Part shown: one piece after another, positions 1 through 64,000 of the stretch | Layout: each line of letters begins with the position of its first letter | Position numbering within the stretch: position 1 is the stretch's first letter | NCBI RefSeq assembly: GCF_009812055.1 | Contig: NZ_WQNH01000002.1 | Span: 186,001 to 250,000, forward strand | Source: Chelativorans xinjiangensis | Lineage (GTDB): Bacteria > Pseudomonadota > Alphaproteobacteria > Rhizobiales > Rhizobiaceae | Length of the DNA: 64,000 nucleotides | Direction of reading: 5' to 3' | Program-made: the position numbers and the translations under genes | Notes under the pieces: model-generated | The model's database searches: none | The model's input: only the letters and a program-made list of their open reading frames with translations | What the model was told of the DNA's origin: nothing

Positions 1-224
1 AAATCCGTTACGGCCTGCTCGATGGCCCACGCAGGGATGCCCTGAACGGCAAGGACATATGCTCGCACTTTCGCATCGATCAGCTCTTGCGCATGGCTGG
101 CGCTCTTGTCTGACCAAGGCTCTGGATAAGCAGCGAAGAGCATGGCTAGCGGCTGGCGCGCCTCGTCTATCGATAGAGGCGAGAGCGGTAGCTTGCTCTG
201 GGTCTGGGTGGCTGGGAGTGTCAA
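1..224 (-). CDS. Phage protein, C-terminus beyond window (replication/helicase-loader-like context)
   Basis: An open frame starts at TTG (222-224), overlapping the stop of the upstream gene, and stays open for about 74 codons to the left edge, so the C-terminus is missing. The visible part begins TLPATQ and later reads AYPEPWSDKSASHAQELIDAKVRAY in pieces, then VQGIPAWAIEQAVTDF. The pattern of a short Pro-rich leader, an 'xxYP' motif and amphipathic helices resembles small replication-associated proteins that precede terminase genes in alphaproteobacterial prophages. That is an inference from architecture; I do not recognise a named family. It is the last visible member of a translationally coupled leftward operon. 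Confidence 0.5.
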   Translation of the reverse strand, partial: MTLPATQTQSKLPLSPLSIDEARQPLAMLFAAYPEPWSDKSASHAQELIDAKVRAYVLAVQGIPAWAIEQAVTD

Positions 225-511
225 TGGTGCCTCGCGTATAGGGCATCGACAAGGGCGTGACCGGTGGAGGGGGGGGCACCTGGGCGCGGGCGATCACGCG
301 GCCATGAGGCGTTGAAACCTTGCCAGCACTTCTCAATCATAATTTCAGCGGCCTCGTTTGGGTCTCCCCACTCGGAAAACCGCTTGGCAAGAAGCTTCGC
401 GGCAAAGGGGGTGAGCTTGGCCTTCTTTGTCACACGCCGATATTCCTCGACGGCACGGGCGTGTTCTTCATCGAGACCGCCAGCCATGAGATTTTCGAGG
501 ATTTTCTTCAT
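221..511 (-). CDS. Hypothetical phage protein (96 aa)
   Basis: A 96-aa soluble protein with a helical, charged N-terminus (MKKILENLMAGGLDEEHARA) followed by EYRRVTKKAKLTPFAAKLLAKRF and a Pro-rich tail. Its ATG overlaps the stop of the upstream gene (ATGA at 508-511), so it is probably translated by reinitiation. The helical part looks like a small DNA- or protein-binding adaptor, but I recognise no family. Membership of the tight operon and the matching frame usage support a real gene. Confidence 0.6.
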   Translation of the reverse strand: MKKILENLMAGGLDEEHARAVEEYRRVTKKAKLTPFAAKLLAKRFSEWGDPNEAAEIMIEKCWQGFNASWPRDRPRPGAPPSTGHALVDALYARHH

Positions 512-786
512 TTCGCGCTCTCCTCGTTGAGAGCGGCGTCTAAGATCGCATTGAAGATCGCCCGGCTGTCTCCATTCTCGGAATACGCTTCCTCGCCAGC
601 TATTCGGATGGGTTCAGGGCAATCGGTGCCGTCCTCGTTAAAGCGCATTGCCTCTATGGCGGCGCGGGCGTACCCACGATAGCGATCCTTGATGCTCTCA
701 CCCATTTCGGACCAGTCGCCAAGATCATCGTCAGTCCCGATAGGGAACAGTGCTTCTGCAACGCGCTCAATAATGCTCTGTGTCAT
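508..786 (-). CDS. Hypothetical phage protein (92 aa)
   Basis: A 92-aa acidic protein beginning MTQSIIERVAEALFPIG, with a central DRYRGYARAAIEAM helix and an Asp/Glu-rich C-terminus. The N-terminal helix followed by an 'ARAAIEAM' helix is common in small uncharacterised phage proteins. The frame extends upstream to 1173, but that extension is antisense-quality sequence inside the DUF1064 gene. ATG at 784-786 gives a clean ATGA overlap with the upstream stop and is preferred. Function unknown. Confidence 0.65.
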   Translation of the reverse strand: MTQSIIERVAEALFPIGTDDDLGDWSEMGESIKDRYRGYARAAIEAMRFNEDGTDCPEPIRIAGEEAYSENGDSRAIFNAILDAALNEESAK

Positions 787-1166
787 GCCTTCACAATCTC
801 CACATCCAGCCCGAGAAGCGATTTCATGAGTTTGCGCTTGATCTTGAATTCCTTCGTCTCGAAGCCCTTCACGTCGATCACCCGGAAGCGATTTTCGATG
901 TTGTCCCAGAAGGCTGCATCGGCGCGATAGGTGGTGATGAGCATTCCGTCCGGGCCTATCAGCGCGAATGGCCTCTGAAACTCGATGGCGCTCACCTCTC
1001 CCGCTTTCTCGCGGAGCAGGAGCGTCTCGCAATACGCGGCTTCCGCCTTGCTGTCGTAGGTGCGGCCGTCCACCGTCACCTTGCGGGCGTTGAACTTGTT
1101 GCGCTTGGGCTTCTTGGCCATGGCGCGATATTCTTTGGCTGAGATGGGGCTCATGGCGCGGATCAT
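783..1166 (-). CDS. DUF1064 family nuclease-like phage protein
   Basis: A 127-aa protein matching the DUF1064 pattern: NKFNARKVTVDGRTYDSKAEA near residues 22-42 (start and end quoted from memory of the family), then YRADAAFWD and VIDVKGFETKEFKIKRKLM. The acidic residue of KAEA, the Asp of YRAD and the D-x-K of VIDVKG are spaced as in restriction-endonuclease-like folds (E...D...DxK). Family members sit in phage replication/recombination blocks and are thought to act as endonucleases, possibly on branched DNA. ATG at 1164-1166 overlaps the preceding stop. Assignment to the family is firm; the biochemical activity is inferred. Confidence 0.85.
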   Translation of the reverse strand: MIRAMSPISAKEYRAMAKKPKRNKFNARKVTVDGRTYDSKAEAAYCETLLLREKAGEVSAIEFQRPFALIGPDGMLITTYRADAAFWDNIENRFRVIDVKGFETKEFKIKRKLMKSLLGLDVEIVKA

Positions 1167-1603
1167 TCTCCAACCCTCATAGATGGGCGCTCGATGCGCT
1201 TCGGCGCGTCCGCCTCGATGGGCGGCTCGTGAAACGTCATCTCGCCACCGTCGCCGTCCATGGTAATCTGCACGCCATTGCCGCTCTCTATGGCGCCCTG
1301 CAATTGCTCTGCGGCTTGTGCGCTGTAGGGGAGACGGTGATAACGAGGGGGCTCACCGTCCAAGAGGACATAGATCGCCTCGTCAACGTCGATCCTGGCG
1401 CCAAGCACCTCGTACTCGCCGGGCGGAAGGCCACCATCGGCGGGCTTGCCGAGCATCGAGGTCAGGGCAAGCCACACCGCAGCCAACGCTAACGGCAATG
1501 CGGCTACCGCGATGTAGCGGCTGGCCGTAGGACGGCGCGCCCAAATTGTGAGCCATGCGAAGGCGGCGAGGATGGTGGTCAAGGCTAGCCAGGCGGTGGT
1601 CAT
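1163..1603 (-). CDS. Phage membrane protein with two N-terminal TM helices
   Basis: A 146-aa protein. Two hydrophobic segments (about residues 3-20, ALTTILAAFAWLTIW, and 30-50, YIAVAALPLALAAVWLAL) are followed by a soluble domain of about 95 residues containing GEYEVLGARIDVDEAIYVLL and a PPRYHRLPY motif. The start at 1603 gives an ATGA overlap with the 33-aa gene upstream; an ATG 9 bp further out is less likely. It lies directly downstream of the ExbB/ExbD-like pair and is probably part of the same membrane assembly. No family recognised. Confidence 0.7.
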   Translation of the reverse strand: MTTAWLALTTILAAFAWLTIWARRPTASRYIAVAALPLALAAVWLALTSMLGKPADGGLPPGEYEVLGARIDVDEAIYVLLDGEPPRYHRLPYSAQAAEQLQGAIESGNGVQITMDGDGGEMTFHEPPIEADAPKRIERPSMRVGE

Positions 1604-1701
1604 TCGTCCCAATCCTCTCTGCCAAACACGATAATGTCGTAGGCAATCCCGCCGACAGCGAGCGCGAGGATGGCAATAGACATGACGATGATGATGGTCA
1701 T
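1600..1701 (-). CDS. 33-aa single-span membrane protein
   Basis: A very short gene between the ExbD-like gene and the two-TM gene. The product begins MTIIIVMSIAILALAVGGIA, a single hydrophobic span, and ends with a charged tail, IVFGREDWDE. Both ends overlap neighbours by ATGA (1699-1701 and 1600-1603), which is strong evidence that this tiny frame is translated. Its size and topology resemble small accessory subunits of membrane complexes or phage holin-like peptides. Function unknown. Confidence 0.65.
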   Translation of the reverse strand: MTIIIVMSIAILALAVGGIAYDIIVFGREDWDE

Positions 1702-2249
1702 CTTCTGCTCCTCAGTGGACGAAAGACGTGATCGACGCTGCCGGGAATGACATCTCCGTCTCCGTCGAGCTTGAACCGCACGACGGTCTTTTCCTGCGCG
1801 GCGCGAAGCACCACCGTCTCTTGAAAAAGCAATGCCTGCCGTCTGCCAAATTCGCCCTTACGGACCTCGACGGCGACCGTCACCGGCGAATTGGGAAGGC
1901 GGAAACCATGCAGGTTGATGATGTATTCTCCAGCAGGCAGGCCGCGACTGTAGGCGTGCTCCATGTTGAGCGGCATGGGGTCCGACGACGTGCCGAGGTC
2001 ATCTCGAAGGAGGTTCCACAGACTGCCGCCGCGATTGCTATAGCCAACGGGTTTTGCCTGCCCCGGCCCGATGAGCCACAGGTCAACATCGTCGCTACCT
2101 TCGGGCCAGACGATGGTCACAGACATGTTGCCCGGCGGGGTTGCCGTGTCTGCCTCTGTCGGCGGGTTGATGAGCAAGAGCATCGCCAGCAGAGCCAGGA
2201 ACAAGAAGTCGGTGAAGATGACCGGAAGGGCGAAGGTGCGCCGCGTCAA
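1698..2249 (-). CDS. ExbD/TolR-like membrane-anchored protein with periplasmic beta domain
   Basis: A 183-aa product starting at TTG (2247-2249), which overlaps the stop of the ExbB-like gene (TTGA). Residues 9-28, PVIFTDFLFLALLAMLLLIN, form one TM helix with an Asp at position 14. This mimics the ExbD/TolR helix, in which a Pro-x-x-x-Asp start carries the proton-relay Asp. The periplasmic part (about 40-165) contains DVDLWLIGPG, SNRGGSLWNLLRDD and a GEYIINLHGFR strand, resembling the DUF2135-type domain (DVDLhV...PGxYxVxV) rather than the usual ExbD ferredoxin-like domain. Paired with the ExbB-like gene, it probably forms a stator-like channel. The fusion of an ExbD-type anchor to this domain is unusual. 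Confidence 0.7.
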   Translation of the reverse strand: MTRRTFALPVIFTDFLFLALLAMLLLINPPTEADTATPPGNMSVTIVWPEGSDDVDLWLIGPGQAKPVGYSNRGGSLWNLLRDDLGTSSDPMPLNMEHAYSRGLPAGEYIINLHGFRLPNSPVTVAVEVRKGEFGRRQALLFQETVVLRAAQEKTVVRFKLDGDGDVIPGSVDHVFRPLRSRR

Positions 2250-2752
2250 CGTACGTCCTCCACAAATCCGGCCGTCGCCGTATCCAGCATTTGCGCGTTG
2301 ACGCTCGTCCAAAGAGACAGGAAGCCCCCGAGGATTGTAGTGCCAATCGCCGTGCGCAGTCCCTCAAGCACAACGGTTGTCTCGTCGCCTTCAAGGCCGC
2401 CGATAGCAATTGAAAACCCAACAACAGTGCCGAGGATACCAAGCACCTGTAGCCATCCGGCGATGGCGCCAATGTGAGCGTTCTTGTCGGCAGACTTCGC
2501 CGCCTTCCGGCGCTTGGCTGCATCGGCTCGGCGGTCGGCTTTATGGCGATTGATGGCCTCGCTCACCTTTGCGGCGCGGACGAAGGTCGAGACGAGACCG
2601 GTCACGAAAAGCGCGACAATAGCATACGAAAGGCGCGATACATCGGCAGCAAAGATCGGCGTAATAAAGCCATTGGCGTGCGCCCATATTGCTAGGACGC
2701 AACCGGCGACGGTGACGATGGCAAGCCGCATGAGGAGGAGATGCGAGAGCAT
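2246..2752 (-). CDS. MotA/TolQ/ExbB-like proton-channel protein (phage-encoded)
   Basis: A 168-aa protein with four predicted hydrophobic segments (about 8-26, 41-58, 98-118, 132-153). The last two carry the MotA/TolQ/ExbB signature: LGILGTVVGFSIAIGG followed by LEGLRTAIGTTILGGFLSLW, matching the family's GxLGTVxG and ALxTTxxGL helices that line the proton path. A basic loop (residues 70-90, RHKADRRADAAKRRK) lies between TM2 and TM3. The ATG at 2750-2752 overlaps the upstream stop; the downstream partner is ExbD-like. Family membership is solid. Its role in a prophage (lysis, exclusion, envelope energisation) is unknown. Confidence 0.82.
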   Translation of the reverse strand: MLSHLLLMRLAIVTVAGCVLAIWAHANGFITPIFAADVSRLSYAIVALFVTGLVSTFVRAAKVSEAINRHKADRRADAAKRRKAAKSADKNAHIGAIAGWLQVLGILGTVVGFSIAIGGLEGDETTVVLEGLRTAIGTTILGGFLSLWTSVNAQMLDTATAGFVEDVR

Positions 2753-2937
2753 CAGCTCGCCTCCACGCAAGTTACCGTCCAAGAACCCTCAATTGCTCCC
2801 CTTGCGAAATTCTCTTCGATTACGCTTGTTGCGTGTATCGCATCCGCAAGGCATGCTTCATGCGTCTCGTATGGAAGCTTCTGGTACAGGGGAAAGCCAC
2901 CAGATAGTGTGATGATGACGATCAACATCCAAGTCAT
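2752..2937 (-). CDS. Small exported or membrane protein (61 aa)
   Basis: Begins MTWMLIVIITLSGGFPLYQK, a short hydrophobic N-terminus that could be a signal or anchor, followed by a soluble domain with two cysteines (EACLADAIHATS and WTVTCVEAS) able to form a periplasmic disulfide. Its ATG overlaps the upstream TAA (TAATG) and its stop overlaps the ExbB-like start. No family recognised. Position suggests a partner of the ExbB/ExbD-like pair. Confidence 0.65.
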   Translation of the reverse strand: MTWMLIVIITLSGGFPLYQKLPYETHEACLADAIHATSVIEENFARGAIEGSWTVTCVEAS

Positions 2938-3269
2938 TAAATCATATCCCCCGACAGCGGCAGCTTCTCTTGCGACCAATACACGCCGGAGGCCATTATG
3001 CAGGCTCTGCCATCGGCGGTTACGGAGACGAGGGTCCACGTCCGGCCGTCCGGTGATGCGAAGACGTGCACAATGGTTGTCTCATTGACGAGCCCGATAC
3101 TTGTCGGCTGCTCGTGATATTTCTCCGCCAGACTGTCGGACAGCTTATCGAACGGCATGCAGGCCTGGCGCTGCTGTGAATGAGCCGGCCAAGCCGCTAC
3201 AAGCGCGCCGGCAACCGCCGTGGTGGCGATGATGGAAGTGGCTACGGTCTTGAGATTACGTATCATCAT
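2937..3269 (-). CDS. Small secreted protein with Sec signal peptide (110 aa)
   Basis: Starts MMIRNLKTVATSIIATTAVAG with a classical Sec signal ending AWPAHS before QQRQAC. The mature part (about 80 aa) has PTSIGLVNETTIVHVF and DGRTWTLVSVTADGRACIM, a beta-rich pattern with two Cys. An AAGGAG Shine-Dalgarno lies 4-7 nt before the tandem ATGs at 3264-3269. It is unlike its neighbours in having its own strong ribosome-binding site and a 35-bp gap upstream. Likely periplasmic; no family recognised. Confidence 0.7.
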   Translation of the reverse strand: MMIRNLKTVATSIIATTAVAGALVAAWPAHSQQRQACMPFDKLSDSLAEKYHEQPTSIGLVNETTIVHVFASPDGRTWTLVSVTADGRACIMASGVYWSQEKLPLSGDMI

Positions 3270-3304
3270 CGTTCTCCTTGAGTCAGATGGGGATATCCCG
3301 AGCG

Positions 3305-3421
3305 TCACAGAACCGTGCCGACCGCTACGCCAATCGAAAAGACGACTAGAACAGCGGCGATGGCGGCTATGACGCCGGTGAGATTGAGAGCGAGTTTTTC
3401 TGATGGGGTTGGGGTGTACAT
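3305..3421 (-). CDS. 38-aa single-span membrane protein
   Basis: MYTPTPSEKLALNLTGVIAA followed by IAAVLVVFSIGVAVGTVL: a short cytoplasmic lead and a single C-terminal TM helix. The ATG overlaps the upstream TAA (TAATG at 3419-3423). An upstream extension in the same frame is antisense-quality sequence and was rejected. Seventh small membrane or exported gene product of the block; function unknown. Confidence 0.6.
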   Translation of the reverse strand: MYTPTPSEKLALNLTGVIAAIAAVLVVFSIGVAVGTVL

Positions 3422-3900
3422 TAGTCGTCTTCCCCCGGGAGGCGTTCGAGGATGTGCAGGCGCTTCTTGGTCAACCCGCAGAACTTCCATCCGTCCTGAT
3501 AGAAGCAATGACCCCAAGTGGGCCGGCCGGCACGGATTGTCGGCTCGACCCCAAGGGGATCGACGTATGTGTAAAGACGTTCACCGGGCCAGCGCTGCCA
3601 CGCCAGGCGCCGGGCCTCGGCAAGCAATTCGCTCGCCACGTCGCCGCTCTCGCGCCTAAACACCACACAATTCACGCCGTCTTGGCCATCGCCGCTGATG
3701 AACTTGCGCCAAACGCAGATAGCGCCCGCATCGGCGGTCATCAGAACCGTCTTTTCGCCCGGTCCAACGAACAGTTTGGGCTTTCTGCCGTCCTTGTAGA
3801 AATAGCGGCTGTAATGGTTGTCGAAGATTGCGCGCACAGTGTCGTTACCGTCGCGGACCTCGACCCATCCTTCGCCTATCAAGAACGGCTGAATGTTCAT
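3421..3900 (-). CDS. Phage protein with possible GNAT/Mom-like fold
   Basis: A 159-aa protein starting MNIQPFLIGEGWVEVRDG. Notable stretches are NHYSRYFY (about 30), FVGPGEKTVLMTADAGA, GVNCVVFRRES, ASELLAEARRLAWQRWPGER, LYTYVD and CFYQDGWKFCGLTKKRL. A helix beginning ASELL after a central strand, and a late 'CFYxxGWxxxGLT' segment, resemble GNAT acyltransferases; similar phage proteins have been compared with the Mu Mom DNA-modification acyltransferase. That link is from memory and is weak. ATGA overlaps at both ends place it in the leftward operon. If Mom-like, it would protect phage DNA from restriction. Confidence 0.5.
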   Translation of the reverse strand: MNIQPFLIGEGWVEVRDGNDTVRAIFDNHYSRYFYKDGRKPKLFVGPGEKTVLMTADAGAICVWRKFISGDGQDGVNCVVFRRESGDVASELLAEARRLAWQRWPGERLYTYVDPLGVEPTIRAGRPTWGHCFYQDGWKFCGLTKKRLHILERLPGEDD

Positions 3901-4115
3901 CAGAACGATACGGGCTCCGAGGGCGCCTTCCACGTAATGGCCACCCAGCCACGGCGCGGATAATGGGTGACGCCGCTGGCGTCTAGGATGCGGTGGCTGT
4001 CGCCGTCCTCGTCGCGCTTCCACCAGAGGCGCACGGGACCATCGATGCGATACACATCGCCATCGCCATAGTGATATTCGCGGTATTCCTCGGTGGTGAT
4101 TTCTGCCTCGTTCAT
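3900..4115 (-). CDS. Hypothetical phage protein (71 aa)
   Basis: A 71-aa acidic/aromatic protein (MNEAEITTEEYREYHYGDGD, later PVRLWWKRDEDGDSHRIL and THYPRRGWVAITWK). Looks like a small beta-rich domain; no family recognised. The ATG at 4113-4115 overlaps the upstream stop, and its own stop overlaps the next start, so it belongs to the coupled operon. Confidence 0.65.
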   Translation of the reverse strand: MNEAEITTEEYREYHYGDGDVYRIDGPVRLWWKRDEDGDSHRILDASGVTHYPRRGWVAITWKAPSEPVSF

Positions 4116-4483
4116 CTCATCTCCTTCTCAGCCGCTCGATCAGAAGCAGCAACCTCTGCAACGCCCGCCGAAGCAGGCTTTTGAAGAACCGCATGTCGTG
4201 TTGCCTTTAGTTCAAGCCGCTCGGCTCGATCTGCGTCGGCGGCAGCTTCGTTTCTCGCGCACATCTCATCGTGCGCGAGCTGGAGCCGGCGATAGACCTC
4301 GCCAGCCACATCTCTCATCTCGGCAAAGCGGTATTGAAGACGGAATAGTTTGTTCTCCTTCACGCCAAGCCGCTCGGAAAGCCGGTAACGGGCTGCCCCG
4401 TCCGTGTCTTTCCGGCCCCTGAACTCAGCATCCAGAAGCCCTTCGTACCAACTCTTCGCTTCAATAAGCGCTGTCGTGCTCAT
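4112..4483 (-). CDS. Hypothetical phage protein (123 aa, helical)
   Basis: Product starts MSTTALIEAKSWYEGLLDAE and has RYRLSERLGVKENKLFRLQYRFAEM, then a long alanine-rich helix. The central 'RLSERLGVKENKLFRL' has helix-turn-helix character, suggesting a small DNA-binding or replication adaptor. I place the start at ATG 4481-4483, preceded by GAGGATGAG. An in-frame ATG at 4537 with GGAG upstream would add 18 residues (MKRGKVVSKFVKSVSEDE). The gene opens the tightly overlapping part of the leftward operon. Confidence 0.65.
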   Translation of the reverse strand: MSTTALIEAKSWYEGLLDAEFRGRKDTDGAARYRLSERLGVKENKLFRLQYRFAEMRDVAGEVYRRLQLAHDEMCARNEAAADADRAERLELKATRHAVLQKPASAGVAEVAASDRAAEKEMR

Positions 4484-4800
4484 CTCATCCTCGGAAACAC
4501 TTTTTACAAACTTGGAAACGACTTTGCCTCGCTTCATCACTCACTCCATGGCTACAGTAATGACCATGGAAGAGAGCAATTGGAGACAGATGGAAACTTT
4601 CGAGCAGGCGGCGAGCAGATTGCTTGCAGGCTTGGATGCACGCCGCAAATCGGTTCCCGGCGCCGTAAGGCCGGGCAGAATTTCGGAATTGAATGCGCAG
4701 TGCCGCCGCTCTGCGCTGCCGGGGATGGCCATGCGCAGTTCCTCGTTGAGATGGCCATCCCCACTCAGCTGCCGCCGCAACGGATATGCCAATGACAATT
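4484..4800. other. Intergenic stretch without a convincing gene
   Basis: All six frames hold only marginal ORFs here (86 codons on minus, 88 and 72 on plus), with no good ribosome-binding site and no recognisable motif. Near 4493-4530 there is a direct repeat GGAAACACTTTTT / GGAAACGACTTT. This could be a regulatory site upstream of the 123-aa gene. The stretch separates the homing-endonuclease gene from the rest of the operon, so it may be debris from its insertion. Confidence 0.4.
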
Positions 4801-5340
4801 TCAGTCATGACACACGTATTCCCCGTTGATCATCTTGCACACTGTTTTTGTAGACATGCGAAAGGCTCTCGCGAGTTGTTCAATCGAGAGGTCTCCGGAG
4901 GAATAGAGAGAGCGAACTCTATTCACATGCCATCTGGGATGGGATCGATGGCACCTTTTCTTCCTCCCGCTAGCCAAGAAATGACCAACGTTTTCCAGAG
5001 GGGTATTCCATTCAAGATTATCAACTCTTGGATTTTGCCTATCAAAGTCCTTGTGGTTGACTTGAGGCTTCCCTTCTGGATTTGGAATGAAAGTCTCAGC
5101 CACAAGTCTATGAACGAGGAAATTATTCTCTTGCCCATTCTTGTAAATCTTGACGGAAAGATATCTATCGCGCCGCGAGGTTTTGGCTTTTTTCAAGCAA
5201 CCAGATACGTGACTCCAGATGCGGCCGTGCGTCGACACGCTATAAAGCCCTTCAAATCCGGATATGTCTTTCCACACTTCTCCGGGATTCGCCGGTATAG
5301 CGGGCCTATCGAACTGGCTTTGACGGACGATGCCGCTCAT
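4801..5340 (-). CDS. HNH homing endonuclease with NUMOD4 domain
   Basis: A 179-aa protein with the standard free-standing homing-nuclease layout. The N-terminal NUMOD4 motif reads EVWKDISGFEGLYSVSTHGR. The HNH core reads VHRLVAETFIPNP...QVNHKDFDRQNPRVDNLEW, with the catalytic His in VNHKD and the Asn in DNLEW. The C-terminal HTH (residues about 150-175, DLSIEQLARAFRMSTKTVCK) is for DNA targeting. The start at 5338-5340 overlaps the gcrA-like stop. Base composition is visibly more AT-rich than its neighbours, as expected of a mobile homing gene. Confidence 0.9.
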   Translation of the reverse strand: MSGIVRQSQFDRPAIPANPGEVWKDISGFEGLYSVSTHGRIWSHVSGCLKKAKTSRRDRYLSVKIYKNGQENNFLVHRLVAETFIPNPEGKPQVNHKDFDRQNPRVDNLEWNTPLENVGHFLASGRKKRCHRSHPRWHVNRVRSLYSSGDLSIEQLARAFRMSTKTVCKMINGEYVCHD

Positions 5341-6047
5341 GCCGCCTGCTCCTCGCAGTGGAACGAACCGCTGGAGCACGCCGCGTGGTATCGGCAATAC
5401 GGAGAGCCGGGGGCGCGCTCATGAGCGCAGAAACCGAAATCAGCCTCCCTGGGATCGCCGTAGGGCCACTTGCATTCGTTGGGCTCCAGATCGAGCAGGG
5501 AGACCATGCGGGGCGGTGGGGCATCGTCCGGTATGGGGAGATCGCGCCATGCGGGGCGGTTGGGTTTCCGGACACGAAAATCAAGCGCCGTGGTCCCGTA
5601 ATCGCGACGACCCTCTATATCCTGAAGATTTGCCAACCTTGCGCCGGGCTTGCCGACGCGCGGACGATATCCGCCAACATCCCCGCGCGGGATGATGTGG
5701 CCATTTGCCTTGGCAACGGTGTGGACATAGCTGTGGTTGGTGCGAACGTGTTTTGCTATCTCCGATGCCGTAGCCTTGGGATTGGCTTCGATGAAGGAAA
5801 TGATGGCTTCGGCCTGCGCGCCCTTGCGTTTCTTGGTGGTGATGGTGCCAGGGCCGCTAGGGAGGGCGAATCCGACAAGCTTGTTGGCGTGGCGGTGGTA
5901 CATGCCGATTATGCTGTTCCGGGATGCTCCGGGAATCTCCTGGGCAATCTTGCGCGCGCTCATGCCGTGTTCGTGCACCGCCTTGATCGCGTCGATCTTT
6001 CCGGGCGTGTCGAGGTCCTTCCAATGAAGGAAGACGTGGATGTTCAT
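5337..6047 (-). CDS. GcrA-family cell-cycle regulator homologue (phage-encoded)
   Basis: A 236-aa protein. The N-terminal HTH (residues about 15-60) reads IDAIKAVHEHGMSARKIAQE then IPGASRNSIIGMYHRHANKL, the GcrA pattern of SAxxIA...VTRNAVIGKxxR. The C-terminus has the GcrA Cys/His signature ECKWPYGDP...FGFC...GSPYCRYH. GcrA binds sigma70 and methylated GAnTC promoters in alphaproteobacteria; phage copies may redirect host cell-cycle transcription. A middle insert (residues 70-180, with an EANPKATASEIAKHV winged-helix-like part) makes it longer than cellular GcrA. Start supported by an excellent AAGGAGG Shine-Dalgarno 7 nt upstream. Confidence 0.85.
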   Translation of the reverse strand: MNIHVFLHWKDLDTPGKIDAIKAVHEHGMSARKIAQEIPGASRNSIIGMYHRHANKLVGFALPSGPGTITTKKRKGAQAEAIISFIEANPKATASEIAKHVRTNHSYVHTVAKANGHIIPRGDVGGYRPRVGKPGARLANLQDIEGRRDYGTTALDFRVRKPNRPAWRDLPIPDDAPPPRMVSLLDLEPNECKWPYGDPREADFGFCAHERAPGSPYCRYHAACSSGSFHCEEQAA

Positions 6048-6050
6048 CCT

Positions 6051-6212
6051 CTACACCTCCTTTTCCGGTGTGCGGATGGGGGGGTGCGGCTTGCCCAGCT
6101 TGACGCGGAAATACGGATCGCCCTTTCGCGGGGTGTGCATTGTCAATCCGCGCTCCATGAGGAAGCGGCAGAGCTTGGCAAATTGGAAATCGTAGTGGGG
6201 TTGCCGTGTCAT
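6051..6212 (-). CDS. Hypothetical phage protein (53 aa)
   Basis: A 53-aa basic protein, MTRQPHYDFQFAKLCRFLME then RGLTMHTPRKGDPYFRVKLG, ending in PEKEV just before the gcrA-like gene. The Shine-Dalgarno of that gene lies within its last codons. The ATG overlaps the upstream stop (ATGA at 6209-6212). No family recognised. Confidence 0.6.
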   Translation of the reverse strand: MTRQPHYDFQFAKLCRFLMERGLTMHTPRKGDPYFRVKLGKPHPPIRTPEKEV

Positions 6213-6460
6213 GCTCGCCACCAATTGTCATGGGTGACGGTCCAGGGTGAGTAGAGATAATGGTGGACCGGCGCGGGTGCGGGGTCCGCGAGGGGCAAAC
6301 CCGCGCCGGTCTCATTCGCGACGACAGGACTGGCAACGCCGCGAATTGAAGAAAGGGCGTCAGGAGGCGTGGAGGGGTTCGCCTCCTGACGCAGGGTCGC
6401 CTCGGCTTGGGAGGAGTAGACGAGGCGATGGGGATTGGTGGGGAATGGGAGGATGGTCAT
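6209..6460 (-). CDS. Hypothetical phage protein (83 aa, Pro/Ala-rich)
   Basis: MTILPFPTNPHRLVYSSQAE followed by a low-complexity Ala/Pro middle and a tail VHHYLYSPWTVTHDNWWRA. A GAGGGAG ribosome-binding site lies 7 nt upstream of ATG 6458-6460. ATGA overlaps both neighbours. Largely disordered; function unknown. Confidence 0.55.
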   Translation of the reverse strand: MTILPFPTNPHRLVYSSQAEATLRQEANPSTPPDALSSIRGVASPVVANETGAGLPLADPAPAPVHHYLYSPWTVTHDNWWRA

Positions 6461-6606
6461 GAGACGTCTCCCTCGTGGGGAGCGGTGGGAAATTGGATGA
6501 CAACGCCGATGCAGGGAACGGGGAGGATGTAGAGCTTGCGCTTACCGCCATCCCAGAACGCGCCAATCCAAAGGTCGTACCAAGCGAAAATGGGTCTAAT
6601 GGTCAT
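6457..6606 (-). CDS. Hypothetical phage protein (49 aa)
   Basis: MTIRPIFAWYDLWIGAFWDG followed by KRKLYILPVPCIGVVIQFP. Aromatic and beta-rich, with 'AWYDLWIGxFWD' typical of a small conserved phage/rhizobial protein whose function is not known to me. ATG at 6604-6606 overlaps the upstream stop. Confidence 0.65.
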   Translation of the reverse strand: MTIRPIFAWYDLWIGAFWDGGKRKLYILPVPCIGVVIQFPTAPHEGDVS

Positions 6607-6842
6607 GAGGACTGCTCCTCGACTGGAGACTTGGGGAGGGGTTGCCAGTGGGTGTACGGGGCTTCCGGATACTGATGCATGGCACGGGGCCAATGCTCGC
6701 TAAAGAGGTCTATATGCACGTGCGGGTCGGTCGCGTTCTTATTGTTCGCGCGCTTCTTGCCGGGGCTGTAGAACAGGCATTCCGTCCCATCCTTCGGCGC
6801 GGTTTCTATGCTGCGCCAGCCGTTTGCGTCGGGGATGCTCAT
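6603..6842 (-). CDS. DUF551-like phage protein
   Basis: A 79-aa protein with the recurrent phage motif GWRSIETAPKDGTECLFYSP near the start and THWQPLP near the end, the DUF551-type signature (W-x-x-IxxAPKDGT ... THWxPLP). Function of the family is unknown. This is the first gene of the leftward chain; its AAGGAG ribosome-binding site lies in a small hairpin (6849-6865). Confidence 0.75.
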   Translation of the reverse strand: MSIPDANGWRSIETAPKDGTECLFYSPGKKRANNKNATDPHVHIDLFSEHWPRAMHQYPEAPYTHWQPLPKSPVEEQSS

Positions 6843-6848
6843 GCATTC

Positions 6849-6865
6849 GCTCCTTCTTTAGGAGC
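6849..6865 (-). promoter_or_regulatory. Hairpin overlapping the ribosome-binding site of the DUF551-like gene
   Basis: GCTCC and GGAGC form a 5-bp stem around a 7-nt loop. On the minus strand the AAGGAG Shine-Dalgarno at 6850-6855, 8 nt from the ATG, is partly inside the stem, so translation of the first leftward gene could be tuned by folding. Short stem; functional relevance is a guess. Confidence 0.35.
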
Positions 6866-7003
6866 GGGGCCGTTAACGGTTTCGAAACCAAGAGCCCGGA
6901 AGGCAACGGACGTGTAGGAGATGCCTCTTGCTACAACCGATATATCTGCGTGAAACTCTCCGTGAAGGGCACAAGAATAAGAACCCAAGGGGGCCTCATC
7001 TCC

Positions 7004-7270
7004 ATGCGCGCCATCGAAATGCTTTCCGAGCCGGTCAATGTGCCGGATACCTATGTCTCCGGTCTCTCGCACGTCGAAGACATGGGGGACGGGATGTACA
7101 GGCTGACATTCTACGCCACGCGGGAATCCATCTACGGCGGCATGGAACACACCATCGAGGTCAGGCTTGTCGCCACCCTCCCGGCCATACTGGCGGGGAT
7201 GAAGACCTGCATGACGGCGGTGGGCTACCGATGCTGTGGGGCGGAGGACCTGCGGGCGCTGTCTCATTAG
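7004..7270 (+). CDS. Hypothetical protein (88 aa), lone rightward gene
   Basis: MRAIEMLSEPVNVPDTYVSG followed by RLTFYATRESIYGGMEHTIE and VRLVATLPAILAGMKTCMTAVGY. The 'RLTFYxxxxSIYGG...RLVxPxxA' pattern is frequent in small uncharacterised rhizobial proteins, often prophage-borne. It is the only rightward gene inside the leftward region, and its stop overlaps that of the Cro-like gene (convergent, 7267-7270). It could be a lysogenic-conversion gene. An AAGGGGG lies 10 nt before ATG 7004. Confidence 0.65.
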   Translation: MRAIEMLSEPVNVPDTYVSGLSHVEDMGDGMYRLTFYATRESIYGGMEHTIEVRLVATLPAILAGMKTCMTAVGYRCCGAEDLRALSH

Positions 7271-7491
7271 GCTGCGGCCTCCCTTTTCGATGCCGCCAGC
7301 GCCGCCAAGTCATCAACGCTAATCAGGTGCCCATGGCGACGGGCGGCGGACACGATGTCGTTCCACCACTCGGCCGGGATGCTGTTGCGTTGCTTCCATT
7401 TGCGGGCGGCGGGGAGGCTCGCGCCTATCTCTTGCGCCATCGCATCCGGGGAGGGCCAAAGGCCGATTACATCTTGGAATGACGTGTACAT
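7267..7491 (-). CDS. Cro-like helix-turn-helix protein (carph-isopro/YdaS type)
   Basis: A 74-aa protein, MYTSFQDVIGLWPSPDAMAQ then EIGASLPAARKWKQRNSIPA and EWWNDIVSAARRHG. The layout F-x-x-VIxxWPS...LAxxxG...WxxRxSIPxxxW is the carph-isopro type of small phage repressor related to YdaS/Cro. It lies opposite the CI-like gene across a set of operators, the usual place for Cro. The best promoter (-10 at 7498-7503) predicts a start site at or next to the ATG, so the message may be leaderless. Confidence 0.8.
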   Translation of the reverse strand: MYTSFQDVIGLWPSPDAMAQEIGASLPAARKWKQRNSIPAEWWNDIVSAARRHGHLISVDDLAALAASKREAAA

Positions 7492-7497
7492 GCATCC

Positions 7498-7526
7498 CTT
7501 ATAGGACCAATTGTCCTTGGATGCAA
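7498..7526 (-). promoter_or_regulatory. Leftward early promoter overlapping an operator
   Basis: On the minus strand TTGCAT (7521-7526) and TATAAG (7498-7503) are separated by 17 bp, a good sigma70 match. The AGGAC-N5-GTCCT palindrome (7503-7517) fills the spacer, so a bound repressor would block polymerase. The predicted start point falls at about 7491, the first base of the Cro-like ATG. Confidence 0.65.
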
Positions 7527-7540
7527 GCGCATATCGTCCT
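7503..7540. promoter_or_regulatory. Left operator cluster (OL-like)
   Basis: Site 1 at 7503-7517 is a perfect AGGAC-N5-GTCCT palindrome. Site 2 at 7526-7540 (AGCGC-N5-GTCCT) keeps one perfect half and starts exactly 23 bp later. A third degenerate site may lie at 7560-7574 (TGGGC-N5-GTCCT). The same palindromes recur, also 23 bp apart, at 8309-8346, so these are probably the binding sites of the CI-like and/or Cro-like proteins. Confidence 0.7.
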
Positions 7541-7603
7541 TGGACACGATTTTTCGAATTGGGCAAACTGTCCTTAGCTGAATTTTCGAAGAACGAACCC
7601 GCT

Positions 7604-7909
7604 ATGGCTCCGAGATCCAAACAGCCCTCGAGGGCGCCGCAAGCTGCCTATGATGTGAGGTTCATAGAGCGCACCAAGCTGGCGCGCGTGCGGTCCGGCC
7701 TTACTCAGGCCGAAATCGCCAAACTTCTCGACATGGAGCAGGATCGCTATAAGCAATACGAAACCCGCAGCAAATTACCCCATCAGTTTGTCGAGCGCTT
7801 TTGCCTGGCGTGCCGCATCTCAATCGGCTGGCTCGTGACGGGCAAAGAACGTCTTCCGGCCCTCAGTGATATAGATAACCTCTCTCAGAGCCCTATACCG
7901 AAAGAATAA
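7604..7909 (+). CDS. CI-like phage repressor (XRE-family HTH)
   Basis: A 101-aa protein beginning MAPRSKQPSRAPQAAYDVRF. The HTH_3 domain covers residues about 20-80: TKLARVRSGLTQAEIAKLLD then MEQDRYKQYETRSKLP, with the recognition helix near 44-52. It ends soon after the domain (ISIGWLVTGKERLPALS), so it lacks the LexA-like autocleavage domain of lambda CI. Induction would need another trigger, such as an antirepressor or the Cro-like protein. It is divergent from the Cro-like gene across the left operators. An upstream in-frame extension to 7511 overlaps the operators and was rejected. Confidence 0.85.
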   Translation: MAPRSKQPSRAPQAAYDVRFIERTKLARVRSGLTQAEIAKLLDMEQDRYKQYETRSKLPHQFVERFCLACRISIGWLVTGKERLPALSDIDNLSQSPIPKE

Positions 7910-7938
7910 CCTTTTGTAATTGTGCCTTTTAAATTTAT

Positions 7939-7979
7939 GTGACACCCATGTCACTTTCCCAAGGTGACACCCATGTCAC
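7939..7979. repeat. Tandem 16-bp palindromes (GTGACA-CCCA-TGTCAC), 25-bp period
   Basis: Two identical palindromes at 7939-7954 and 7964-7979, inside a 20-bp direct repeat that also includes CTTTC. They sit between the convergent ends of the repressor gene and the HTH gene, next to an AT-rich run (7910-7938). No T-tract follows, so a terminator is unlikely. Iteron-like or operator function is possible. Confidence 0.6.
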
Positions 7980-7981
7980 TT

Positions 7982-8296
7982 TCAGAGCCACGGATAGAGC
8001 AGTTCATATCGATTGACGGCCTTCTGTCGGCCGCGCTGTCCGTCACGGCGAACGAATAGAAGCTCCTCTCCCTCTAGGGTGGCTACGGCCCTAATCACTG
8101 TTCGAGAAGAAACGCCCGTTTTCAGGGCAATCGTGCTCACCTGATACCAGGTGTCCCGCGTGTTCTCGTTGATCCGCCGCGCAATCCAGCACCCGATAAG
8201 GCGTATCGTCGGGTGCAGGTCGTCCCGCTCCAGCACGTAATCCACCCACTCATTTCTGTTCCGGTGAAAACCGGCTTCGCCGCTGTCCTTATTCAT
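7982..8296 (-). CDS. Winged-helix/HTH phage protein (replication- or regulator-like)
   Basis: A 104-aa protein: MNKDSGEAGFHRNRNEWVDY, then LHPTIRLIGCWIARRINENT and WYQVSTIALKTGVSSRTVIR followed by AVATLEGEELLFVRRDGQRG. The segment from STIALKTGVSSRTVIRAV to LLFVRR is a winged-helix of the kind in phage O-type replication initiators and GntR/HTH_36 regulators. The gene is transcribed leftward from the right operator region and ends 3 bp from the tandem palindromes, which it might bind. Only the DNA-binding domain is present. Start ATG 8294-8296. Confidence 0.7.
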   Translation of the reverse strand: MNKDSGEAGFHRNRNEWVDYVLERDDLHPTIRLIGCWIARRINENTRDTWYQVSTIALKTGVSSRTVIRAVATLEGEELLFVRRDGQRGRQKAVNRYELLYPWL

Positions 8297-8308
8297 GCGG
8301 CAACACTT

Positions 8309-8346
8309 AGGACATTTCGTCCTTGACAGCAAGGACAAACGGTCCT
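8309..8346. promoter_or_regulatory. Right operator cluster (OR-like)
   Basis: Two perfect AGGAC-N5-GTCCT palindromes: 8309-8323 (spacer ATTTC) and 8332-8346 (spacer AAACG), starts 23 bp apart. They lie between the divergent HTH gene and the first rightward gene and bracket the -35 of the rightward promoter. Same sequence and spacing as the left cluster. Confidence 0.75.
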
Positions 8347-8351
8347 ACATT
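8324..8351 (+). promoter_or_regulatory. Rightward early promoter
   Basis: A perfect TTGACA (8324-8329) is followed after 16 bp by TACATT (8346-8351). The second operator fills the spacer and the first abuts the -35, so repressor occupancy should shut the operon off. Expected start point about 8358, giving a 60-nt leader before ATG 8420. Confidence 0.7.
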
Positions 8352-8419
8352 CACTCCCATACCCACCCACCCCACCCGGAAACGGGGAAGCACACGGTGA
8401 GAGACGGAAGGAACCCGAG

Positions 8420-8743
8420 ATGAACGCACTGGCCCGCACCTTTTCCGACCTAGCCGAGGCATTGGCCTCGCAGAAGCAACGCTTCTTTGTCGTGAAGCAG
8501 CGTTTCGGCAATAGCGCCCTGTCCGGCAAGCCGACGCATACCGCCGATGTCTTCGACCGGGAGACCGGCAAGACGTGGCGATGCCACGGCCACCAGTTGC
8601 AGTTCGTGCTTTCGGGCGAGGAAGAGCCCGACGAGGACTGGCTGACGCTGATCGATGAGCCGGAGGACGTTCCCGACGGGTTCGACCGGGAGGCTTCCAG
8701 AGCCGATTTCCAGAACGACGAGCGCCTTGAGGGAGTTCGGTGA
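8420..8743 (+). CDS. Hypothetical phage early protein (107 aa)
   Basis: First gene of the rightward operon. MNALARTFSDLAEALASQKQ then RFFVVKQRFGNSALSGKPTH and an acidic C-terminal half (EEEPDEDWLTLIDEPEDVPDG). An AAGGA ribosome-binding site lies 8 nt upstream. The acidic C-terminus is reminiscent of DNA-mimic or anti-host early proteins, but there is no recognisable family. Confidence 0.65.
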   Translation: MNALARTFSDLAEALASQKQRFFVVKQRFGNSALSGKPTHTADVFDRETGKTWRCHGHQLQFVLSGEEEPDEDWLTLIDEPEDVPDGFDREASRADFQNDERLEGVR

Positions 8744-9051
8744 TGAGCAGCGAGAAGTATACGCCGGGAGAATGGGAAGCCAAGGGCAGGTACGTCTTTT
8801 CGGGCAATAACTGCATCGGCATTTGCGACACGGACAACGACACCGAAACGCGGATGAAAGCAAATGCCCGCCTCATGGCTGCGGCTCCCGACATGCTGGA
8901 TGCGCTGAAGGAAGCCGAAGATCATCTTTTGTGGGCAAAGGCCACACTCGATGATGCCGGTCGCCGGTCAGTCGGGGAAGCGATGGACAGGTGCGTTACT
9001 GAAATCCGCGCCGCCATCGCCAAGGCAGAAGGCCGAGGGGAAGAATCATGA
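8743..9051 (+). CDS. Ead/Ea22-type phage protein (NARLMAAAPDML motif)
   Basis: A 102-aa protein: MSSEKYTPGEWEAKGRYVFS, then TETRMKANARLMAAAPDMLD and ALKEAEDHLL. 'YTPGxWxA...ANARLxAAAPDxLxAL' is a very common architecture in prophage early regions, with unknown function. ATG 8743 shares its A with the upstream stop; GGAG lies 7 nt upstream. A GTG 3 bp earlier is possible. Confidence 0.75.
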   Translation: MSSEKYTPGEWEAKGRYVFSGNNCIGICDTDNDTETRMKANARLMAAAPDMLDALKEAEDHLLWAKATLDDAGRRSVGEAMDRCVTEIRAAIAKAEGRGEES

Positions 9052-9281
9052 GCGACTCCAAACGCTGGGACCGCATCATCGCGTCCGACTACCGGCATTC
9101 CGCCATGGAATACCGTGAGTTTGAAGACGAGGTAATCGCGCGGATGACGCCGGAAGAGGCATTCGCAGAGTTCTGCGAGTGGCACGGCCTAATCGGATGG
9201 GCTCGCACGCTGATGGCGGTCCACGATTCCGCGAGGGCACATTTGCCGATTGCCCCCCCCTCCAGTGAAGGAGTTCGGTGA
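9048..9281 (+). CDS. Hypothetical phage protein (77 aa)
   Basis: MSDSKRWDRIIASDYRHSAM then EEAFAEFCEWHGLIGWARTL and a tail ending PPSSEGVR. ATGA overlap with the gene before. The DNA for the PPSSEG tail is part of a 17-bp sequence repeated at the next gene junction. Short helical protein; function unknown. Confidence 0.65.
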   Translation: MSDSKRWDRIIASDYRHSAMEYREFEDEVIARMTPEEAFAEFCEWHGLIGWARTLMAVHDSARAHLPIAPPSSEGVR

Positions 9282-9508
9282 TGAGCGGATGCATGACGTG
9301 CTCTCTTGCCCGCTGGCGCACCACGAAGACGGGGAGGCTTCATCCGTCTGGTGATGGTCGGTGCACGTGGGAGATGCCCGAAACCCCACTCCCATCCGCT
9401 TGGTATTTTGTCGGCGGAATGAGCCGGCCATGTGGTGGGTATATCGACCGCCACCAGCCGTATCAGGATTGCCCGCAATATGTCGCCTCCCCCTCCAGTG
9501 AAGGATGA
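9281..9508 (+). CDS. Cysteine-rich hypothetical phage protein (75 aa)
   Basis: MSGCMTCSLARWRTTKTGRL, then GRCTWEMPETPLPSAWYFVG, with further Cys in RPCGGY and QDCPQY. CxxC near the N-terminus and a total of five Cys suggest a small zinc-binding domain. It ends SPSSEG, the same tail as the preceding protein. ATG 9281 shares its A with the previous stop. Confidence 0.6.
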   Translation: MSGCMTCSLARWRTTKTGRLHPSGDGRCTWEMPETPLPSAWYFVGGMSRPCGGYIDRHQPYQDCPQYVASPSSEG

Positions 9509-9512
9509 GATG

Positions 9513-9767
9513 ATGAGCCGCAACCCCCTAGAGGTCGATGAAGCCGCGAACATCGCCGTGAGCAAGATGCTGCGCCAGATGTATCACATTCCGACGCTCC
9601 GCATTCTGGAACTGATAGACGCCGGCTTAAGCCTTGAAGAGGCAGAACGGGCATGCGCTCCCGAGCCCACACCCATCCCCGGTGCCATCCTTACACCCGA
9701 GGCAGAGCGCGCCGGCATAAATCTACAGCGCAAGCGTATCCGCGAAATGCTCGGAGAGAAATCATGA
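9513..9767 (+). CDS. Hypothetical phage protein (84 aa)
   Basis: MSRNPLEVDEAANIAVSKML then RQMYHIPTLRILELIDAGLS and LEEAERACAPEPTP, ending KRIREMLGEKS. All-helical, acidic. AAGGA at 9501-9505 gives 7-nt spacing to this ATG; an ATG 3 bp earlier is possible. Function unknown. Confidence 0.6.
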   Translation: MSRNPLEVDEAANIAVSKMLRQMYHIPTLRILELIDAGLSLEEAERACAPEPTPIPGAILTPEAERAGINLQRKRIREMLGEKS

Positions 9768-9970
9768 GCGAAGCACAGCAAGCCATGAACGGCAAGCACA
9801 TCAGGTGTGCCAGATGCGATGGGGCCGGATATCTCACGGTTTGGTCGTTTGGCGTCAAGGAGCCGGATGAGTGCCCTGATTGCGGCGGTTCCGGCAAGAG
9901 CTGGCGATACGATAGCGGCGCTATCGCCCGCTACTACAGCGGCCCTCTGATTGGGAGGGATGCGTCATGA
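9764..9970 (+). CDS. DnaJ-type zinc-finger phage protein (68 aa)
   Basis: MSEAQQAMNGKHIRCARCDG then AGYLTVWSFGVKEPDECPDC and GGSGKSWRY. Two CxxCxGxG knuckles (CARCDGAG and CPDCGGSG) match half of a DnaJ zinc-finger domain, which binds one zinc. Such single-site proteins are common in phage early operons and may bind unfolded polypeptides. ATGA overlap upstream and downstream. Confidence 0.75.
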   Translation: MSEAQQAMNGKHIRCARCDGAGYLTVWSFGVKEPDECPDCGGSGKSWRYDSGAIARYYSGPLIGRDAS

Positions 9971-10143
9971 TCCCGACCGACACGCTGGAGCGCCCAGAGG
10001 CGCCCACGAAACGCCCGCCAGGTTTAGACGAGTACGAGGCACGCTGCGCAATCCGCAACCTGATTGAACTGTACGGGGCAGAGAGGGCGGCGTGGATGCT
10101 GTCTTGGATGTTGGAAGACGAGCGAGAGAGGGCGAAGCGATGA
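9967..10143 (+). CDS. Hypothetical phage protein (58 aa)
   Basis: MIPTDTLERPEAPTKRPPGL, then DEYEARCAIRNLIELYGAER and [19 protein letters not shown] Pro-rich lead and two helices. It fits exactly between two genes with ATGA overlaps at both ends, which is the main evidence for translation. Confidence 0.65.
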   Translation: MIPTDTLERPEAPTKRPPGLDEYEARCAIRNLIELYGAERAAWMLSWMLEDERERAKR

Positions 10144-10778
10144 CCAAGAATATTGACCCCAGGTTGATCGAAATCCTCACCGAATATGGGGAGAGCCCGA
10201 ATGACGCGTTGTGGGATTGCCACGGCACATGGGTAGCATATCACAAGGCAATCGAGCGTATCGCAGCTAAGGCCGGCGTCGTCTTCGACATGCCGCAGAT
10301 CATCGAGGCGAACAGCGCCGGCAAGACAGTTGCTATCGCCGTCTCTGGAAAGATGGGCGACCGCCAAGAGTGGTCATTCGGGGAAGCGGCTCCGAGCAAC
10401 AACAAGAATGCGTACCCCTACGCAATGGCGGAGAAGAGGGCCAAGGACCGCGTTGTTCTGAAGCTCGTCGGTCTGCACGGCCTCGTCTATTCCGAGGAAG
10501 AGAGTGACGACTTCAAGCCCGGAGGCGCTCCCCAAGAGCCCCCCCACAAGTCATCCGCCGCTCTTAAGCGCGAAGGTGCATGGCCTGCCGTCATGGAGCA
10601 ATTCCACGCCGATATCCAGGACGTGAAAACCCTCATGGCCCTTGAGGCGATGAAAGCATCCTACCGCGCACAGGCGAAGAAGGACGGGTGGACGACGGCG
10701 TGGCTGTCTTCTTTGGCCAATGAATTCGATACCTTCGAAGAAAAGCTAATCGAACAAATGGAAAAAGAGGACGCATAG
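10140..10778 (+). CDS. Probable phage recombination protein (annealase-like)
   Basis: A 212-aa protein. [20 protein letters not shown], a strand-rich part with [10 protein letters not shown], then [20 protein letters not shown] and [20 protein letters not shown]. '[18 protein letters not shown]' resembles the helix of phage single-strand annealing proteins of the Erf/Rad52/Sak kind (MAETRAxxRAL...). An SSB-like gene follows two genes later, the usual partnership. The C-terminal 80 residues are helical. Annealase identity is my inference; the protein is at least a conserved rhizobial-phage early protein. ATGA overlap upstream. Confidence 0.55.
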
Positions 10779-10780
10779 CT

Positions 10781-11335
10781 ATGGCATTCGATGCCAAAAA
10801 GCTCGACTCTCTGCGAGAGAGACTGCGGAGAAAATCCAAGGTCTTGTCGTCCGGGTGCATCGAATGGACCGGATATCGTGGGCCTACGGGCTACGGCGCT
10901 GTCGGTTTTGGCGGAAAGGTTCTGCGCGCCCATAGGGCCGCGTTCATTCTTGCGAATGGCAGTATCCCTGCGGGGATAAGCGTCTGCCACACGTGTGACA
11001 ACCGATCTTGCATCAATCCAGACCATCTATTCCTTGGCACCCACTCCGAGAACATGGCGGATATGGCCCGAAAGGGCAGGGCGAATTGCGTAGATGCGGT
11101 CGCCGCGTCTGTGAAGGCCGGAAGACGGCGCGGATCGTCACACCATGCTACGCGCGTCAATCGCGAAACGGTCATGGCTATGCGGGCAGATCGGCACGCC
11201 GGGATGACCTATTCGGAAATTGTGAGGAAGTACGGGGTTCCTCTGGGAACCGTTACGGACATTTGCCTTGGAACAACTTGGTCACACGTTCCGGGCGCGG
11301 TGGAAAAGAAGTGGACCAGAAGGAAAGCACTATGA
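10781..11335 (+). CDS. HNH endonuclease (homing type, C-terminal HTH)
   Basis: A 184-aa protein. The HNH core reads [20 protein letters not shown], then [20 protein letters not shown] and [20 protein letters not shown]. The C-terminal part, [20 protein letters not shown] followed by [14 protein letters not shown], is a DNA-targeting HTH. This matches the HNH_3-type free-standing homing nucleases of phages. It lies between the annealase-like and SSB-like genes, whose products would normally be adjacent, as expected for an invading homing gene. Confidence 0.88.
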
Positions 11336-11604
11336 GCTACGAACGGAAAGATATGACGTTTTCGCTGTTCCCCAACAAAGACAGGAAAACAGACAAACAC
11401 CCCGACATGTCGGGAACCGCCCTAGTCGATGGCGTCCAGTATTTTGCTGACGCATGGACGAACGTGGACCGAAACGGAAACAAATATATCTCCGGGAAGC
11501 TCAAGCCCAAAGAACAGCGCGCCGCTGAAATCCGCCGCTCCTACGGCGAGCAGCAGAGCGGATACGACCCCGACCCCGACGACGCAGACGATCTGCCATT
11601 CTGA
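11332..11604 (+). CDS. SSB-like/DUF736-like protein with acidic C-terminal tail
   Basis: A 90-aa protein: [20 protein letters not shown], then [20 protein letters not shown] and [12 protein letters not shown] compact beta-barrel-like pattern is followed by a disordered acidic tail ending [12 protein letters not shown], very close to the DDDIPF tail by which bacterial SSB recruits partners. This suggests a phage single-strand binding protein working with the annealase-like protein at 10,140. The ATG overlaps the HNH stop (ATGA). Confidence 0.65.
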
Positions 11605-11620
11605 CGGAGGCTAGAGAGAC

Positions 11621-11959
11621 ATGCGCTTCACCATTCGAGACGAGACGGTTCACGCGGCGTTCGACATGCTGGAAAGCCATGCGCAGCCAGCAGCCGCTGC
11701 AAGGGCCATGCGTGAGCGCCGGGAAGACGAGCGCCGGGCCGCGAAGGCCCGCGCCTTCCTAGAAGCCGCCGGCAGCGTTGCCGAGCGGGAATCCAAGGCG
11801 GTCCTGTCGGAAGAATACCAACTTGCCTGCGAGCGCTTCTATGCCGCCGTCGAGACCGACGAGGAATATCGCAATCAGCGGTCAAAATGCGAGGCCGTGA
11901 TAGAGGCATGGCGCACGGTGCAGAGCAACTACCGCGCTATGGGCAAGGTGGCAGCATGA
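11621..11959 (+). CDS. Hypothetical phage protein (112 aa, coiled-coil)
   Basis: MRFTIRDETVHAAFDMLESH followed by Ala/Arg/Glu-rich helices (RAMRERREDERRAAKARAFL) and a C-terminal ACERFYAAVETDEEYRNQRS. Strong coiled-coil propensity. GGAGG ribosome-binding site upstream. The placement after an SSB-like gene recalls accessory recombination proteins, but no family is recognised. Confidence 0.65.
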   Translation: MRFTIRDETVHAAFDMLESHAQPAAAARAMRERREDERRAAKARAFLEAAGSVAERESKAVLSEEYQLACERFYAAVETDEEYRNQRSKCEAVIEAWRTVQSNYRAMGKVAA

Positions 11960-12144
11960 CAAAGTTCTTGCATATTAAGCAACATCTGCGTCGCTCTCCC
12001 CGCGACCCCTACGCCGATATCCGCGAAGCAAAGACACGTCAGCTACGCGAAGAGGTTGATGCCCATCTCACGCGGGTATGCGTCTTTGCGCTGGAGGAGG
12101 TGTTTAGCGAGGGTGAACTGACCGTGCTGCGGGAGACGTGGTGA
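11956..12144 (+). CDS. Hypothetical phage protein (62 aa)
   Basis: MTKFLHIKQHLRRSPRDPYA, then DIREAKTRQLREEVDAHLTR and EEVFSEGELTVLRETW. Basic N-terminus, helical rest. ATGA overlap with the preceding gene. No family recognised. Confidence 0.6.
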   Translation: MTKFLHIKQHLRRSPRDPYADIREAKTRQLREEVDAHLTRVCVFALEEVFSEGELTVLRETW

Positions 12145-12437
12145 TGCTACCCATGATGCCCCCTCCAATGCCAGAGCCGCCCCGGTGTATGTTCGACAGC
12201 GATGCCGAATATGAGAAGGCCATGAAGCGGTACAGGGCCGAGAGGCGCGCGCGCGACGAAAGGATGAAGAACCAGGATGCGATGCTTATCCTGATGGCCA
12301 TCATCTATATCGGGTCCGCAATCGGTATGTTTTCCCTCACCCTCCACATGCTTTTGGGCATCAAGGGCATTCTGTACGGCCTTAGCGTCGTGGGTCTCTT
12401 GTGGGTTGCCTATGTGCAGATACGGAAGCGGCTCTGA
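12144..12437 (+). CDS. Two-span membrane protein (97 aa)
   Basis: Met/Pro-rich start (MLPMMPPPMPEPPR), a charged helix, AEYEKAMKRYRAERRARDER, then two TM segments, MLILMAIIYIGSAIGMFSL and GIKGILYGLSVVGLLWVAYV. A holin-like or superinfection-exclusion role is possible from size and topology alone. The start ATG shares its A with the upstream stop; an earlier GTG is less likely. Confidence 0.6.
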   Translation: MLPMMPPPMPEPPRCMFDSDAEYEKAMKRYRAERRARDERMKNQDAMLILMAIIYIGSAIGMFSLTLHMLLGIKGILYGLSVVGLLWVAYVQIRKRL

Positions 12438-12841
12438 TGGCACGCAGGGAGTTCACCAAGGCAACACGCCGTGCCGCCCTAGAGCGCTCACAGGGCCGCT
12501 GTGAGGCGATTGGCGCGTGGTATGGCCTAGAACCCGGGAAGCGCTGCAACGCGCCCCTGTCGGCCGGCGTGGAGTTCGACCATATAGACCTCGACGCCAA
12601 CTCGAAGGACAACAGCCTGTCGAATTGCGCGGCGACATGCATTCCCTGCCACAGGCACAAATCCGCCAAGCATGACACGCCGAAAGCCGCGAAGACGCTT
12701 CGGCAGCAGGACAAGGCGCGTGGCGTTTCCAAGCCTGCTGGCAATCTCAAGAGCCGACCATCTTTCCCCAAGCCATCGAAACCAGAGCGACAGGGCAAAC
12801 AGCCGTTGCCGCCACGCAAACTATTTGAGGCCATATCATGA
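12437..12841 (+). CDS. HNH endonuclease
   Basis: A 134-aa protein with RREFTKATRRAALERSQGRC, then GKRCNAPL, EFDHIDLDANSKDNSLSNCA and CIPCHRHKSAKHD. This is a classic HNH domain: zinc Cys pairs (RCEA...RCNA and CAATCIPC), catalytic His in FDHID, Asn in NSLSN and His in CHRHKS. Phage copies of this length often act with terminase or as small nickases; a basic Lys/Pro tail follows. Third HNH protein in this element. ATG shares its A with the previous stop. Confidence 0.88.
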   Translation: MARREFTKATRRAALERSQGRCEAIGAWYGLEPGKRCNAPLSAGVEFDHIDLDANSKDNSLSNCAATCIPCHRHKSAKHDTPKAAKTLRQQDKARGVSKPAGNLKSRPSFPKPSKPERQGKQPLPPRKLFEAIS

Positions 12842-13371
12842 CCACCGATAAACCAATGGACGTTGAGGCGCTGTGCAAGCGTCTAGAGGCAACTGGCGGC
12901 TACGGCCAAAGCGGCCCTCTGAAGCGCGAAGCTGCCATTGCCCTGCGCTCGTTATCCGCCGACCTTGAGAAAGCCCGCGAATTTGGGGGATGGATGAAGA
13001 AGCGCGAGCGGGACATCACTGCTGGAACGACAGAAACGATTGAGGCTCTTTTCGCAGAGCGCGATGTGCTGAAGGCCCGCTCTGACCAATTGCAAACCCT
13101 CATCCTCAAAGCCGACGATGAACGCGGTCTTGGCCCGGTTCTCATGGAGGCGGTTGATAAGATCGCAGCCGCCGAAGCCGAATGCGTCCGCCTCACCGCC
13201 AGACTAGAGGCTGCGGAGAGGGTTGTCGCACCATTGGCAGAAGCGGCAGACAGTTATGATCCACCCGAAGATGGTGACGACGATTGGGTGGCGTGGGCGC
13301 ACGACTTCACGCAGGGCCATCTTCGCGCCGCACGCGAATGGATGAAGGAGGCAAAGCGCCATGACGATTGA
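12838..13371 (+). CDS. Hypothetical phage protein (177 aa, coiled-coil)
   Basis: MTTDKPMDVEALCKRLEATG then a run of helices with heptads (LFAERDVLKARSDQLQTLIL; AAEAECVRLTARLEAAERVV). An acidic linker DPPEDGDDDW precedes a short C-terminal helix. Proteins of the type 'LxxRLEA...LRSLSADLEKAREF...' are common in rhizobial phages as modular early proteins of unknown role. ATGA overlap with the HNH gene. Confidence 0.7.
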   Translation: MTTDKPMDVEALCKRLEATGGYGQSGPLKREAAIALRSLSADLEKAREFGGWMKKRERDITAGTTETIEALFAERDVLKARSDQLQTLILKADDERGLGPVLMEAVDKIAAAEAECVRLTARLEAAERVVAPLAEAADSYDPPEDGDDDWVAWAHDFTQGHLRAAREWMKEAKRHDD

Positions 13372-14302
13372 CACAGACGCGCTCGCGCAAGAAATCAGAC
13401 GCGTTGACGGCAGCAATTCGCTTGGTGCCGGTGCTCTGGCAGAAGCATTGATGCCCTTCCTCTCCGCAGCCCTCGCCCATGCCCCGAAGGGTGATGTGGT
13501 GGGGGTGAGGGCGTTGGAGTGGATATTCCATCAAGGCGCTCAGGGTATTTCCTACGATGCATGGATAGCTAAAAGCCCTTTCGGTGAAGTTGCTGTAGTC
13601 CGTTACGGTGACGCTTCTTACGGGTGGTCATGGCCGTTCAATAAAGGCAACAAGCCGACAGAAGAAGCAGCCAAAGCCGACGCCAAAGCCGATTTCGAGG
13701 CGCGCATCCTTTCCGCCCTCGTTCAGAGCGAGGGTCATTCCTCCCCAGCCCCGGCGCAGGAAGCGGGGGCGGTCTGCATGGACTGTGGGCTCCCCTACGG
13801 TGACGCCAAGTTCCCGGACCTTGTTGTCCCGCATGACATATGGCGGCAGATCGCGCCGGATGATGGCCTGCTCTGCCCCAACTGCCTATGCGGTCGCGCG
13901 GCAAAACTAGGCATTGAATGCACGGCAACGTTTCGCTCTGGGCCGTTTGCCGCGTGGCGCGACAAGCCGGCGCAGGAAGCGGGGGCGGATCCGGAGTGGG
14001 GTGATCTAGTCCAGCGTCTCGAAACCATCGTTGCCGATCTCGGCGGCGAGCGGGAAATCCCGCGCCAGCATGACGACTATCCCATTGAATGGACCTTGGG
14101 AGACTGCCGGAAACTTCTCGCCCTCATCCGCTCTGCCGCTCCCCTTATGGTGCCGGAGGGTAATGCGGTGGCGTGGCGCGATGAATCCATGGCGCTACAC
14201 TGGATCGACCGCTATGCGTCCGGGATCGATGCCGAGCCCCAAATGGACCGCATTCTCTCGTGTGTCACCCCCTCCACAGAACCGGAGGGCGACCATGGCT
14301 GA
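13361..14302 (+). CDS. Modular phage protein with zinc-ribbon insert (313 aa)
   Basis: The N-terminal part (1-125, MTIDTDALAQEIRRVDGSNS ... VRALEWIFHQGAQGISYDAW ... AAKADAKADFEARIL) is an acetyl-like beta/alpha module found in many rhizobial phage proteins. A middle module has CMDCGLPYGD and LLCPNCLCGR, a probable zinc ribbon. A C-terminal helical module follows. The zinc-ribbon DNA is bounded by 22-bp direct repeats (13,751 and 13,977), suggesting a shuffled cassette. Function unknown. Confidence 0.7.
   Translation: MTIDTDALAQEIRRVDGSNSLGAGALAEALMPFLSAALAHAPKGDVVGVRALEWIFHQGAQGISYDAWIAKSPFGEVAVVRYGDASYGWSWPFNKGNKPTEEAAKADAKADFEARILSALVQSEGHSSPAPAQEAGAVCMDCGLPYGDAKFPDLVVPHDIWRQIAPDDGLLCPNCLCGRAAKLGIECTATFRSGPFAAWRDKPAQEAGADPEWGDLVQRLETIVADLGGEREIPRQHDDYPIEWTLGDCRKLLALIRSAAPLMVPEGNAVAWRDESMALHWIDRYASGIDAEPQMDRILSCVTPSTEPEGDHG
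13751..13998 (+). repeat. 22-bp direct repeats flanking the zinc-ribbon module
   Basis: Identical 22-bp copies at 13,751-13,772 and 13,977-13,998 (starting CCGGCGCAGGAAGCGGGGGC) encode PAQEAGA in the same frame in both places. Recombination between them would delete 226 bp, which is not a multiple of three, so loss would shift the frame downstream. Confidence 0.7.
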
Positions 14303-14603
14303 CCTGCGCGACCTCATATCTCGTATCGCAGCGCGGGATACGATATCAGATATTGTGCACGCACAGCGTCATACGAGCCGCATCTACGGCTCGGACGACA
14401 TAGCAGACAACATACTCGAAGCCCTAGCAGCCGCAGGCTACCGCCTTGTTGCTCCCGGCGATCCTGATCCAGTGAAGATTGCGGGGACGGCCCTTCGCAG
14501 GATTGCAATGGACCATCTGAGCGCCGCCGAACAGTCCGATGTGGCTCACAAGGCGCTCTGCGAGATGGGCCGCGCCCTGAAGCAGGAAGGGGGCGGGGAA
14601 TGA
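14295..14603 (+). CDS. Hypothetical phage protein (102 aa)
   Basis: MADLRDLISRIAARDTISDI then RIYGSDDIADNILEALAAAG and YRLVAPGDPDPVKIAGTALR. Helical; 'ADxILEALxAAGYRLVxPGD' is a frequent ending in rhizobial phage proteins. Its ATG lies 8 nt inside the previous gene. No family recognised. Confidence 0.65.
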   Translation: MADLRDLISRIAARDTISDIVHAQRHTSRIYGSDDIADNILEALAAAGYRLVAPGDPDPVKIAGTALRRIAMDHLSAAEQSDVAHKALCEMGRALKQEGGGE

Positions 14604-14830
14604 GGCTGACGGAAGCGCAGAGGCTTGCGTGGGGCGCGGCAGAAAACGCCGCTAGGAAGGATGACATAGCGGCGGTCAAGGGAGGGTTGATTCCACTTGA
14701 GGAGGCTCAGAAGAGAGCCCGGTACCGGTCCCGCAAGTCCGGCATGACGCCATCGCAGGCGCACCGGGCATTGATTGACGCCCAAATTGCCGGGCGCCGC
14801 TCCCTCTCTGAACAAGGGGAGGAGAGATAG
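14600..14830 (+). CDS. Hypothetical phage protein (76 aa)
   Basis: MRLTEAQRLAWGAAENAARK, then LEEAQKRARYRSRKSGMTPS and QAHRALIDAQIAGRR. Basic, helical; may bind nucleic acid. ATGA overlap with the gene before. Function unknown. Confidence 0.6.
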   Translation: MRLTEAQRLAWGAAENAARKDDIAAVKGGLIPLEEAQKRARYRSRKSGMTPSQAHRALIDAQIAGRRSLSEQGEER

Positions 14831-15037
14831 GTGACGAGACGCGCAGCTCGCATCACCCAAGACGAGGTATGCCGCATGGTCAAGGCCGTGCGGAGTTGCG
14901 GGCTTATCGTCGGTCAAGTCATTTTCAACGGCGATGAGCTGCGGGTTGTGATTAGCGGGGATATCGGGGATGGCCCAGCCCCGCGTATTGACGAGATCGC
15001 GAACGATGACGGGCTAATTCGGGAGCCGCAACCGTGA
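14831..15037 (+). CDS. Hypothetical phage protein upstream of integrase (68 aa)
   Basis: Starts at GTG directly after the previous TAG, with GGGGAGGAG just upstream. MTRRAARITQDEVCRMVKAV then RSCGLIVGQVIFNGDELRVV and PAPRIDEIAND. The helix-strand pattern 'ITxxExxRxVKAVxxxGxxVxxV' and the place just before int suggest an excisionase-like or accessory protein, but without a MerR-type HTH I cannot confirm that. Confidence 0.6.
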   Translation: MTRRAARITQDEVCRMVKAVRSCGLIVGQVIFNGDELRVVISGDIGDGPAPRIDEIANDDGLIREPQP

Positions 15038-16071
15038 ACGCCCCGATGAAGCTCAGGCTCCAGCACGTCACCGCCTATCCCAATAGGGATGGCTCTTTCC
15101 GTTACTATTTCCGGCGCCGGGGCCAGCCCATGGCGCGCCTGCCCGACGATCCTCTTTCGCCCGAGTTCATGGAGGCGTATCAGCGCAACCTCGATTGGGT
15201 TGCTCCAGCCGTCCATGCCGCCGAGGGTACATTCGCATGGCTCTGCGACCAGTACATGGACAGCGCCGAATTCAAGGGGAAGGCAAAGACCACCAGGGAG
15301 GCGCGCCGCCGCGTCATACTGTCGATGACGAAGGAGCGGATAAACCCTCGTTATCCTGAGACGTTTGCCATTGAACGCGCCCACAAGATCGGGCCCCGTC
15401 ATATCTCTGCCTTGCGCGACCGGAAAGCCGAGAGCCCGAATGCAGCCAACGAGCGGCTGAAAATCCTGTCTCAAGTTTTCAAGCTGGCCATCGCCAGGGG
15501 GTGGCGTGCGGACAACCCTGTAAAGGTCGTGGAGCGTCTCTCTGTTCCCCGTGGTGGCCACGATACAGCAACGGACGACGACATCACCGCATACCTCGCA
15601 AGGCACACCAGCGGGCCGGCATGGCTCGCCATGACGATCCTGAGGCACACAGGGGTTCGTGTATCGGATCTCCGCATTCTCGGCCGTCAGCATATTCGCC
15701 AAGGTCACCTCGTATTCGAGACGGTTAAGACCGGCGTTCGGTGCGAACTGTCGATCCATCCCGAGCTTATGGCGGCGCTGCCGCGCGATCAGATGACGTT
15801 CCTGACTAACGAGTGGGGCAGACCGTTCGCCAGCGACAAGGCTCTTTCGCAGCGTGTAGCGAAGTGGTTTCGGCAGGCGGGCGTGGAGAAGATGACGGCG
15901 CACAGTGTTAGAAAATGGCGTGCGACGAAGATAGCCGAGAATGGCGCATCAGAAATGCAGCTTATGGCGCTATTCGGCTGGAGAGACGCGAAAGAGGCGC
16001 GGCCTTATGTGCAGGCGGCGAATCGGCGCAAGATGGCCGATGAGGCGTCAGAGAAATTTGGTAATGTGTAG
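15034..16071 (+). CDS. int: Tyrosine recombinase/integrase
   Basis: A 345-aa phage integrase starting at GTG 15,034 (GTGA overlap; ATG at 15,046 is an alternative). The catalytic residues are visible: R209 in HTGVRVSDLR, K232 in VKTGVR, H290 and R293 in AHSVRKWRA, W316 replacing the usual His in FGWRD, and nucleophile Y325 in ARPYVQ. The N-terminal arm-binding part and core-binding part cover about 1-165. Its stop is 78 bp from the 3' end of tRNA-Cys, so it most likely recombines at that tRNA. Integrates and excises the element. Confidence 0.95.
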   Translation: MNAPMKLRLQHVTAYPNRDGSFRYYFRRRGQPMARLPDDPLSPEFMEAYQRNLDWVAPAVHAAEGTFAWLCDQYMDSAEFKGKAKTTREARRRVILSMTKERINPRYPETFAIERAHKIGPRHISALRDRKAESPNAANERLKILSQVFKLAIARGWRADNPVKVVERLSVPRGGHDTATDDDITAYLARHTSGPAWLAMTILRHTGVRVSDLRILGRQHIRQGHLVFETVKTGVRCELSIHPELMAALPRDQMTFLTNEWGRPFASDKALSQRVAKWFRQAGVEKMTAHSVRKWRATKIAENGASEMQLMALFGWRDAKEARPYVQAANRRKMADEASEKFGNV

Positions 16072-16104
16072 CGTTTAAACGACACTACACACGTATTCGT
16101 GTAG
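16065..16104. repeat. Inverted TGTGTAG repeats and CGTTTAAACG palindrome beside int
   Basis: TGTGTAG (16,065-16,071), CTACACA (16,085-16,091) and CGTGTAG (16,098-16,104) are alternating inverted copies, with a 10-bp palindrome CGTTTAAACG at 16,072-16,081 between the first two. They lie between the integrase stop and the tRNA. Candidate arm-type integrase or excisionase sites. Confidence 0.5.
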
Positions 16105-16149
16105 CGCGAAAGGTCATGACACTGAAAACGCAGCGGAAAATTTGGGAGG

Positions 16150-16200
16150 TGGAGGCCTCGCCCGGAATCGAACCGGGGTGCAAGGATTTGCAGTCCTCTG
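16150..16200. other. Probable attachment site (attR) in the tRNA-Cys 3' half
   Basis: The 3' end of tRNA-Cys faces the integrase, the usual geometry for tRNA-targeting integrases, which regenerate the tRNA on insertion. The core is expected within the anticodon-to-CCA half. The other copy (attL) must lie left of the window, so core length and identity cannot be fixed here. Confidence 0.55.
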
Positions 16201-16223
16201 CGTAACCACTCCGCCACGAGGCC
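16150..16223 (-). tRNA. tRNA-Cys (GCA)
   Basis: 74-nt tRNA on the minus strand. Acceptor GGCCTCG pairs with CGAGGCC, followed by discriminator T and an encoded CCA (16,150-16,152). The anticodon loop CTGCAAA gives GCA. The T-loop is the standard GGTTCGATTCC. Serves as the likely integration target of the prophage. Confidence 0.95.
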
Positions 16224-16420
16224 ATGCCGCTCATGAGCAGCGAGGAGGTTCAATAGGTGGCGCCGAAATTCGCGTCAAGCCGACATATGTCATTACTGAC
16301 GGTTTCCTGCGCATCTTCCGCGAGCGCCTTCCCCCGCGCTCCATGTAGTATCGGGACGGCAGAATGGGAACACGCCAGGCGATCGTCGTTGACGGTGACC
16401 GCATCCGGCCGCGGCGCCCG

Positions 16421-16711
16421 TCAGTCCCGCCTTCCCTTTCGCCGGTGCCACCAGACCTCGAGGCGCCGCCGCCACCGTCTGATAGCGGCCAAGTCGTAGG
16501 AAAGGATAAGCAGGCCCACGGGGATCATCCAGAAGCCGAGAACCGGCAGAAAGCCGAAAATGCCGAGCAGGACCAGCACGCCGCCGCTCAAGAGCCGTGC
16601 CGGACGGGAATGCGGAATAGGCAGGCGCCGCCCGGCTATGGAGACGTACGGCCGCTTCTTCCTGCCCGGATCATCGTCCGTGTCTTCCGGCGAGGTGTTG
16701 TGCTGTTGCAT
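16421..16711 (-). CDS. Small two-span membrane protein (96 aa)
   Basis: MQQHNTSPEDTDDDPGRKKR, then LPIPHSRPARLLSGGVLVLL and GIFGFLPVLGFWMIPVGLLI followed by a very basic tail (IRRWRRRLEVWWHRRKGRR). Two closely spaced TM helices with a GFLPxLGFWMxPxG motif, typical of an uncharacterised rhizobial inner-membrane family. An upstream ATG at 16,786 would add 25 residues. The 197 bp between it and tRNA-Cys shows nothing further. Confidence 0.7.
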   Translation of the reverse strand: MQQHNTSPEDTDDDPGRKKRPYVSIAGRRLPIPHSRPARLLSGGVLVLLGIFGFLPVLGFWMIPVGLLILSYDLAAIRRWRRRLEVWWHRRKGRRD

Positions 16712-16904
16712 TGGCTTCCGCTGTCCATTCCATTCAGCCTCCTCCGGCCCGGTTTCCCTCTTGCCGTACGTCGGGCGTCCCCCCATATGTGGCCATGCCG
16801 CGGCGAATGCGAGGCCGCCCTCGAAAATAGTGGAAAAAAGTCGCCGATGGCGCTTTGCAAAAGTGAAAGCTCTTTGCTATAGCCACGCGCCAGAGCACAG
16901 GCAT

Positions 16905-16979
16905 TCCCCGGTAGCTCAGCGGTAGAGCAACCGGCTGTTAACCGGTTGGTCGCTGGTTCGAATCCGGCCCGGGGAGCCA
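16905..16979 (+). tRNA. tRNA-Asn (GTT)
   Basis: 75 nt including encoded CCA. Acceptor TCCCCGG pairs with CCGGGGA, discriminator G. The anticodon loop CTGTTAA gives GTT, and the T-loop is GGTTCGAATCC. Independent of the prophage. Confidence 0.95.
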
Positions 16980-17053
16980 TTTCTTTCTTTACCGACGGTT
17001 GAAATACCGGAATTGCGCGGTTTTTTCTGCGTTGTCGTGCCGTCTCGGGCGTT

Positions 17054-17368
17054 TCAACGCCCTTTCCGGCCGCCTTTGCCCGATTTGGAAACGAAGTCCG
17101 CGGCCAGCCGCATCTCCCTTAGCGGGCGCACCTTGGTGATGCACTCGGCATAGATGGGGTGCGCCTTGTAGGCGGCGAGCGCGGCCTCGTCGCGGAACTC
17201 GCCATAGACCACCACGTCGACCTCCCCGCCAAGCTGATCGACCTTGCGGTTGATGCCTATCTCGAAGAAATCCGAATGCGGGATCTGCCCCAGGATGCTC
17301 AGTTCCTCGGCGATGCGCTCGACGTCCTCGCGCTTTCGGGCGCTGAAAAAAACGATGTGGCGAATCAC
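17054..17368 (-). CDS. Dabb (stress-responsive A/B barrel) domain protein
   Basis: A 104-aa protein, MIRHIVFFSARKREDVERIA then FFEIGINRKVDQLGGEVDVV and YGEFRDEAALAAYKAHPIYA. 'MIRHIVFF', 'DVVVYGEFxDxAALxAYxxHPxH' is the Dabb pattern: a dimeric alpha/beta-barrel domain of uncertain function, often linked with stress or small-molecule binding. It has a basic tail (KSGKGGRKGR). Lone gene next to a RIME-like repeat. Confidence 0.85.
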   Translation of the reverse strand: MIRHIVFFSARKREDVERIAEELSILGQIPHSDFFEIGINRKVDQLGGEVDVVVYGEFRDEAALAAYKAHPIYAECITKVRPLREMRLAADFVSKSGKGGRKGR

Positions 17369-17445
17369 GGGCGGCCTCCGGCTTTGTCACCCGCAGAACT
17401 CGTGCGACCGAGGGCAGGTTGTCAATGCGCCGCGCTGCCGCGCCC

Positions 17446-17567
17446 TAAGTGGCCTGACCCAAACAGATGGTCCCCATCTGTTTGGAAAAGTCAGCCCACA
17501 AGCTATTAATCCGGTGGGGCGATTTGTCCTGACAGATGGGGACCATCTGTCAGGATCGCACCACTGG
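17446..17567. repeat. RIME-like intergenic mosaic element, copy 1
   Basis: About 120 bp with two perfect palindromes: 17,459-17,485 (CCAAACAGATGG/CCATCTGTTTGG, 3-nt loop) and 17,528-17,554 (CCTGACAGATGG/CCATCTGTCAGG), joined by a conserved spacer with GCTATTAATCCGGTGGGGCG. A second copy in opposite orientation is at 33,035-33,156. Layout and size agree with the rhizobium-specific intergenic mosaic element RIME1 as I remember it. Confidence 0.85.
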
Positions 17568-17620
17568 CGTTCAGGTTCACAGCTTCCGCCAGCCACTCAC
17601 CCGACCACTCACCCAGCTAC

Positions 17621-19597
17621 TCATAGGGCGATGCGGTAGAGCGCAAAGCCCTCCTGCCCCTCACCCGCCGGCTCGATTGAAACCCCTTCCACGTCCGCCG
17701 CGAACGCGGCACCCTTCGGCCCGGTTTCGAACAGAACCGACGTGTTCTCCAGCGGCGCAAAACGCCAGTTGGCGTCGGCCGACGGGTTGATGGTGCCTTC
17801 TTCGATGATGTAGCGCACGATCACGTCGCGGTTGGTGTCGGGCGCCTCGAAGATCAGCTTGTCCGGCCCGATGGCGGGAAAGTTGCCGCCGCCGCCGGCG
17901 CGGTAATTATTGGAGGCGACGACGAATTTCTGTTCCGGGTCAATGGGTTCACCATCGAACATCAAGTCCGTTATACGGTGAGCGTCGGGATCGATCAGCT
18001 CCCCGTCCGACGAATAGCGCGACGGCTGGCTAAGATCGATCGCATAGGTGACACCGTCGATCACATCGAAATTGTAGGAAGGAAAGGCTGTGTTCAACAG
18101 CGGCTGGTCCGCCTTGCCTGGCTCTATCGTGTTGAAGATGCCGGCCGACCGCTCCAGCCATTCCTTCACATCCGCCCCGGTGACGAGCACCGCCTGTACG
18201 GTGTTGGGATAAAGGTAGAGGTCGGCCACGTGCTTGATGGCCACGTCGCCCGCCGGGACGTCCGTATAGTAGTCGGGACCGCCGCGCCCGCCCGCCTTGA
18301 AGGGGGCGGCCGCCGAAAGCACGGGAATATCCTTGTAGTCCGTGTCCTTCAGCATGTCCTTGATATACCAGACCTGCGCCTTCGAGACGATCTGCACCGA
18401 CGGGTCGTCGGCAACGAGCGCGAAATAGGAATGCAGCGGCGCGGAAGTCTTGCCGACGGGCGTGCGCACGTAGGTGAGCGTTGCCTGGTGGTCTTCGCGC
18501 ACCGCCTCTTCCACGTCTGCCTTGCTCTCCACCGTCGGCTTGACCGCCCGCTCGACGCGATCGAAGATGGGCCGCGCTTCGCTGGTGGAGCCGACGACCC
18601 GCCAGGCGTTGCCGTCGCGCTCGAGCATCAGGTCGATAAGCCCAAGATGCGAGCCCCAGAAGCCGCCCATCACGCCCGGCTTGCCGCCGATCAGGCCCTT
18701 GGCATTGTCCACCCCTTCCACGCCGTCGAACTTCGATCCCGGAAAATCGAGATGGCTATGACCGGTCACAACCGCGTCGATGCCATCGACGCCGGCCACC
18801 AGCAGGGAGGCATTCTCCAGGTTCTCCTCGTATTGCGCCGGGCCGACGCCGGAGTGCGAAAGCGCGATGACGATGTCCGCACCCTCCTCCTTCATCTGCG
18901 GCACCCAGGCCTCCGCGGACTTGACGATGTCGCGCGTCATCGCCTTGCCCGCCAGGTGTCTCGAATCCCAGGTCATGATCTGCGGCGGCACGAAGCCGAT
19001 GAGGCCGACGCGGATGGGATGCTCCTCCCCCGCTCCGTCCGTAAGCTTCTTGTCGAGGATGATGTAGGGTTTGAGGAAAAGCGCATCGTCGCGCGCGTTG
19101 GTGGCAAGCCCGCCCTTGGTCAGGTTGGCGCAGACGAACGGGAAATTGGCGCCGGCCAGCACCTTGAACATGAAGTCGAGGCCGTAGTTGAATTCGTGGT
19201 TGCCGAGGGTGGAGCAGTCGTAGCCGAGCGTGTTCATGGCCTTGATGATCGGGTGAACGTCGCCCTCCTTCATGCCGCGCTCGTAGGCAACGTAGTCGCC
19301 CATCGGGTTGCCCTGGAGAAAATCGCCGTTGTCGATCAGCATCGCATTGGTCGCCTCGGCGCGAATCTGGTCCATGATCGTCGCCGTGCGGGCCAGCCCC
19401 ATCGTGTCGTTGGGCTTGTCGGCGTAATAGTCATAGGGGAAGACGTGCACGTGCAGGTCCGTCGTCTCCATGATGCGCAGATGCGCCTGATTGGCGGCCG
19501 CCCGCGCGGAGAAGGGGTGGAGAGCAATCAACGCGCCGGTCGCGCCGGCTCCGGCAAGGAAGGAACGGCGGGAAATGGGATAGTGCGTCGCGGACAT
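17621..19597 (-). CDS. cpdB: Bifunctional 2',3'-cyclic-nucleotide 2'-phosphodiesterase/3'-nucleotidase
   Basis: A 658-aa periplasmic enzyme that hydrolyses 2',3'-cyclic nucleotides and 3'-nucleotides to salvage nucleosides and phosphate. A Tat signal is visible (SRRSFLAG, Arg10-Arg11, then an Ala-rich core to ARAA). The metallophosphatase domain carries [36 protein letters not shown] and GHSHLDFPG, the metal-binding motifs. The C-terminal 5'-nucleotidase domain has [16 protein letters not shown] 19,595-19,597 is preceded by AGAGGGA. It is divergent from the MscS gene. CpdB is usually Sec-exported in enterobacteria; Tat export fits folding with metals. Confidence 0.93.
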
Positions 19598-19778
19598 GAA
19601 TTCCCTCTCTGGCAGGCCTTGATAACAAGGAAGAACTGTTGCGCCTAATGCCCGTCCAGTCCAGCAAATTCGAATGACGGCAGCGTGACGAAATGGGCCC
19701 CTTCCGCCACAGTTGTCGGGCCGTGGCGGTGACCTTAGTATTCCACGGTCAAGGGGCGCAAAAGGCAAGGGGTTGGTT

Positions 19779-21116
19779 ATGGAACAGCCAGTTGAGGCTC
19801 CCGATCTGGGCGGACTTGCGAATTCGCTCCTCGGCCTGCTGCGGCAAGGTTTCGACCAGGTAACCGAACCCTGGTTCGCCTATCAGCTTGTCATCATCCT
19901 GATCCTCTTCGCCAGCGCCAAGTTCCTGTCGCGCGGGGTCGTGCCGAGGCTGGAGGACCGGGCACGCCAGATCCACGGCCACCGGGGCTTCATGCGCATC
20001 GCGGTGGCGCTTATCCACCAGGCGGACTGGATCATCTTCGCAGCGCTCCTCTTCCTGGCACTGTCGGTCATGCGCGCCGTCACCTGGCCGAGCCGCAGTT
20101 GGCTGATCGCGGTGGTGCTGTCGCTCTCTTCGGCCTGGATCGCTGCCTCCGTTCTGTCGCGCGTCATCCGCAACAGGCTCGCCGCGCGCATTGTCGCTTG
20201 GTTGGTGTGGGTCTATGCCGCGCTGGTGATCCTCGGTCTCGACCAGCCGATCGCGGCCCTTCTCGATTCGCTTGCCCTCCCCCTGGGCGACTTCAGGCTG
20301 TCGGCACTGGTCGTCCTGAAATCGCTGCTGGTGCTGGCGGCTGCACTGTGGATTTCAGTGCTTGCCGGCAATTTTCTCGACGAAAGGGTGCAGCAGACGA
20401 CGGACCTTACGCCGTCGATCCGCGTGCTGGTCGGCAAGGTCGCCAAGATCGGCGTGATCCTGATTGCCGGTGCCGTCGCCCTTTCCACCGTCGGCATCGA
20501 CCTTACCGCCCTCACCGTCTTTTCCGGCGCCATCGGTCTCGGGCTCGGCTTCGGCCTGCAGAAGGTGGTCTCCAATTTCATCTCCGGCATCATCATCCTG
20601 CTCGACAAGTCGATCAAGCCGGGCGACACGATATCGCTCGGCGAGACTTTCGGCTGGATCCGCGAATTGCGCGCGCGTTTCGTCTCCGTGATAACGCGCG
20701 ACGGGCGCGAGTACCTCATTCCCAACGAGGATTTCATCACCGAGCGGGTGATCAACTGGTCGTTCTCGGACGAGCTGGTTCGTCTCGACGTGGAATTCGG
20801 CGTCTCCTATGACGCCGACCCGCACAAGGTCATCGAACTGGTGATCGAGGCCGCAGCGGGTGTCGGCCGTGTCGAGGCAAGCCGCCGCCCGGTCTGCTGG
20901 CTCACCGGCTTCGGCGATTCGTCCCTCGATTTCGTGCTGCGCTTCTGGATCCGCGATCCGCAGCAGGGACTGACCAATATCCGCGGCAAGGTGCTCCTGG
21001 CTCTCTGGGACGCCTTTAAGGAAAACGGCATCCAGATCCCCTACCCGCACCGCGAAATCATCATGAAACAGCCGCAGAAGCTGCCGGACGGGATGGCCGG
21101 ACTGCCGGCCGACTGA
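19779..21116 (+). CDS. MscS-family mechanosensitive ion channel
   Basis: A 445-aa inner-membrane protein with about five TM helices in the first 280 residues. The pore helix and beta domain are characteristic: [40 protein letters not shown], then [20 protein letters not shown]. It releases solutes on hypo-osmotic shock. AAGGGG lies 6 nt before ATG 19,779. The extended N-terminal TM region makes it longer than E. coli MscS (286 aa) and closer to YbdG/YjeP-type channels, but it lacks their large periplasmic domain. Confidence 0.92.
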
Positions 21117-21132
21117 CAGCAGGGTTCAAGCA

Positions 21133-21624
21133 TCAAGCCATTTCCGGCCGGATGCCGATTGCCGTGCGGTCGATCACCTCGCGCAGCGCGAAGGAGGAAT
21201 TGATCTTGATGACGTGCGGCATGCCCGTCAGCCATTCCTTGTGGATGCGTTCGTAGTCCTCCAGATCGCGTGCGGCGATCCTCAGGATATAATCGTATTC
21301 CCCCGACATCAGATGGCAGGACAGGATGTTGGGGCAACGCTTCACCGCCGCCTCGAACTCGGTCAGCGTCTTCTCGAACTGGCCGGTGAGCGAGATGTGC
21401 ACGATCACCGTCATTCGATGTCCTAATGCGGCGTTGGAAAGCTGGGCGTGATAGCCTCGTATGACGCCCGTCTTCTCCAGGGTATCGAGCCGGCGCGAGC
21501 AGGCCGATTGCGAAAGCCCCACCTTTTCCGCAAGCGCTGCATTGGAAATGCGCCCGTCCTGCTGAAGCGTGTCGAGAATGGCAATATCAATCCTGTCGAG
21601 CGGCATCCTTCGTATTTTCTCCAT
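21133..21624 (-). CDS. Lrp/AsnC-family regulator, divergent to alanine dehydrogenase
   Basis: A 163-aa protein: HTH_AsnC ([40 protein letters not shown]) and a RAM/AsnC ligand domain ([20 protein letters not shown]). By position it is the regulator of ald, as AldR/PutR-like Lrp proteins usually control the divergent amino-acid gene, with the amino acid as effector. The intergenic space (21,625-21,752) must hold both promoters. A shorter start at ATG 21,606 is possible. Confidence 0.9.
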
Positions 21625-21752
21625 CGATACCTATATTTTACGCAAGAAATAACGAAAGCGGACCGACAAGGCAAACCACTTCGCAAGGACGTGCGGGGCC
21701 GGTTGCGCTACTTTTGCGTATCGAACCCCCCACATGCTGGAGATCGCCTGAA

Positions 21753-22868
21753 ATGCGCGTCGGATGCCCCAAGGAAATCAAGAACCACGAGTACCGCGTG
21801 GGCCTCACCCCCGGCTCGGTGCGCGAATACGTGGCGCACGGCCACGAGGTGCTGGTGGAGACGGGCGCGGGCGCCGGCATCGGCGCCGACGACAATGCCT
21901 ACCGTGCAGCCGGCGCCGCGATAGCCAAGACTGCCGACGAGGTTTTTGCCAGGGCGGACATGATCGTTAAGGTCAAGGAGCCGCAGGCCTCCGAATGGGT
22001 ACAGCTGCGCGAGGACCAGATCCTCTACACCTATCTGCATCTCGCCCCGGACCCGGAGCAGACCAAGGGGCTGGTCGCATCGGGCGTGAGCGCGATCGCC
22101 TACGAGACGGTGACGGACGAGCGCGGCGGCTTGCCGCTGCTGGCACCGATGTCCGAGGTCGCCGGGCGGCTCGCCATCCAGGCCGGCGCCACCGCGCTTC
22201 AGAAGGCGAATGGCGGGCGCGGCGTTCTCCTGGGCGGCGTGCCGGGCGTTCTGCCGGGCAAGGTCGCCGTCATCGGCGGCGGCGTCGTCGGCCTCAACGC
22301 CGCCAAGATGGCGGTGGGACTGGGAGCCGACGTCACCATCATCGACCGCTCCATCCCGCGCCTGCGCCAGCTCGACGACATCTTTGCCGGGCGCGTGCAT
22401 ACGCGCTATTCCACCGTCGAGGCGCTGGAAGAGGAATGCTTCTCCTCCGACGTGATCGTCGGCGCCGTGCTCATTCCGGGTGCTGCCGCACCCAAGCTCG
22501 TCACCCGCGAGATGCTGTCGGGCATGAAACCGGGCGCCGTGCTCGTCGACGTCGCCATCGACCAGGGCGGCTGCTTCGAGACCTCGCATCCGACCACCCA
22601 TTCGGCCCCTACCTACGCGGTGGACGGCATCATCCACTACTGTGTTGCCAATATGCCGGGAGCAGTCCCCGTCACCTCGGCCCACGCCCTCAACAACGCC
22701 ACGCTCCATTACGGCCTGCAGCTCGCCGACAGGGGCCTGAAAGCGCTTGCCGACGACCCCAACCTGCGCAACGGCCTCAACGTCCACAAGGGCCGCATCA
22801 CCAATCGCGCGGTGGCCGAGGCGCTGGGTTACGAGATGGCCGAGCCGAAGGCCGCGCTGGCCGCCTGA
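21753..22868 (+). CDS. ald: Alanine dehydrogenase
   Basis: A 371-aa NAD-dependent enzyme interconverting L-alanine and pyruvate plus ammonia. It begins [20 protein letters not shown]; the catalytic Lys is in MIVKVKEP (about 75) and the His in LHLAPDPE (about 96). The Rossmann motif is [20 protein letters not shown] (about 170-190). Ends in the AlaDH signature INVHKGxIT-like [18 protein letters not shown]. Length equals the family norm. GGAGA lies 9 nt upstream. Probably induced by alanine through the divergent Lrp protein. Confidence 0.96.
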
Positions 22869-22896
22869 GACTGCCGCCTTTCCTCCCGAAAAACCT

Positions 22897-22921
22897 GCCC
22901 GCCACCCGTGGCGGGCATTTT
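22897..22921 (+). terminator. Rho-independent terminator after ald
   Basis: GCCCGCCAC and GTGGCGGGC form a strong GC-rich hairpin directly followed by ATTTTC. It ends at the stop codon of the convergent DUF1203 gene, and could serve both directions, although the minus-side T-run is weaker. Confidence 0.75.
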
Positions 22922-23394
22922 CATGCGCGTTCGATGCGGCACTGGTAGCAATTGTTTTTCGCCGAACGCAGGTGAAGGTAAGCGACCTCCGGCCGCTGCA
23001 GGAGCTCATGCGACCGCGTGCAGACGTGTTGCTTCGGCGTCACAGCACCGGTGCCGTAGACGATGCGGTCGTCGGCGCCATACCCGCGGAGCAGGAATTC
23101 CGTGGAGACGCGAAGCATTTCCGGCATCACGTCGCTCTCTTCCGCCCGCGGGCATTCATCCGCACACAGGAAGATCGGTCCCGTCTCCGCGTAGGGCTGG
23201 AGGTCGGGGAATGGCCGGTAGGCGAGCACGAGATAGGGCCGCCCTGCCGGCACATGGCGCAGGCAGTGGCGGCAGGGAACGCCGTCGCCGTCCGAGATGC
23301 GGCGCTCCGGCGGCTTGCCGTAGGCGTCGATGCCGCCACCTTGAAAAGCGCGCGCCTCCAACGTCGGCATGGCGATGAATCGTATGAGGCCCAT
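22921..23394 (-). CDS. DUF1203 domain protein
   Basis: A 157-aa protein, MGLIRFIAMPTLEARAFQGG then GDGVPCRHCLRHVPAGRPYL and VLAYRPFPDLQPYAETGPIF with LCADECPR and a C-terminal NNCYQCRIERA. 'CRHCLxxxxxGxPxLxLAYRPF...YAExGPIFLC' is the DUF1203 signature; function unknown. Several Cys may bind metal. GGAG lies 8 nt before the ATG. Upstream in-frame extension to 23,460 rejected for lack of a ribosome-binding site. Confidence 0.88.
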   Translation of the reverse strand: MGLIRFIAMPTLEARAFQGGGIDAYGKPPERRISDGDGVPCRHCLRHVPAGRPYLVLAYRPFPDLQPYAETGPIFLCADECPRAEESDVMPEMLRVSTEFLLRGYGADDRIVYGTGAVTPKQHVCTRSHELLQRPEVAYLHLRSAKNNCYQCRIERA

Positions 23395-23466
23395 GGTTCT
23401 TCTCCTGCTTTCGAAGTAGGAAAAGATATCGATCACCGGCGGCCCGACCACCCGATTCATGAGCGA

Positions 23467-24039
23467 TCAGCGCAAAAGCACCGCCGCCCGCGCCTCGGGC
23501 GTGAGCACGGTGACGATCTCCTCCCTTCGCCATACGGGGCTGAAGCCCATCTTCTGGTAGAGCCCGAGTGCGGCCGGATGGTCGAGCGTGCAGGTCTCCA
23601 CCGAGACCAGCCGCGGCCCGTGCGACCAGGCGGTGCGGATGGCGGCACCCAGGAACCAGCGGCCGAGCCCGGTGCCGACGGCATGCGCCATCAGGCCGAA
23701 ATGCACCAGCCGGCATTCATCGCCCTTTAGAAGCCGCAATTCGAAGAAGCCCGCGGTGCATCCCTCCATGTTGAGGACGTGGATGTCCGTCTGCGCGCTT
23801 TGAAGACGCTCGGCCAACGCCGCGTCGGAAAGGTTCAGCGCCGCCGTCCAGTGCCAGTCGCGGCCCACGCGGTCGTAGAGGTAGCGGTAGAAGTGAAGCG
23901 GCATGTCGTGGCAGCGCAGGAGCGCAAGCTGCCGCCCCGAGGGTATGGCCGGATAGGTGCGCGGCGGCGCCGCCATCTCCAGATGGATGACGGTGGCGCG
24001 CAGCATGTGGCCGCCGCGCTGCTTGAGGACGGCGTTCAT
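23467..24039 (-). CDS. GNAT-family N-acetyltransferase
   Basis: A 190-aa protein with a GNAT core: TDIHVLNMEGCTAGFFELRL, VHFGLMAHAVGTGLGRWFLG (acetyl-CoA loop of the R/Q-x-x-G-x-G/A type), SVETCTLDHPAALGLYQKMG and a final FSPVWRREE. Substrate unknown. Its ATG overlaps the sseA stop (ATGA at 24,036-24,039), so the two are translationally coupled. Confidence 0.88.
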   Translation of the reverse strand: MNAVLKQRGGHMLRATVIHLEMAAPPRTYPAIPSGRQLALLRCHDMPLHFYRYLYDRVGRDWHWTAALNLSDAALAERLQSAQTDIHVLNMEGCTAGFFELRLLKGDECRLVHFGLMAHAVGTGLGRWFLGAAIRTAWSHGPRLVSVETCTLDHPAALGLYQKMGFSPVWRREEIVTVLTPEARAAVLLR

Positions 24040-24887
24040 TCGGACCCCGCGACGACCGGCGTATCGTCGCGCCCGCCCCACTCGCTCCACGAGCCGTCGT
24101 AGAGGCGGTTGTCGCGGTGGCCGAGCGATTCGAGCGCAAAGGTGATGACGGCCGCCGTCACACCCGACCCGCAGGAGGTGACCACCGGCTTCTCAAGGTC
24201 GAGCCCCGCTTCTTCCAGTCTCTTGCGCAGGCGGTCGGGCGGCAGCAGGCTGCCGTCTTCCGAAAGCGACGTGGCCGGCACGTTGATCGCGCCCGGCATA
24301 TGGCCGGAGCGCATGCCGGCGCGCGGCTCCGGCTCCGCGCCCGTAAAGCGCCCGGCAGGCCGCGCATCGGCGACCTGCGCGCTGCCTTCCTCGACGATCC
24401 GCCGCATGTCGGCGAGCCGGGCAACGCGGGTCCTGTCGAAATGCGGCAGGAAGGCGGTGGGCGCGATCTTCGTCGGCTCGCTCGTCACCGGGCGGCCTTC
24501 CGCGCGCCAGCGGTCGAACCCGCCATCGAGCACGAACACCTCCTCCACACCCATCACCCGGAACAGCCACCACACGCGCGGAGCGGAGAAAAGACCGGGA
24601 CCGTCATAGACGACGATGGTATCGCGCTCGGAAACGCCCATGGAACTGGCGAAGCGCTCGAAGGTGAGCGGTTCCGGCAGGGCGTGCGGCAGGTCGGAGT
24701 CGGGATCGACCACCAGATCGTGATCGAAGAACACGGCGCGCGGGATGTGGGCCGCCTCGTATTCCGCGCGCGCGTCACGCCCTTGCGCGGGCAGATACCA
24801 GGAACCATCGAGGATCGACAGTCCCGGCTCGTGGAGGCGCTCTTCCAGCCAGTCGGCGGAAACGATGAAAGGGCTCTTCTGGCTCAT
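24036..24887 (-). CDS. sseA: 3-mercaptopyruvate sulfurtransferase
   Basis: A 283-aa tandem-rhodanese protein. The N-terminal inactive rhodanese has WYLPAQGRDARAEYEAAHIP and VVYDGPGLFSAPRVWWLFRV. The C-terminal active domain has the loop SCGSGVTAAV with catalytic Cys and the CGSGVTA signature of mercaptopyruvate sulfurtransferases (thiosulfate types have CRxGxx). It transfers sulfur from 3-mercaptopyruvate to thiols or cyanide. Length normal for the family. Confidence 0.94.
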   Translation of the reverse strand: MSQKSPFIVSADWLEERLHEPGLSILDGSWYLPAQGRDARAEYEAAHIPRAVFFDHDLVVDPDSDLPHALPEPLTFERFASSMGVSERDTIVVYDGPGLFSAPRVWWLFRVMGVEEVFVLDGGFDRWRAEGRPVTSEPTKIAPTAFLPHFDRTRVARLADMRRIVEEGSAQVADARPAGRFTGAEPEPRAGMRSGHMPGAINVPATSLSEDGSLLPPDRLRKRLEEAGLDLEKPVVTSCGSGVTAAVITFALESLGHRDNRLYDGSWSEWGGRDDTPVVAGSE

Positions 24888-24990
24888 GCGGTTCTATTCC
24901 GTTGCGGTTTCCGGTGGCTGCCGCCTCTACTGGCACAACATAGAAATCTCGCGCAAACGGCAAGAGCCTTCGCCACGCTCCGCCGGCTCC

Positions 24991-25731
24991 TCAGCCCGCC
25001 GGCAACGGCCCGAAGCGGATGCGGAAGCGGCGGTTCTCCCGCCCCTTCTTCTCGATCTTGCCGATGTGGATCTCGCCGATCTCGCCCGTGCGCCCCACAT
25101 GCGTGCCGCCGCAGGGCTGGCTGTCGACCGAGGAGCCCTCGCCGATGCAGACGAGGCGGATGCGGCCGGTGCCGGCGGGCGGGCGCACGTTCTTCGATTT
25201 CACCAGCGACGGGTTGGCCGCAAGTTCCTCCTCGTCGATCAAGCGCGTGAAGACGGGATGGTCGGCGGCGACCAGCGCCATCAGCTCTTCCGTCACCCCT
25301 TCCTTGGTGAAGCCCGCGTCAGGCAGGTCGAAATCGAGGCGCGAATCCTCCTCCCCCACCGAGGCGCCAGTGATGGGAAACGGGCAAATGGCGCTCAGGA
25401 GATGGCAGGCGGTGTGCATGCGCATCAGCCGGTAGCGGCGGTCCCAATCGATCTCGAGCTTCAGCGTCTCGCCCACCTCGGGCAGCGGCTCGCCCGCCGC
25501 CGGCACATGGACGATCTCGTCCTTGGTGAGCCCGGTCACGGTGGCCGCGACGGCGATCCTCGAGCCATCGGAGCGCAAAAAGCGGCCCGTATCGCCCGGC
25601 TGGCCGCCGGAGGTGGCGTAGAAAACCGTGCGGTCGAGGATAACGCCGCCGCGGTCGTTTATGCCGAGAACGGCGGCCTCCGTCGAGGTGAGATAGGGCT
25701 TGTCGCGAAAAAGCGCTTCGGTGCGCGTCAT
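24991..25731 (-). CDS. Alanyl-tRNA editing protein (AlaX type)
   Basis: A 246-aa trans-editing hydrolase that deacylates mischarged Ser- or Gly-tRNA(Ala). The start MTRTEALFRDKPYLTSTEAA matches the family N-terminus. The zinc site is visible as HTACH (H106, H110) and CGGTH (C207, H211). The GGQPGDTG motif at about 42 is the conserved loop shared with AlaRS. An ATG at 25,791 would add 20 unusual residues. The long open frame further upstream is antisense to the lipase gene and not part of it. Confidence 0.9.
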   Translation of the reverse strand: MTRTEALFRDKPYLTSTEAAVLGINDRGGVILDRTVFYATSGGQPGDTGRFLRSDGSRIAVAATVTGLTKDEIVHVPAAGEPLPEVGETLKLEIDWDRRYRLMRMHTACHLLSAICPFPITGASVGEEDSRLDFDLPDAGFTKEGVTEELMALVAADHPVFTRLIDEEELAANPSLVKSKNVRPPAGTGRIRLVCIGEGSSVDSQPCGGTHVGRTGEIGEIHIGKIEKKGRENRRFRIRFGPLPAG

Positions 25732-25887
25732 CTGCTCCACGGCATCCTCCAATGAAACGTTCCGGCGAAACCGTAATCCGGCGATAGTCATATTGGAACC
25801 GGCAGGCTTTCGATTTCCGTTCAAGCTGTGGCAGAATGCCGGCGCGCCGCCGGAAGCTGCGGCGCCGCCAATGGAGGGGAATTTCCC

Positions 25888-27102
25888 ATGCGGCGGGTTG
25901 GGATTTTGCGAGCGGGACCGTTGTTCGGCCTGTGTCTGGCGGCCTTCATGCTCCTGGCGGGCAGCTGCGCGATCGAGCCGGACGCTCCGGGGCCGTTCTA
26001 CCAGGTGGAGAAATCGGAGTTGGCGGGCGCGCCCGGCGACATCATCCGCTCGGAAGCGTTTGCCGGCGCGCCCACGGGTGCGCGCGCCTGGCGCGTTCTC
26101 TACCGCACCACCGGGCTTGAAGGCGAGCCGATCGCCGTTTCCGGCGTGATCGTTGCGCCCGAGGAGCCGAGCGACGCGCCACGGAAGGTGGTCGCCTGGG
26201 CACATGGAACGACCGGTATCGTCAGCCGGTGCGCGCCGTCGCTGCGCAGGGGTTTCTTCGGCTCGGTTCCGGGGCTGAAGGCGTTTCTGGACCGCGGCTA
26301 TGTGGTCGTCGCCACGGACTATCCCGGCCTCGGGACGCCCGCCCCGCATCCCTATCTGGTGGGCACGAGCGAGGGGCGAGCGGTGCTGGACTCGGTCCGT
26401 GCCGCGATGCGGCTGGCCGAGATCCGGGCATCGAACGAGTTTGCCGTCTGGGGCCACTCGCAGGGCGGCCATGCGGCCCTGTTCACGGGGCAGTTGGCGG
26501 CCTCCTATGCGCCGGATCTGAAGCTCGCCGGCATCGCCGCGGCGGCTCCGGCCTCCGACCTGACAAAGCTTCTGCGCGACGACATCGACAGCGGGCCCGG
26601 CAGGGTTCTGACCGCCTATGCACTCTGGTCGTGGAACCGGGTCTACGGCGCCCCGCTCGACAATCTGCTCGATCCTTACACCAACGCCGCCGTCGACCGC
26701 ATCGCCGATGACTGCCTCGAAGGCCTGTTCCAGGCGCTTTTGCTGCGCAGGCACGAAAAGGCGATCGAAAAGGACTTCATCCACGGCGACTTGAGCGAGG
26801 TCGAGCCCTGGAGATCGCTTCTCGTGAAAAATTCCACCGACAGCGCGGCCGCAGGCGCGCCGCTCTTCATCGCCCAGGGTTCGGCCGATATGGTCGTCCG
26901 GCCCGCGGTCACCATCTCCTACGCGCAGGGCGCCTGCCGCACCGGCACGCCCGTCAGTTTCGACTGGATCGAAGGCGGGGACCACCTCGCGGCGGCCAAG
27001 AAGGGCGCCGACAAGGCGGCCGGCTGGATCGCCGCGCGCTTTGCGGGCGAGGCCGCGCCCAACGACTGCGGCAAGCTGCCGACGGCGGCCGCGCCTGGGT
27101 AG
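25888..27102 (+). CDS. Secreted alpha/beta hydrolase (LIP-type lipase-like)
   Basis: A 404-aa exported protein. The N-terminal signal MRRVGILRAGPLFGLCLAAF ends in LLAGSC, a possible lipobox with Cys about 28, so it may be a lipoprotein. AWRVLYRTTGLEGEPIAVSG, VVAWAHGTTG and VWGHSQGGHAAL (nucleophile Ser in GHSQGG) match secretory lipase/triacylglycerol lipase-like proteins; Asp and His would be in QGSADMVV and EGGDHL. It hydrolyses an ester substrate not known to me. ATG 25,888 has GGAGGGGA upstream. Confidence 0.85.
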   Translation: MRRVGILRAGPLFGLCLAAFMLLAGSCAIEPDAPGPFYQVEKSELAGAPGDIIRSEAFAGAPTGARAWRVLYRTTGLEGEPIAVSGVIVAPEEPSDAPRKVVAWAHGTTGIVSRCAPSLRRGFFGSVPGLKAFLDRGYVVVATDYPGLGTPAPHPYLVGTSEGRAVLDSVRAAMRLAEIRASNEFAVWGHSQGGHAALFTGQLAASYAPDLKLAGIAAAAPASDLTKLLRDDIDSGPGRVLTAYALWSWNRVYGAPLDNLLDPYTNAAVDRIADDCLEGLFQALLLRRHEKAIEKDFIHGDLSEVEPWRSLLVKNSTDSAAAGAPLFIAQGSADMVVRPAVTISYAQGACRTGTPVSFDWIEGGDHLAAAKKGADKAAGWIAARFAGEAAPNDCGKLPTAAAPG

Positions 27103-28561
27103 GGTCGCCGGGAGTTCGGTGGGTGCCATGGGAGATTGCCTTTCTCGCTCTTCGACCCTTCGACAGCCTCACCCTTCGGCAAGCTCAGGGCGAGGGTAGG
27201 CGCGCGCCATCGCCGCCACGCCCGCCTTCGCGTCTGGCCTCTTGGGTAAGTTGGGAAGCGGGGCGCGTTGTCCGAGCCACTCAATTTTTTTTTTTAGGCG
27301 CGTCCAACGCGCCCCGCCGGAGTCTGTCCCGACAGTCGGCCGATCACTCGGCCTCCCCGCCCTTCCCGGCTGCACCCAATTGGGAGCTTTGCCGGGCCGG
27401 ACGAGAAGCCCTGGCGGCTTCTCCGCAATGCCGGCAACGCTGTCACCCAGCGCTCCCGGCACCGCCGGCTGTCGCGGGCCCTCAGGCCTCCGGGTACCGA
27501 GCCCGAAGGGAGAGGTCTCCGCCGCTCTCCCTGATCCCCGGTCCGGACCCGGTTCCCGTAAGAGCGATGGGGAGGATTTTAAGGGCAGGCTGGGCAGGGG
27601 GAGTATTTTCCTGCGAAAAAAGTTGGAGAAATTTTCTGCAGCGAAGGAAAACAATGGGTTGGTGGGAAAGAAAAAATTTTTGTCGTCACATTTTATCCCC
27701 GCGCAGGCAAGCCATCGCCGGCTGAGGTGAAGGGCGCCGCCGCCGCCTTTCCGACGCGCGTCATCCCACCCGCGCGCGTCATCCCGGAAAGCCGAAGGCT
27801 TGTCCGGGACCCATTCCGTGACTCGTCCACCTTCCGGCCCGCTTCGCCGGAGCTTCAGCGAGGCGAGAATGGGTCCCGGACAGTCTCCGCTTCGCTCCGA
27901 CTTCCGGGATGACGCGCGGGCGGTGGGGTGGAGATGGGCACGTAGTACGCACATGTCGCCGCGCGGCCGGGATGACGCGCGCGGGTGGGATGGGGAGGAT
28001 TTTAAGGGCAGGCTGGGCAGGGGGGCGTATTTTCCTGCGAAAAAAGTTGGAGAAATTATTCCGAAGCGAAGGAAAACAATGGGTTGGTGCGGAAGAAAAA
28101 ATCTTTGTCGCCACATTTTATCCCCGCGCAGGCGAGGCATCGCCGGCTGAGGTGAAGGGCGCCCGCCGCCTTTCCAACGCGCGTCATCCCTACCCGCGCG
28201 CGTCATCCCGGAAAGCCGAAAGGCTTGTCCGGGACCCATTCCGGAAGGTGGACGAGTCACGGAATGGGTCCCGGACAGTCTCCGCTTCGCTCCGACTTCC
28301 GGGATGACGCGCGCGGGTGGGGTGGGATGGGGGTGGAGATGGGCACGTAGTACGCACATGTCGTCGCGCGACCGGGGTGACGCGAGTGATGGGTTTTCCT
28401 TGAAATGCCGGCACTCCTTCGCGCCCCCCTCTGTCCGGCCCTTCGACAAAGCTCAGGACAGAGGGGGGCGCGAAGGGGCGCGGGCTTATCCGAGGTCACG
28501 CCTTGAGCCGGTAAGGATGCACGGTTCCTCCAAACGCGTCATCCCCACCCGCGCGTCATCC
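27103..28561. other. 1.46-kb gene-free region with nested repeats
   Basis: No frame here has convincing coding character. Contents in order: 27,257-27,313, a long-range stem GGGGCGCGTTG/CAACGCGCCCC around an 11-T tract; 27,320-27,560, very GC-rich self-complementary DNA of unknown nature; a duplicated block (27,566-27,818 and 27,989-28,243); palindromic units CGTCATCCCGG...CCGGGATGACG (27,777-27,914 and 28,201-28,309); and a copy of the CCCCCCTCTGTCC repeat arms near 28,420-28,475. Confidence 0.7.
27566..28243 (+). repeat. About 255-bp direct duplication (27,566-27,818 and 27,989-28,243)
   Basis: Both copies begin GATGGGGAGGATTTTAAGGG and end GGGACCCATTCCG, about 92-95% identical by eye, 423 bp apart. 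Each contains TTTTCCTGCGAAAAAAGTTGG and a CACATTTTATCCCCGCGCAG stretch. Divergence is by scattered substitutions and short indels, so the duplication is not recent. Confidence 0.8.
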
Positions 28562-29602
28562 CTACTCCGCCGGCACCTCCTCATACGGCACCGGGATCGT
28601 CACGTCCTTCTCCATCCAGTCCGGCACGGGGAGCCCCTTCTCGCGCAGGAAAACGGGGTTGAAGAGCTTGGACTGGTAGCGCGTGCCGTAGTCGGCGAGC
28701 ACGGTGACGATCACGTGGCCGGGGCCCATCTCCTTCGCCAGGCGGATGGCGCCGGCGATGTTGATGCCGGTGGAGCCGCCCATGCACAGGCCCTCCTCCT
28801 GGACGAGGTCGAAGATGATGGGCAGCGCCTCGGCGTCGGGGATCTGGTAGGAAAAGTCGGGGCGGAAGCCGGTGAGGTTGGCGGTGACGCGGCCCTGGCC
28901 GATGCCTTCGGTGATGGAGCTTCCCTCCGATTTCAACTCGCCGGTCGTATAATAGCTGAAGAGCGCCGCGCCCATGGGATCGGCGAGCGCGATCTTGACG
29001 CCCGGTTTCTTCTCCCTGAGGCCGTCGGCGACGCCCGCTAGCGTGCCGCCGGTGCCGACGGCGGAGGCGAAGCCGTCGACCTTGCCTTCCGTCTGGCGCC
29101 AGATTTCCTGCGCGGTCGTCGCCCGGTGGCCGTCGCGGTTGGCGACATTGTCGAACTGGTTGGCCCAGATGGCGCCGTTCGGGTCGGTCCTGGCGAGCTG
29201 TTCGGCAAGGCGGCCGGAGACCTTCACGTAGTTGTTGGGGTTGCGGTAGGGCACCGCCGGCACCTCGATCAGCTCGGCGCCGAGGACGCGCAGCGCGTCC
29301 TTCTTCTCCTGGCTCTGGGTCTCGGGGATGACGATCGCCGTGCGGTAGCCGAGCGCCTTGGCGACGACGGTGAGGCCGATGCCGGTGTTGCCCGCCGTCC
29401 CCTCGACGATGACGCCGCCGGGCCGAAGCAGGCCCTTCTTCTCCGCATCGCGGATGATGAAGAGCCCTGCCCTGTCCTTCACGGACTGGCCGGGGTTCAT
29501 GAACTCGGCCTTGCCGTAGATCTCGCACCCCGTTTCCTCGGAGGCGCGACGGAGGCGGATGAGCGGCGTGTTGCCGATGGTTTCGATCACCGAAGGCTGC
29601 AT
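28562..29602 (-). CDS. cysK: Cysteine synthase family PLP enzyme (cysteine synthase A-like)
   Basis: A 346-aa fold-type II PLP enzyme: VIETIGNTPLIRLRRASEET, the PLP-Lys in GQSVKDRAG (K42), the phosphate loop EGTAGNTGIGL, and GTGGTLAGV. Makes cysteine from O-acetylserine and sulfide, or works in the reverse cysteine desulfhydrase direction. The EGTAGNTG loop differs from the EPTSGNTG of enterobacterial CysK, and the protein is longer than CysK (about 320), features of an alphaproteobacterial clade with uncertain substrate preference. Start MQPSV at 29,602 with GAGGA upstream. Confidence 0.9.
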   Translation of the reverse strand: MQPSVIETIGNTPLIRLRRASEETGCEIYGKAEFMNPGQSVKDRAGLFIIRDAEKKGLLRPGGVIVEGTAGNTGIGLTVVAKALGYRTAIVIPETQSQEKKDALRVLGAELIEVPAVPYRNPNNYVKVSGRLAEQLARTDPNGAIWANQFDNVANRDGHRATTAQEIWRQTEGKVDGFASAVGTGGTLAGVADGLREKKPGVKIALADPMGAALFSYYTTGELKSEGSSITEGIGQGRVTANLTGFRPDFSYQIPDAEALPIIFDLVQEEGLCMGGSTGINIAGAIRLAKEMGPGHVIVTVLADYGTRYQSKLFNPVFLREKGLPVPDWMEKDVTIPVPYEEVPAE

Positions 29603-29754
29603 GGGGGATTCCTCGTTTTTCCGGCCTCGTTTTTGCCGGCGAAGCCTAAAAGCCGCCGTCAGCCGCGACAAGGCGTGTTTTTGCGCCGGCATACCCCCTG
29701 CTGGCATACGGTTCGGCGCGGGCGGCAGCGGGAAGACGATTTTCCCTCAAGGTT

Positions 29755-30978
29755 TCAGCGCTCCGCCGGCCGGGGGGACGGCCGCGAGATAGGCTCCGGC
29801 CGGGCATCGCGCGAAAAAAGATAGACCAGCACACTCGCCAGGAGCACGCCGGCATAGAAGACGAACAGCGTGCGGTAGGCGACGGCCGGCTCCCCCGGGA
29901 CGGTGGACGCGGTGACGACGGCGCCGGTGGCGAACTGCATCAGCCCCACGCCGCCGATGGAAAAGAAGTTGAGGAGCGTGACGCCGCGCCCCGTCAGATG
30001 CGCGGGCATGAAGGCGCGGCCATGGGCCATGATCACCCCGTAGCTGCCGCCGGTGAGCCCGATCAAGACGAGGGCGGCCGTCGCCGCGCCGACGCCGGCG
30101 AGCGGAAAGACGGCGAGCCAGGCGACGGCGGCGGCGCCGAGCGTGTTGCCCGCCGCGGCCACCCATTTGCGCGTTCTGAAGATCGTGTCGAGCGGGCCGT
30201 AGATGAAGGTGCCGGCGGCCATGGCGAGCGCCATGAAAAGGGTGACCTGGCCGATGAGCAGCGCGTCGGCGCCATGGACGTCGGCGAGATACGGCCCCGC
30301 CCACAGGCCGCGGATGCCGGCGGTGGCGGCGTAGTTCAGCGCGGCGAGCGGGATGATCGGCCACAGGGCCCTGAGCCGGATGAGTTCGAGATAGCCGCCG
30401 AGGCCGGGATTGCCGGCAGCACCCTCCTCGCGCGCCGGGTCGCGCACGATCAGGAGGATCCCGCCGGCCACCAGGAGGGTGACGATGCCCAGCCCCGCCA
30501 TCACCTCGCGCCATCCGAAGGCCTCGGCCGCGGCCGCCAAGGGCGAAGCGCTGACGACGTTGCCCATCGTGCCGATGGCCATCATCCAGGAGGTGAGCAC
30601 GGCCAGCCGCGCCGGCGAAAAGGACTTTGCGAAGATGAAAACGGAAGCCATGAGCACGGGCGCGCAGCCCATGCCGATCAGCGCCATGGCGGCGATCACC
30701 ATCCAGGGCTGGGTTGCAAAGGCGAAGAGGAAGGCGCCGCCGCCCGCGCAAAGGGCGAGCAATATGCCGGCCGTCAGGCGCGGGCCGTAGCGGTCGAGCG
30801 ACACGCCGACGGCGAACTGCATCAGCGCGAAGAGGGCGAACCAGGCGCCGGAGGCGGCGGAGAGGTCGGCCTTGGTGGCGCCAAGCTCCACAGTCAGCGC
30901 GGGGGTGAGGACGGCGAGGAAGGAGCGGTAGAACTGCGAAAGGACGTAAGCCGCCGCCAGCGCGGCAATTCCTGCCAT
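29755..30978 (-). CDS. MFS transporter
   Basis: A 407-aa protein with about 12 TM helices: LAAAYVLSQFYRSFLAVLTP, SGAWFALFALMQFAVGVSLD with RYGPR (the MFS loop 2-3 motif), and two-fold symmetry around residue 200. NxxYRSFLAVLxPxL is common in the NNP/sialate-like MFS group. Substrate unknown. A GGAGGAGGAG lies 5 nt before ATG 30,978; the longer open frame beyond it is an artefact. Confidence 0.9.
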   Translation of the reverse strand: MAGIAALAAAYVLSQFYRSFLAVLTPALTVELGATKADLSAASGAWFALFALMQFAVGVSLDRYGPRLTAGILLALCAGGGAFLFAFATQPWMVIAAMALIGMGCAPVLMASVFIFAKSFSPARLAVLTSWMMAIGTMGNVVSASPLAAAAEAFGWREVMAGLGIVTLLVAGGILLIVRDPAREEGAAGNPGLGGYLELIRLRALWPIIPLAALNYAATAGIRGLWAGPYLADVHGADALLIGQVTLFMALAMAAGTFIYGPLDTIFRTRKWVAAAGNTLGAAAVAWLAVFPLAGVGAATAALVLIGLTGGSYGVIMAHGRAFMPAHLTGRGVTLLNFFSIGGVGLMQFATGAVVTASTVPGEPAVAYRTLFVFYAGVLLASVLVYLFSRDARPEPISRPSPRPAER

Positions 30979-31160
30979 CGATGCTCCTCCTCCCGGCCTT
31001 TTGCGCGCAGGCGTGCGAGGCGGTGCGCGGGCCGGCCTGAGGTCTATCGCAGGGGGAGAGGCCAGGCAATTGTGCCAGGGTGGGCGGTGACGGGGTCCAG
31101 GGTGCCGGCTTGATGCGCCTGGCGCCCTGCCCAAAACGGGCAATCGCTTGAGAGCCGGAG

Positions 31161-31334
31161 CCCTACGGCGCCCCCCTCTGTCCTGCCGGACATCTCCCCC
31201 ACAAGGGGGGAGATTGCGCCGGCCGCTTGCTCCGGCATCTGCTCTGCAATGTCGCCAATTGGCGAAGGCCATTGTGATAGCCAATCTCCCCCCTTGTGGG
31301 GGAGATGTCCGGCAGGACAGAGGGGGCGCGAAGG
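31161..31334. repeat. Long inverted repeat (copy 1 of three)
   Basis: Arms about 48 bp (31,168-31,215 and 31,281-31,330) contain CTGTCCTGCCGGACATCTCC and its complement, with CCCCC/GGGGG blocks, around a 65-bp non-conserved loop. Copies 2 and 3 are at 43,636-43,815 and 60,916-61,096. Abundant intergenic element; no coding capacity. Confidence 0.85.
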
Positions 31335-31370
31335 GGCGAAAACCTATCGAGCGATTGCCCTGGCGGATCG

Positions 31371-32711
<1,341 letters not shown>

Positions 32712-33034
32712 TTCTTATCTCTTTCATAAGCGGCGCCGGGGTTTCGGCGCGCGAATCGGATTGCGGCAGGGCGCAACCTGCCGAAATGGGTTTTGGGTGA
32801 ACGACAAGGCGGCGGAGACGTGCTCCGCGCGGCTGCGCTGTCGCGCCCGAAGCGTTACCGCCCGGGGCTTTTCCCGCCTGCCGGTCCAAAGGGAACGTTA
32901 GGGAGAATGAGACGCAACCAGTCTCTTTGCGAGAAAGCCGGAGGGTCCGGCCCATGCGCCTATGGGGCCCATATGGCGTATGACGGGCGAAAGTGCAAAC
33001 GAATAATTGTGCGGCGCAAAAAAAGGCGCTCAGG

Positions 33035-33156
33035 CCAGTGGTGCGATCCTGACAGATGGTACCCATCTGTCAGGAAAAATCGCCCCACCGGATTAATAGC
33101 TTGTGGGCTGACTTTTCCAAACAGATGGGCACCATCTGTTTGGGTCAGACCACTGG
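33035..33156. repeat. RIME-like intergenic mosaic element, copy 2 (inverted)
   Basis: Same element as at 17,446-17,567, in reverse orientation: CCTGACAGATGG/CCATCTGTCAGG first, CCAAACAGATGG/CCATCTGTTTGG second, ends CCAGTGG and CCACTGG. Its end overlaps the last codons and stop of hmuV (33,145-33,156). The 5' neighbouring stretch 32,712-33,034 has no gene. Confidence 0.85.
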
Positions 33157-33939
33157 CACGGCCTGCGGCAGGACGAACGGCGTCGCCCCCGCCGGCACGG
33201 CGCCGACCTTCAACGGGCAGTCGAACACCTCCGACAGAAGCGCATCCTGCATCACCGCGTCCGGCGCTCCCGCCGCCGCGCGCGTGCCGCGGCGCATGAC
33301 GAGCACGTGTTCGGCGAAGGCGGCGGTGAGGTTCAAGTCGTGCAGGACGGCGACCACCCCTCCCCCGCGCGCCGCGAACTCGCGGGCGATCTTCATGACG
33401 AGAAGCTGGTGCTTGATGTCGAGGCTCGATACCGGCTCGTCGAGGATGAGGTAGCGGGGGCGGCCTTCGAGCACCGGCGCCCACACCTGGCATAGCACAC
33501 GGGCAAGCTGCACGCGCTGCTGCTCGCCGCCGGAAAGCTCCTGGTAGAAGCGGCCGGCGAAGCCGGAGAGGTCCACCTTGGCGAGCGCGCGTTCCGGCAG
33601 GTGCTCGTCCTGCCCGGCGAGCGCGCCCGAGCGCCCGCCCATCAGCCCCAGGCGGACGACCTCGCGCACCGTATAGGGGAAGGACAGCGCGACGGCCTGC
33701 GGCAGCACGGCGCGTGAGGCTGCCGCCTCCACCGGCTTCATCTGCGCCAGCTCGCGGCCGTTGAAGGTGATGCTGCCGCCATAGGGAAGATCGCCCGAGA
33801 GCGCCTTGACGAGCGTCGACTTGCCCGAACCGTTGGGGCCGACGATGGCCGTCACGCGGCCGGGCTCGGCGGTGAAGTCGACGCCGGAAAGGATGCGTGC
33901 GCGGCCGAGGGAGACGGTGACGTTGCGGGCTTCGATCAT
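33145..33939 (-). CDS. hmuV: Heme ABC transporter ATP-binding protein
   Basis: A 264-aa ATPase energising HmuU/HmuT-mediated heme import across the inner membrane. Walker A GPNGSGKST (34-42), signature ELSGGEQQRVQLARVLCQ, Walker B YLILDEPVSSLD, switch His in VLHDLN. The 'CQVWAPVLEGRPRYLILDEP' insert is typical of HmuV. The final codons (VPVV, stop) are made of RIME-element DNA, so the C-terminus may be remodelled by insertion. 9 bp from hmuU. Confidence 0.93.
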   Translation of the reverse strand: MIEARNVTVSLGRARILSGVDFTAEPGRVTAIVGPNGSGKSTLVKALSGDLPYGGSITFNGRELAQMKPVEAAASRAVLPQAVALSFPYTVREVVRLGLMGGRSGALAGQDEHLPERALAKVDLSGFAGRFYQELSGGEQQRVQLARVLCQVWAPVLEGRPRYLILDEPVSSLDIKHQLLVMKIAREFAARGGGVVAVLHDLNLTAAFAEHVLVMRRGTRAAAGAPDAVMQDALLSEVFDCPLKVGAVPAGATPFVLPQAVPVV

Positions 33940-33948
33940 GGTTTTTTC

Positions 33949-35046
33949 CTAAAGATCGAGGATGCCGCGGCGACGCAGGAGCACCCACAGGAAGAAGGGA
34001 GCGCCGAAGACGGCGGTGACGATGCCGATGGGCAGTTCGGCCGGCGCGACGACGGTGCGGCTGACGGCGTCGGCGAGGAGAAGCAGGCTGGCGCCGAGGA
34101 GGGCCGCGGCCGGCAGCAGGTAGCGGTGGTCGGGGCCGATGACGAGCCTGAGCAGATGCGGCACGACGATGCCGACGAAGCCGATGCCGCCGGAAACGGC
34201 GACGGCCGCGCCCGTGGCCGCGGCGACGGCGAGGATGGCGGTGTTCTTCATGCGCTGGACGGGGATGCCGAGATGGCGGGCCGAGGCCTCGCCGAGCGCC
34301 AGGGCGTTGAGGCCGCGGGCAAGGAAGGAGGAGGAGGCGAGCGCCAGCACGATGATGGGACCGGCCGACCCGATCTTGCTCCATGTCGCCCCGCCGAGGG
34401 AGCCGAGCTGCCAGAATGTGAGGTCGCGCAGCTGCCGGTCGTCGGCCATGTAGATGAGGATACCCGACAAGGCCATCGCCAGCGCCGCCAGCGCGATGCC
34501 GGCAAGAAGCATGGTGGCGATCGACGTCTGCCCCTGCCGCGTGGCCACGCGATAGAGCAGCAGGGTCGTCACCAGCCCGCCGATAAACGCCGCCAGCGGC
34601 AGCGCATAGATGCCGAACAGGCCGACGAAGGGACCGAGCACCGTGCCGCCCAGGACGATGACGGTGATGGCGCCCAGGCTCGCCCCCGCCGACACGCCGA
34701 CAATGCCCGGATCGGCCAGGGGATTGCGGAACAGCCCTTGCATGAGGGCGCCGGAGACGGCGAGTGCGGCACCGACGAGGATGCCGAGCGCGACGCGCGG
34801 CAGGCGGATTTCGTAGACGATGAGCCGGTCGCGCGCCGACAGCGCCGCCTCCTCGCTGGGATGGAACCAGCCCTTGATGACGCCGAGGACGGAGGCATCC
34901 GAGGCGCCGGTGGCGGTGCTGATCGCCGCGACAACGACAAGCGCCGCGACAAGAAGCGCGATCGCCAGCCGCGCCCGCGCCGAGCGGTCGCCCGCAGGGG
35001 CGGCATCGAGATGCCGGAAGGAGATCATCCGGGCCGAAAGAGACAT
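33949..35046 (-). CDS. hmuU: Heme ABC transporter permease (FecCD family)
   Basis: A 365-aa permease with about ten TM helices: RLPRVALGILVGAALAVSGA, LMQGLFRNPLADPGIVGVSA (the FecCD PLADPxxLGVxxGA motif), and LGEASARHLGIP. Works as a dimer with HmuV and receives heme from HmuT. Located between hmuT and hmuV in the leftward operon; a 285-bp gap with an inverted repeat separates it from hmuT. Confidence 0.93.
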   Translation of the reverse strand: MSLSARMISFRHLDAAPAGDRSARARLAIALLVAALVVVAAISTATGASDASVLGVIKGWFHPSEEAALSARDRLIVYEIRLPRVALGILVGAALAVSGALMQGLFRNPLADPGIVGVSAGASLGAITVIVLGGTVLGPFVGLFGIYALPLAAFIGGLVTTLLLYRVATRQGQTSIATMLLAGIALAALAMALSGILIYMADDRQLRDLTFWQLGSLGGATWSKIGSAGPIIVLALASSSFLARGLNALALGEASARHLGIPVQRMKNTAILAVAAATGAAVAVSGGIGFVGIVVPHLLRLVIGPDHRYLLPAAALLGASLLLLADAVSRTVVAPAELPIGIVTAVFGAPFFLWVLLRRRGILDL

Positions 35047-35088
35047 GGATTAAACCTGCCGGGAGTATGGAAGTAAGTGGCGCCCGAG

Positions 35089-35186
35089 AACCCCCACCCC
35101 TCACCCCTCCCCTCAAGGGGGAGGGGGGCGGAGCCGTGCTCGACCTGCCTCCCTCCCCCTTGAGGGGAGGGATTGAGGGTGGGGGT
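35089..35186. repeat. GC-rich inverted repeat between hmuT and hmuU
   Basis: Arms 35,089-35,124 and 35,148-35,186 (CCCCACCC...CCTCCCCTCAAGGGGG-type) form a long stem around a 23-bp loop. Each arm also carries a small CCCTCAAGGGGG hairpin. In the hmu operon transcript it may slow processing or decay between the binding-protein and permease genes. The rest of the 285-bp gap (35,047-35,331) shows nothing. Confidence 0.7.
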
Positions 35187-35331
35187 CCGGCGAAGCCGAA
35201 CAAAGACTCCATCCACATGCGATACCCCCGCCTGGCGGGGGAGAAAGCAAATTCTTGGGTTTGGGCGGAAGCCCAAGTCCTTAGAATTTGCAAGAGAGGG
35301 GGTCATCGGCGGGTTTCCAACTCAATAACTT

Positions 35332-36240
35332 TCAGTTCGCCGCCGGCGGGCCGTAGAGGGCGGCGGCGAGGTCGCGGATGGCGCTGGCGGTGCGCGGGCC
35401 GAAGCCGAGGAGGTAGCCGCCGTCCATGCGCACGACCGCCCTGTCGCGGGCAGCCGGCGTCGGCGCGATGGCCGGATGGCTGAAAAGCTCTTCGTCGGCG
35501 GCCCCGTGGTCGCCGCCGCGGTCCATCATCAAGATGACGTCGGGCCGGGCCTCGGCCACCGCTTCCTCCGAGACCTGCTTGTAGCCGGAGAACCCGTCGA
35601 CGGCGTTGACGCCGCCAGCCATGGCGATGATGCCGTCGGCGGCGGTGCCCTTCCCCGACGCCATGACGCGCCCGCCCTGCATGCTGAGGATGAAGAGCAC
35701 GCGCCTGGGCTCGGCAACGCCGTCCGTCAGGCGCTCGGCGGCGTCGATGTCCCGTTCCACCGTGGCGGCAAGCGCGTCCGCCTTCTCCGTCGCGCCGAGG
35801 GCGGCGCCGACGAAGCGGATCTTGCGCAGGATGCCTTGGCGGTCGAAGGTTTCGGGCACCACGACGAGCGGCACGCTGGCCTTTTCCAGCACCTCCATGG
35901 CCTCGGGCGGGCCGCTGCCCTCCAGCGCCAGGATGGCGCTCGGCGTGACCGAAAGCACGCCCTCCGGCGAAAGGGCGCGCATGTAGCCGACGTCGGGCAG
36001 GTCTTGCGCCTCGGGCGGGAAAGTGCCGGTCGAATCACGCGCCACGAGGCGCCCTTCCTCGCCCAGCGCATAGACGATCTCCGTCAGCGAGCCGCCGATG
36101 GAAACGAGGCGCGAGGCGTCCTCGAAGGGCGGGGGGAGGTCTTCGGCGGCGTGGGTGGGCGTGGCCAGGAGAGCGGCGGCGATGAGGGCGGCGGCGATGA
36201 GGGCGGCGAAAAGGCGGAGGGGAACGGAATTATTCAACAT
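35332..36240 (-). CDS. hmuT: Periplasmic hemin-binding protein
   Basis: A 302-aa exported protein. The Sec signal (MLNNSVPLRLFAALIAAALI ... TPTHA) precedes AED. The class III binding fold shows RLVSIGGSLTEIVYALGEEG, LPDVGYMRALSPEGVLSVTP and DVILMMDRGG. YMRALSxEGVLS is the HmuT signature; the Tyr is a likely heme ligand. Carries heme from the outer-membrane receptor to HmuUV. 241 bp separate it from hmuS, with a palindromic repeat inserted. Confidence 0.92.
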   Translation of the reverse strand: MLNNSVPLRLFAALIAAALIAAALLATPTHAAEDLPPPFEDASRLVSIGGSLTEIVYALGEEGRLVARDSTGTFPPEAQDLPDVGYMRALSPEGVLSVTPSAILALEGSGPPEAMEVLEKASVPLVVVPETFDRQGILRKIRFVGAALGATEKADALAATVERDIDAAERLTDGVAEPRRVLFILSMQGGRVMASGKGTAADGIIAMAGGVNAVDGFSGYKQVSEEAVAEARPDVILMMDRGGDHGAADEELFSHPAIAPTPAARDRAVVRMDGGYLLGFGPRTASAIRDLAAALYGPPAAN

Positions 36241-36317
36241 AGCCTTTATCCTAGTGATCGCCTCTCGGAGGGGACCGCAGAGCCTTTGTCCTCGTCCACG
36301 CGTTGCTCCACAACCGG

Positions 36318-36455
36318 CGTCATCCCGGAAGCTGGAGCAAAGCGGAGGCTGTCCGGGACCCATTCTCGCCTCGCTGAAGCTCCGGCGAAGCGGGCCGGAA
36401 CGTGGACGAGTCACGGAATGGATCCCGGACAAGCCTTCGGCTTTCCGGGATGACG
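36318..36455. repeat. CGTCATCCCGG palindromic element (138 bp)
   Basis: Ends CGTCATCCCGGAA / TTCCGGGATGACG, with internal complementary blocks (CGGACAAGCCTTCGGCTTTCC-type hairpin; GTGGACGAGTCACGGAATGG). The same unit occurs at 27,777-27,914 (138 bp) and, internally shortened, at 28,201-28,309. Lies in the hmuS-hmuT gap, so it is transcribed within the operon. Confidence 0.8.
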
Positions 36456-36481
36456 CGCGGTCATAAGGAGTTCCCATAACT

Positions 36482-37540
36482 TCAAGCCGCCGAGGCCTGG
36501 GGCACGCGCGGCAGGTGTTCCATGAGGAAGCGCCATTCGCCGCGTTCGTCCTCGCCTTCCCGCCTTTTGCCGAAGAACTGGATGATGAGGCGGCCGTTGC
36601 CGTCGTAGGCTTCGAGCGAGGTGACGTGGCCGTCGCTGTTGGGCTTGCGCACCGACCACACCTCCATCACGTGGTCGAGCCTCAGATGCAGGTGGAAGGT
36701 CGGGTCCATGACGTTGAGCCACGGGCCCATCGTCTTCACATTGGCGATGGGGCCGGAATGGATCTGGATGCAGCCGCGGCTGCCGACGAAGCACATAATG
36801 GGGATTTCCTGCTGCACGGCATGGCTCATCATCGCCGGCAGCGCCCCTTCGTCGAGCCGCCAGGCGTACTCCTCGCCGATCATGCGCACGGCCTGCCGGC
36901 GCGAAAGCTTCAGCGTGCGCAGGATGCCGGCGAACTGGTGCACGTCGGTCATGGCGCTCCAGCGCTCGCGCAGCGTCTGCGTCACCGTGTCGTCGCTCTC
37001 GTGCGGCGGCCCGCTTTCCTTGACGGGCCCTACCTGCACCTCGGGGCTCTGGTCGGTCGAGGCCAGCGCCTCGATAAGGTTCTGGTAGGCGTAGAAATTC
37101 GAATCAGGCCGCAGGTGCACCTTGTGCGCCGCATCGCCCGCCTGGTCGAAGAACTGCAGGCTATGGCGCACGTCGTTGCCGTCCCGCTTCTCGACCGCGA
37201 AGGCGTGCGCCCATTGCGAGGGAAATATCCTCAGATCGATGTCCTTGCCGAGCACGATGGCGCTTTTGTCCATCGCCTTGGCATTCTCGTAGACGCCGAT
37301 CTTCTCGTGCACGGCGCTTTCGTTGCGCGTCAGCGCCATCACGTTGCCGACGGCCGGCATGCCGGCGAGAAAATCCGCCACGCGCGGGGCGACGCGCGTT
37401 GCACCGTGGCCGCAATGGGCGCCCACCAGCTCGGCTTCGGAAATGCCCAGGATCCGGGCAAGGTCGCGCTCGCGCATCTTCGGGTTCTCGGCGCGCTTGC
37501 GCCGGATGTCCTCGGGCTGAAGAGCCGTCTCCACCGTCAT
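36482..37540 (-). CDS. hmuS: Hemin-degrading/heme-transport factor HmuS
   Basis: A 352-aa cytoplasmic protein of the HmuS/HemS family, made of two similar halves (DIRRKRAENPKMRERDLARI start; FFDQAGDAAHKVHLRPDSNF; later half MTDVHQFAGILRTLKLSRRQ and CIQIHSGPIANVKTMGPWLN). It binds imported heme and hands it on or breaks it down. Start taken at ATG 37,540; a GTG at 37,558 overlapping the hemP stop (GTGA) would add six residues and implies coupling with hemP. Confidence 0.94.
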   Translation of the reverse strand: MTVETALQPEDIRRKRAENPKMRERDLARILGISEAELVGAHCGHGATRVAPRVADFLAGMPAVGNVMALTRNESAVHEKIGVYENAKAMDKSAIVLGKDIDLRIFPSQWAHAFAVEKRDGNDVRHSLQFFDQAGDAAHKVHLRPDSNFYAYQNLIEALASTDQSPEVQVGPVKESGPPHESDDTVTQTLRERWSAMTDVHQFAGILRTLKLSRRQAVRMIGEEYAWRLDEGALPAMMSHAVQQEIPIMCFVGSRGCIQIHSGPIANVKTMGPWLNVMDPTFHLHLRLDHVMEVWSVRKPNSDGHVTSLEAYDGNGRLIIQFFGKRREGEDERGEWRFLMEHLPRVPQASAA

Positions 37541-37554
37541 GTCCGCCACCGTGC

Positions 37555-37758
37555 TCACTTGTTGAGGATCAACTTGCCCTGCCGCGTGATCTTCAGGCGG
37601 TAGAACGATCCGGCATGCTCGATGGCGATCTCGCGGCGGCCGCAAAAAAGGTCGTCGCTGGTGACGGTGCGATCCGGGATTGCGCCGCTATTGCGAAAAT
37701 CGACGCCCTGACGGACGGGCACGGGCTGAATCCTGTCGGCCGAAATGTCGCTTCTCAT
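37555..37758 (-). CDS. hemP: Hemin uptake protein HemP
   Basis: A 67-aa HemP/HmuP family protein: MRSDISADRIQPVPVRQGVD then SDDLFCGRREIAIEHAGSFY and RLKITRQGKLILNK. S-x-x-LFxGxxExxIxHxGxxYxLRxTRxGKLILxK is the complete family signature. In rhizobia HmuP acts as a co-activator of heme-receptor expression. First gene of the leftward operon; an AGGAGAGAGGG ribosome-binding region precedes it. Confidence 0.92.
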   Translation of the reverse strand: MRSDISADRIQPVPVRQGVDFRNSGAIPDRTVTSDDLFCGRREIAIEHAGSFYRLKITRQGKLILNK

Positions 37759-37842
37759 GGTCTGAACCCTCTCTCCTCGTCACGTGAAATCTTCGCCCGC
37801 CCGCCCCGCCGCAACGGCGGAATATTTCGCACGGAGCATTTG

Positions 37843-37869
37843 TTGACAGAAAGTATCATGTTTTATAGA
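37843..37869 (+). promoter_or_regulatory. Heme-receptor promoter with RirA-type iron box
   Basis: TTGACA (37,843-37,848) and TATAGA (37,864-37,869) with a 15-bp spacer form the best promoter for the receptor gene. Overlapping it, TGA-N9-TCA (37,844-37,858) matches the iron-responsive operator (IRO) of RirA as known from Rhizobium and Sinorhizobium. Repression by RirA-Fe/S under iron-replete conditions is therefore expected. Confidence 0.6.
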
Positions 37870-37987
37870 CACTGCAATACCGGACAAATCAAGTCAACAA
37901 ATTAGCCCGCCGGAGGCAAGGCACGCCAGCAAGCCTGGATTTCAGGGCGAGCCAGCATCAGGCCGCGTGAACATCAGGGGTAAAGAG

Positions 37988-40153
37988 ATGAAGGGGCTAC
38001 TGGCTCGACACAGGACGGCGACGCTCGGCGGGGCGGCTGTTATGACCGTTCTTTCAATGCATGGTGCTGCGGCACAACAGGCCGCCGACAACGCGATCGG
38101 CGTCACCGCGCTGCAGCGGCTGGTGGTGGGCGCGGGCGTCGAGAAGGTGGCGATCGACACGCCGCAATCGGTGACCGTGGTCGACCAAGAGGACATCGAC
38201 GAGGAGCAGCCCATGACCGTGGGCGAGATGCTGAAGCGCGTGCCGGGCGTCAACACCTCCGGTTCCGACCGCCTCTTCGGCCAGACATTCAACATCCGCG
38301 GCATCGGCGCGCCCGAATCGGCCAATGAGGAAGGCCGCATCATCGTCACCGTCGACGGGGCGACGAAATATTACGAGCAATACCGAATGGGCGGCTTCTT
38401 CTCCGAGCCGGAGCTTTACAAGCGGGTGGAGGTGCTGCGCGGTCCCGCCTCCTCCACGCTCTACGGCTCGGGCGCGCTGGGCGGCGTCATCCGGTTCGAG
38501 ACCAAGGACGCCTCCGACTTCATCGCCGACGGCCAGAACGGCGCCCTGCGCCTGAAGAGCAGCTACAACTCCAACAAGGACGGCTGGCTCGGCTCCGTCA
38601 TCCTCGCCCAGCGCATGGGCGAGAACGCCGAGTTCCTGCTCACCGGCAACTATCGCCGCGCCGATTCTTATGAAACCGGCGACGGCAGCATCGTTCCCAG
38701 CTCCGATTTCGAGGCCTGGTCGGGCCTCGCCAAGGGCACGTTCAAGGTCGGCGACGAGGGAACGCTGCGGCTTTCCTACCAGCAGTGGGATTCGGACGCG
38801 GACGACCAGGACTACGCGCAGGTGGGCGGATCCGTCTCCGGCGGCACGGTGTCGGGTTTCGGCACGGTCGACCGCCACGTGATCGACAAGACGGCCGTCG
38901 TCTCTTATGAAAACCCGTTCTCGGACAACGACTGGCTCGACCTGAAGCTGTCGGCCTCCTTCTCCGACACGACTGTGGAGCAGAGGGATGCCTCCGGCAT
39001 TCCGCCCTTCGTCACCTGCGCCACCAGCGCTCTCTTCTGCGACACCGACTACGGTTACCAGACCTGGCAGTTCAACGCCGAGAATACCAGCGAGTGGCAC
39101 GGCGAGGGCTGGGAAAACTACCTCACCTACGGCTGGCAGACCGCCTATCAGATCCGCAGCGCCGAGGCGGTGGACCTCACGGGCACGCCGGCGGGCATCA
39201 CCTTCCACCCCGAGGGCGAGGACCTGAAGTCGGGCGTGTTCGTCCAGAACGAGTTCGTCTGGAACGAGCGGCTGACCCTCATCCCCGGCATGCGCATCGA
39301 CTGGCACCGGCTGTCGCCCGACGATTCGACCGGCCTCGGCGAGGCGGAGGAAGACTTCGCCTTCTCGCCCAAGATCGCGGCGCACTACCGCTTCAACGAC
39401 ACTTTCGCCATCTTCGGCTCCATCGCGCATACCGAGCGCTTTCCGACGATCGACGAAGTGTTCTCGACCGCCGGCTCGCGCACGGCCTATCTGCCGAGCT
39501 ATGACCTTAAGAAGGAGCGCTCGAACAATTTCGAGGCGGGCTTCGCCGTTTCCGGTTACGATCTGGCGCAGCCGGGCGACAGCCTGCAGATCAAGACGAC
39601 CGGCTTCTACAACCGCGTCAACGACCTCATCGACACCAACCCGGCGCTCGATGGGCAGACGGGCTTCGTCCCGGTGCCGGGCTATGTGAACATCGAAAGC
39701 GCCGAAATCTACGGCTTCGAGGTCGAGGCAGCCTACGACGCCGACCACGTCTTCGCCGAAGCGGGCTACTCCTATGTGGTCGGCAAGGACCGGGACACGG
39801 GCGACTATCTGACCACCATCGCCCCGCACGAACTGTCCCTGACGCTCGGCGGCAAATTGCCCCAGCACGACCTGCGCTTCGGCTGGAGGACGCGCATCGT
39901 GGCCGCACCACAGGACCGGGCGCGGCGCTCGTCGGAGGCCAATTGGACCGAAAGCTCGCGCCGCTTCGCCAACTCCTTCGACGTCCACGACGTCTTCCTG
40001 ACCTGGAAGCCGGACGACGGGAAGTTTGCCGGCTGGGAGGCGGAGGTCGGCGTCGATAACATCTTCGACAAACAGTACAAGGAGTTCCTCCACAACGATG
40101 CCGCCAAGGGCCGGACCTTCAAGGTCTCGCTGGCCAAGCAGTTCGGGTGGTGA
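37988..40153 (+). CDS. TonB-dependent heme/hemoglobin outer-membrane receptor
   Basis: A 721-aa receptor. Signal peptide to AAAQQ; TonB-box-like segment TALQRLVVGAG; plug domain with SVTVVDQEDIDEEQPMTVGE, LKRVPGVNTSGSDRLFGQTF and NIRGIG, VEVLRGPASSTLYGSGALGG. The barrel follows, with FGSIAHTERFPTIDEVFST (the FRAP/heme-receptor-like loop) and a C-terminal KVSLAKQFGW ending in the Trp typical of porin-like barrels. Imports heme with the TonB-ExbBD system encoded downstream. Start ATG 37,988; GTG 37,967 is unlikely. Confidence 0.93.
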   Translation: MKGLLARHRTATLGGAAVMTVLSMHGAAAQQAADNAIGVTALQRLVVGAGVEKVAIDTPQSVTVVDQEDIDEEQPMTVGEMLKRVPGVNTSGSDRLFGQTFNIRGIGAPESANEEGRIIVTVDGATKYYEQYRMGGFFSEPELYKRVEVLRGPASSTLYGSGALGGVIRFETKDASDFIADGQNGALRLKSSYNSNKDGWLGSVILAQRMGENAEFLLTGNYRRADSYETGDGSIVPSSDFEAWSGLAKGTFKVGDEGTLRLSYQQWDSDADDQDYAQVGGSVSGGTVSGFGTVDRHVIDKTAVVSYENPFSDNDWLDLKLSASFSDTTVEQRDASGIPPFVTCATSALFCDTDYGYQTWQFNAENTSEWHGEGWENYLTYGWQTAYQIRSAEAVDLTGTPAGITFHPEGEDLKSGVFVQNEFVWNERLTLIPGMRIDWHRLSPDDSTGLGEAEEDFAFSPKIAAHYRFNDTFAIFGSIAHTERFPTIDEVFSTAGSRTAYLPSYDLKKERSNNFEAGFAVSGYDLAQPGDSLQIKTTGFYNRVNDLIDTNPALDGQTGFVPVPGYVNIESAEIYGFEVEAAYDADHVFAEAGYSYVVGKDRDTGDYLTTIAPHELSLTLGGKLPQHDLRFGWRTRIVAAPQDRARRSSEANWTESSRRFANSFDVHDVFLTWKPDDGKFAGWEAEVGVDNIFDKQYKEFLHNDAAKGRTFKVSLAKQFGW

Positions 40154-40155
40154 TC

Positions 40156-40590
40156 ATGGGGCGTGCTGCACGGATATCTTCGAGCCTGGCGATGGCGCTT
40201 CTTTTGACGGCGGGCGCCCTTACCGCCGGCGCCCAGGAAGGCGGCGAGCCGCCTTCCCTCTCCCTCGAGCTCAACGGGGCGGAGGCGACGGAGCGCGGCT
40301 GCCGGCTGACCTTCGTCGCCGCCAACCGGCTGGGTGAGGACATCGACCGGGCCGCCTACGAGGTGGCGCTGTTCGGCACGGACGGGCTGGTCAAGCGCCT
40401 GACGGTGCTCGACTTCAAGGACCTGCCCGACGGCCAGACCAAGGTGCGCCAGTTCGACCTTCCCGACATCGACTGCGAAGGGCTCGGCCGCGTCCTTATC
40501 AACGGGGCGACGGCCTGCGAGGGCGGCGAGAACGCCTGTATGGACGCACTCAAGACCGAAACGCGCGGCAGCGTCGCCTTCGGCACCTGA
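40156..40590 (+). CDS. Exported protein of the heme locus (144 aa)
   Basis: Signal peptide MGRAARISSSLAMALLLTAG ... AGA, then a beta-rich domain: LSLELNGAEATERGCRLTFV, AAYEVALFGTDGLVKRLTVL and DLPDGQTKVRQFDLPDIDCE. Four Cys (GCRL, DCEG, ACEG, ACMD) may form two disulfides. Such Tat/Sec-exported proteins occur between the heme receptor and exbB in several Rhizobiales; I know no demonstrated function. The ATG lies 3 nt after the receptor stop. Confidence 0.75.
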   Translation: MGRAARISSSLAMALLLTAGALTAGAQEGGEPPSLSLELNGAEATERGCRLTFVAANRLGEDIDRAAYEVALFGTDGLVKRLTVLDFKDLPDGQTKVRQFDLPDIDCEGLGRVLINGATACEGGENACMDALKTETRGSVAFGT

Positions 40591-40633
40591 ACATTCGAGC
40601 AAGCAGACAAGCCAGCGAAAGGACAAGACAAAG

Positions 40634-41335
40634 ATGCCCGCCGGACTGTTCGATACCATCGCCTCCTTCCTGACGCTGGGCGGCCCCGTGGTCGCCCTCT
40701 TAATCGCCCTGTCGGTCTTCGCGCTGGCGCTCATCCTTCTGAAGCTCGTGCAATTCTGGCGCGAGCGCGTCGGCCGGCACGGCCGCGCCGAGCGCGCGCT
40801 CCACGCCTGGTTCCACGACGGCTACGGCGAGGCGCGCGGCCACCTTGAAGGCGACCGCTCGCCGGCGGGCAGCGCGCTTGCCGCCTGCATGCGCCTTGCC
40901 GCCCTCAGGAACGTGCCGAAAGCCGAGATCGAGGACGATGTGGGCCGCATCGCGCTGACCCGCCTGCACGACCTGCAGCGCGGCTTCCGGGCGCTCGACG
41001 CCATCGCCCAGGTGGCGCCGCTGCTCGGCCTGTTCGGCACGGTGCTCGGCATGATCGAGGCCTTCCGCCAGCTCCAGGAGGCGGGCAACGCGGTCGACCC
41101 GTCGCTTTTGGCCGGCGGCATCTGGGTGGCGCTGCTCACCACGGCGACGGGCCTTGCCGTCGCCATGCCCGTCTCGCTGGTGCTCACCTGGTTCGAGACG
41201 CGGCTGGAAAACGAGCGCGTGGCGATCGAGACCATGACCGGCGCGGTGCTTTCGCACGGCGTTGAAAGCCGCGGGCGGGAGCGGGCGGCAGACGGAGCGC
41301 TGGATGCGGTCGCGGGGGTCGGCCATGCGCATTGA
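40634..41335 (+). CDS. exbB: ExbB (MotA/TolQ/ExbB proton channel family)
   Basis: A 233-aa inner-membrane protein with three TM helices: FLTLGGPVVALLIALSVFAL (N-terminal), AQVAPLLGLFGTVLGMIEAF and LLAGGIWVALLTTATGLAVA. The latter two match the ExbB pentamer pore helices (GLLGTVxGMI; ALxTTxxGL). With ExbD it feeds proton-motive force to TonB for heme receptor cycling. Overlaps exbD by 11 bp. Confidence 0.94.
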   Translation: MPAGLFDTIASFLTLGGPVVALLIALSVFALALILLKLVQFWRERVGRHGRAERALHAWFHDGYGEARGHLEGDRSPAGSALAACMRLAALRNVPKAEIEDDVGRIALTRLHDLQRGFRALDAIAQVAPLLGLFGTVLGMIEAFRQLQEAGNAVDPSLLAGGIWVALLTTATGLAVAMPVSLVLTWFETRLENERVAIETMTGAVLSHGVESRGRERAADGALDAVAGVGHAH

Positions 41336-41708
41336 CCTTGCCGCCGCCCGCCGCCGCCCGCTGCCGCTGACGCCGCTGATCGACGTCATCTTCCTGCTCC
41401 TGCTCTTTTTCATGCTGTCCTCCACCTTCGTGCGCTTCGCAGAGGTGGAGGTGACCGGCGGGGCAGCCTCCGCCGGCACGGCCGCCGAGGCGCCGGACGT
41501 GCTGATCCGCCTCGACGGCGGCGATTGGCAGGTGAACGGCGTTTCCGCAGGCGCCGACGAGGCGGTGACCGAACTGAAACGTTTGCAGGAACGAGGTGCC
41601 GCACGCGCCGTTCTCCTGGTGCGCGGCGAGGTGACCTCACAGGAGCTCGTCACGGCGATCGAACGCATCCGAGGCGAGACGACCCTTGACCTTACCGTCG
41701 CGAGGTGA
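41325..41708 (+). CDS. exbD: ExbD (canonical, membrane Asp present)
   Basis: A 127-aa biopolymer-transport protein: one N-terminal TM helix (LTPLIDVIFLLLLFFMLSST) with the essential Asp20, followed by a periplasmic ferredoxin-like domain (APDVLIRLDGGDWQVNGVSA; AVLLVRGEVTSQELVTAIER). Partner of ExbB in the heme locus. Its stop is overlapped by the next exbD-like gene. Confidence 0.93.
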   Translation: MRIDLAAARRRPLPLTPLIDVIFLLLLFFMLSSTFVRFAEVEVTGGAASAGTAAEAPDVLIRLDGGDWQVNGVSAGADEAVTELKRLQERGAARAVLLVRGEVTSQELVTAIERIRGETTLDLTVAR

Positions 41709-41713
41709 ATGCC

Positions 41714-42118
41714 ATGCTGCGTCTTTCCCGTCCCCTGCCCGCCCGCCGGCGCGAAAGCACGATCGCGCTGATCAACGTCGTGTTCCTGATGCTGATCTTC
41801 TTCCTGGTCGCCGGCACCCTGACGCCGCCGCTCGAGCGCGATGTCGACCTGATCTCGACGGCGACGGCCGAACACGCCGAGCCCCCGGACGCGCTTTTCG
41901 TGACGCGCGAGGGCGAATTGCGCGCCCATGGGCAGGCGACGGACGCGGCAAGCTATGTGGATGCGCTCAAGGCGGAGGGCGCGGCGGACGGCGCCCTCGA
42001 GGTGAAGATGGCGGCCGACCGCGAACTGCCGGCGACCAGGCTGATCGAGATCGTCGGCGCCCTGCGGCAGGCCGGCGCCGGCAAGATCAGCATCGTCACG
42101 GAGCGGACGGCCGAATGA
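41714..42118 (+). CDS. Second ExbD-like protein, membrane Asp replaced by Asn
   Basis: A 134-aa ExbD homologue: TIALINVVFLMLIFFLVAGT in the TM helix, where the family Asp is Asn21 (codon AAC). The periplasmic domain is ordinary (PPDALFVTREGELRAHGQAT; EVKMAADRELPATRLIEIVG). GAGGTGA lies 7 nt before ATG 41,714; a GTG at 41,705 overlaps the exbD stop (GTGA). Immediately follows canonical exbD, so hetero-dimer formation with it is likely. Asn cannot relay protons as Asp does, suggesting a structural or regulatory subunit. Confidence 0.85.
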   Translation: MLRLSRPLPARRRESTIALINVVFLMLIFFLVAGTLTPPLERDVDLISTATAEHAEPPDALFVTREGELRAHGQATDAASYVDALKAEGAADGALEVKMAADRELPATRLIEIVGALRQAGAGKISIVTERTAE

Positions 42119-43029
42119 AGGGCAACGCGTGGAAATGGGGCCTGGCGCTCGGCCTTTCCGGCGTGATCCATGCCGGCGCGGCGGTCTTCATGCTGCCGCG
42201 CGAGCCGGAGGTGGAGATTGCCGGGGGATCGAGTATCGAGATCGCCATGGCGGGCAACGCCTTTGCCGATCTTTCGGCGGCAGGAACGCCGGCCGAGATG
42301 GTGGAGCCCGTGACCGAGGCGCCGGTGGAGGCCACACCGGTCGAGCCCACTGAGACGACCGCGGCCGAAGCACCGGTCGTAACGGCCGTTCCTCCGACCG
42401 AGACCGAAGCGCCGGCCGAGGCCGAGGCGACGCCCGATAGGGAGCCGCCGGAGGCTGAACCGTCTGAGCCGGAGGCGGCCGAGATCGAGCCCGCCGAGCC
42501 CGAGGAGACGGTGACGGCAATGGTGAATGTCCCGCGCCCGACGCCGCGCCCCGACTACGAGCCGCCGAAGGAGACGAGGCAGGCCGCGGTGCAGCCGCCG
42601 CCGGTGCGGCGACAGGCGCAAAGGTCCGCCGGTTCCGGCGGGCGCGACAGCCGGGACGCAAGGCGCGGCTCCTCAGAGGACGGGCAGAGCGCCAGGGCGA
42701 ACAGCGGCCGGACGGCCGCCCGCGCCACGGCGATCGGCAACGCCGCCGTCTCGAACTATCCCGGCAAGATCGTCTCCAGGCTGCGCCGGGCGCTGCGTTA
42801 TCCGCGTGCCGCGCAGCGCGAGCGGCTGCGCGGCGAGGTGGGCGTGGCCTTCACCGTCGCCGGCAACGGGGCGGTGAGCGGCATCCGCGTCGTGCGCAGC
42901 TCCGGCTCGCCGATCCTCGACCAGGCGGCGGTCGAAACCGTGCGGCGGGCCGCACCCTTCCCGGCTATTCCCGACGGCGCCGGACGCTCGTCCTGGCCCT
43001 TCACGGTGCCGCTCGCCTTCACCCGCTAA
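42115..43029 (+). CDS. tonB: TonB energy-transducing protein
   Basis: A 304-aa protein with an N-terminal TM anchor (MKGNAWKWGLALGLSGVIHA with His for the TM function), a long Pro/Glu/Thr-rich periplasm-spanning region (about 75-190), and the TonB C-terminal domain (YPGKIVSRLRRALRYPRAAQ; GEVGVAFTVAGNGAVSGIRV; VVRSSGSPILDQAAVETVRR). Links ExbB/D to the heme receptor. ATGA overlap with the second exbD. Confidence 0.92.
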   Translation: MKGNAWKWGLALGLSGVIHAGAAVFMLPREPEVEIAGGSSIEIAMAGNAFADLSAAGTPAEMVEPVTEAPVEATPVEPTETTAAEAPVVTAVPPTETEAPAEAEATPDREPPEAEPSEPEAAEIEPAEPEETVTAMVNVPRPTPRPDYEPPKETRQAAVQPPPVRRQAQRSAGSGGRDSRDARRGSSEDGQSARANSGRTAARATAIGNAAVSNYPGKIVSRLRRALRYPRAAQRERLRGEVGVAFTVAGNGAVSGIRVVRSSGSPILDQAAVETVRRAAPFPAIPDGAGRSSWPFTVPLAFTR

Positions 43030-43044
43030 GAACAAGGATCGACG

Positions 43045-43275
43045 ATGTCTCCCTTCGAAAGGCTCCACCAACTGGCCGCTCCGCGTGGCGACGGGCTCAG
43101 GCCCGAACTGCTGGCGCTCCTGCGTCATCGCACCGCCATTGAAGCAAATCCCAAGGTGGCCGAGATTGGCCGGCAGGCTGGGCCCAGCCCGATGCCGGCG
43201 CGGACGGCAGCGCTTCCCGACAATGTGCTGCCGTTTCCCGTGCCGGAAGCCGAGGCAGGCGCAAAGAACGAATGA
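43045..43275 (+). CDS. Small conserved-looking ORF in the heme operon (76 aa)
   Basis: MSPFERLHQLAAPRGDGLRP then ELLALLRHRTAIEANPKVAE and IGRQAGPSPMPARTAALPDN with a VLPFPVPEAEAG tail. It lies between tonB and the heme monooxygenase with a 15-bp gap and an ATGA overlap, so it is cotranscribed. No family recognised. A role in heme handling is suggested only by location. Confidence 0.7.
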   Translation: MSPFERLHQLAAPRGDGLRPELLALLRHRTAIEANPKVAEIGRQAGPSPMPARTAALPDNVLPFPVPEAEAGAKNE

Positions 43276-43286
43276 AAGGATCAGGC

Positions 43287-43601
43287 ATGTTCATCGCGAT
43301 GAACCGCTTCAAGGTGCTCGAAGGCTCCGAGGAGGCGTTCGAGGAGGTATGGAAGAACCGGGATTCGAGCCTCAAGGAGATGCCCGGCTTCGTCGAGTTC
43401 CGCCTGCTGCTCGGGCCGAACAACGCCGAGGAAGGCTATACGCTCTACGCCTCGCACACGATCTGGCGGAGCCACGAGGATTTCGTGGCCTGGACGAAGT
43501 CGGAGAATTTTCGCAACGCGCATAAGAACGCCGGCCAGAACAAGGGGCTGTATAAGGGTCCGCCGATGTTTGAGGGGTTCAGCGTCGTGGAAGGGGCGTG
43601 A
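43287..43601 (+). CDS. IsdG/HmuQ-type heme-degrading monooxygenase
   Basis: A 104-aa ABM-fold enzyme: MFIAMNRFKVLEGSEEAFEE, VWKNRDSSLKEMPGFVEFRL and WTKSENFRNAHKNAGQ. The IsdG catalytic triad is conserved as Asn6, Trp69 and His79 (heme ligand). Cleaves heme, releasing iron and a biliverdin-like product, as HmuQ/HmuD do in Bradyrhizobium. AAAGGA is 7 nt upstream of this ATG; an upstream ATG at 43,272 overlapping the 76-aa ORF stop is possible. Confidence 0.9.
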   Translation: MFIAMNRFKVLEGSEEAFEEVWKNRDSSLKEMPGFVEFRLLLGPNNAEEGYTLYASHTIWRSHEDFVAWTKSENFRNAHKNAGQNKGLYKGPPMFEGFSVVEGA

Positions 43602-43635
43602 GGCTGGAGTTGGGGCGGGCTTATAGGCGACGAAT

Positions 43636-43815
43636 GCGCCCCTTCGCGCCCCCCTCTGTCCTGCCGGACATCTCCCCCACGAGGGGGGAGATTGTGCCGG
43701 CCGCGCGGCCGGAACTCTTTCTGCAACGTTGACGATTGGCGAAAGAAGTGGCGAAAGCCAATCTCCCCCCTTGTGGGGGAGATGTCCGGCAGGACAGAGG
43801 GGGCGCGAAAGGGCG
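43636..43815. repeat. Long inverted repeat (copy 2 of three)
   Basis: Arms 43,645-43,693 and 43,759-43,808 with CTGTCCTGCCGGACATCTCC and its complement; centre unlike the other copies. It fills the gap between the heme monooxygenase and the convergent putA, so it could act as a bidirectional transcription barrier. Confidence 0.85.
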
Positions 43816-43838
43816 CCGGCGTCTCGAACCACCCCGCC

Positions 43839-46800
43839 CTACGCAGCCGCCAGCAGGCTCGCGTTGCCGCCCGCTGCCGTGGTGTCGACGCAGACGGCCC
43901 GTTCGTGCACGTAGGCGGCGGGAAGGATGGTCTCCGTCGCCAGCGGCACGATCGGCCCTTCGCGACGGGCGAGCGCGCGTCTCAGCGTGGCGAGCCATGC
44001 CTTGTCGCCGGTGGCAGCGACGAGATCGACCGGCAGGTTTTCCAGGCTCTCCGGCGCCACCGCGCCGTCGATGACCGCGAGCGGCAGGTTGTCCTTCATG
44101 AGCGGCTGCAGGAGTGCCGTCGCGCCCTCGCCGACCGCCAGGACCGCATTGCCCGCGGCGAGCGCCTGCACCGCCTGGGCGGCGAGTGCTTCCCCCTCCA
44201 CACCAAGGCAGAGGACGCGGCCGCGTGGGACGAATTGCAGCGCGTTCGCCTCACCGGTCGGTCCCGGTAGGTCGACGGGGCCGTGGTCGAGCGCGGCGGC
44301 GGCCGCGAGCGCGTCGGGCCAGCGGCCCCGCGACAGGCGCCGAAGGGTGGCTATGCGGTCGGCGCGGCGTACCCAGTTGCCCTTCCTCGGGTCTGGCATG
44401 CGCGCTGCCAGCGTTTCGGCATCGACCGGGCTTGCCGTCGGCGCGCCCTCCGCCCCCTTCCCGCGGCGGAAGCGGCGCAGGTAGAGCGGCCCGCCGGCCT
44501 TTGGCCCGGTGCCCGAGAGGCCCTCGCCGCCGAAGGGCTGCGAGCCGACGACGGCGCCGATCTGGTTGCGGTTGACGTAGATATTGCCGACATGGATGCT
44601 GTCGACCACCTCCTGCACCCGCGCATCGATGCGCGTGTGCAATCCGAAGGTCAGCCCGTAACCCCTTGCGTTGACGTTCGAAATCACCTTCGCCAGATCT
44701 TCGGCCTCGAAGGTCGCCACGTGCAGGACGGGGCCAAACACCTCGCGCTCCATCTCCTCGATGCCGGAGACCTTGAAGGCGCTGGGGGCAACGAAGCGAC
44801 CGCCCGCCGGCGGTTCGATGCGGGCGATCAGGCGGCCTTCCCTCTCCATCTTCTCGCAGTAGCCGGCGATACCGGAAAGCGCCTCGTCGTCGATGACGGG
44901 CCCGACATCGGTCGAAACCTGCCACGGATCGCCGACCGACAACGCCTCCATGGCGCCCTTGAGCATGCCGACGATGCGCTTTTCCACGTCCTTTTGCACG
45001 TAGAGGACGCGCAGTGCCGAACAGCGCTGGCCGGCGCTCTGGAAGGCGGAAGCGACGATGTCGCGCACCGCCTGCTCGGGCAATGCCGTCGAATCGACGA
45101 TCATCGCGTTGAGCCCGCCGGTCTCGGCGATCAGCATGGCATCGGGCGACGCCGTCTCGGCAAGCTGCCGCTCGATCAGGCGGGCGACCTCCACCGAGCC
45201 CGTGAAGCAGACGCCGGCGATGCGCGGGTCGGCCGTCAGCGGCGCACCGACGGACGGCCCGTCGCCCGGCAGAAGCTGCAGCACATCCTGAGGGATGCCC
45301 GCCTCGTGCATCAGTGCCGCCGCGCGCGCGGCGATCAGGCAGGTCTGCTCGGCCGGCTTGGCGATCACCGCGTTGCCGGTAACGAGCGCGGCGGCGATCT
45401 GCCCGGTGAAGATGGCAAGCGGGAAGTTCCACGGCGAGATGCAGACGATGACGCCGCGCGCTTCCGTCCCCTCCTCCGCCTGTGGCGCGCCGTTGGCGTA
45501 GTAGCGCAGGAAGTCGACGGCCTCGCGCACCTCGGCGATGCCGTCGGCCAGCGACTTGCCGGCCTCGCGCGCGGCGAGCGCGAAGAACTCTCCGGCGTGG
45601 GCCTCGTAGAGATCGGCGATGCGCCGCAGGATCGCCGCCCGTTCCTTGACGGGCGTGGCAGTCCAGGCGGGTTGAGCGGCAAGGGCGATCTCCACCGCCT
45701 CCCGCGCCTCTTCGGCCGAGGCGTCGAGGACCGTGCCGACCACCTCGTCCGTGCGCGCCGGGTTGAGGACGGTACGGGCTTCGCCCCCGCCCTGAGCGCG
45801 CGTCATCGGCCGCGCCTCCCAGCGGTGGGGGCTGAGGAAGGGGCGCCGCGCCTCCTCAATACCGGCGAGCGTTTCCGGGTCCGTCAGGTCCCAGCCCTTC
45901 GAATTCCGCCGCTGCGGGCCGAAGATCGCGGGCGGCGCGGGAATGGCCGGGTTGGCGGCCTTGCCGTTGGCCGCGACGGCGATGAAGGGGTCGCGGGCGA
46001 TTTCGTCGGCGCTCACCTCCTCGTCGACAATCTGGTGCACGAAGGAGGAGTTGGCACCGTTTTCCAGAAGCCGCCGCACCAGATAGGCCAAGAGGTCCTC
46101 ATGCGCGCCCACCGGCGCGTAGACGCGGCAGCGCGTGCCCTCGCGCCGCCGCACGATCTCGTGCAGCGCTTCGCCCATGCCGTGCAGGCGCTGGAACTCG
46201 AAGGCCTGCTTGTCTTCGGCCATGGCAAGGACCGCGGCCACCGTGTGGGCGTTGTGCGTGGCGAATTGCGGATAGATGCGGTCGGTCATGGAAAGGAGCT
46301 TGCGGGCGCAGGCGATGTAGGAGACGTCGGTGTTCACCTTGCGTGTGAAGACGGGATAGCCTTCGAGCCCCATCACCTGGGCGCGCTTGATCTCCGTGTC
46401 CCAGTAGGCGCCCTTGACCAGCCGCACCATGATCTTGCGGTCGAGCTTTCGGGCCAGCACGTAGAGCCAGTCGAGAACGAAGGGCGCGCGCTGGCTGTAG
46501 GCCTGCACGACGACGCCGAAGCCGTCCCAGCCTTCGAGAGAGGGATCGGCAAGGACGCGCTCGATCACGTCGAGCGAGAGATCCAGCCGATCCGCCTCCT
46601 CGGCGTCGACGTTGAGCCCCATGCCCGCCGCGCGCGCCGCCTGGGCGAGCAGCAGGAGCCGCTCCGCCATCACCGGCAGTACCTTTTCGCCTTGCGTTGC
46701 CTCATAGCGCGGGTGAAGCGCCGAGAGCTTTACCGAGATGCCCGGATTGGCGCGGATGTCGCCGCTTTTCGCCTCGCCCCGAAGGGCTGCGATCGCCTGC

Positions 46801-47453
46801 CGGTAGGCCTCGAAATAGCGCAGGGCATCGGCCTCCGTGCGCGCCGCCTCGCCCAGCATGTCGTAGGAATAGGTGTAGCCCTTGTCCGTGTTGGCGCGGC
46901 CGCGCTTGACGGCCTCGCCGATGGTGCGGCCGAGCACGAACTGCTCGCCCATCTCGCGCATGGCCACCGCCACCGCGGTGCGGATGACCGGCTCGCCGAG
47001 CCTTCTCACCATGGCGCGCAGCGTCGCCTCCACGCCGTCGCCCCTTTCGTCCAGGACGCGGCCGGTGAGCATCAGCGCCCAGGTGGAGGCGTTGACGAAG
47101 ATGGAGGCGGAGGAGCCGGAGTGCGCCGACCAGTCGTGCGGGGCGATCTTGTCGCGGATGAGATCGTCCACCGTCTCCGCGTCGGGCACGCGCAGAAGCG
47201 CCTCGGCCAGGCACATCAGCGCCACGCCCTCGGCCGTCGAAAGCCCGTATTCGGACAGGAAGGCTTCCATCAGATGCAGGTCGGAACGCGCCCTGACCGC
47301 CCGCACAAGCTCCGCCGCTTGCGCGGAGATCGCCTCGCGCCGCGCCTCGGACAGCGCCGCCATCCCGACGAGCCCTGCAAGAGCGCGGTCTTCGTCGGCG
47401 AGATACTGCGCGCGGATCGCCCCGCGCAGAACGTCGAGATCTGATGCGAGCAT
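43839..47453 (-). CDS. putA: Bifunctional proline dehydrogenase/L-glutamate gamma-semialdehyde dehydrogenase
   Basis: A 1204-aa enzyme oxidising proline to glutamate. N-terminal PutA domain I then the FAD-dependent barrel ([60 protein letters not shown]). The NAD-dependent ALDH domain has [32 protein letters not shown] and [17 protein letters not shown] (catalytic Cys in GQRCSALR). A short C-terminal domain closes the substrate tunnel. The N-terminal RHH DNA-binding domain of enterobacterial PutA is absent, so it is not its own repressor; the divergent Lrp protein takes that role. Confidence 0.96.
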
Positions 47454-47617
47454 CGTTCATTCCCCTGTACTTCTTCGGCCCCTGTGCTTCTTCGGCCAGC
47501 GGTTTTTCGGACTCATAACATATGGTGTTTCCCCGCCACGGTCTGAAATGAGGATATTGCCAGGCGGAAACGGCTGTTATAAGCCGATTTCATCTCGTGA
47601 TCGCACTGGAAAAACCG
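47454..47617. promoter_or_regulatory. putA-Lrp divergent intergenic region
   Basis: 164 bp between the divergent genes must hold both promoters and the Lrp sites. I see AT-rich parts (TTATAAGCCG, ACATATGG) but no clear palindrome. Listed as the probable location of proline-dependent control, not as a mapped site. Confidence 0.4.
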
Positions 47618-48067
47618 ATGTCTTCAGACCGTTTGGACCGCATCGACCGCAATATCCTCGGCGCCCTGTCGCAGGACGGCCGGCTTTCGATGGCCGAACT
47701 GGCAAGGCGTGTCGGGCTTTCCAAGACGCCGGTCCTCGCGCGCCTCAAGCGGCTTGAGAAGGACGGTGTCATTCGCGGCTACGCGGCCATCGTCGACCGC
47801 GAGCGCATGGGGGAAGGCCACGTCGCCTTCGTCCAGGTCACGCTTTCCGACACGCGCTCGGCGGCGCTCGCGGCCTTCAACCGCGCCGTTCTGGCAGTGC
47901 CCGAGATCGACCAGTGCCACATGATCGCGGCGAGCTTCGACTATCTTCTGAAGGTGCGTACGAAGGATATCTCGGCCTATCGCCGCGTTCTGGGCGAAAA
48001 AATCTCCAGCCTGCCCCACGTCTCGCATACCTCGACATTCGTGGCGATGGAGACGATCAGGGAGTAG
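47618..48067 (+). CDS. putR: Lrp/AsnC-family regulator (PutR-like)
   Basis: A 149-aa protein: MSSDRLDRIDRNILGALSQD, GRLSMAELARRVGLSKTPVL (HTH) and a RAM domain with CHMIAASFDYLLKVRTKDIS. Divergent from putA, as PutR in Agrobacterium, Rhodobacter and others, where it activates putA with proline. GTG 47,597 would add seven residues without a better ribosome-binding site. Confidence 0.88.
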   Translation: MSSDRLDRIDRNILGALSQDGRLSMAELARRVGLSKTPVLARLKRLEKDGVIRGYAAIVDRERMGEGHVAFVQVTLSDTRSAALAAFNRAVLAVPEIDQCHMIAASFDYLLKVRTKDISAYRRVLGEKISSLPHVSHTSTFVAMETIRE

Positions 48068-48340
48068 TTATCGCCGGTAGATGTCGCGCCGGTTACCGAC
48101 CCGCACGATCAGAATCCTCACCGTGTCGTCTTCGATATGGGCAATCAGGCGATAATCGCCGACGCGATATTTCCAGAATGAACCCAAATCCGGCCCTTTG
48201 AGCGCTGCGCCGATCGCACGGGGATCGTCCAATTTCGCAACGCGCTCATGAAGGAAATGCAGAATCCGCTGCGCCGCCTCGTGTCCCAGTTTGCCGAGCT
48301 CGCGCTCGGCGGCTTTGTGAAACTCAATCCTCCACGCCAT
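48068..48340 (-). CDS. ParE/RelE-family toxin
   Basis: A 90-aa protein, MAWRIEFHKAAERELGKLGH then RILHFLHERVAKLDDPRAIG and FWKYRVGDYRLIAHIEDDTV followed by RILIVRVGNRRDIYR. Complete RelE/ParE fold signature, including the late KYRVGDYRLI and VGNRRDIYR motifs (GxRxxxYR), like RelE-type mRNA interferases. Cotranscribed with the RHH antitoxin, whose end it overlaps by 17 bp. Confidence 0.92.
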   Translation of the reverse strand: MAWRIEFHKAAERELGKLGHEAAQRILHFLHERVAKLDDPRAIGAALKGPDLGSFWKYRVGDYRLIAHIEDDTVRILIVRVGNRRDIYRR

Positions 48341-48548
48341 AGCGCGCCATCAGGGCGGAAAGCGGCACGGTTTCGCCATCCTCCCTGCGCAATTCCTCCA
48401 GGCGCTGAGCAGCCAGATGGAGATCCTCGAGGTCGTCCAGATATTCGAGGATGGCTTCACGCGCGTAAAAGCTCTTGCTGCGCCCTGTACGCTTGGCAAG
48501 CGCGTCGAGCCGCGCCTCGATTTCCGGAGGAAGCCTCAAAGCCAGCAT
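48324..48548 (-). CDS. RHH/CopG-type antitoxin (RelB-like)
   Basis: A 74-aa protein: MLALRLPPEIEARLDALAKR, TGRSKSFYAREAILEYLDDL, EDLHLAAQRLEELRREDGET. The N-terminal ribbon-helix-helix binds the operator at 48,565-48,580, and the C-terminal helix wraps the toxin. Upstream in-frame extension to 48,641 crosses the operator and was rejected. GGGAG lies 8 nt before the ATG. Confidence 0.92.
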   Translation of the reverse strand: MLALRLPPEIEARLDALAKRTGRSKSFYAREAILEYLDDLEDLHLAAQRLEELRREDGETVPLSALMARYGVED

Positions 48549-48564
48549 GGTCGTACTCCCGGTT

Positions 48565-48580
48565 GCTATACAAATATAGC
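48565..48580 (-). promoter_or_regulatory. Palindromic operator of the toxin-antitoxin pair
   Basis: GCTATA-CAAA-TATAGC, a perfect 6-bp inverted repeat, starts 17 bp upstream of the antitoxin ATG. The overlapping TATATT/TATACAA looks like a -10. Consistent with autorepression by the RHH antitoxin-toxin complex. Confidence 0.65.
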
Positions 48581-48689
48581 ATGCCCTCGCCATAGCACCA
48601 ACTTGCATGCGTGACGACGATACCACGCCCATTTGCCCCACCCAAGGAACGTGCTATGCGCGACGCGGTTTTCGAGCGAGGGAAAGCGT

Positions 48690-49619
48690 ATGGAAATGGG
48701 CGGCATCGCGTCGGTGGGTGAGTGCATGCTGGAGCTTTCCGGCGGCAGCGGCGGCAATTGGCGCATGGGGCATGCCGGCGACACCTTCAACACGCTGTGG
48801 GCCATGCGCGCACTGACGCCGGAAACGATCGCGGCCGACTATGTCAGCGCCTTCGGCGACGACCCCTTCTCCGCCGATCAGAGGAATTTCTTTGCCGATC
48901 ATGGCATCGGCACCGCGGCGAGCCCGGTCATTCCGGGAAGGCGTCCCGGCCTTTATGCCATCACGCTCGCCGGCGCCGAGCGCTCGTTCACTTATTGGCG
49001 CGCCGATTCGGCGGCGAGGTGCCTGGCGGACGATCCGCAGGCACTGGAAAAAAGCCTGGAAAAACGGGCGCTTGTCTATTTTTCCGGAATCACTTTGGCA
49101 ATTCTCGAGGAGCCGGCGCGAAAGACGCTGATCGCGGCACTGGAAACCGCCCGCGAGAACGGCAGCCGCATCGCCTTCGACCCCAACTACCGGCCGCGCC
49201 TCTGGGCCTCGCCCGAGGCCGCGCGGGCGGCGATCGATGCCGCGCTTGCCGTCTGCGATATCGCGCTGCCCACCTTTCCCGACGAGGCGGAACTTTACGG
49301 CGACAAGGACCTGCAGGCGACGATGCGGCGGTTGGCGGAGGCCGGCGTGGGCGAGATCGCCATCAAGAACGGGGCGGAGCCGACGTTGCTCTCGGCCGGC
49401 GGCGGGACGGTCTTAATCCCCGCCGTCGCGGTGGCCGATCCGGTCGATACGACCGGCGCCGGCGATTCCTTCAACGGCGCCTATCTTGCCGCAAGGGTTG
49501 CGGGCCTCGCGCCGGAGACGGCCGCCCGCCGCGCCCACAAGGTGGCGGCGGCGGTGATCCAGGTGCACGGGGCCCTGGCGCCGTTTTCCGTGCTGCGCGA
49601 AGCGTTCGCCGAGGCTTGA
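48690..49619 (+). CDS. kdgK: PfkB-family sugar kinase, likely 2-dehydro-3-deoxygluconokinase
   Basis: A 309-aa kinase: GECMLELSGGSGGNWRMGHA with GDTFNTLWAMRAL, SAFGDDPFS, FDPNYRPRLW (KDG kinase signature) and DTTGAGDSFNGAYLAA (PfkB catalytic Asp). Phosphorylates KDG for the Entner-Doudoroff pathway. GEGGA-type ribosome-binding site upstream of ATG 48,690. Closely followed (convergent) by the ALDH gene. Confidence 0.88.
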   Translation: MEMGGIASVGECMLELSGGSGGNWRMGHAGDTFNTLWAMRALTPETIAADYVSAFGDDPFSADQRNFFADHGIGTAASPVIPGRRPGLYAITLAGAERSFTYWRADSAARCLADDPQALEKSLEKRALVYFSGITLAILEEPARKTLIAALETARENGSRIAFDPNYRPRLWASPEAARAAIDAALAVCDIALPTFPDEAELYGDKDLQATMRRLAEAGVGEIAIKNGAEPTLLSAGGGTVLIPAVAVADPVDTTGAGDSFNGAYLAARVAGLAPETAARRAHKVAAAVIQVHGALAPFSVLREAFAEA

Positions 49620-49622
49620 GGG

Positions 49623-51080
49623 CTACAGCCCCAGCCCGCCGATGCAGACATATTTGGTGTCGAGATAGTCCTCGATGCCCTGGTGGCCGCCTTCCTTGCC
49701 GAGGCCCGACTCCTTCAGGCCGCCGAACGGCGCCTCAACCGTGGTGATGATGCCCTCATTGACGCCGATGAGGCCGTATCTCAGCCCCTCCATCACGCGG
49801 AAGGCGCGGCCGAGATCGGCCGTGTAGAAATAGCAGGCAAGGCCGAACGCGGTGTCGTTGGCGAGCCTGACGGCCTCTTCCTCGTTATTGAAGCGGAAGA
49901 TGGGCGAGACGGGGCCGAAGATCTCCTCCTGCATGAAGCGCATCTCAGGCGATGCTTCGGCGATCACCGTCGGCTCGAAGAAGGTGCCGCCGAGCGAATG
50001 CCGCTTGCCGCCGGCCACCACCTTGCCGCCCTTCTCGGCGGCGTCGGCGACCAGTTCCTCGACCTTCTCGACCGCCTTCTCGTCGATCAGCGGTCCCTGC
50101 TGCGTGCCCTCTTCGAGGCCGGAGCCCACCTTGAGCCTTTCGGTCGCCTCAACCAGCTTTTCCACGAAGCGGTCGTAGACGCCCTCCTGCACGAAGAAGC
50201 GATTGGTGCACACGCAGGTCTGGCCGGAGTTGCGGTACTTCGCCGCCACCGCGCCCGCGACCGCTCGCTCCAGGTCGGCATCGTCGAAGACGAGGAAGGG
50301 CGCGTTGCCGCCGAGCTCCATCGACACCTTCTTGACGGTGCCGGCGGACTTCCGGATGAGGGTTTTGCCGACCTCGGTGGAGCCGGTGAAGGTGATCTTG
50401 CGCACCAGCGGGTTTTCCGTCAGTTCGTCGCCGATCTCCGAGGCAGAGCCGGTGACGATGTTGACGACGCCCGCCGGAAAGCCCGCCTCCTCGGCGAGCA
50501 CGCCCCAGGCGAGCCCGGAATAGGGTGTCTGCGAAGCCGGCTTGGCGACCGCCGTGCAGCCGGCGGCGAGCGCCGGGCCGAGCTTGCGCGCCAGCATGGA
50601 GGAAGGAAAGTTCCACGGCGTGATGGCGCCGATCACGCCGACCGGCTCCTTGGTGACGAGGATGCGCCGGTCGGCCCAGGGCGACGGCACGACGTCGCCA
50701 TAGGTCCGCCGGCCCTCCTCGGCGTACCACAGCACATAGGCCGCCGACATGCCGACCTCGCCGCGCGCCTCGGCCAGCGGCTTGCCCTGCTCCATGACCA
50801 GAAGCTCGGCCAGCGCCTCCTGGTTGTCCATGATGGCATCGTGCAATTTGCGCAGGAGCTTGGCGCGGTCGTTGGCCGAGGTCTTCTTCCAGGAGTGGAA
50901 GGCTTCCTCGGCGGCCTTTATGGCGCGCCGGGTCTCGGCGCGGCCGCATTTCGGCACCGTGCCGATCGTCTGTCGCGTGGCGGGGTTGACCACATCGATC
51001 GTGGCACCCGTATCGGCCCCGACCCATGCGCCGCCGATGAAATTCGCCTCGCGCATGAAATGGCTTGTCTTCTTGAGCAT
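49623..51080 (-). CDS. gabD: NAD(P)-dependent succinate-semialdehyde dehydrogenase family protein
   Basis: A 485-aa ALDH: VVNPATRQTIGTVPKCGRAE, PWNFPSSMLARKLGPALAAG, the Rossmann loop ITFTGSTEVGKTLIRKSAGT, catalytic Glu in MELGGNAPFLVFDDA and Cys in NSGQTCVCTNRFFV. Closest by sequence character to GabD/SSADH, which oxidises succinate semialdehyde in GABA degradation. The neighbouring KDG kinase could also suggest a sugar-acid pathway aldehyde, such as 2-oxoglutarate semialdehyde. AAGGAGG is 6 nt upstream. Confidence 0.88.
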   Translation of the reverse strand: MLKKTSHFMREANFIGGAWVGADTGATIDVVNPATRQTIGTVPKCGRAETRRAIKAAEEAFHSWKKTSANDRAKLLRKLHDAIMDNQEALAELLVMEQGKPLAEARGEVGMSAAYVLWYAEEGRRTYGDVVPSPWADRRILVTKEPVGVIGAITPWNFPSSMLARKLGPALAAGCTAVAKPASQTPYSGLAWGVLAEEAGFPAGVVNIVTGSASEIGDELTENPLVRKITFTGSTEVGKTLIRKSAGTVKKVSMELGGNAPFLVFDDADLERAVAGAVAAKYRNSGQTCVCTNRFFVQEGVYDRFVEKLVEATERLKVGSGLEEGTQQGPLIDEKAVEKVEELVADAAEKGGKVVAGGKRHSLGGTFFEPTVIAEASPEMRFMQEEIFGPVSPIFRFNNEEEAVRLANDTAFGLACYFYTADLGRAFRVMEGLRYGLIGVNEGIITTVEAPFGGLKESGLGKEGGHQGIEDYLDTKYVCIGGLGL

Positions 51081-51213
51081 TTTTCCTCCTTCGCGCCGGC
51101 GGGCGCGGTTGGCTTTTTCGGGGTCGTCTAGAAACTGGTGCAATTGCCAGGCTGCGGCAAGGACCTGTCCATGCGGGCCGGCTGGGCCACGCCCGAAAAG
51201 CTCAAAAGCGCAG

Positions 51214-52161
51214 TCAGCCGAACACCCACTCCGCCACCGACAGCCAGAAAGCCATGGTGAGAACAGCCGAGGCGGTGCCGATGCTCATGGCGTTCGCCGA
51301 CAGCGCCTGGCCCGTGCCGAAGCGCATGGCGATAAGATAGGGATTGACGCCGGACGGCAGCGAGGCGGCGGCCACCACAACCTTCGCACTCATCGGCGGC
51401 AGGCCCGTCAGCTTGGCCATGACGAGCGCCAGGCCCGGCATCACGAAAAGCTTCAGCGCCGCCACGGCGAGCGCCGGGCGCACATTGCCGGTGATGCCGT
51501 AGCGCCTGAGCCCCAGCCCCATGGCGAACAGCGCCACCGGACCTGCGACATCGGCCAGAGCATCCACCAGCCGCGTCATCAGCGACGGCATTTCCATTCC
51601 CGAAATGCGCCACAGAAGCCCGGCGGCGATGCCGACGATGAGCGGGCTCGACCCCATGCTGCGCGCAAAGTCGTGCACGGCACCGGCGATCCCTCGCGGC
51701 GCCCCCTCCCCGCCCAGCCAGCCGAACAGGATGATGGAGGTGCCGATCATGACCGGCAGATGGATGGAGACGATGAGCGACAGGACCTCAAAACCTTCCT
51801 GCCCGTAGACGCCGAGCATGAAAGGAATGCCGAGGAGCACCAGGTTGGAAAAGCTCGCCGCCAGCCCGCCGACGACGGCGGCACGGTTGTCGCGGCCAAA
51901 GACGTGGATCACCGCGAGCAACCCGATGAGCCAGGTTATGGCGACGGCGGTGAAATAGGACACCCAGAGGCTCGCCGGCAGGCTGCCGCCGAAGTCGGCG
52001 CCGGCCATGGTCCTGAAAAGCAGGAGCGGCACGGCCACCGAGACGGCGAAATCCGACAAGGCCTCGCCGGTCTCCTGCTTGAGCAGCCCGAATAAGCCGC
52101 TGGCATAACCGAGCGCGACAAGTGAGAAGACGAAAGCGATTGTTTCGACGAGGGGGGACAT
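51214..52161 (-). CDS. AEC-family transporter (auxin efflux carrier type)
   Basis: A 315-aa protein with about ten TM helices: MSPLVETIAFVFSLVALGYA, VAVPLLLFRTMAGADF, SNLVLLGIPFMLGVYGQEG, and a C-terminal FVMPGLALVMAKLTGLPPMS. The N-terminal 'PxxLFRTxA' and 'SNxVLLGIPxxxxxYG' motifs are AEC. Family members export auxin or organic acids (malonate, malate). Substrate unknown here. Longer in-frame upstream region to 52,335 rejected. Confidence 0.88.
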   Translation of the reverse strand: MSPLVETIAFVFSLVALGYASGLFGLLKQETGEALSDFAVSVAVPLLLFRTMAGADFGGSLPASLWVSYFTAVAITWLIGLLAVIHVFGRDNRAAVVGGLAASFSNLVLLGIPFMLGVYGQEGFEVLSLIVSIHLPVMIGTSIILFGWLGGEGAPRGIAGAVHDFARSMGSSPLIVGIAAGLLWRISGMEMPSLMTRLVDALADVAGPVALFAMGLGLRRYGITGNVRPALAVAALKLFVMPGLALVMAKLTGLPPMSAKVVVAAASLPSGVNPYLIAMRFGTGQALSANAMSIGTASAVLTMAFWLSVAEWVFG

Positions 52162-52289
52162 CGGCACCGGCTTTATGGCACCGGGTGAGGAACGGCAAGC
52201 GGGCGCGCCGGGAATACACAGTTGAAAAACCCGTGATTGCTTACCGGCGCGCCATCCTCCTATATGGTAAGACAACCTCGGAGGAATGC

Positions 52290-52844
52290 ATGTTTCGTGC
52301 CGCCATCGCTTTTCTGATGCTTCTGGCGGTGGCAACCGCGGAGGCGACGGAAGCGGCCTGGGCGCTGTTGCGGAACGGCGGCCAGGTGGTGCTCGTCAAC
52401 CATGCCCATGCGCCCGGCAGCGGCGACCCTGCGAATTTCGACCTGGAAAACTGCGCCACCCAGCGCAATCTCTCCGAACAGGGACGGCAGCAGGCGCGCG
52501 GGATGGGCGCGCTCTTCTACGCCCGTGCCGCACCCATCGGAATGGTGCTGACCAGCCGCTACTGCCGTGCCCGCGATACCGCCGACATTGCCTTCCGCGA
52601 CAGCCCGATCGAGATGTTCGACGCGCTGGACGAACTGGCGCGCGACCCGGAAGCGGCCGACGAGCAGATACGGGCCACATTGCAGCGCATACTCGACTAC
52701 AGCGGGTCGGAAAATCTCGTCATGGTGACGCACGGAGCCAACATCGAAGCGATCGCCGGTGTCCGGCCGCGGGAGGGCGAGGCGGTCGTTCTGTCACGCT
52801 CGGATGATGCGGTCAGAGTCGCAGCTCGTCTCACCTTCGACTAA
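52290..52844 (+). CDS. Exported histidine-phosphatase-fold protein lacking the catalytic Arg
   Basis: A 184-aa protein with signal peptide MFRAAIAFLMLLAVATAEAT. The fold is clear: VVLVNHAHAPGSGDPANFDL (usually VxLxRHAxxPGxGDP), CATQRNLSEQGRQQARGMG, VLTSRYCRARDTA and MVTHGANIEAI (His148). The first catalytic Arg of the RHG/RHA motif is Asn37, while the His38 phospho-acceptor stays. Activity may be reduced or altered. GGAGG 6 nt upstream. Not obviously linked to its neighbours. Confidence 0.85.
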   Translation: MFRAAIAFLMLLAVATAEATEAAWALLRNGGQVVLVNHAHAPGSGDPANFDLENCATQRNLSEQGRQQARGMGALFYARAAPIGMVLTSRYCRARDTADIAFRDSPIEMFDALDELARDPEAADEQIRATLQRILDYSGSENLVMVTHGANIEAIAGVRPREGEAVVLSRSDDAVRVAARLTFD

Positions 52845-52949
52845 CATCCGCCTGGATTGAGCGCGACTGCCCTTTTCCTGCCGTTAAAAACCGATTAGAC
52901 AGCCGGCGCACACGTAGAGAACCGAATCCCCCACACCGAGGGAACCGCA

Positions 52950-53234
52950 GTGACGACGACATTTGACAAGGTTGCCGACATCATCGCCGAAACGAGCGAG
53001 ATCGACCGCGACAAGATTACCCTTGAAAGCCATACCATCGACGATCTCGGCATCGACAGCCTGGACTTCCTGGACATCGTCTTCGCGATCGACAAGGAGT
53101 TCGGCATCAAGGTGCCGCTGGAACAGTGGACGCAGGAGGTCAATGACGGAAAGGTTGCGACCGAGGAATATTTCGTCATGAAGAACCTGTGCGCCAAGAT
53201 CGACGGCCTGGTCGCCGCCAAGGCCGCCGCCTGA
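52950..53234 (+). CDS. acpXL: Acyl carrier protein AcpXL
   Basis: A 94-aa specialised acyl carrier protein for very-long-chain fatty acids of lipid A. GTG start at 52,950 with GAGGGA upstream. The phosphopantetheine Ser37 is in [20 protein letters not shown] (motif DSL). Longer helix IV and C-terminal tail ([17 protein letters not shown]-like) distinguish it from AcpP. First gene of the VLCFA cluster. Confidence 0.93.
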
Positions 53235-53268
53235 GCACGCACCGATACCCGAACCGCAGCGAGGCGAC

Positions 53269-54453
53269 ATGAACCCGAAGGACGTGGTCATCACCGGGAT
53301 CGGCGTCGTCTCGTCGCTGGGCCTGGGCGTTGACGCGCACTGGCAGGCGCTGACGGGCGCCGCGCCGAAGCCCGTTCTCGATGGAGAGCGCTTCGCTCCC
53401 TATACGATCCATCCGCTGCCCGAGGTCGACTGGAGCACGCAGATCCCCAAGCGCGGCGACCAGCGCCAGATGGAGACCTGGCAGCGCCTCGGCACCTATA
53501 CGGCCGGGCTGGCACTGGACGACGCCGGCATGAAGGACGACGAGGCGCTGTGCGCTTCCATGGACATGGTTGTGGCTGCCGGCGGCGGCGAGCGCGATGT
53601 GGACGTCGACCAGGATATCCTCGACACATCGCTCACCCGCAACGACCACGACGTGCTTTTGAACGAGAAGCTGACGACGGAACTGAGGCCCACCCTGTTC
53701 CTGGCCCAGCTTTCCAATCTTCTGGCCGGCAACATCTCCATCGTCCACAAGGTCACCGGCTCCTCGCGCACCTTCATGGGCGAGGAGGGCGCCGGCGTCT
53801 CGGCGATCGAGACGGCGGCCGCGCGCATCCGCTCGGGCCAGTCGAGCCACCTCCTGGTGGGCGCGGCGTTCCAGACCGAGCATCCCGACATGCTTCTCGC
53901 CTACGAGCTCGGCCGCCACCTGCAGCGCGGCGGCTGGTCCCCGCTCTGGCAGCGGCGGCCGGAGGAAGGCGGCGGCGTCATCACCGGCTCGGGCGCGGCC
54001 TTCCTGGTGCTGGAGGCGCGCGAACATGCTGAAGAGCGCGGCCGCACCGCCTACGCGGCCGTCGGCCCCGTCGCCTCCGGCCGGGCGCGGCGCGGTGGCG
54101 ATGGCTTGCAGGAAGCGCTGGAGGAGATGGTGGGCGGACTGCTGGACGGCGATGCGCCAGTGCTGGCGATCTCCGGCGCCTCCGGCGCGCACGCGGTGAC
54201 GAAGGCCGAAAAAGCCGCGCTCGACGCCCGCGGACATGTCGCGGCGCGCGGCTTCTCCTCGCTCACCGGGCACATGAAGGAGGCGCAGTTCCCCTTCGCC
54301 ATGGCGCTTGCCGCACTCGCCGTTCATCACGGAAAGGCCTATCCTGCATTCGCGGAGGGCGAACTGCCCTTTGAAGCCGCCCCATCGGCCGCGTTGGCCA
54401 CGGCGGTCGGCTACAATTGCTTCGAGGGCATGGGGCTCGTGGTCAAGGCCTGA
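53269..54453 (+). CDS. fabF2XL: Ketosynthase-like FabF2XL, catalytic Cys absent
   Basis: A 394-aa thiolase-fold protein: VVITGIGVVSSLGLGVDAHW, FMGEEGAGVSAIETAAARIR and SSLTGHMKEAQFPFAMALAA. Aligned by eye on FabF1XL, the catalytic Cys position is Glu173, and the first active-site His (NAHGT) is also missing; only the GHMKEA His remains. It therefore resembles chain-length-factor or decarboxylase-type KS partners. It should pair with FabF1XL encoded next. The gene starts 35 bp after acpXL; no fabZXL is in between. Confidence 0.88.
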   Translation: MNPKDVVITGIGVVSSLGLGVDAHWQALTGAAPKPVLDGERFAPYTIHPLPEVDWSTQIPKRGDQRQMETWQRLGTYTAGLALDDAGMKDDEALCASMDMVVAAGGGERDVDVDQDILDTSLTRNDHDVLLNEKLTTELRPTLFLAQLSNLLAGNISIVHKVTGSSRTFMGEEGAGVSAIETAAARIRSGQSSHLLVGAAFQTEHPDMLLAYELGRHLQRGGWSPLWQRRPEEGGGVITGSGAAFLVLEAREHAEERGRTAYAAVGPVASGRARRGGDGLQEALEEMVGGLLDGDAPVLAISGASGAHAVTKAEKAALDARGHVAARGFSSLTGHMKEAQFPFAMALAALAVHHGKAYPAFAEGELPFEAAPSAALATAVGYNCFEGMGLVVKA

Positions 54454-54478
54454 GAGATAAGGGGCTGAGGAAGGAAGC

Positions 54479-55747
54479 ATGAAGACAACCGACAGCTTCG
54501 GAAGGCCGCTCGTCGCCGTCACCGGCATGGGCGTGGTCACCTCGCTCGGCCAGGGCAAGGACGAGAACTGGACGGCGCTGACAAGCGGGCGCTCGGGCAT
54601 CCATCCCATCACCCGCTTTCCCACCAGCCACCTGGCGACGACCATCGCCGGCACTGTCGACTTCCTGCCCGAAAGCCGGCGTGGGGCAAGTCCCCTCACC
54701 TACGCGCTTGCCGACCTTGCGGCCGAGGAGGCGGTGGGCGAAGCCGGCCTTCCCGCCGCCGATTTTGGCGGCCCGCTGTTCCTTGCCGCCCCGCCGGTCG
54801 AGATCGACTGGCATCACCGGCTGCGCCTTTACGCGCAGTCGCAACGCGCGGGCGACTGGCGTAGCCTGATCGAGGCGGCGCGCGAGGCCGACGAGGCGGA
54901 GCTTTTCGACGAGAGCCAGTTTGCCACCATCGCCGACCGGATGGCGGAGAAATACGGCACGCGCGGCCTGCCGATCACGCTTTCGACCGCCTGCGCCTCC
55001 GGCGCCACGGCCATCCAGCTCGGTATCGAGGCGATCCGCCGTGGCGAGTGCGACCGGGCGCTGGCGGTCGGCTCCGACGGTTCGGCGACGGCCGAGGCGC
55101 TCATCCGCTTCTCGCTGCTTTCGGCGCTGACGACCCATAACGAGGTGCCGGAGAAGGCGTCGAAGCCGTTTTCCAAGGACCGCAGCGGCTTCGTGCTTGC
55201 CGAGGGCTCGGGCGCGATGGTGCTCGAATCGCTGGAAAGCGCGCTCGCCCGCGGCGCGGAGATCCTCGGCATCATGCGCGGCTGCGGCGAGAAGGCGGAC
55301 GATTTCCACCGCACGCGCTCCAAGCCGGACGGATCGCCCGCCATCGCCGCCGTGCGCGCCGCCCTTTCCGACGCCGGCATGTCGGAGGACGAGATCGAGT
55401 ACATCAACGCCCACGGCACCTCGACGCCGGAGAACGACAAGATGGAGCACCTGTCGCTGTCGACCGTCTTCGGGGAGCGCATGCGCGAGATTCCGATCTC
55501 GTCCAACAAATCCATGATCGGCCATACGCTCTCGGCAGCAGGTGCGGTGGAGGCCGTTTTCTCGATCATGACCATGCGCAAGGGGGTCATTCCGCCCACC
55601 ATCAACTACGAGAATCCGGACCCGGCGATCGAGCTCGACGTGGTGCCGAACGTGAAGCGCGATGCCGATGTTGCAACGGTATTGTCCAACTCCTTCGGCT
55701 TCGGCGGCCAGAACACGTGTCTGGTGATGGCGCGGGAGGCGGGGTGA
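54479..55747 (+). CDS. fabF1XL: Beta-ketoacyl-ACP synthase FabF1XL
   Basis: A 422-aa KAS II-like enzyme with the full triad: Cys172 (LSTACASGATAIQ), His312 (INAHGTSTPE) and His349 (MIGHTLSAAG). Elongates acyl-AcpXL to 26-28 carbons with FabF2XL as partner. Also present is the GFVLAEGSGAMVLE motif. The stop codon is the first TGA of a (GTGAATA)11 repeat, so the end lies in the repeat. Confidence 0.93.
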   Translation: MKTTDSFGRPLVAVTGMGVVTSLGQGKDENWTALTSGRSGIHPITRFPTSHLATTIAGTVDFLPESRRGASPLTYALADLAAEEAVGEAGLPAADFGGPLFLAAPPVEIDWHHRLRLYAQSQRAGDWRSLIEAAREADEAELFDESQFATIADRMAEKYGTRGLPITLSTACASGATAIQLGIEAIRRGECDRALAVGSDGSATAEALIRFSLLSALTTHNEVPEKASKPFSKDRSGFVLAEGSGAMVLESLESALARGAEILGIMRGCGEKADDFHRTRSKPDGSPAIAAVRAALSDAGMSEDEIEYINAHGTSTPENDKMEHLSLSTVFGERMREIPISSNKSMIGHTLSAAGAVEAVFSIMTMRKGVIPPTINYENPDPAIELDVVPNVKRDADVATVLSNSFGFGGQNTCLVMAREAG

Positions 55748-55925
55748 ATAGTGAATAGTGAATAGTGAATAGTGAATAGTGAATAGTGAATAGTGAATAG
55801 TGAATAGTGAATAGTGAATAAAGGAAACCACGCGGACATATTCTTCAAGACGAAATACCAGGAATTTACCATTAACTATTCACTATTCACTACTCACTAC
55901 TCACTACTCACTACTCACTACTCAC
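55744..55925. repeat. Facing 7-bp microsatellites: (GTGAATA)11 and TATTCAC/TACTCAC x7
   Basis: 55,744-55,820 holds eleven perfect GTGAATA units. 55,877-55,925 holds two TATTCAC and five TACTCAC units, i.e. the same repeat family inverted. The 56-bp centre is unique. The arrays can fold into a long imperfect hairpin between fabF1XL and the dehydrogenase gene. Each unit in the forward array contains TGA and would stop translation in at least one frame. Confidence 0.95.
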
Positions 55926-55954
55926 TATTTTACCAATAGCCGAGACACCGACCC

Positions 55955-56983
55955 ATGCGCGCACTGCAACTCATTGCCGATCGCCAGCTCGAAACCGCCG
56001 ACGTTCCGCCGCCCCCTCCGCCCGGCCGGGGCGAGGTGACGGTGCGGGTTGGCGCCGTTGCGCTCAACCATATCGACGTGTGGGGCTGGCGCGGCATGGC
56101 ATTCGCCAAGCGCAAGCTGCCGCTGGTGGTGGGGGCGGAGGCTTCCGGCACCGTCGACGCCGTCGGCGCCGGCGTGGGTAATCTCCTGCCCGGCCAGCTC
56201 GTCTCCATCTACGGCGCGCGCACCTGTGGCCTGTGCCGCCCGTGCCGCGAGGGACGCGACAATCTGTGCGAGAATGTGGGCGGCGTGCACGGCTTCCATC
56301 TTGACGGCTTTGCCCAGGAGAAGATCAACCTGCCGGCCCGCCTGCTCGTCCCAGCCCCGCCGGGCGTCGACGAGATCGGCGCCGCCGTCGCCCCCGTCAC
56401 CTTCGGCACGGTCGAGCACATGCTGTTCGACAACGCCAAGCTGGAGCCGGGCGAGACCATCCTGGTGCACGCCGGCGGCTCCGGCATCGGATCGGCGGCC
56501 ATCCAGCTCGCCAAGCGCATGGGCTGCACCGTCATCACCACCGTCGGCTCGGATGAGAAGATCGAGAAGGCGAAGGCACTGGGTGCCGACCACGTCATCA
56601 ACTACCGCGAGGACCGCTTCGAGGGCGCGGTGCGCAAGATCACCAGGAAGCGCGGCGTGGATGTGGTTTTCGAACATGTCGGCGCCGACACCTGGGCGGG
56701 CTCCATGCTGTGCTTAAGGCGCGGCGGCCGCATCGTCACCTGCGGCTCCACCTCGGGCGTTTCGACGAACATGAACCTGATGCAGCTCTTCCAGCAGCAA
56801 TTGAAGATCTTCGGCTCCTTCGGCTGCCGCATGGAGAACATGGCCGATGCCATGCAGAAGATGGCCGCCGGCCTCGTCGCGCCGGTCGTCGACACGGTGG
56901 TGGGGTTCGAGGACATCGAAACCGCGCTGAAGCGCATGGAAGGCCGCGACGTCTTCGGCAAGATCGTCCTGCGCGTTCAGTAG
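55955..56983 (+). CDS. Zinc-binding medium-chain dehydrogenase/reductase of the VLCFA cluster
   Basis: A 342-aa MDR: GRGEVTVRVGAVALNHIDVW, structural-zinc Cys in CGLCRPCREGRDNLC, Rossmann loop VHAGGSGIGSAAIQLAKRMG and VDVVFEHVGADTWAGSMLCL. The corresponding adhXL gene in rhizobial acpXL clusters probably reduces the enoyl intermediate. Starts right after the microsatellite; 9 bp before lpxXL. Confidence 0.9.
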   Translation: MRALQLIADRQLETADVPPPPPPGRGEVTVRVGAVALNHIDVWGWRGMAFAKRKLPLVVGAEASGTVDAVGAGVGNLLPGQLVSIYGARTCGLCRPCREGRDNLCENVGGVHGFHLDGFAQEKINLPARLLVPAPPGVDEIGAAVAPVTFGTVEHMLFDNAKLEPGETILVHAGGSGIGSAAIQLAKRMGCTVITTVGSDEKIEKAKALGADHVINYREDRFEGAVRKITRKRGVDVVFEHVGADTWAGSMLCLRRGGRIVTCGSTSGVSTNMNLMQLFQQQLKIFGSFGCRMENMADAMQKMAAGLVAPVVDTVVGFEDIETALKRMEGRDVFGKIVLRVQ

Positions 56984-56992
56984 CGCCGCCGC

Positions 56993-57925
56993 ATGAATCG
57001 CCTCCTCGTCAAATTCGGCCGCCACCTTCAGACCGCCGAGCACTGGCTGACGGCGCAGATATCGCTCGCCGTCCTTTCCGCCCTGCGCCGCCTGCCGCCC
57101 GACAAGGCGCTGAATTTCGCCGAGCGCGTCGCCCGCAAGGCCGGCCCCCTGGTCGGCCGCCACCGCCTGGCGCTCGACAATTTGCGCAAGGCCTATCCGG
57201 AAAAGCCGCAAGCCGAGATCGAGGCCATCGCCTCCGACATGTGGGCCAACATGGCCCGGCTTTCCGTCGAGTACGTGTTTCTCGACAAGCTGTTCGACTT
57301 CGACCCGGAAAGCGAGAGGCCCGGCCGCGTCGAGGTCACGGGCATAGAGATCTTCAAGCGCGTGCGCGAGGAGAAGCGGCCGCACATCTTCTTCACCGGC
57401 CACCTCGGCAATTTCGAGTTCCTGCCGATCGCAGCGGCGACCTTCGGCCTCGAGGTCACCTCTCTCTTCCGCCCGCCGAACAACCCCTATATCGCCGACT
57501 ATATCCATAGCACCCGCACCACCTCCATGGGCGGCCTCCTGCCCTCGCGGGCGGGCGCGGCGCTGCAGCTCGCCCGCGTGATCGAGAACGACGGCAATAT
57601 CGGCGTGCTGGTCGACCAGAAATTCAGGCGCGGCGTGCGCACCCGCTTCTTCGGCCGCGAATGCGAGACGAGCCCGCTCGTGCCCAAGCTGGCGCGCCAG
57701 TACGGCTGCGACGTCTACCCCGCCCATTGCATCCGTCTGCCCGACGGCCGCTTCCGCATCGAGGTGGGCGAGAAGCTCGAACCGCCGCGCGATGCGAGCG
57801 GCGCCATCGACGTCGAGCGCATGGCGCAGCAGTTGAACGACGTGGTGGAGGAATGGGTGCGCGCCGACCCCGGCCAGTGGATGTGGTTCCACCGGCGCTG
57901 GGAGGTCACCCGCAAGCGGCGCTGA
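56993..57925 (+). CDS. lpxXL: Lipid A very-long-chain-fatty-acid acyltransferase LpxXL
   Basis: A 310-aa LpxL/LpxM family acyltransferase. HX4E motif in IFFTGHLGNFEFLPIAAATF, then LFRPPNNPYIADYIHSTRTT and VGVLVDQKFRRGVRTRFFG-like region GVLVDQKFRRGVRTRFFGRE. Transfers 27-OH-C28 from AcpXL to lipid A. N-terminal amphipathic/TM start. Ends the VLCFA cluster. Confidence 0.93.
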   Translation: MNRLLVKFGRHLQTAEHWLTAQISLAVLSALRRLPPDKALNFAERVARKAGPLVGRHRLALDNLRKAYPEKPQAEIEAIASDMWANMARLSVEYVFLDKLFDFDPESERPGRVEVTGIEIFKRVREEKRPHIFFTGHLGNFEFLPIAAATFGLEVTSLFRPPNNPYIADYIHSTRTTSMGGLLPSRAGAALQLARVIENDGNIGVLVDQKFRRGVRTRFFGRECETSPLVPKLARQYGCDVYPAHCIRLPDGRFRIEVGEKLEPPRDASGAIDVERMAQQLNDVVEEWVRADPGQWMWFHRRWEVTRKRR

Positions 57926-58065
57926 GGCCAGCCCCCATTTCTCAGGCCGTTCGGCAGGATGCGGCTGCGATATTTGCAGGTTCGTGCGTGGGTCTATGGA
58001 GGCGGAGCGGGGGAAGACCTGCCTGCCGTCTTGCCAAGCTGGCCGATTCCCGTCTCTATGCCGCA

Positions 58066-59340
58066 ATGAATGAAAGATTGTTCCGCGCTGTCGACGAGCG
58101 TGTCGAAGACCTCGTCGCGCTTACCGTCGACCTGATCCGCTTTCCCACCGTCAATCCGCCGGGCGAGGCCTACACGCCTTGCGCGGAGTATATCGGCCGG
58201 CGGCTTTCCGCGCGCGGCTTCGACACCCGGCTCATCCGCGGCGAAGGCGCACCTGGCGACAGCGACCGCTATCCGCGCACCAACGTGGTGGCCCGCCGCG
58301 AAGGCCGGGGCCCCGGCCCCACCGTCCACTTCAACTCGCATATAGACGTCGTCGAGGCCGGCGAGGGCTGGACGGTCGATCCCTTCGCCGGCGTGGTGCG
58401 CGAGGGCAAGGTGTTCGGCCGCGGCGCCTGCGACATGAAGGGCGGGCTCGCCGCCTCCGTCATCGCGGTGGAAGCGTTTCTCGCCGTGAACCCGGATTTT
58501 CCCGGCGCCATCGAGATTTCCGGCACGGCGGACGAGGAATCGGGCGGCTATGGCGGCGTGGCGCATCTGGCCAAGCAAGGTTTCTTCTCAAAACCCCGCG
58601 TCGACCACGTCATCATTCCCGAGCCGCTCAACAAGGATCGCATCTGCCTCGGCCATCGCGGCGTGTGGTGGGCGGAGATCGAAACTGCCGGCTCCATTGC
58701 CCATGGCTCCATGCCTTTCCTCGGCGATTCGGCGATCCGCCACATGGGTGCGGTGCTCAGCGCGTTCGAGGAGGAATTGTTTCCGGCCCTCGCGGCCAAG
58801 GAGACGCACATGCCGGTGGTGCCGGAGGGGGCGCGCCGCTCGACGATGAACATCAACTCCATCCATGGCGGGCAGACGGAGGATTTCTTCCCCGGCCTGC
58901 CGTCGCCCAACGTCGCCGATTCCTGCCGCCTCGTCATCGACCGCCGCTTCCTCATCGAGGAGGACATCGGCCAGGTGAAGGGCGAGGTGGTGGCGATACT
59001 GGAGCGGCTGAAGCGCGAGCGGCCGCGCTTCGACTATTCCATCCGCGACCTGATGGAGGTGCTGCCCCTGATGACGGAGCGCGACGCACCGGTGCCCAAC
59101 GCGCTCGCCGGGGCCATTCGCGAGGTTTTCGGCAAGGAGCCGGAATACGTGATCTCGCCCGGAACCTACGACCAGAAACATGTTGCCCGCTTCGGCCACC
59201 TGCACGACTGCGTGGCCTACGGCCCCGGCATCCTCGACCTGGCGCACCGCCCGGACGAATGGGTGGGCATCGAGGATATGGTCGAATCGGCCAAGGTGAT
59301 GGCCGCCGGCCTCGATACGCTGCTGCGCGGTGTGGCGTAA
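58066..59340 (+). CDS. M20 ArgE/DapE/ACY1-family metallohydrolase
   Basis: A 424-aa zinc hydrolase: LVALTVDLIRFPTVNPPGEA, VHFNSHIDVVEAGEGWTVDP (metal His/Asp), FGRGACDMKGGLAASVIAVE, SGTADEESGGYGGVAHLAKQ (EE catalytic) and SPGTYDQKHVARFGHLHDC. It deacylates N-acyl amino acids or small peptides. It sits 63 bp before a Dpp/Opp-type ABC operon, so it probably processes the imported peptide or N-acyl-amino acid. ATG 58,066; in-frame upstream extension overlaps lpxXL and was rejected. Confidence 0.9.
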   Translation: MNERLFRAVDERVEDLVALTVDLIRFPTVNPPGEAYTPCAEYIGRRLSARGFDTRLIRGEGAPGDSDRYPRTNVVARREGRGPGPTVHFNSHIDVVEAGEGWTVDPFAGVVREGKVFGRGACDMKGGLAASVIAVEAFLAVNPDFPGAIEISGTADEESGGYGGVAHLAKQGFFSKPRVDHVIIPEPLNKDRICLGHRGVWWAEIETAGSIAHGSMPFLGDSAIRHMGAVLSAFEEELFPALAAKETHMPVVPEGARRSTMNINSIHGGQTEDFFPGLPSPNVADSCRLVIDRRFLIEEDIGQVKGEVVAILERLKRERPRFDYSIRDLMEVLPLMTERDAPVPNALAGAIREVFGKEPEYVISPGTYDQKHVARFGHLHDCVAYGPGILDLAHRPDEWVGIEDMVESAKVMAAGLDTLLRGVA

Positions 59341-59402
59341 GGGCGATTTACTCACCACCGGATTCGCGCTTCAATCGCGCCGAAAAAAATGGGAGATACG
59401 GC

Positions 59403-60884
59403 ATGAAGACTTTTGCAACGATGCTCGGTGCGGCGGCGGTTCTCCTTGCGTCCGGCTCAGCCGCCTTGAGCGCGCGTACGGACCTCGTTGTCGGCGTCGT
59501 GCTTGAACCGCCGCATCTCGACCCCACCGCGGGTGCGGCCGCGGCCATCGACGAGATCGTCTATGCCAACGTCTTCGAGGGCCTCACCCGCATCGGCCCC
59601 AGCGGCGAGGTCGAGCCGGCGCTTGCCGAAAGCTGGGAGGTTTCCGATGACGGACTGACCTACACCTTCAAGCTTCGTGAGGGTGTGACCTTCCATGACG
59701 GCACGACCTTCGAGGCCGCGGACGTGAAATTCTCCCTCGACCGCGCCAGGGCCGAGGATTCGACGAACGCGCAAAAGGTGCTCTTCTCGGCCATCGAGAG
59801 CGTCGAGGCCTTCGATCCCACGACCGTCAAGATCACGCTCAGGCACCCGCAGGGCGCCCTTCCCTATAACCTTGGCTGGGGCGACGCCGTGATCGTGGCG
59901 CCCGAATCGGCCGACGCCAACAAGGAAAAACCCATCGGCACCGGCCCCTTCAAGTTCGACAACTGGGCCAAGGGCTCCTCCGTCACCATCTCGAAATACG
60001 CCGACTACTGGGGTGAGCCGGTGGCGCTGGAAAAGGCCGAGTTCCGCTTCATTCCCGATGCCGCGGCCTCGGTGCCCGCGCTCCTGTCCGGCGACGTGCA
60101 CACCTTCCCCAACCTGCAGGCGGGCGATGCCCTGCCGCAGATCGAGGCCGATCCGCGCTTCGAGGTGGTGATCGGCGCCACCGAGGGCGAGACGATACTG
60201 GCCACCAACAACGGCAAGGCGCCGTTCGACAATCTCATGGTGCGCCAGGCCATCGCCCACGCGCTTGACCGCGACGAGATCATCCTCGGCGCATCGGCCG
60301 GCAACGGCGTGCCTATCGGCTCCCATTTCTCGCCCGCCAACGCGGCCAATATCGACCTGACCGACACCTATCCCCACGACGTGGAGAAGGCGAAGGCGCT
60401 GCTCGCCGAGGCCGGCTATCCGGACGGCTTCTCCGCCACCTTGAAGCTGCCGCCGCCGCCTTATGCGCGCCAGGGCGGCGAGATCGTCGCCTCGCAGCTC
60501 CGCGAGATCGGCATCGAGCTGGAGATCATCCCCGTGGAATGGGCGCAGTGGCTGGAGCAGGTCTTCACCAACAAGGACTACGACCTGACCATCGTCTCCC
60601 ATACCGAGCCCAACGACATCAACATCTATGCCCGCGAGGGATACTACTTCAACTACGACAACCCCGCCTTCGATGCGGTGATGGAAGAACTCGGCGCGAC
60701 CTCCGACCCGGCCAAGCGCAAGGAGCTCTTTGGAACGGCCCAGCGCATCCTCGCCGAGGACGCGGTGAACGGCTTCCTCTTCCAGCTGCCGAAGACGGGG
60801 GTGTGGGATGCCAAGCTGGAAGGCATGTGGGAGAACACGCCCATCCAGGCGAACGACCTGACGAAGGTGCGGTGGGTGGAGTGA
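59403..60884 (+). CDS. ABC transporter periplasmic substrate-binding protein (family 5, Dpp/Opp type)
   Basis: A 493-aa exported protein. Signal MKTFATMLGAAAVLLASGSA ... LSA, then TDLVVGVVLEPPHLDPTAGA and LRHPQGALPYNLGWGDAVIV. 'LVVGVxxExxxLDPTxG' and LAESWEVSDDGLTYTFKLRE are SBP_bac_5 hallmarks. Binds peptides or related solutes for the permeases encoded downstream. GGGAGA ribosome-binding site. Confidence 0.93.
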   Translation: MKTFATMLGAAAVLLASGSAALSARTDLVVGVVLEPPHLDPTAGAAAAIDEIVYANVFEGLTRIGPSGEVEPALAESWEVSDDGLTYTFKLREGVTFHDGTTFEAADVKFSLDRARAEDSTNAQKVLFSAIESVEAFDPTTVKITLRHPQGALPYNLGWGDAVIVAPESADANKEKPIGTGPFKFDNWAKGSSVTISKYADYWGEPVALEKAEFRFIPDAAASVPALLSGDVHTFPNLQAGDALPQIEADPRFEVVIGATEGETILATNNGKAPFDNLMVRQAIAHALDRDEIILGASAGNGVPIGSHFSPANAANIDLTDTYPHDVEKAKALLAEAGYPDGFSATLKLPPPPYARQGGEIVASQLREIGIELEIIPVEWAQWLEQVFTNKDYDLTIVSHTEPNDINIYAREGYYFNYDNPAFDAVMEELGATSDPAKRKELFGTAQRILAEDAVNGFLFQLPKTGVWDAKLEGMWENTPIQANDLTKVRWVE

Positions 60885-60915
60885 TTCCTCTTTGAGGGAA
60901 GTCGGTAAAAGCTTG

Positions 60916-61096
60916 CGCCCTACGTCGCCCCCCTCTGTCCTGCCGGACATCTCCCCCGCAAGGGGGGAGATCGGCTTGCACCCGCGATTTCGCCAATCGT
61001 CGACGTTGGAGGCTATGCGCATCCGGCAATCAAGGCCAATCTCCCCCCTTGCGGGGGAGATGTCCGGCAGGACAGAGGGGGGCGCGAAGGGGCGCG
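60916..61096. repeat. Long inverted repeat (copy 3 of three)
   Basis: Arms contain CTGTCCTGCCGGACATCTCC and complement, with a 60-bp unrelated centre. It separates the binding-protein gene from the permease gene within one operon. Such a stem could lower downstream expression so that binding protein exceeds membrane components. Confidence 0.85.
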
Positions 61097-61127
61097 GACA
61101 TAGCCTGCTGCTTTGGGACCACCGCCC

Positions 61128-62084
61128 ATGACCGCCTACCTCGCAAAGCGCCTCGCCGTCGGCCTCGCCACCCTCTTCGTCGCCTCCCTCGTCGTCTTCT
61201 CCGTCCTGGAGATCCTCCCCGGCGATCCGGCGCGCATCATGCTCGGCATGAACGCGAGCCCGGAGGCGCTTGATGCCTTACGCAGCCAGATGGGTCTCGA
61301 CCGCCCGGTGGTCCTGCGTTACCTCGACTGGCTCACCGGCATGGCGACGGGCGATTTCGGCCGCTCCTACACCTATTCCTCGCCTGTCGTCGAGCTTGTC
61401 GCCGAGCGCGTGGCGGTCTCCCTGCCGCTCGCCGTGATGGCGCTGACGCTGTCGACGGCCATCGCCATCCCCGTCGGCATCTTCGCCGCCGCCCGCCGCG
61501 GGCGGCTCTCCGACACGCTCGCCATGGGTGCTGCGCAGGTGGGCGTCGCCATCCCCAATTTCTGGTTTGCGATGCTGCTCGTCTACGTCTTTGCCGTCGG
61601 CTTCCGCCTGCTGCCGGCGGGCGGCTTTCCCGGCTGGGGCGAGGGCTGGGGTGGGCTTTGGCAGGGGTTCAAGGCGCTGCTCCTGCCGGCCGTCTCACTC
61701 GCCCTGCCGCAGGCGGCCATCCTTGCCCGCGTCACCCGCTCGGCCATGCTGGAAGTGCTGGGCGAAGACTATATCCGCACCGCCCGCGCCAAGGGCCTGC
61801 CGCGACGCGCCGTCCTGTGGCGGCACGCGCTGCGCAACGCGCTGATCCCGGTGCTGACCATCCTCGGCCTGCAATTCGCCTTCCTGCTGGCCGGCACCAT
61901 CATCATCGAGAACGTGTTCTACCTGCCGGGCCTGGGAAGGCTCATCTTCCAGGCCATCAGCCAGCGCGACCTGATCGTCGTCGAAGGCGTGGTGATGCTG
62001 CTGGTCGCCAGCATCATCGTTGTCAACCTCCTCGTCGACATCTGCTACGCCGTCGCCGACCCGCGCCTGAGGACCGGCCGATGA
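61128..62084 (+). CDS. ABC transporter permease (DppB/OppB type)
   Basis: A 318-aa permease, six TM helices: MTAYLAKRLAVGLATLFVAS, FGRSYTYSSPVVELVAERVA, and the EAA motif region VLGEDYIRTARAKGLPRRAV, LWRHALRNALIPVLTILGLQ. 'EDYIRTARAKGL' is the DppB EAA loop that contacts the ATPase. ATG 61,128 chosen; a start 15 bp earlier is possible. ATGA overlap with the next gene. Confidence 0.92.
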   Translation: MTAYLAKRLAVGLATLFVASLVVFSVLEILPGDPARIMLGMNASPEALDALRSQMGLDRPVVLRYLDWLTGMATGDFGRSYTYSSPVVELVAERVAVSLPLAVMALTLSTAIAIPVGIFAAARRGRLSDTLAMGAAQVGVAIPNFWFAMLLVYVFAVGFRLLPAGGFPGWGEGWGGLWQGFKALLLPAVSLALPQAAILARVTRSAMLEVLGEDYIRTARAKGLPRRAVLWRHALRNALIPVLTILGLQFAFLLAGTIIIENVFYLPGLGRLIFQAISQRDLIVVEGVVMLLVASIIVVNLLVDICYAVADPRLRTGR

Positions 62085-62950
62085 GCCTCGATCCCGTCTT
62101 CACCCCGGCGCCCGAGCGCCATGTGCTGATGAAGGCGCTCGCCAACCGCTCCTTCCTCATCGGCCTTGTCGTCACCGGTGTGATCGCGCTCATGGCGCTC
62201 GTCTCCTTCTTCTGGACGCCTCACGACATCACCCGATTGCAGGTCGCCGCCCGCATGCAGGGCCTGTCCCCCGCCCACCCCTTCGGCACCGACCATATGG
62301 GCCGCGACATCCTGTCGATGATCATGATCGGGGCGCGCAACTCCATCGCCGTCGCCATCGTCGCGGTCGGCATCGGCATGGGGCTTGGCGTGCCGCTCGG
62401 CACGTGGGCGGCGGCGCGCGGCGGATGGGCGGACGAGGCGCTGATGCGCGTCAACGACGTGGTCTTCGCCTTTCCCGCCCTTTTAACGGCGGTGATGATC
62501 ACCGCCATCTTCGGCCCCGGCGCCGTCAACGCCATCATCGCCATCGGCATCTTCAATGTGCCCGTCTTCGCCCGCATCGCCCGCGCCGGCGCGCTTTCGC
62601 TGTGGCCGCGCGAGTTCATCCTGGCCGCCCGCGCCTCCGGTAAAGGCAAGGCGCTGATCACCATCGAGCACATCCTGCCCAACATCGTCAGCTTGCTGCT
62701 CGTGCAGGGCACCATCCAGTTCGCCCTCGGCATCCTGGCCGAGGCCGGGCTTTCCTATCTCGGCCTCGGCGCACAGCCGCCCATGCCCTCGTGGGGGCGC
62801 ATGCTGTTCGAGGCGCAGACGCGCATGGCAGTTGCCCCGCATCTGGCGCTCTTCCCGGGGCTTGCCATCGTCGTCACCGTGCTGGGCTTGAACCTTCTGG
62901 GCGACGGCCTGCGCGACGTGCTCGACCCGAGGCTGAGGCGCGAGCGATGA
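62081..62950 (+). CDS. ABC transporter permease (DppC/OppC type)
   Basis: A 289-aa permease: ANRSFLIGLVVTGVIALMAL, HPFGTDHMGRDILSMIMIGA (DppC signature), EAA loop FILAARASGKGKALITIEHI, and ILAEAGLSYLGLGAQPPMPS. Heterodimer partner of the DppB-type permease. ATGA overlaps with both neighbours. Confidence 0.93.
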   Translation: MSLDPVFTPAPERHVLMKALANRSFLIGLVVTGVIALMALVSFFWTPHDITRLQVAARMQGLSPAHPFGTDHMGRDILSMIMIGARNSIAVAIVAVGIGMGLGVPLGTWAAARGGWADEALMRVNDVVFAFPALLTAVMITAIFGPGAVNAIIAIGIFNVPVFARIARAGALSLWPREFILAARASGKGKALITIEHILPNIVSLLLVQGTIQFALGILAEAGLSYLGLGAQPPMPSWGRMLFEAQTRMAVAPHLALFPGLAIVVTVLGLNLLGDGLRDVLDPRLRRER

Positions 62951-64000
62951 GCCTGCTGGAGATCGAGAACCTGTCGCTGACGATCGGCGAGGCGCCGATC
63001 CTCAAGGATATCGACCTTTCCATCTCCGCCGGCGAGGTGATGGGGCTGGTGGGAGAATCGGGCTCCGGAAAATCGATGACCGCGCTGACGGTGATGAAGC
63101 TCCTGCCGCATGCCGCCCGCGCCAAGGGACGTGTCGTCTTCGACGGCATCGACATCGTCGCGGCCCCGGAAGCCGCCATGTGCCGGCTGCGCGGCGACGA
63201 CATCGGCATGGTCTTCCAGGAGCCCATGACGGCGCTCAACCCCGTCAAGACGATCGGCGAGCAGGTGGCCGAGGGGATTCGCTGGCACACCGGCGCCAAC
63301 CGCCCGGACGCCGAAGCGCGCGCCCGCGCCATGCTGGAACGCGTCGGGCTGCCGGAGAAGCAGTTTCCCCTGACGCGCTATCCGCACGAACTGTCGGGCG
63401 GGCAGCGCCAGCGCGTGGTCATCGCCATCGCCTGCGCGCTGAAGCCGAAGCTCCTGATCGCCGACGAGCCGACGACGGCGCTCGACGTGGTGCTGCAGGC
63501 GCAGATCCTCGACCTTCTGCGCGACCTGGTCGATGAAAACCGCATGAGCCTGCTTCTCATCTCGCACGACCTGGCGGTGGTGACTGAGATGGCCGACCGC
63601 ACCACCATCATGCGCCACGGCCAGGTGATGGAAGCCGGCGAGACGGCGCGCACGCTGACCGAAAAGGTGCATCCCTATACGCGCCGGCTCGCCGAAGCCT
63701 CCACCCACGTGCCGGAACGCGCGAAGCCGGCCGACAGCGGCCCGGGGGAGACGCTTCTGAACGTGGAGGGCGTGACGCGCGACTATCCCATCCGCCGTGC
63801 GTCGCTCTTTTCAACGCAGCATTCCTTCCGCGCCGTCGACGACGTCTCCTTCTCGCTGGCGCGGGGTCAGTCCATGGCGCTGGTCGGCCGGTCGGGTTGC
63901 GGCAAGTCCACCCTCGCCCGCATGATCCTGGCGCTCGACCGGCCGACCGGAGGCTCCATACGCTTCGAGGGCGAGAGGCTGGAGAACAAGAGCGAGGGAG
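62947..64000 (+). CDS. ABC transporter ATP-binding protein, tandem NBD (DppD-DppF fusion), C-terminus beyond window
   Basis: At least 351 codons before the edge. First NBD: Walker A GESGSGKS (36-43), LSGGQRQRVVIA, LLIADEPTTALD, ISHDLAV, plus HPYTRRLAEA of the oligopeptide-type C-terminal extension. A second NBD begins at about residue 262 (TLLNVEGVTRDYPI) with Walker A GRSGCGKST and is cut at EGERLENKSEG. A fused pair of ATPases is usual for GsiA/YejF-like and some Dpp importers. ATGA overlap with the permease gene. Confidence 0.92.
   Translation, partial: MSLLEIENLSLTIGEAPILKDIDLSISAGEVMGLVGESGSGKSMTALTVMKLLPHAARAKGRVVFDGIDIVAAPEAAMCRLRGDDIGMVFQEPMTALNPVKTIGEQVAEGIRWHTGANRPDAEARARAMLERVGLPEKQFPLTRYPHELSGGQRQRVVIAIACALKPKLLIADEPTTALDVVLQAQILDLLRDLVDENRMSLLLISHDLAVVTEMADRTTIMRHGQVMEAGETARTLTEKVHPYTRRLAEASTHVPERAKPADSGPGETLLNVEGVTRDYPIRRASLFSTQHSFRAVDDVSFSLARGQSMALVGRSGCGKSTLARMILALDRPTGGSIRFEGERLENKSEG

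Follow-up and report, generated by a model that had tools for sequence, protein, structure and literature searches.

Can a Ton motor run on a single proton-relaying acid? The question is raised by a 64,000-nucleotide stretch of the Chelativorans xinjiangensis genome (hereafter the window), in which two ExbD genes stand side by side and ExbD2 lacks the membrane-helix Asp of proton-relay ExbD, carrying Asn21 where ExbD1 has Asp20. This Asp has been called strictly conserved (PMC9008036), and published models place the two Asp residues of the inner dimer in different environments and protonate them alternately (PMC12905483, PMC9008036). In models of ExbBD, TolQR and MotAB, the inner acids alternately bind and release protons to give ten power strokes per turn, and Rieu and co-authors, who count a x b ions per turn, describe tenfold symmetry as almost certainly universal (PMC9389320). 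Two differing axle genes of this kind, one without the acid thought essential, are found in many marine and soil bacteria, which thereby offer a natural test of the motor.

The two genes lie in a forward-strand heme-receptor Ton cluster that comprises, in order, the receptor, a small protein, ExbB, ExbD1, ExbD2 and TonB (Table 1). The heme/hemoglobin receptor is the outer-membrane client adjoining the motor genes. The 3' end of ExbB and ExbD1 overlap, ExbD2 starts five bases past the ExbD1 stop, and the ExbD2 stop is overlapped by the TonB start codon. Reading of both relay codons confirmed the Asp/Asn difference on which the original prediction was built. In the plasmid records examined, both genes of the pair are annotated 'biopolymer transporter ExbD', a shared label that hides the difference between them.

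Table 1 Features of the heme-receptor Ton cluster, in window coordinates
Feature	Position	Strand	Evidence and remarks
TonB-dependent heme/hemoglobin receptor	37967..40153	+	Pfam PF00593, PF07715; NCBIfam TIGR01785 432.7 bits (cut-off 316.85)
Small protein	40147..40590	+	Signal-peptide-like N-terminus (by eye), four Cys; candidate extra component
ExbB, pentamer-forming subunit	40634..41335	+	PF01618 93.8 bits
ExbD1, relay Asp20	41325..41708	+	Codon GAC 41382-41384, motif LTPLIDVIF
ExbD2, Asn21 at relay site	41714..42118	+	Codon AAC 41774-41776, motif IALINVVF
TonB	42115..43029	+	PF03544 65.7 bits

Both proteins passed the Pfam cut-off for the ExbD/TolR family (PF02472, 25.4 bits), ExbD1 with 40.8 and ExbD2 with 53.4 bits. 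Neither reached an NCBIfam equivalog cut-off (ExbD1, TIGR02801, 20.4 vs 127.3; ExbD2, best TIGR02803, 30.4 vs 152.95), and the same was true of ExbB (TolQ model, 58.6 vs 221; ExbB model, 50.3 vs 206.2). AlphaFold2 models of ExbD1 (mean pLDDT 79, predicted helix 16-33) and ExbD2 (mean pLDDT 81, predicted helix 16-34) have an ExbD-like topology, in which a single membrane helix is joined by a flexible link to a folded periplasmic domain of strands and two main helices. Foldseek searches with both models returned ExbD and TolR structures as the leading matches; the top PDB match was an ExbD periplasmic domain in each case, 8vgc for ExbD2 (E 1.8e-5) and, more weakly, 8pek for ExbD1 (E 1.2e-3). Both proteins are predicted by these models to keep the ExbD fold. 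A profile of the Asn proteins searched against PDB sequences matched six ExbD sequences and one designed protein, and the two full-length PDB ExbDs that it aligned carry Asp at the relay site.

The conservation of the pair was examined in named genomes with ExbD2 as the query, keeping the best 80 of 386 confirmed matches. In all 80 loci the first gene encodes Asp at the relay site and the second Asn (a D/N pair). The scan used query peptide patterns, of which two (ESTIALIN and VFLMLIFF) lean to Asn. Chelativorans, Nitratireductor, Mesorhizobium, Hoeflea, Stappia, Ruegeria and Jannaschia are among the genera represented. Further pairs were added by 32-row profile searches covering the order, class and phylum, with part of the matches fetched. 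To lessen the bias of an Asn-bearing query, the neutral Pfam model PF02472 was also searched over 80 genomes; by a hand count of positions this set held 69 tandem pairs, 60 of them D/N (including locus L114) and nine with Asp in both genes (D/D), a ratio that is no frequency, since the 80 genomes were partly picked from known matches.

The 235 loci fetched in all contained 205 tandem ExbD pairs, of which 193 were D/N and 12 D/D, while 24 loci held a single ExbD-like frame. Four overlapping loci (L002, L003, L174 and L186) were set aside, as were L153, truncated at a contig end, and L099, half of whose helix is lost, neither of which could be read. The D/N pairs comprise 186 distinct Asn proteins, seven pairs being repeats by identical Asn protein. 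A later set was D/N in 57/57 loci, at least 20 of them repeating proteins already in the first set. Judged by the position of the relay site, the Asp gene comes first and on the same strand in 193/193 D/N pairs, and the Asn site falls 15-35 codons past the ExbD1 stop in 191 of them. A reversed gene order suggested for L161 was rejected, since it came from sorting the genes by where their open frames start.

By the kinship labels of the genomes, the D/N type extends across Alphaproteobacteria and into four families of the same phylum outside that class. The check proposed at the outset concerned Rhizobiales heme loci; the Asn is conserved there, and the range proved wider than that scope, taking in Rhodobacterales and many other families of the class. 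At a threshold of 1e-15 the profile matched 51/199 genomes of the window's own family (Rhizobiaceae) and 59/149 of a second family, with residues read in the 57 loci newly fetched from these matches.

These counts bear directly on the simplest alternative, a strain mutation, drift or a pseudogene. The Asn is encoded by AAC in 119 and AAT in 74 of the 193 pairs (Asp by GAC in 118 and GAT in 75), and the same residue recurs with both codons in 186 distinct proteins. The refutation proposed at the outset, that relatives would have Asp at the site, was put to the test and failed: relatives keep Asn, with the exception of one reversion-like case described below. Nothing was found that speaks for decay of the window copy, and the relatives rule out mutation, sequencing error, drift or a pseudogene there, so that we give this alternative practically no weight; a broken copy does occur elsewhere, in L099. 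That locus (G268:C190) holds a lone ExbD2-like fragment with the first half of its helix replaced by unrelated sequence, and ExbD1 was not found within the 2.6 kb fetched; the fragment may be a remnant or an assembly fault. A candidate natural ExbD1-ExbD2 fusion, L114 (G438:C202), was also set aside. Its single 294-residue frame has no visible second cytoplasm-to-periplasm crossing, and the end of ExbD1 looks frame-shifted on a draft contig, so it is probably an assembly or sequencing frameshift.

Tandem ExbD genes with Asp in both members, sharing one lineage, form a class to which the window pair, with its Asn, does not belong. The tree separates 11 of the 12 D/D pairs from the D/N pairs and assigns them to other ExbD lineages; six of these have a TPML-type helix, four a TTPLV or TTPLI helix, and one is TolR-like. 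The twelfth, L135 (G222:C6), has a second ExbD nested among the Asn proteins and an ExbB of the D/N type, and is the sole Asp found inside the Asn clade. On its placement it reads as a natural Asn-to-Asp reversion, of possible use for comparison. Both Asn codons are one base from an Asp codon, and L135 is the one return to Asp seen; since its D/D pair goes with an ExbB of the D/N type, the Asn is not an absolute requirement.

The Asn rows group in one clade in 110/113 cases in one tree and 119/122 in another, with L125, L160 and L166 falling outside it. Masking the relay column in an alignment of 105 rows gives a free tree that places L181 and L189 elsewhere, and a tree constrained to join the Asn rows and the L135 row is not rejected and has a likelihood above that of the free tree (p-AU 0.94). 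A single origin of the Asn is likely, and one old duplication is the simplest reading. Asp is kept in nine TolR-type proteins of the window's family, including the genome's own.

Every readable Asn ExbD adjoined its Asp partner in the same order. In the draft genome of C. xinjiangensis (5.69 Mb, 99.6% complete), PF02472 matched three proteins, TolR and the window pair; since the remaining match is TolR, the pair are the only Ton-type ExbDs detected in the genome, which also holds five TonB-dependent receptor matches. Co-assembly of ExbD1 with ExbD2 is favoured, indirectly, by this absence of another detected Ton-type ExbD together with the pairing, the gene order and the spacing. The coevolution signal between the two proteins, with a maximum of 0.391 vs 0.226 +/- 0.027 in 30 clade-preserving mispairings, rests on too few independent changes (six column pairs, median p 1) to decide the matter.

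We weighed a reading in which two homodimers form instead, ExbB5-ExbD1(2) being the working motor and ExbD2, alone or rarely mixed in, acting as a proton-dead regulator or brake. By analogy, the tandem exbD2 of Xanthomonas is described as having a link to signalling and as unneeded in the uptake of iron (PMC3551730), which means that some second ExbDs are dispensable; with the partnerless fragment in L099, this cautions against treating all pairs as obligate. The E. coli ExbD D25N variant, whose relay is dead, has been called inactive (PMC11658791). Loss or uncoupling in some lineages would, however, be expected of a brake, whereas the Asn protein keeps its partner throughout the readable loci. 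Among 40 genomes, 35 carry a D/N pair, and 28 of these have only one further PF02472 match, TolR-like by score only. We consider the brake unlikely.

The other components of the cluster were compared across loci. Residues 148, 175, 176 and 181 of ExbB are given in E. coli numbering. Both pore Thr residues (T148 and T181) are kept in the window and in 182/182 D/N loci with ExbB. Trp occupies position 175 in the window and in 177/182 D/N loci, vs 1/33 others; this Trp marks D/N operons and may be explained by simple shared ancestry alone. The adjoining Glu176 site, where Glu is described as essential with unclear function (PMC8599685), is Val in the window and in 80/80 named loci. A coupling of Glu176 loss to the D/N state was nevertheless dropped, because the wider set varies: the 182 D/N loci have Val in 135, Glu in 34 and other residues in 13, and Glu is present in 15 of the 33 others.

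The small protein upstream of ExbB matched no known family in Pfam or NCBIfam. Relatives were detected in 124/186 D/N loci and in 0/11 D/D loci of other lineages, where absences are upper bounds because the flanks differ in length. Four Cys are present in 128/134 detected copies, and the Phaeobacter inhibens gene at the same place is annotated 'hypothetical protein'. It is a possible extra component of the motor or the receptor. For TonB, a crude pattern run on open frames found the SxxxH motif in 90/175, which is uninformative.

We consider it probable that the axle of this Ton motor is an ExbD(D)/ExbD(N) heterodimer within the ExbB pentamer, with one proton site and not two. For this best explanation we infer co-assembly, single-site proton use and a division of labour. 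One ExbD would carry the relay Asp, while in the other Asn would have been fixed at the site from an ancient duplication onwards, with both helices inside the pentamer, so that the two relay sites would be unequal by sequence, vs the two equivalent sites of 5:2 motors. The Asp subunit alone would load and release the proton; each ExbB subunit would then be used once per turn, making the motor chemically 5:1, and a revolution would cost about five protons rather than ten. Applied to a pore that holds a single Asp beside an Asn, the a x b logic itself arrives at five ions per turn, with an asymmetry that is fixed. The Asn would imitate a permanently protonated, neutral Asp and would always fill the partner position. 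The corresponding D22N change in MotB has been described as protonation-mimetic (PMC9389320).

A heterodimer could also work without continuous rotation, as a one-acid switch that moves back and forth and tugs TonB. The loss of one acid removes the tenfold equivalence that underlies the rotary turnstile model (PMC9389320), which is the argument for a switch. Against it, a 5:1 turnstile should be workable in principle, because each pentamer subunit would pass the single site once per turn, and the pore Thr residues of ExbB are unchanged. We regard a switch as improbable and retain the rotating heterodimer.

The two ExbDs differ further in their periplasmic parts. Scored against an ordinary-ExbD profile, this part of the Asn subunit exceeded that of its partner in 135/186 pairs (medians 23.25 vs 15.9 bits), and the Asn subunit may on that account bear more of the contact with TonB or the cell wall. 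In a crystal structure of an ExbD homodimer with a single TonB D-box peptide, the contacts of the two protomers differ (PMC10907165), and unlike protomers could for this reason suit TonB binding. We had considered a strong complementary degeneration of the two ExbDs, and reduced it to a weak point, because column variability is nearly equal despite the profile scores: column entropy in the two periplasmic domains is 2.74 and 2.65 bits, so that a division of labour is weakly indicated. The more ordinary periplasmic domain of ExbD2 would also suit a role outside the pore, as a periplasmic TonB adaptor beside ExbD1 dimers in the pore. An adaptor would have no need of a conserved membrane helix, and that of ExbD2 is conserved nearly as well as that of ExbD1 (mean entropy 1.28 and 1.09 bits, both far below either periplasmic domain). 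We hold the adaptor role to be very unlikely.

The proposed D/N heterodimer can be compared with several described systems. The E. coli and Serratia ExbB5-ExbD2-TonB motor is alike in ExbB family, pore Thr residues, ExbD fold, TonB and a receptor client, whereas the window has two unlike ExbD genes, one without Asp. The operons of Xanthomonas and Sphingobium SYK-6 likewise place two exbD genes after exbB and include tonB, Xanthomonas being likened by operon layout; in SYK-6, unlike the window, Asp25 is described as conserved in both ExbDs (PMC8599685). The Myxococcus AglR-AglQ/S system similarly combines two MotB-like proteins with one MotA-like protein, and whether heterodimers form is stated there to be unknown (PMC9389320), but it is a gliding motor and not a Ton system. 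Campylobacter jejuni MotB D22N represents the same chemical change at the equivalent site (PMC9389320), although as a laboratory mutant and not as a natural arrangement of one acid in two. A full-text search of the open-access literature, a scope that leaves out subscription papers and preprints, found no paper that we could identify as describing such a pairing of Asn-type with Asp-type ExbD.

We lean somewhat towards the wider proposal that these loci encode a widespread natural 5:1:1 Ton motor, in which proton transfer falls to one ExbD while the other stays permanently neutral, that a single-acid axle has been selected across much of Alphaproteobacteria, and that two-site alternation and tenfold symmetry are not universal. 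If true, this would break the expectation in the literature that 5:2 motors are tenfold and use ten ions. A conserved one-acid motor would show that a single relay suffices, and a D/N motor would fix an asymmetry that structures catch only as a snapshot. The number of protons per cycle could be tested by one N-to-D or D-to-N change. The pair had been put forward as a system ready to hand for testing rotary against alternating models; this is a fair proposal, with the qualification that what the pair mainly tests is the need for both protomers to cycle protons alternately.

The genome contains five MotA/ExbB-family matches, one beside TolR and one in the window cluster. On the reverse strand of the window, at 1698-2782, another MotA/ExbB-family protein (2246-2782, PF01618 27 bits), with weak ZorA-like matches only, is followed by an N-terminally hydrophobic protein whose hydrophobic stretch holds an Asp (FTDFLFLALL); the two may form a further ion-driven motor pair. 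In Phaeobacter inhibens strain P72, plasmid pP72_b (L236), which is typed as conjugative, also carries a heme-type Ton operon of the D/N kind beside heme transport genes.
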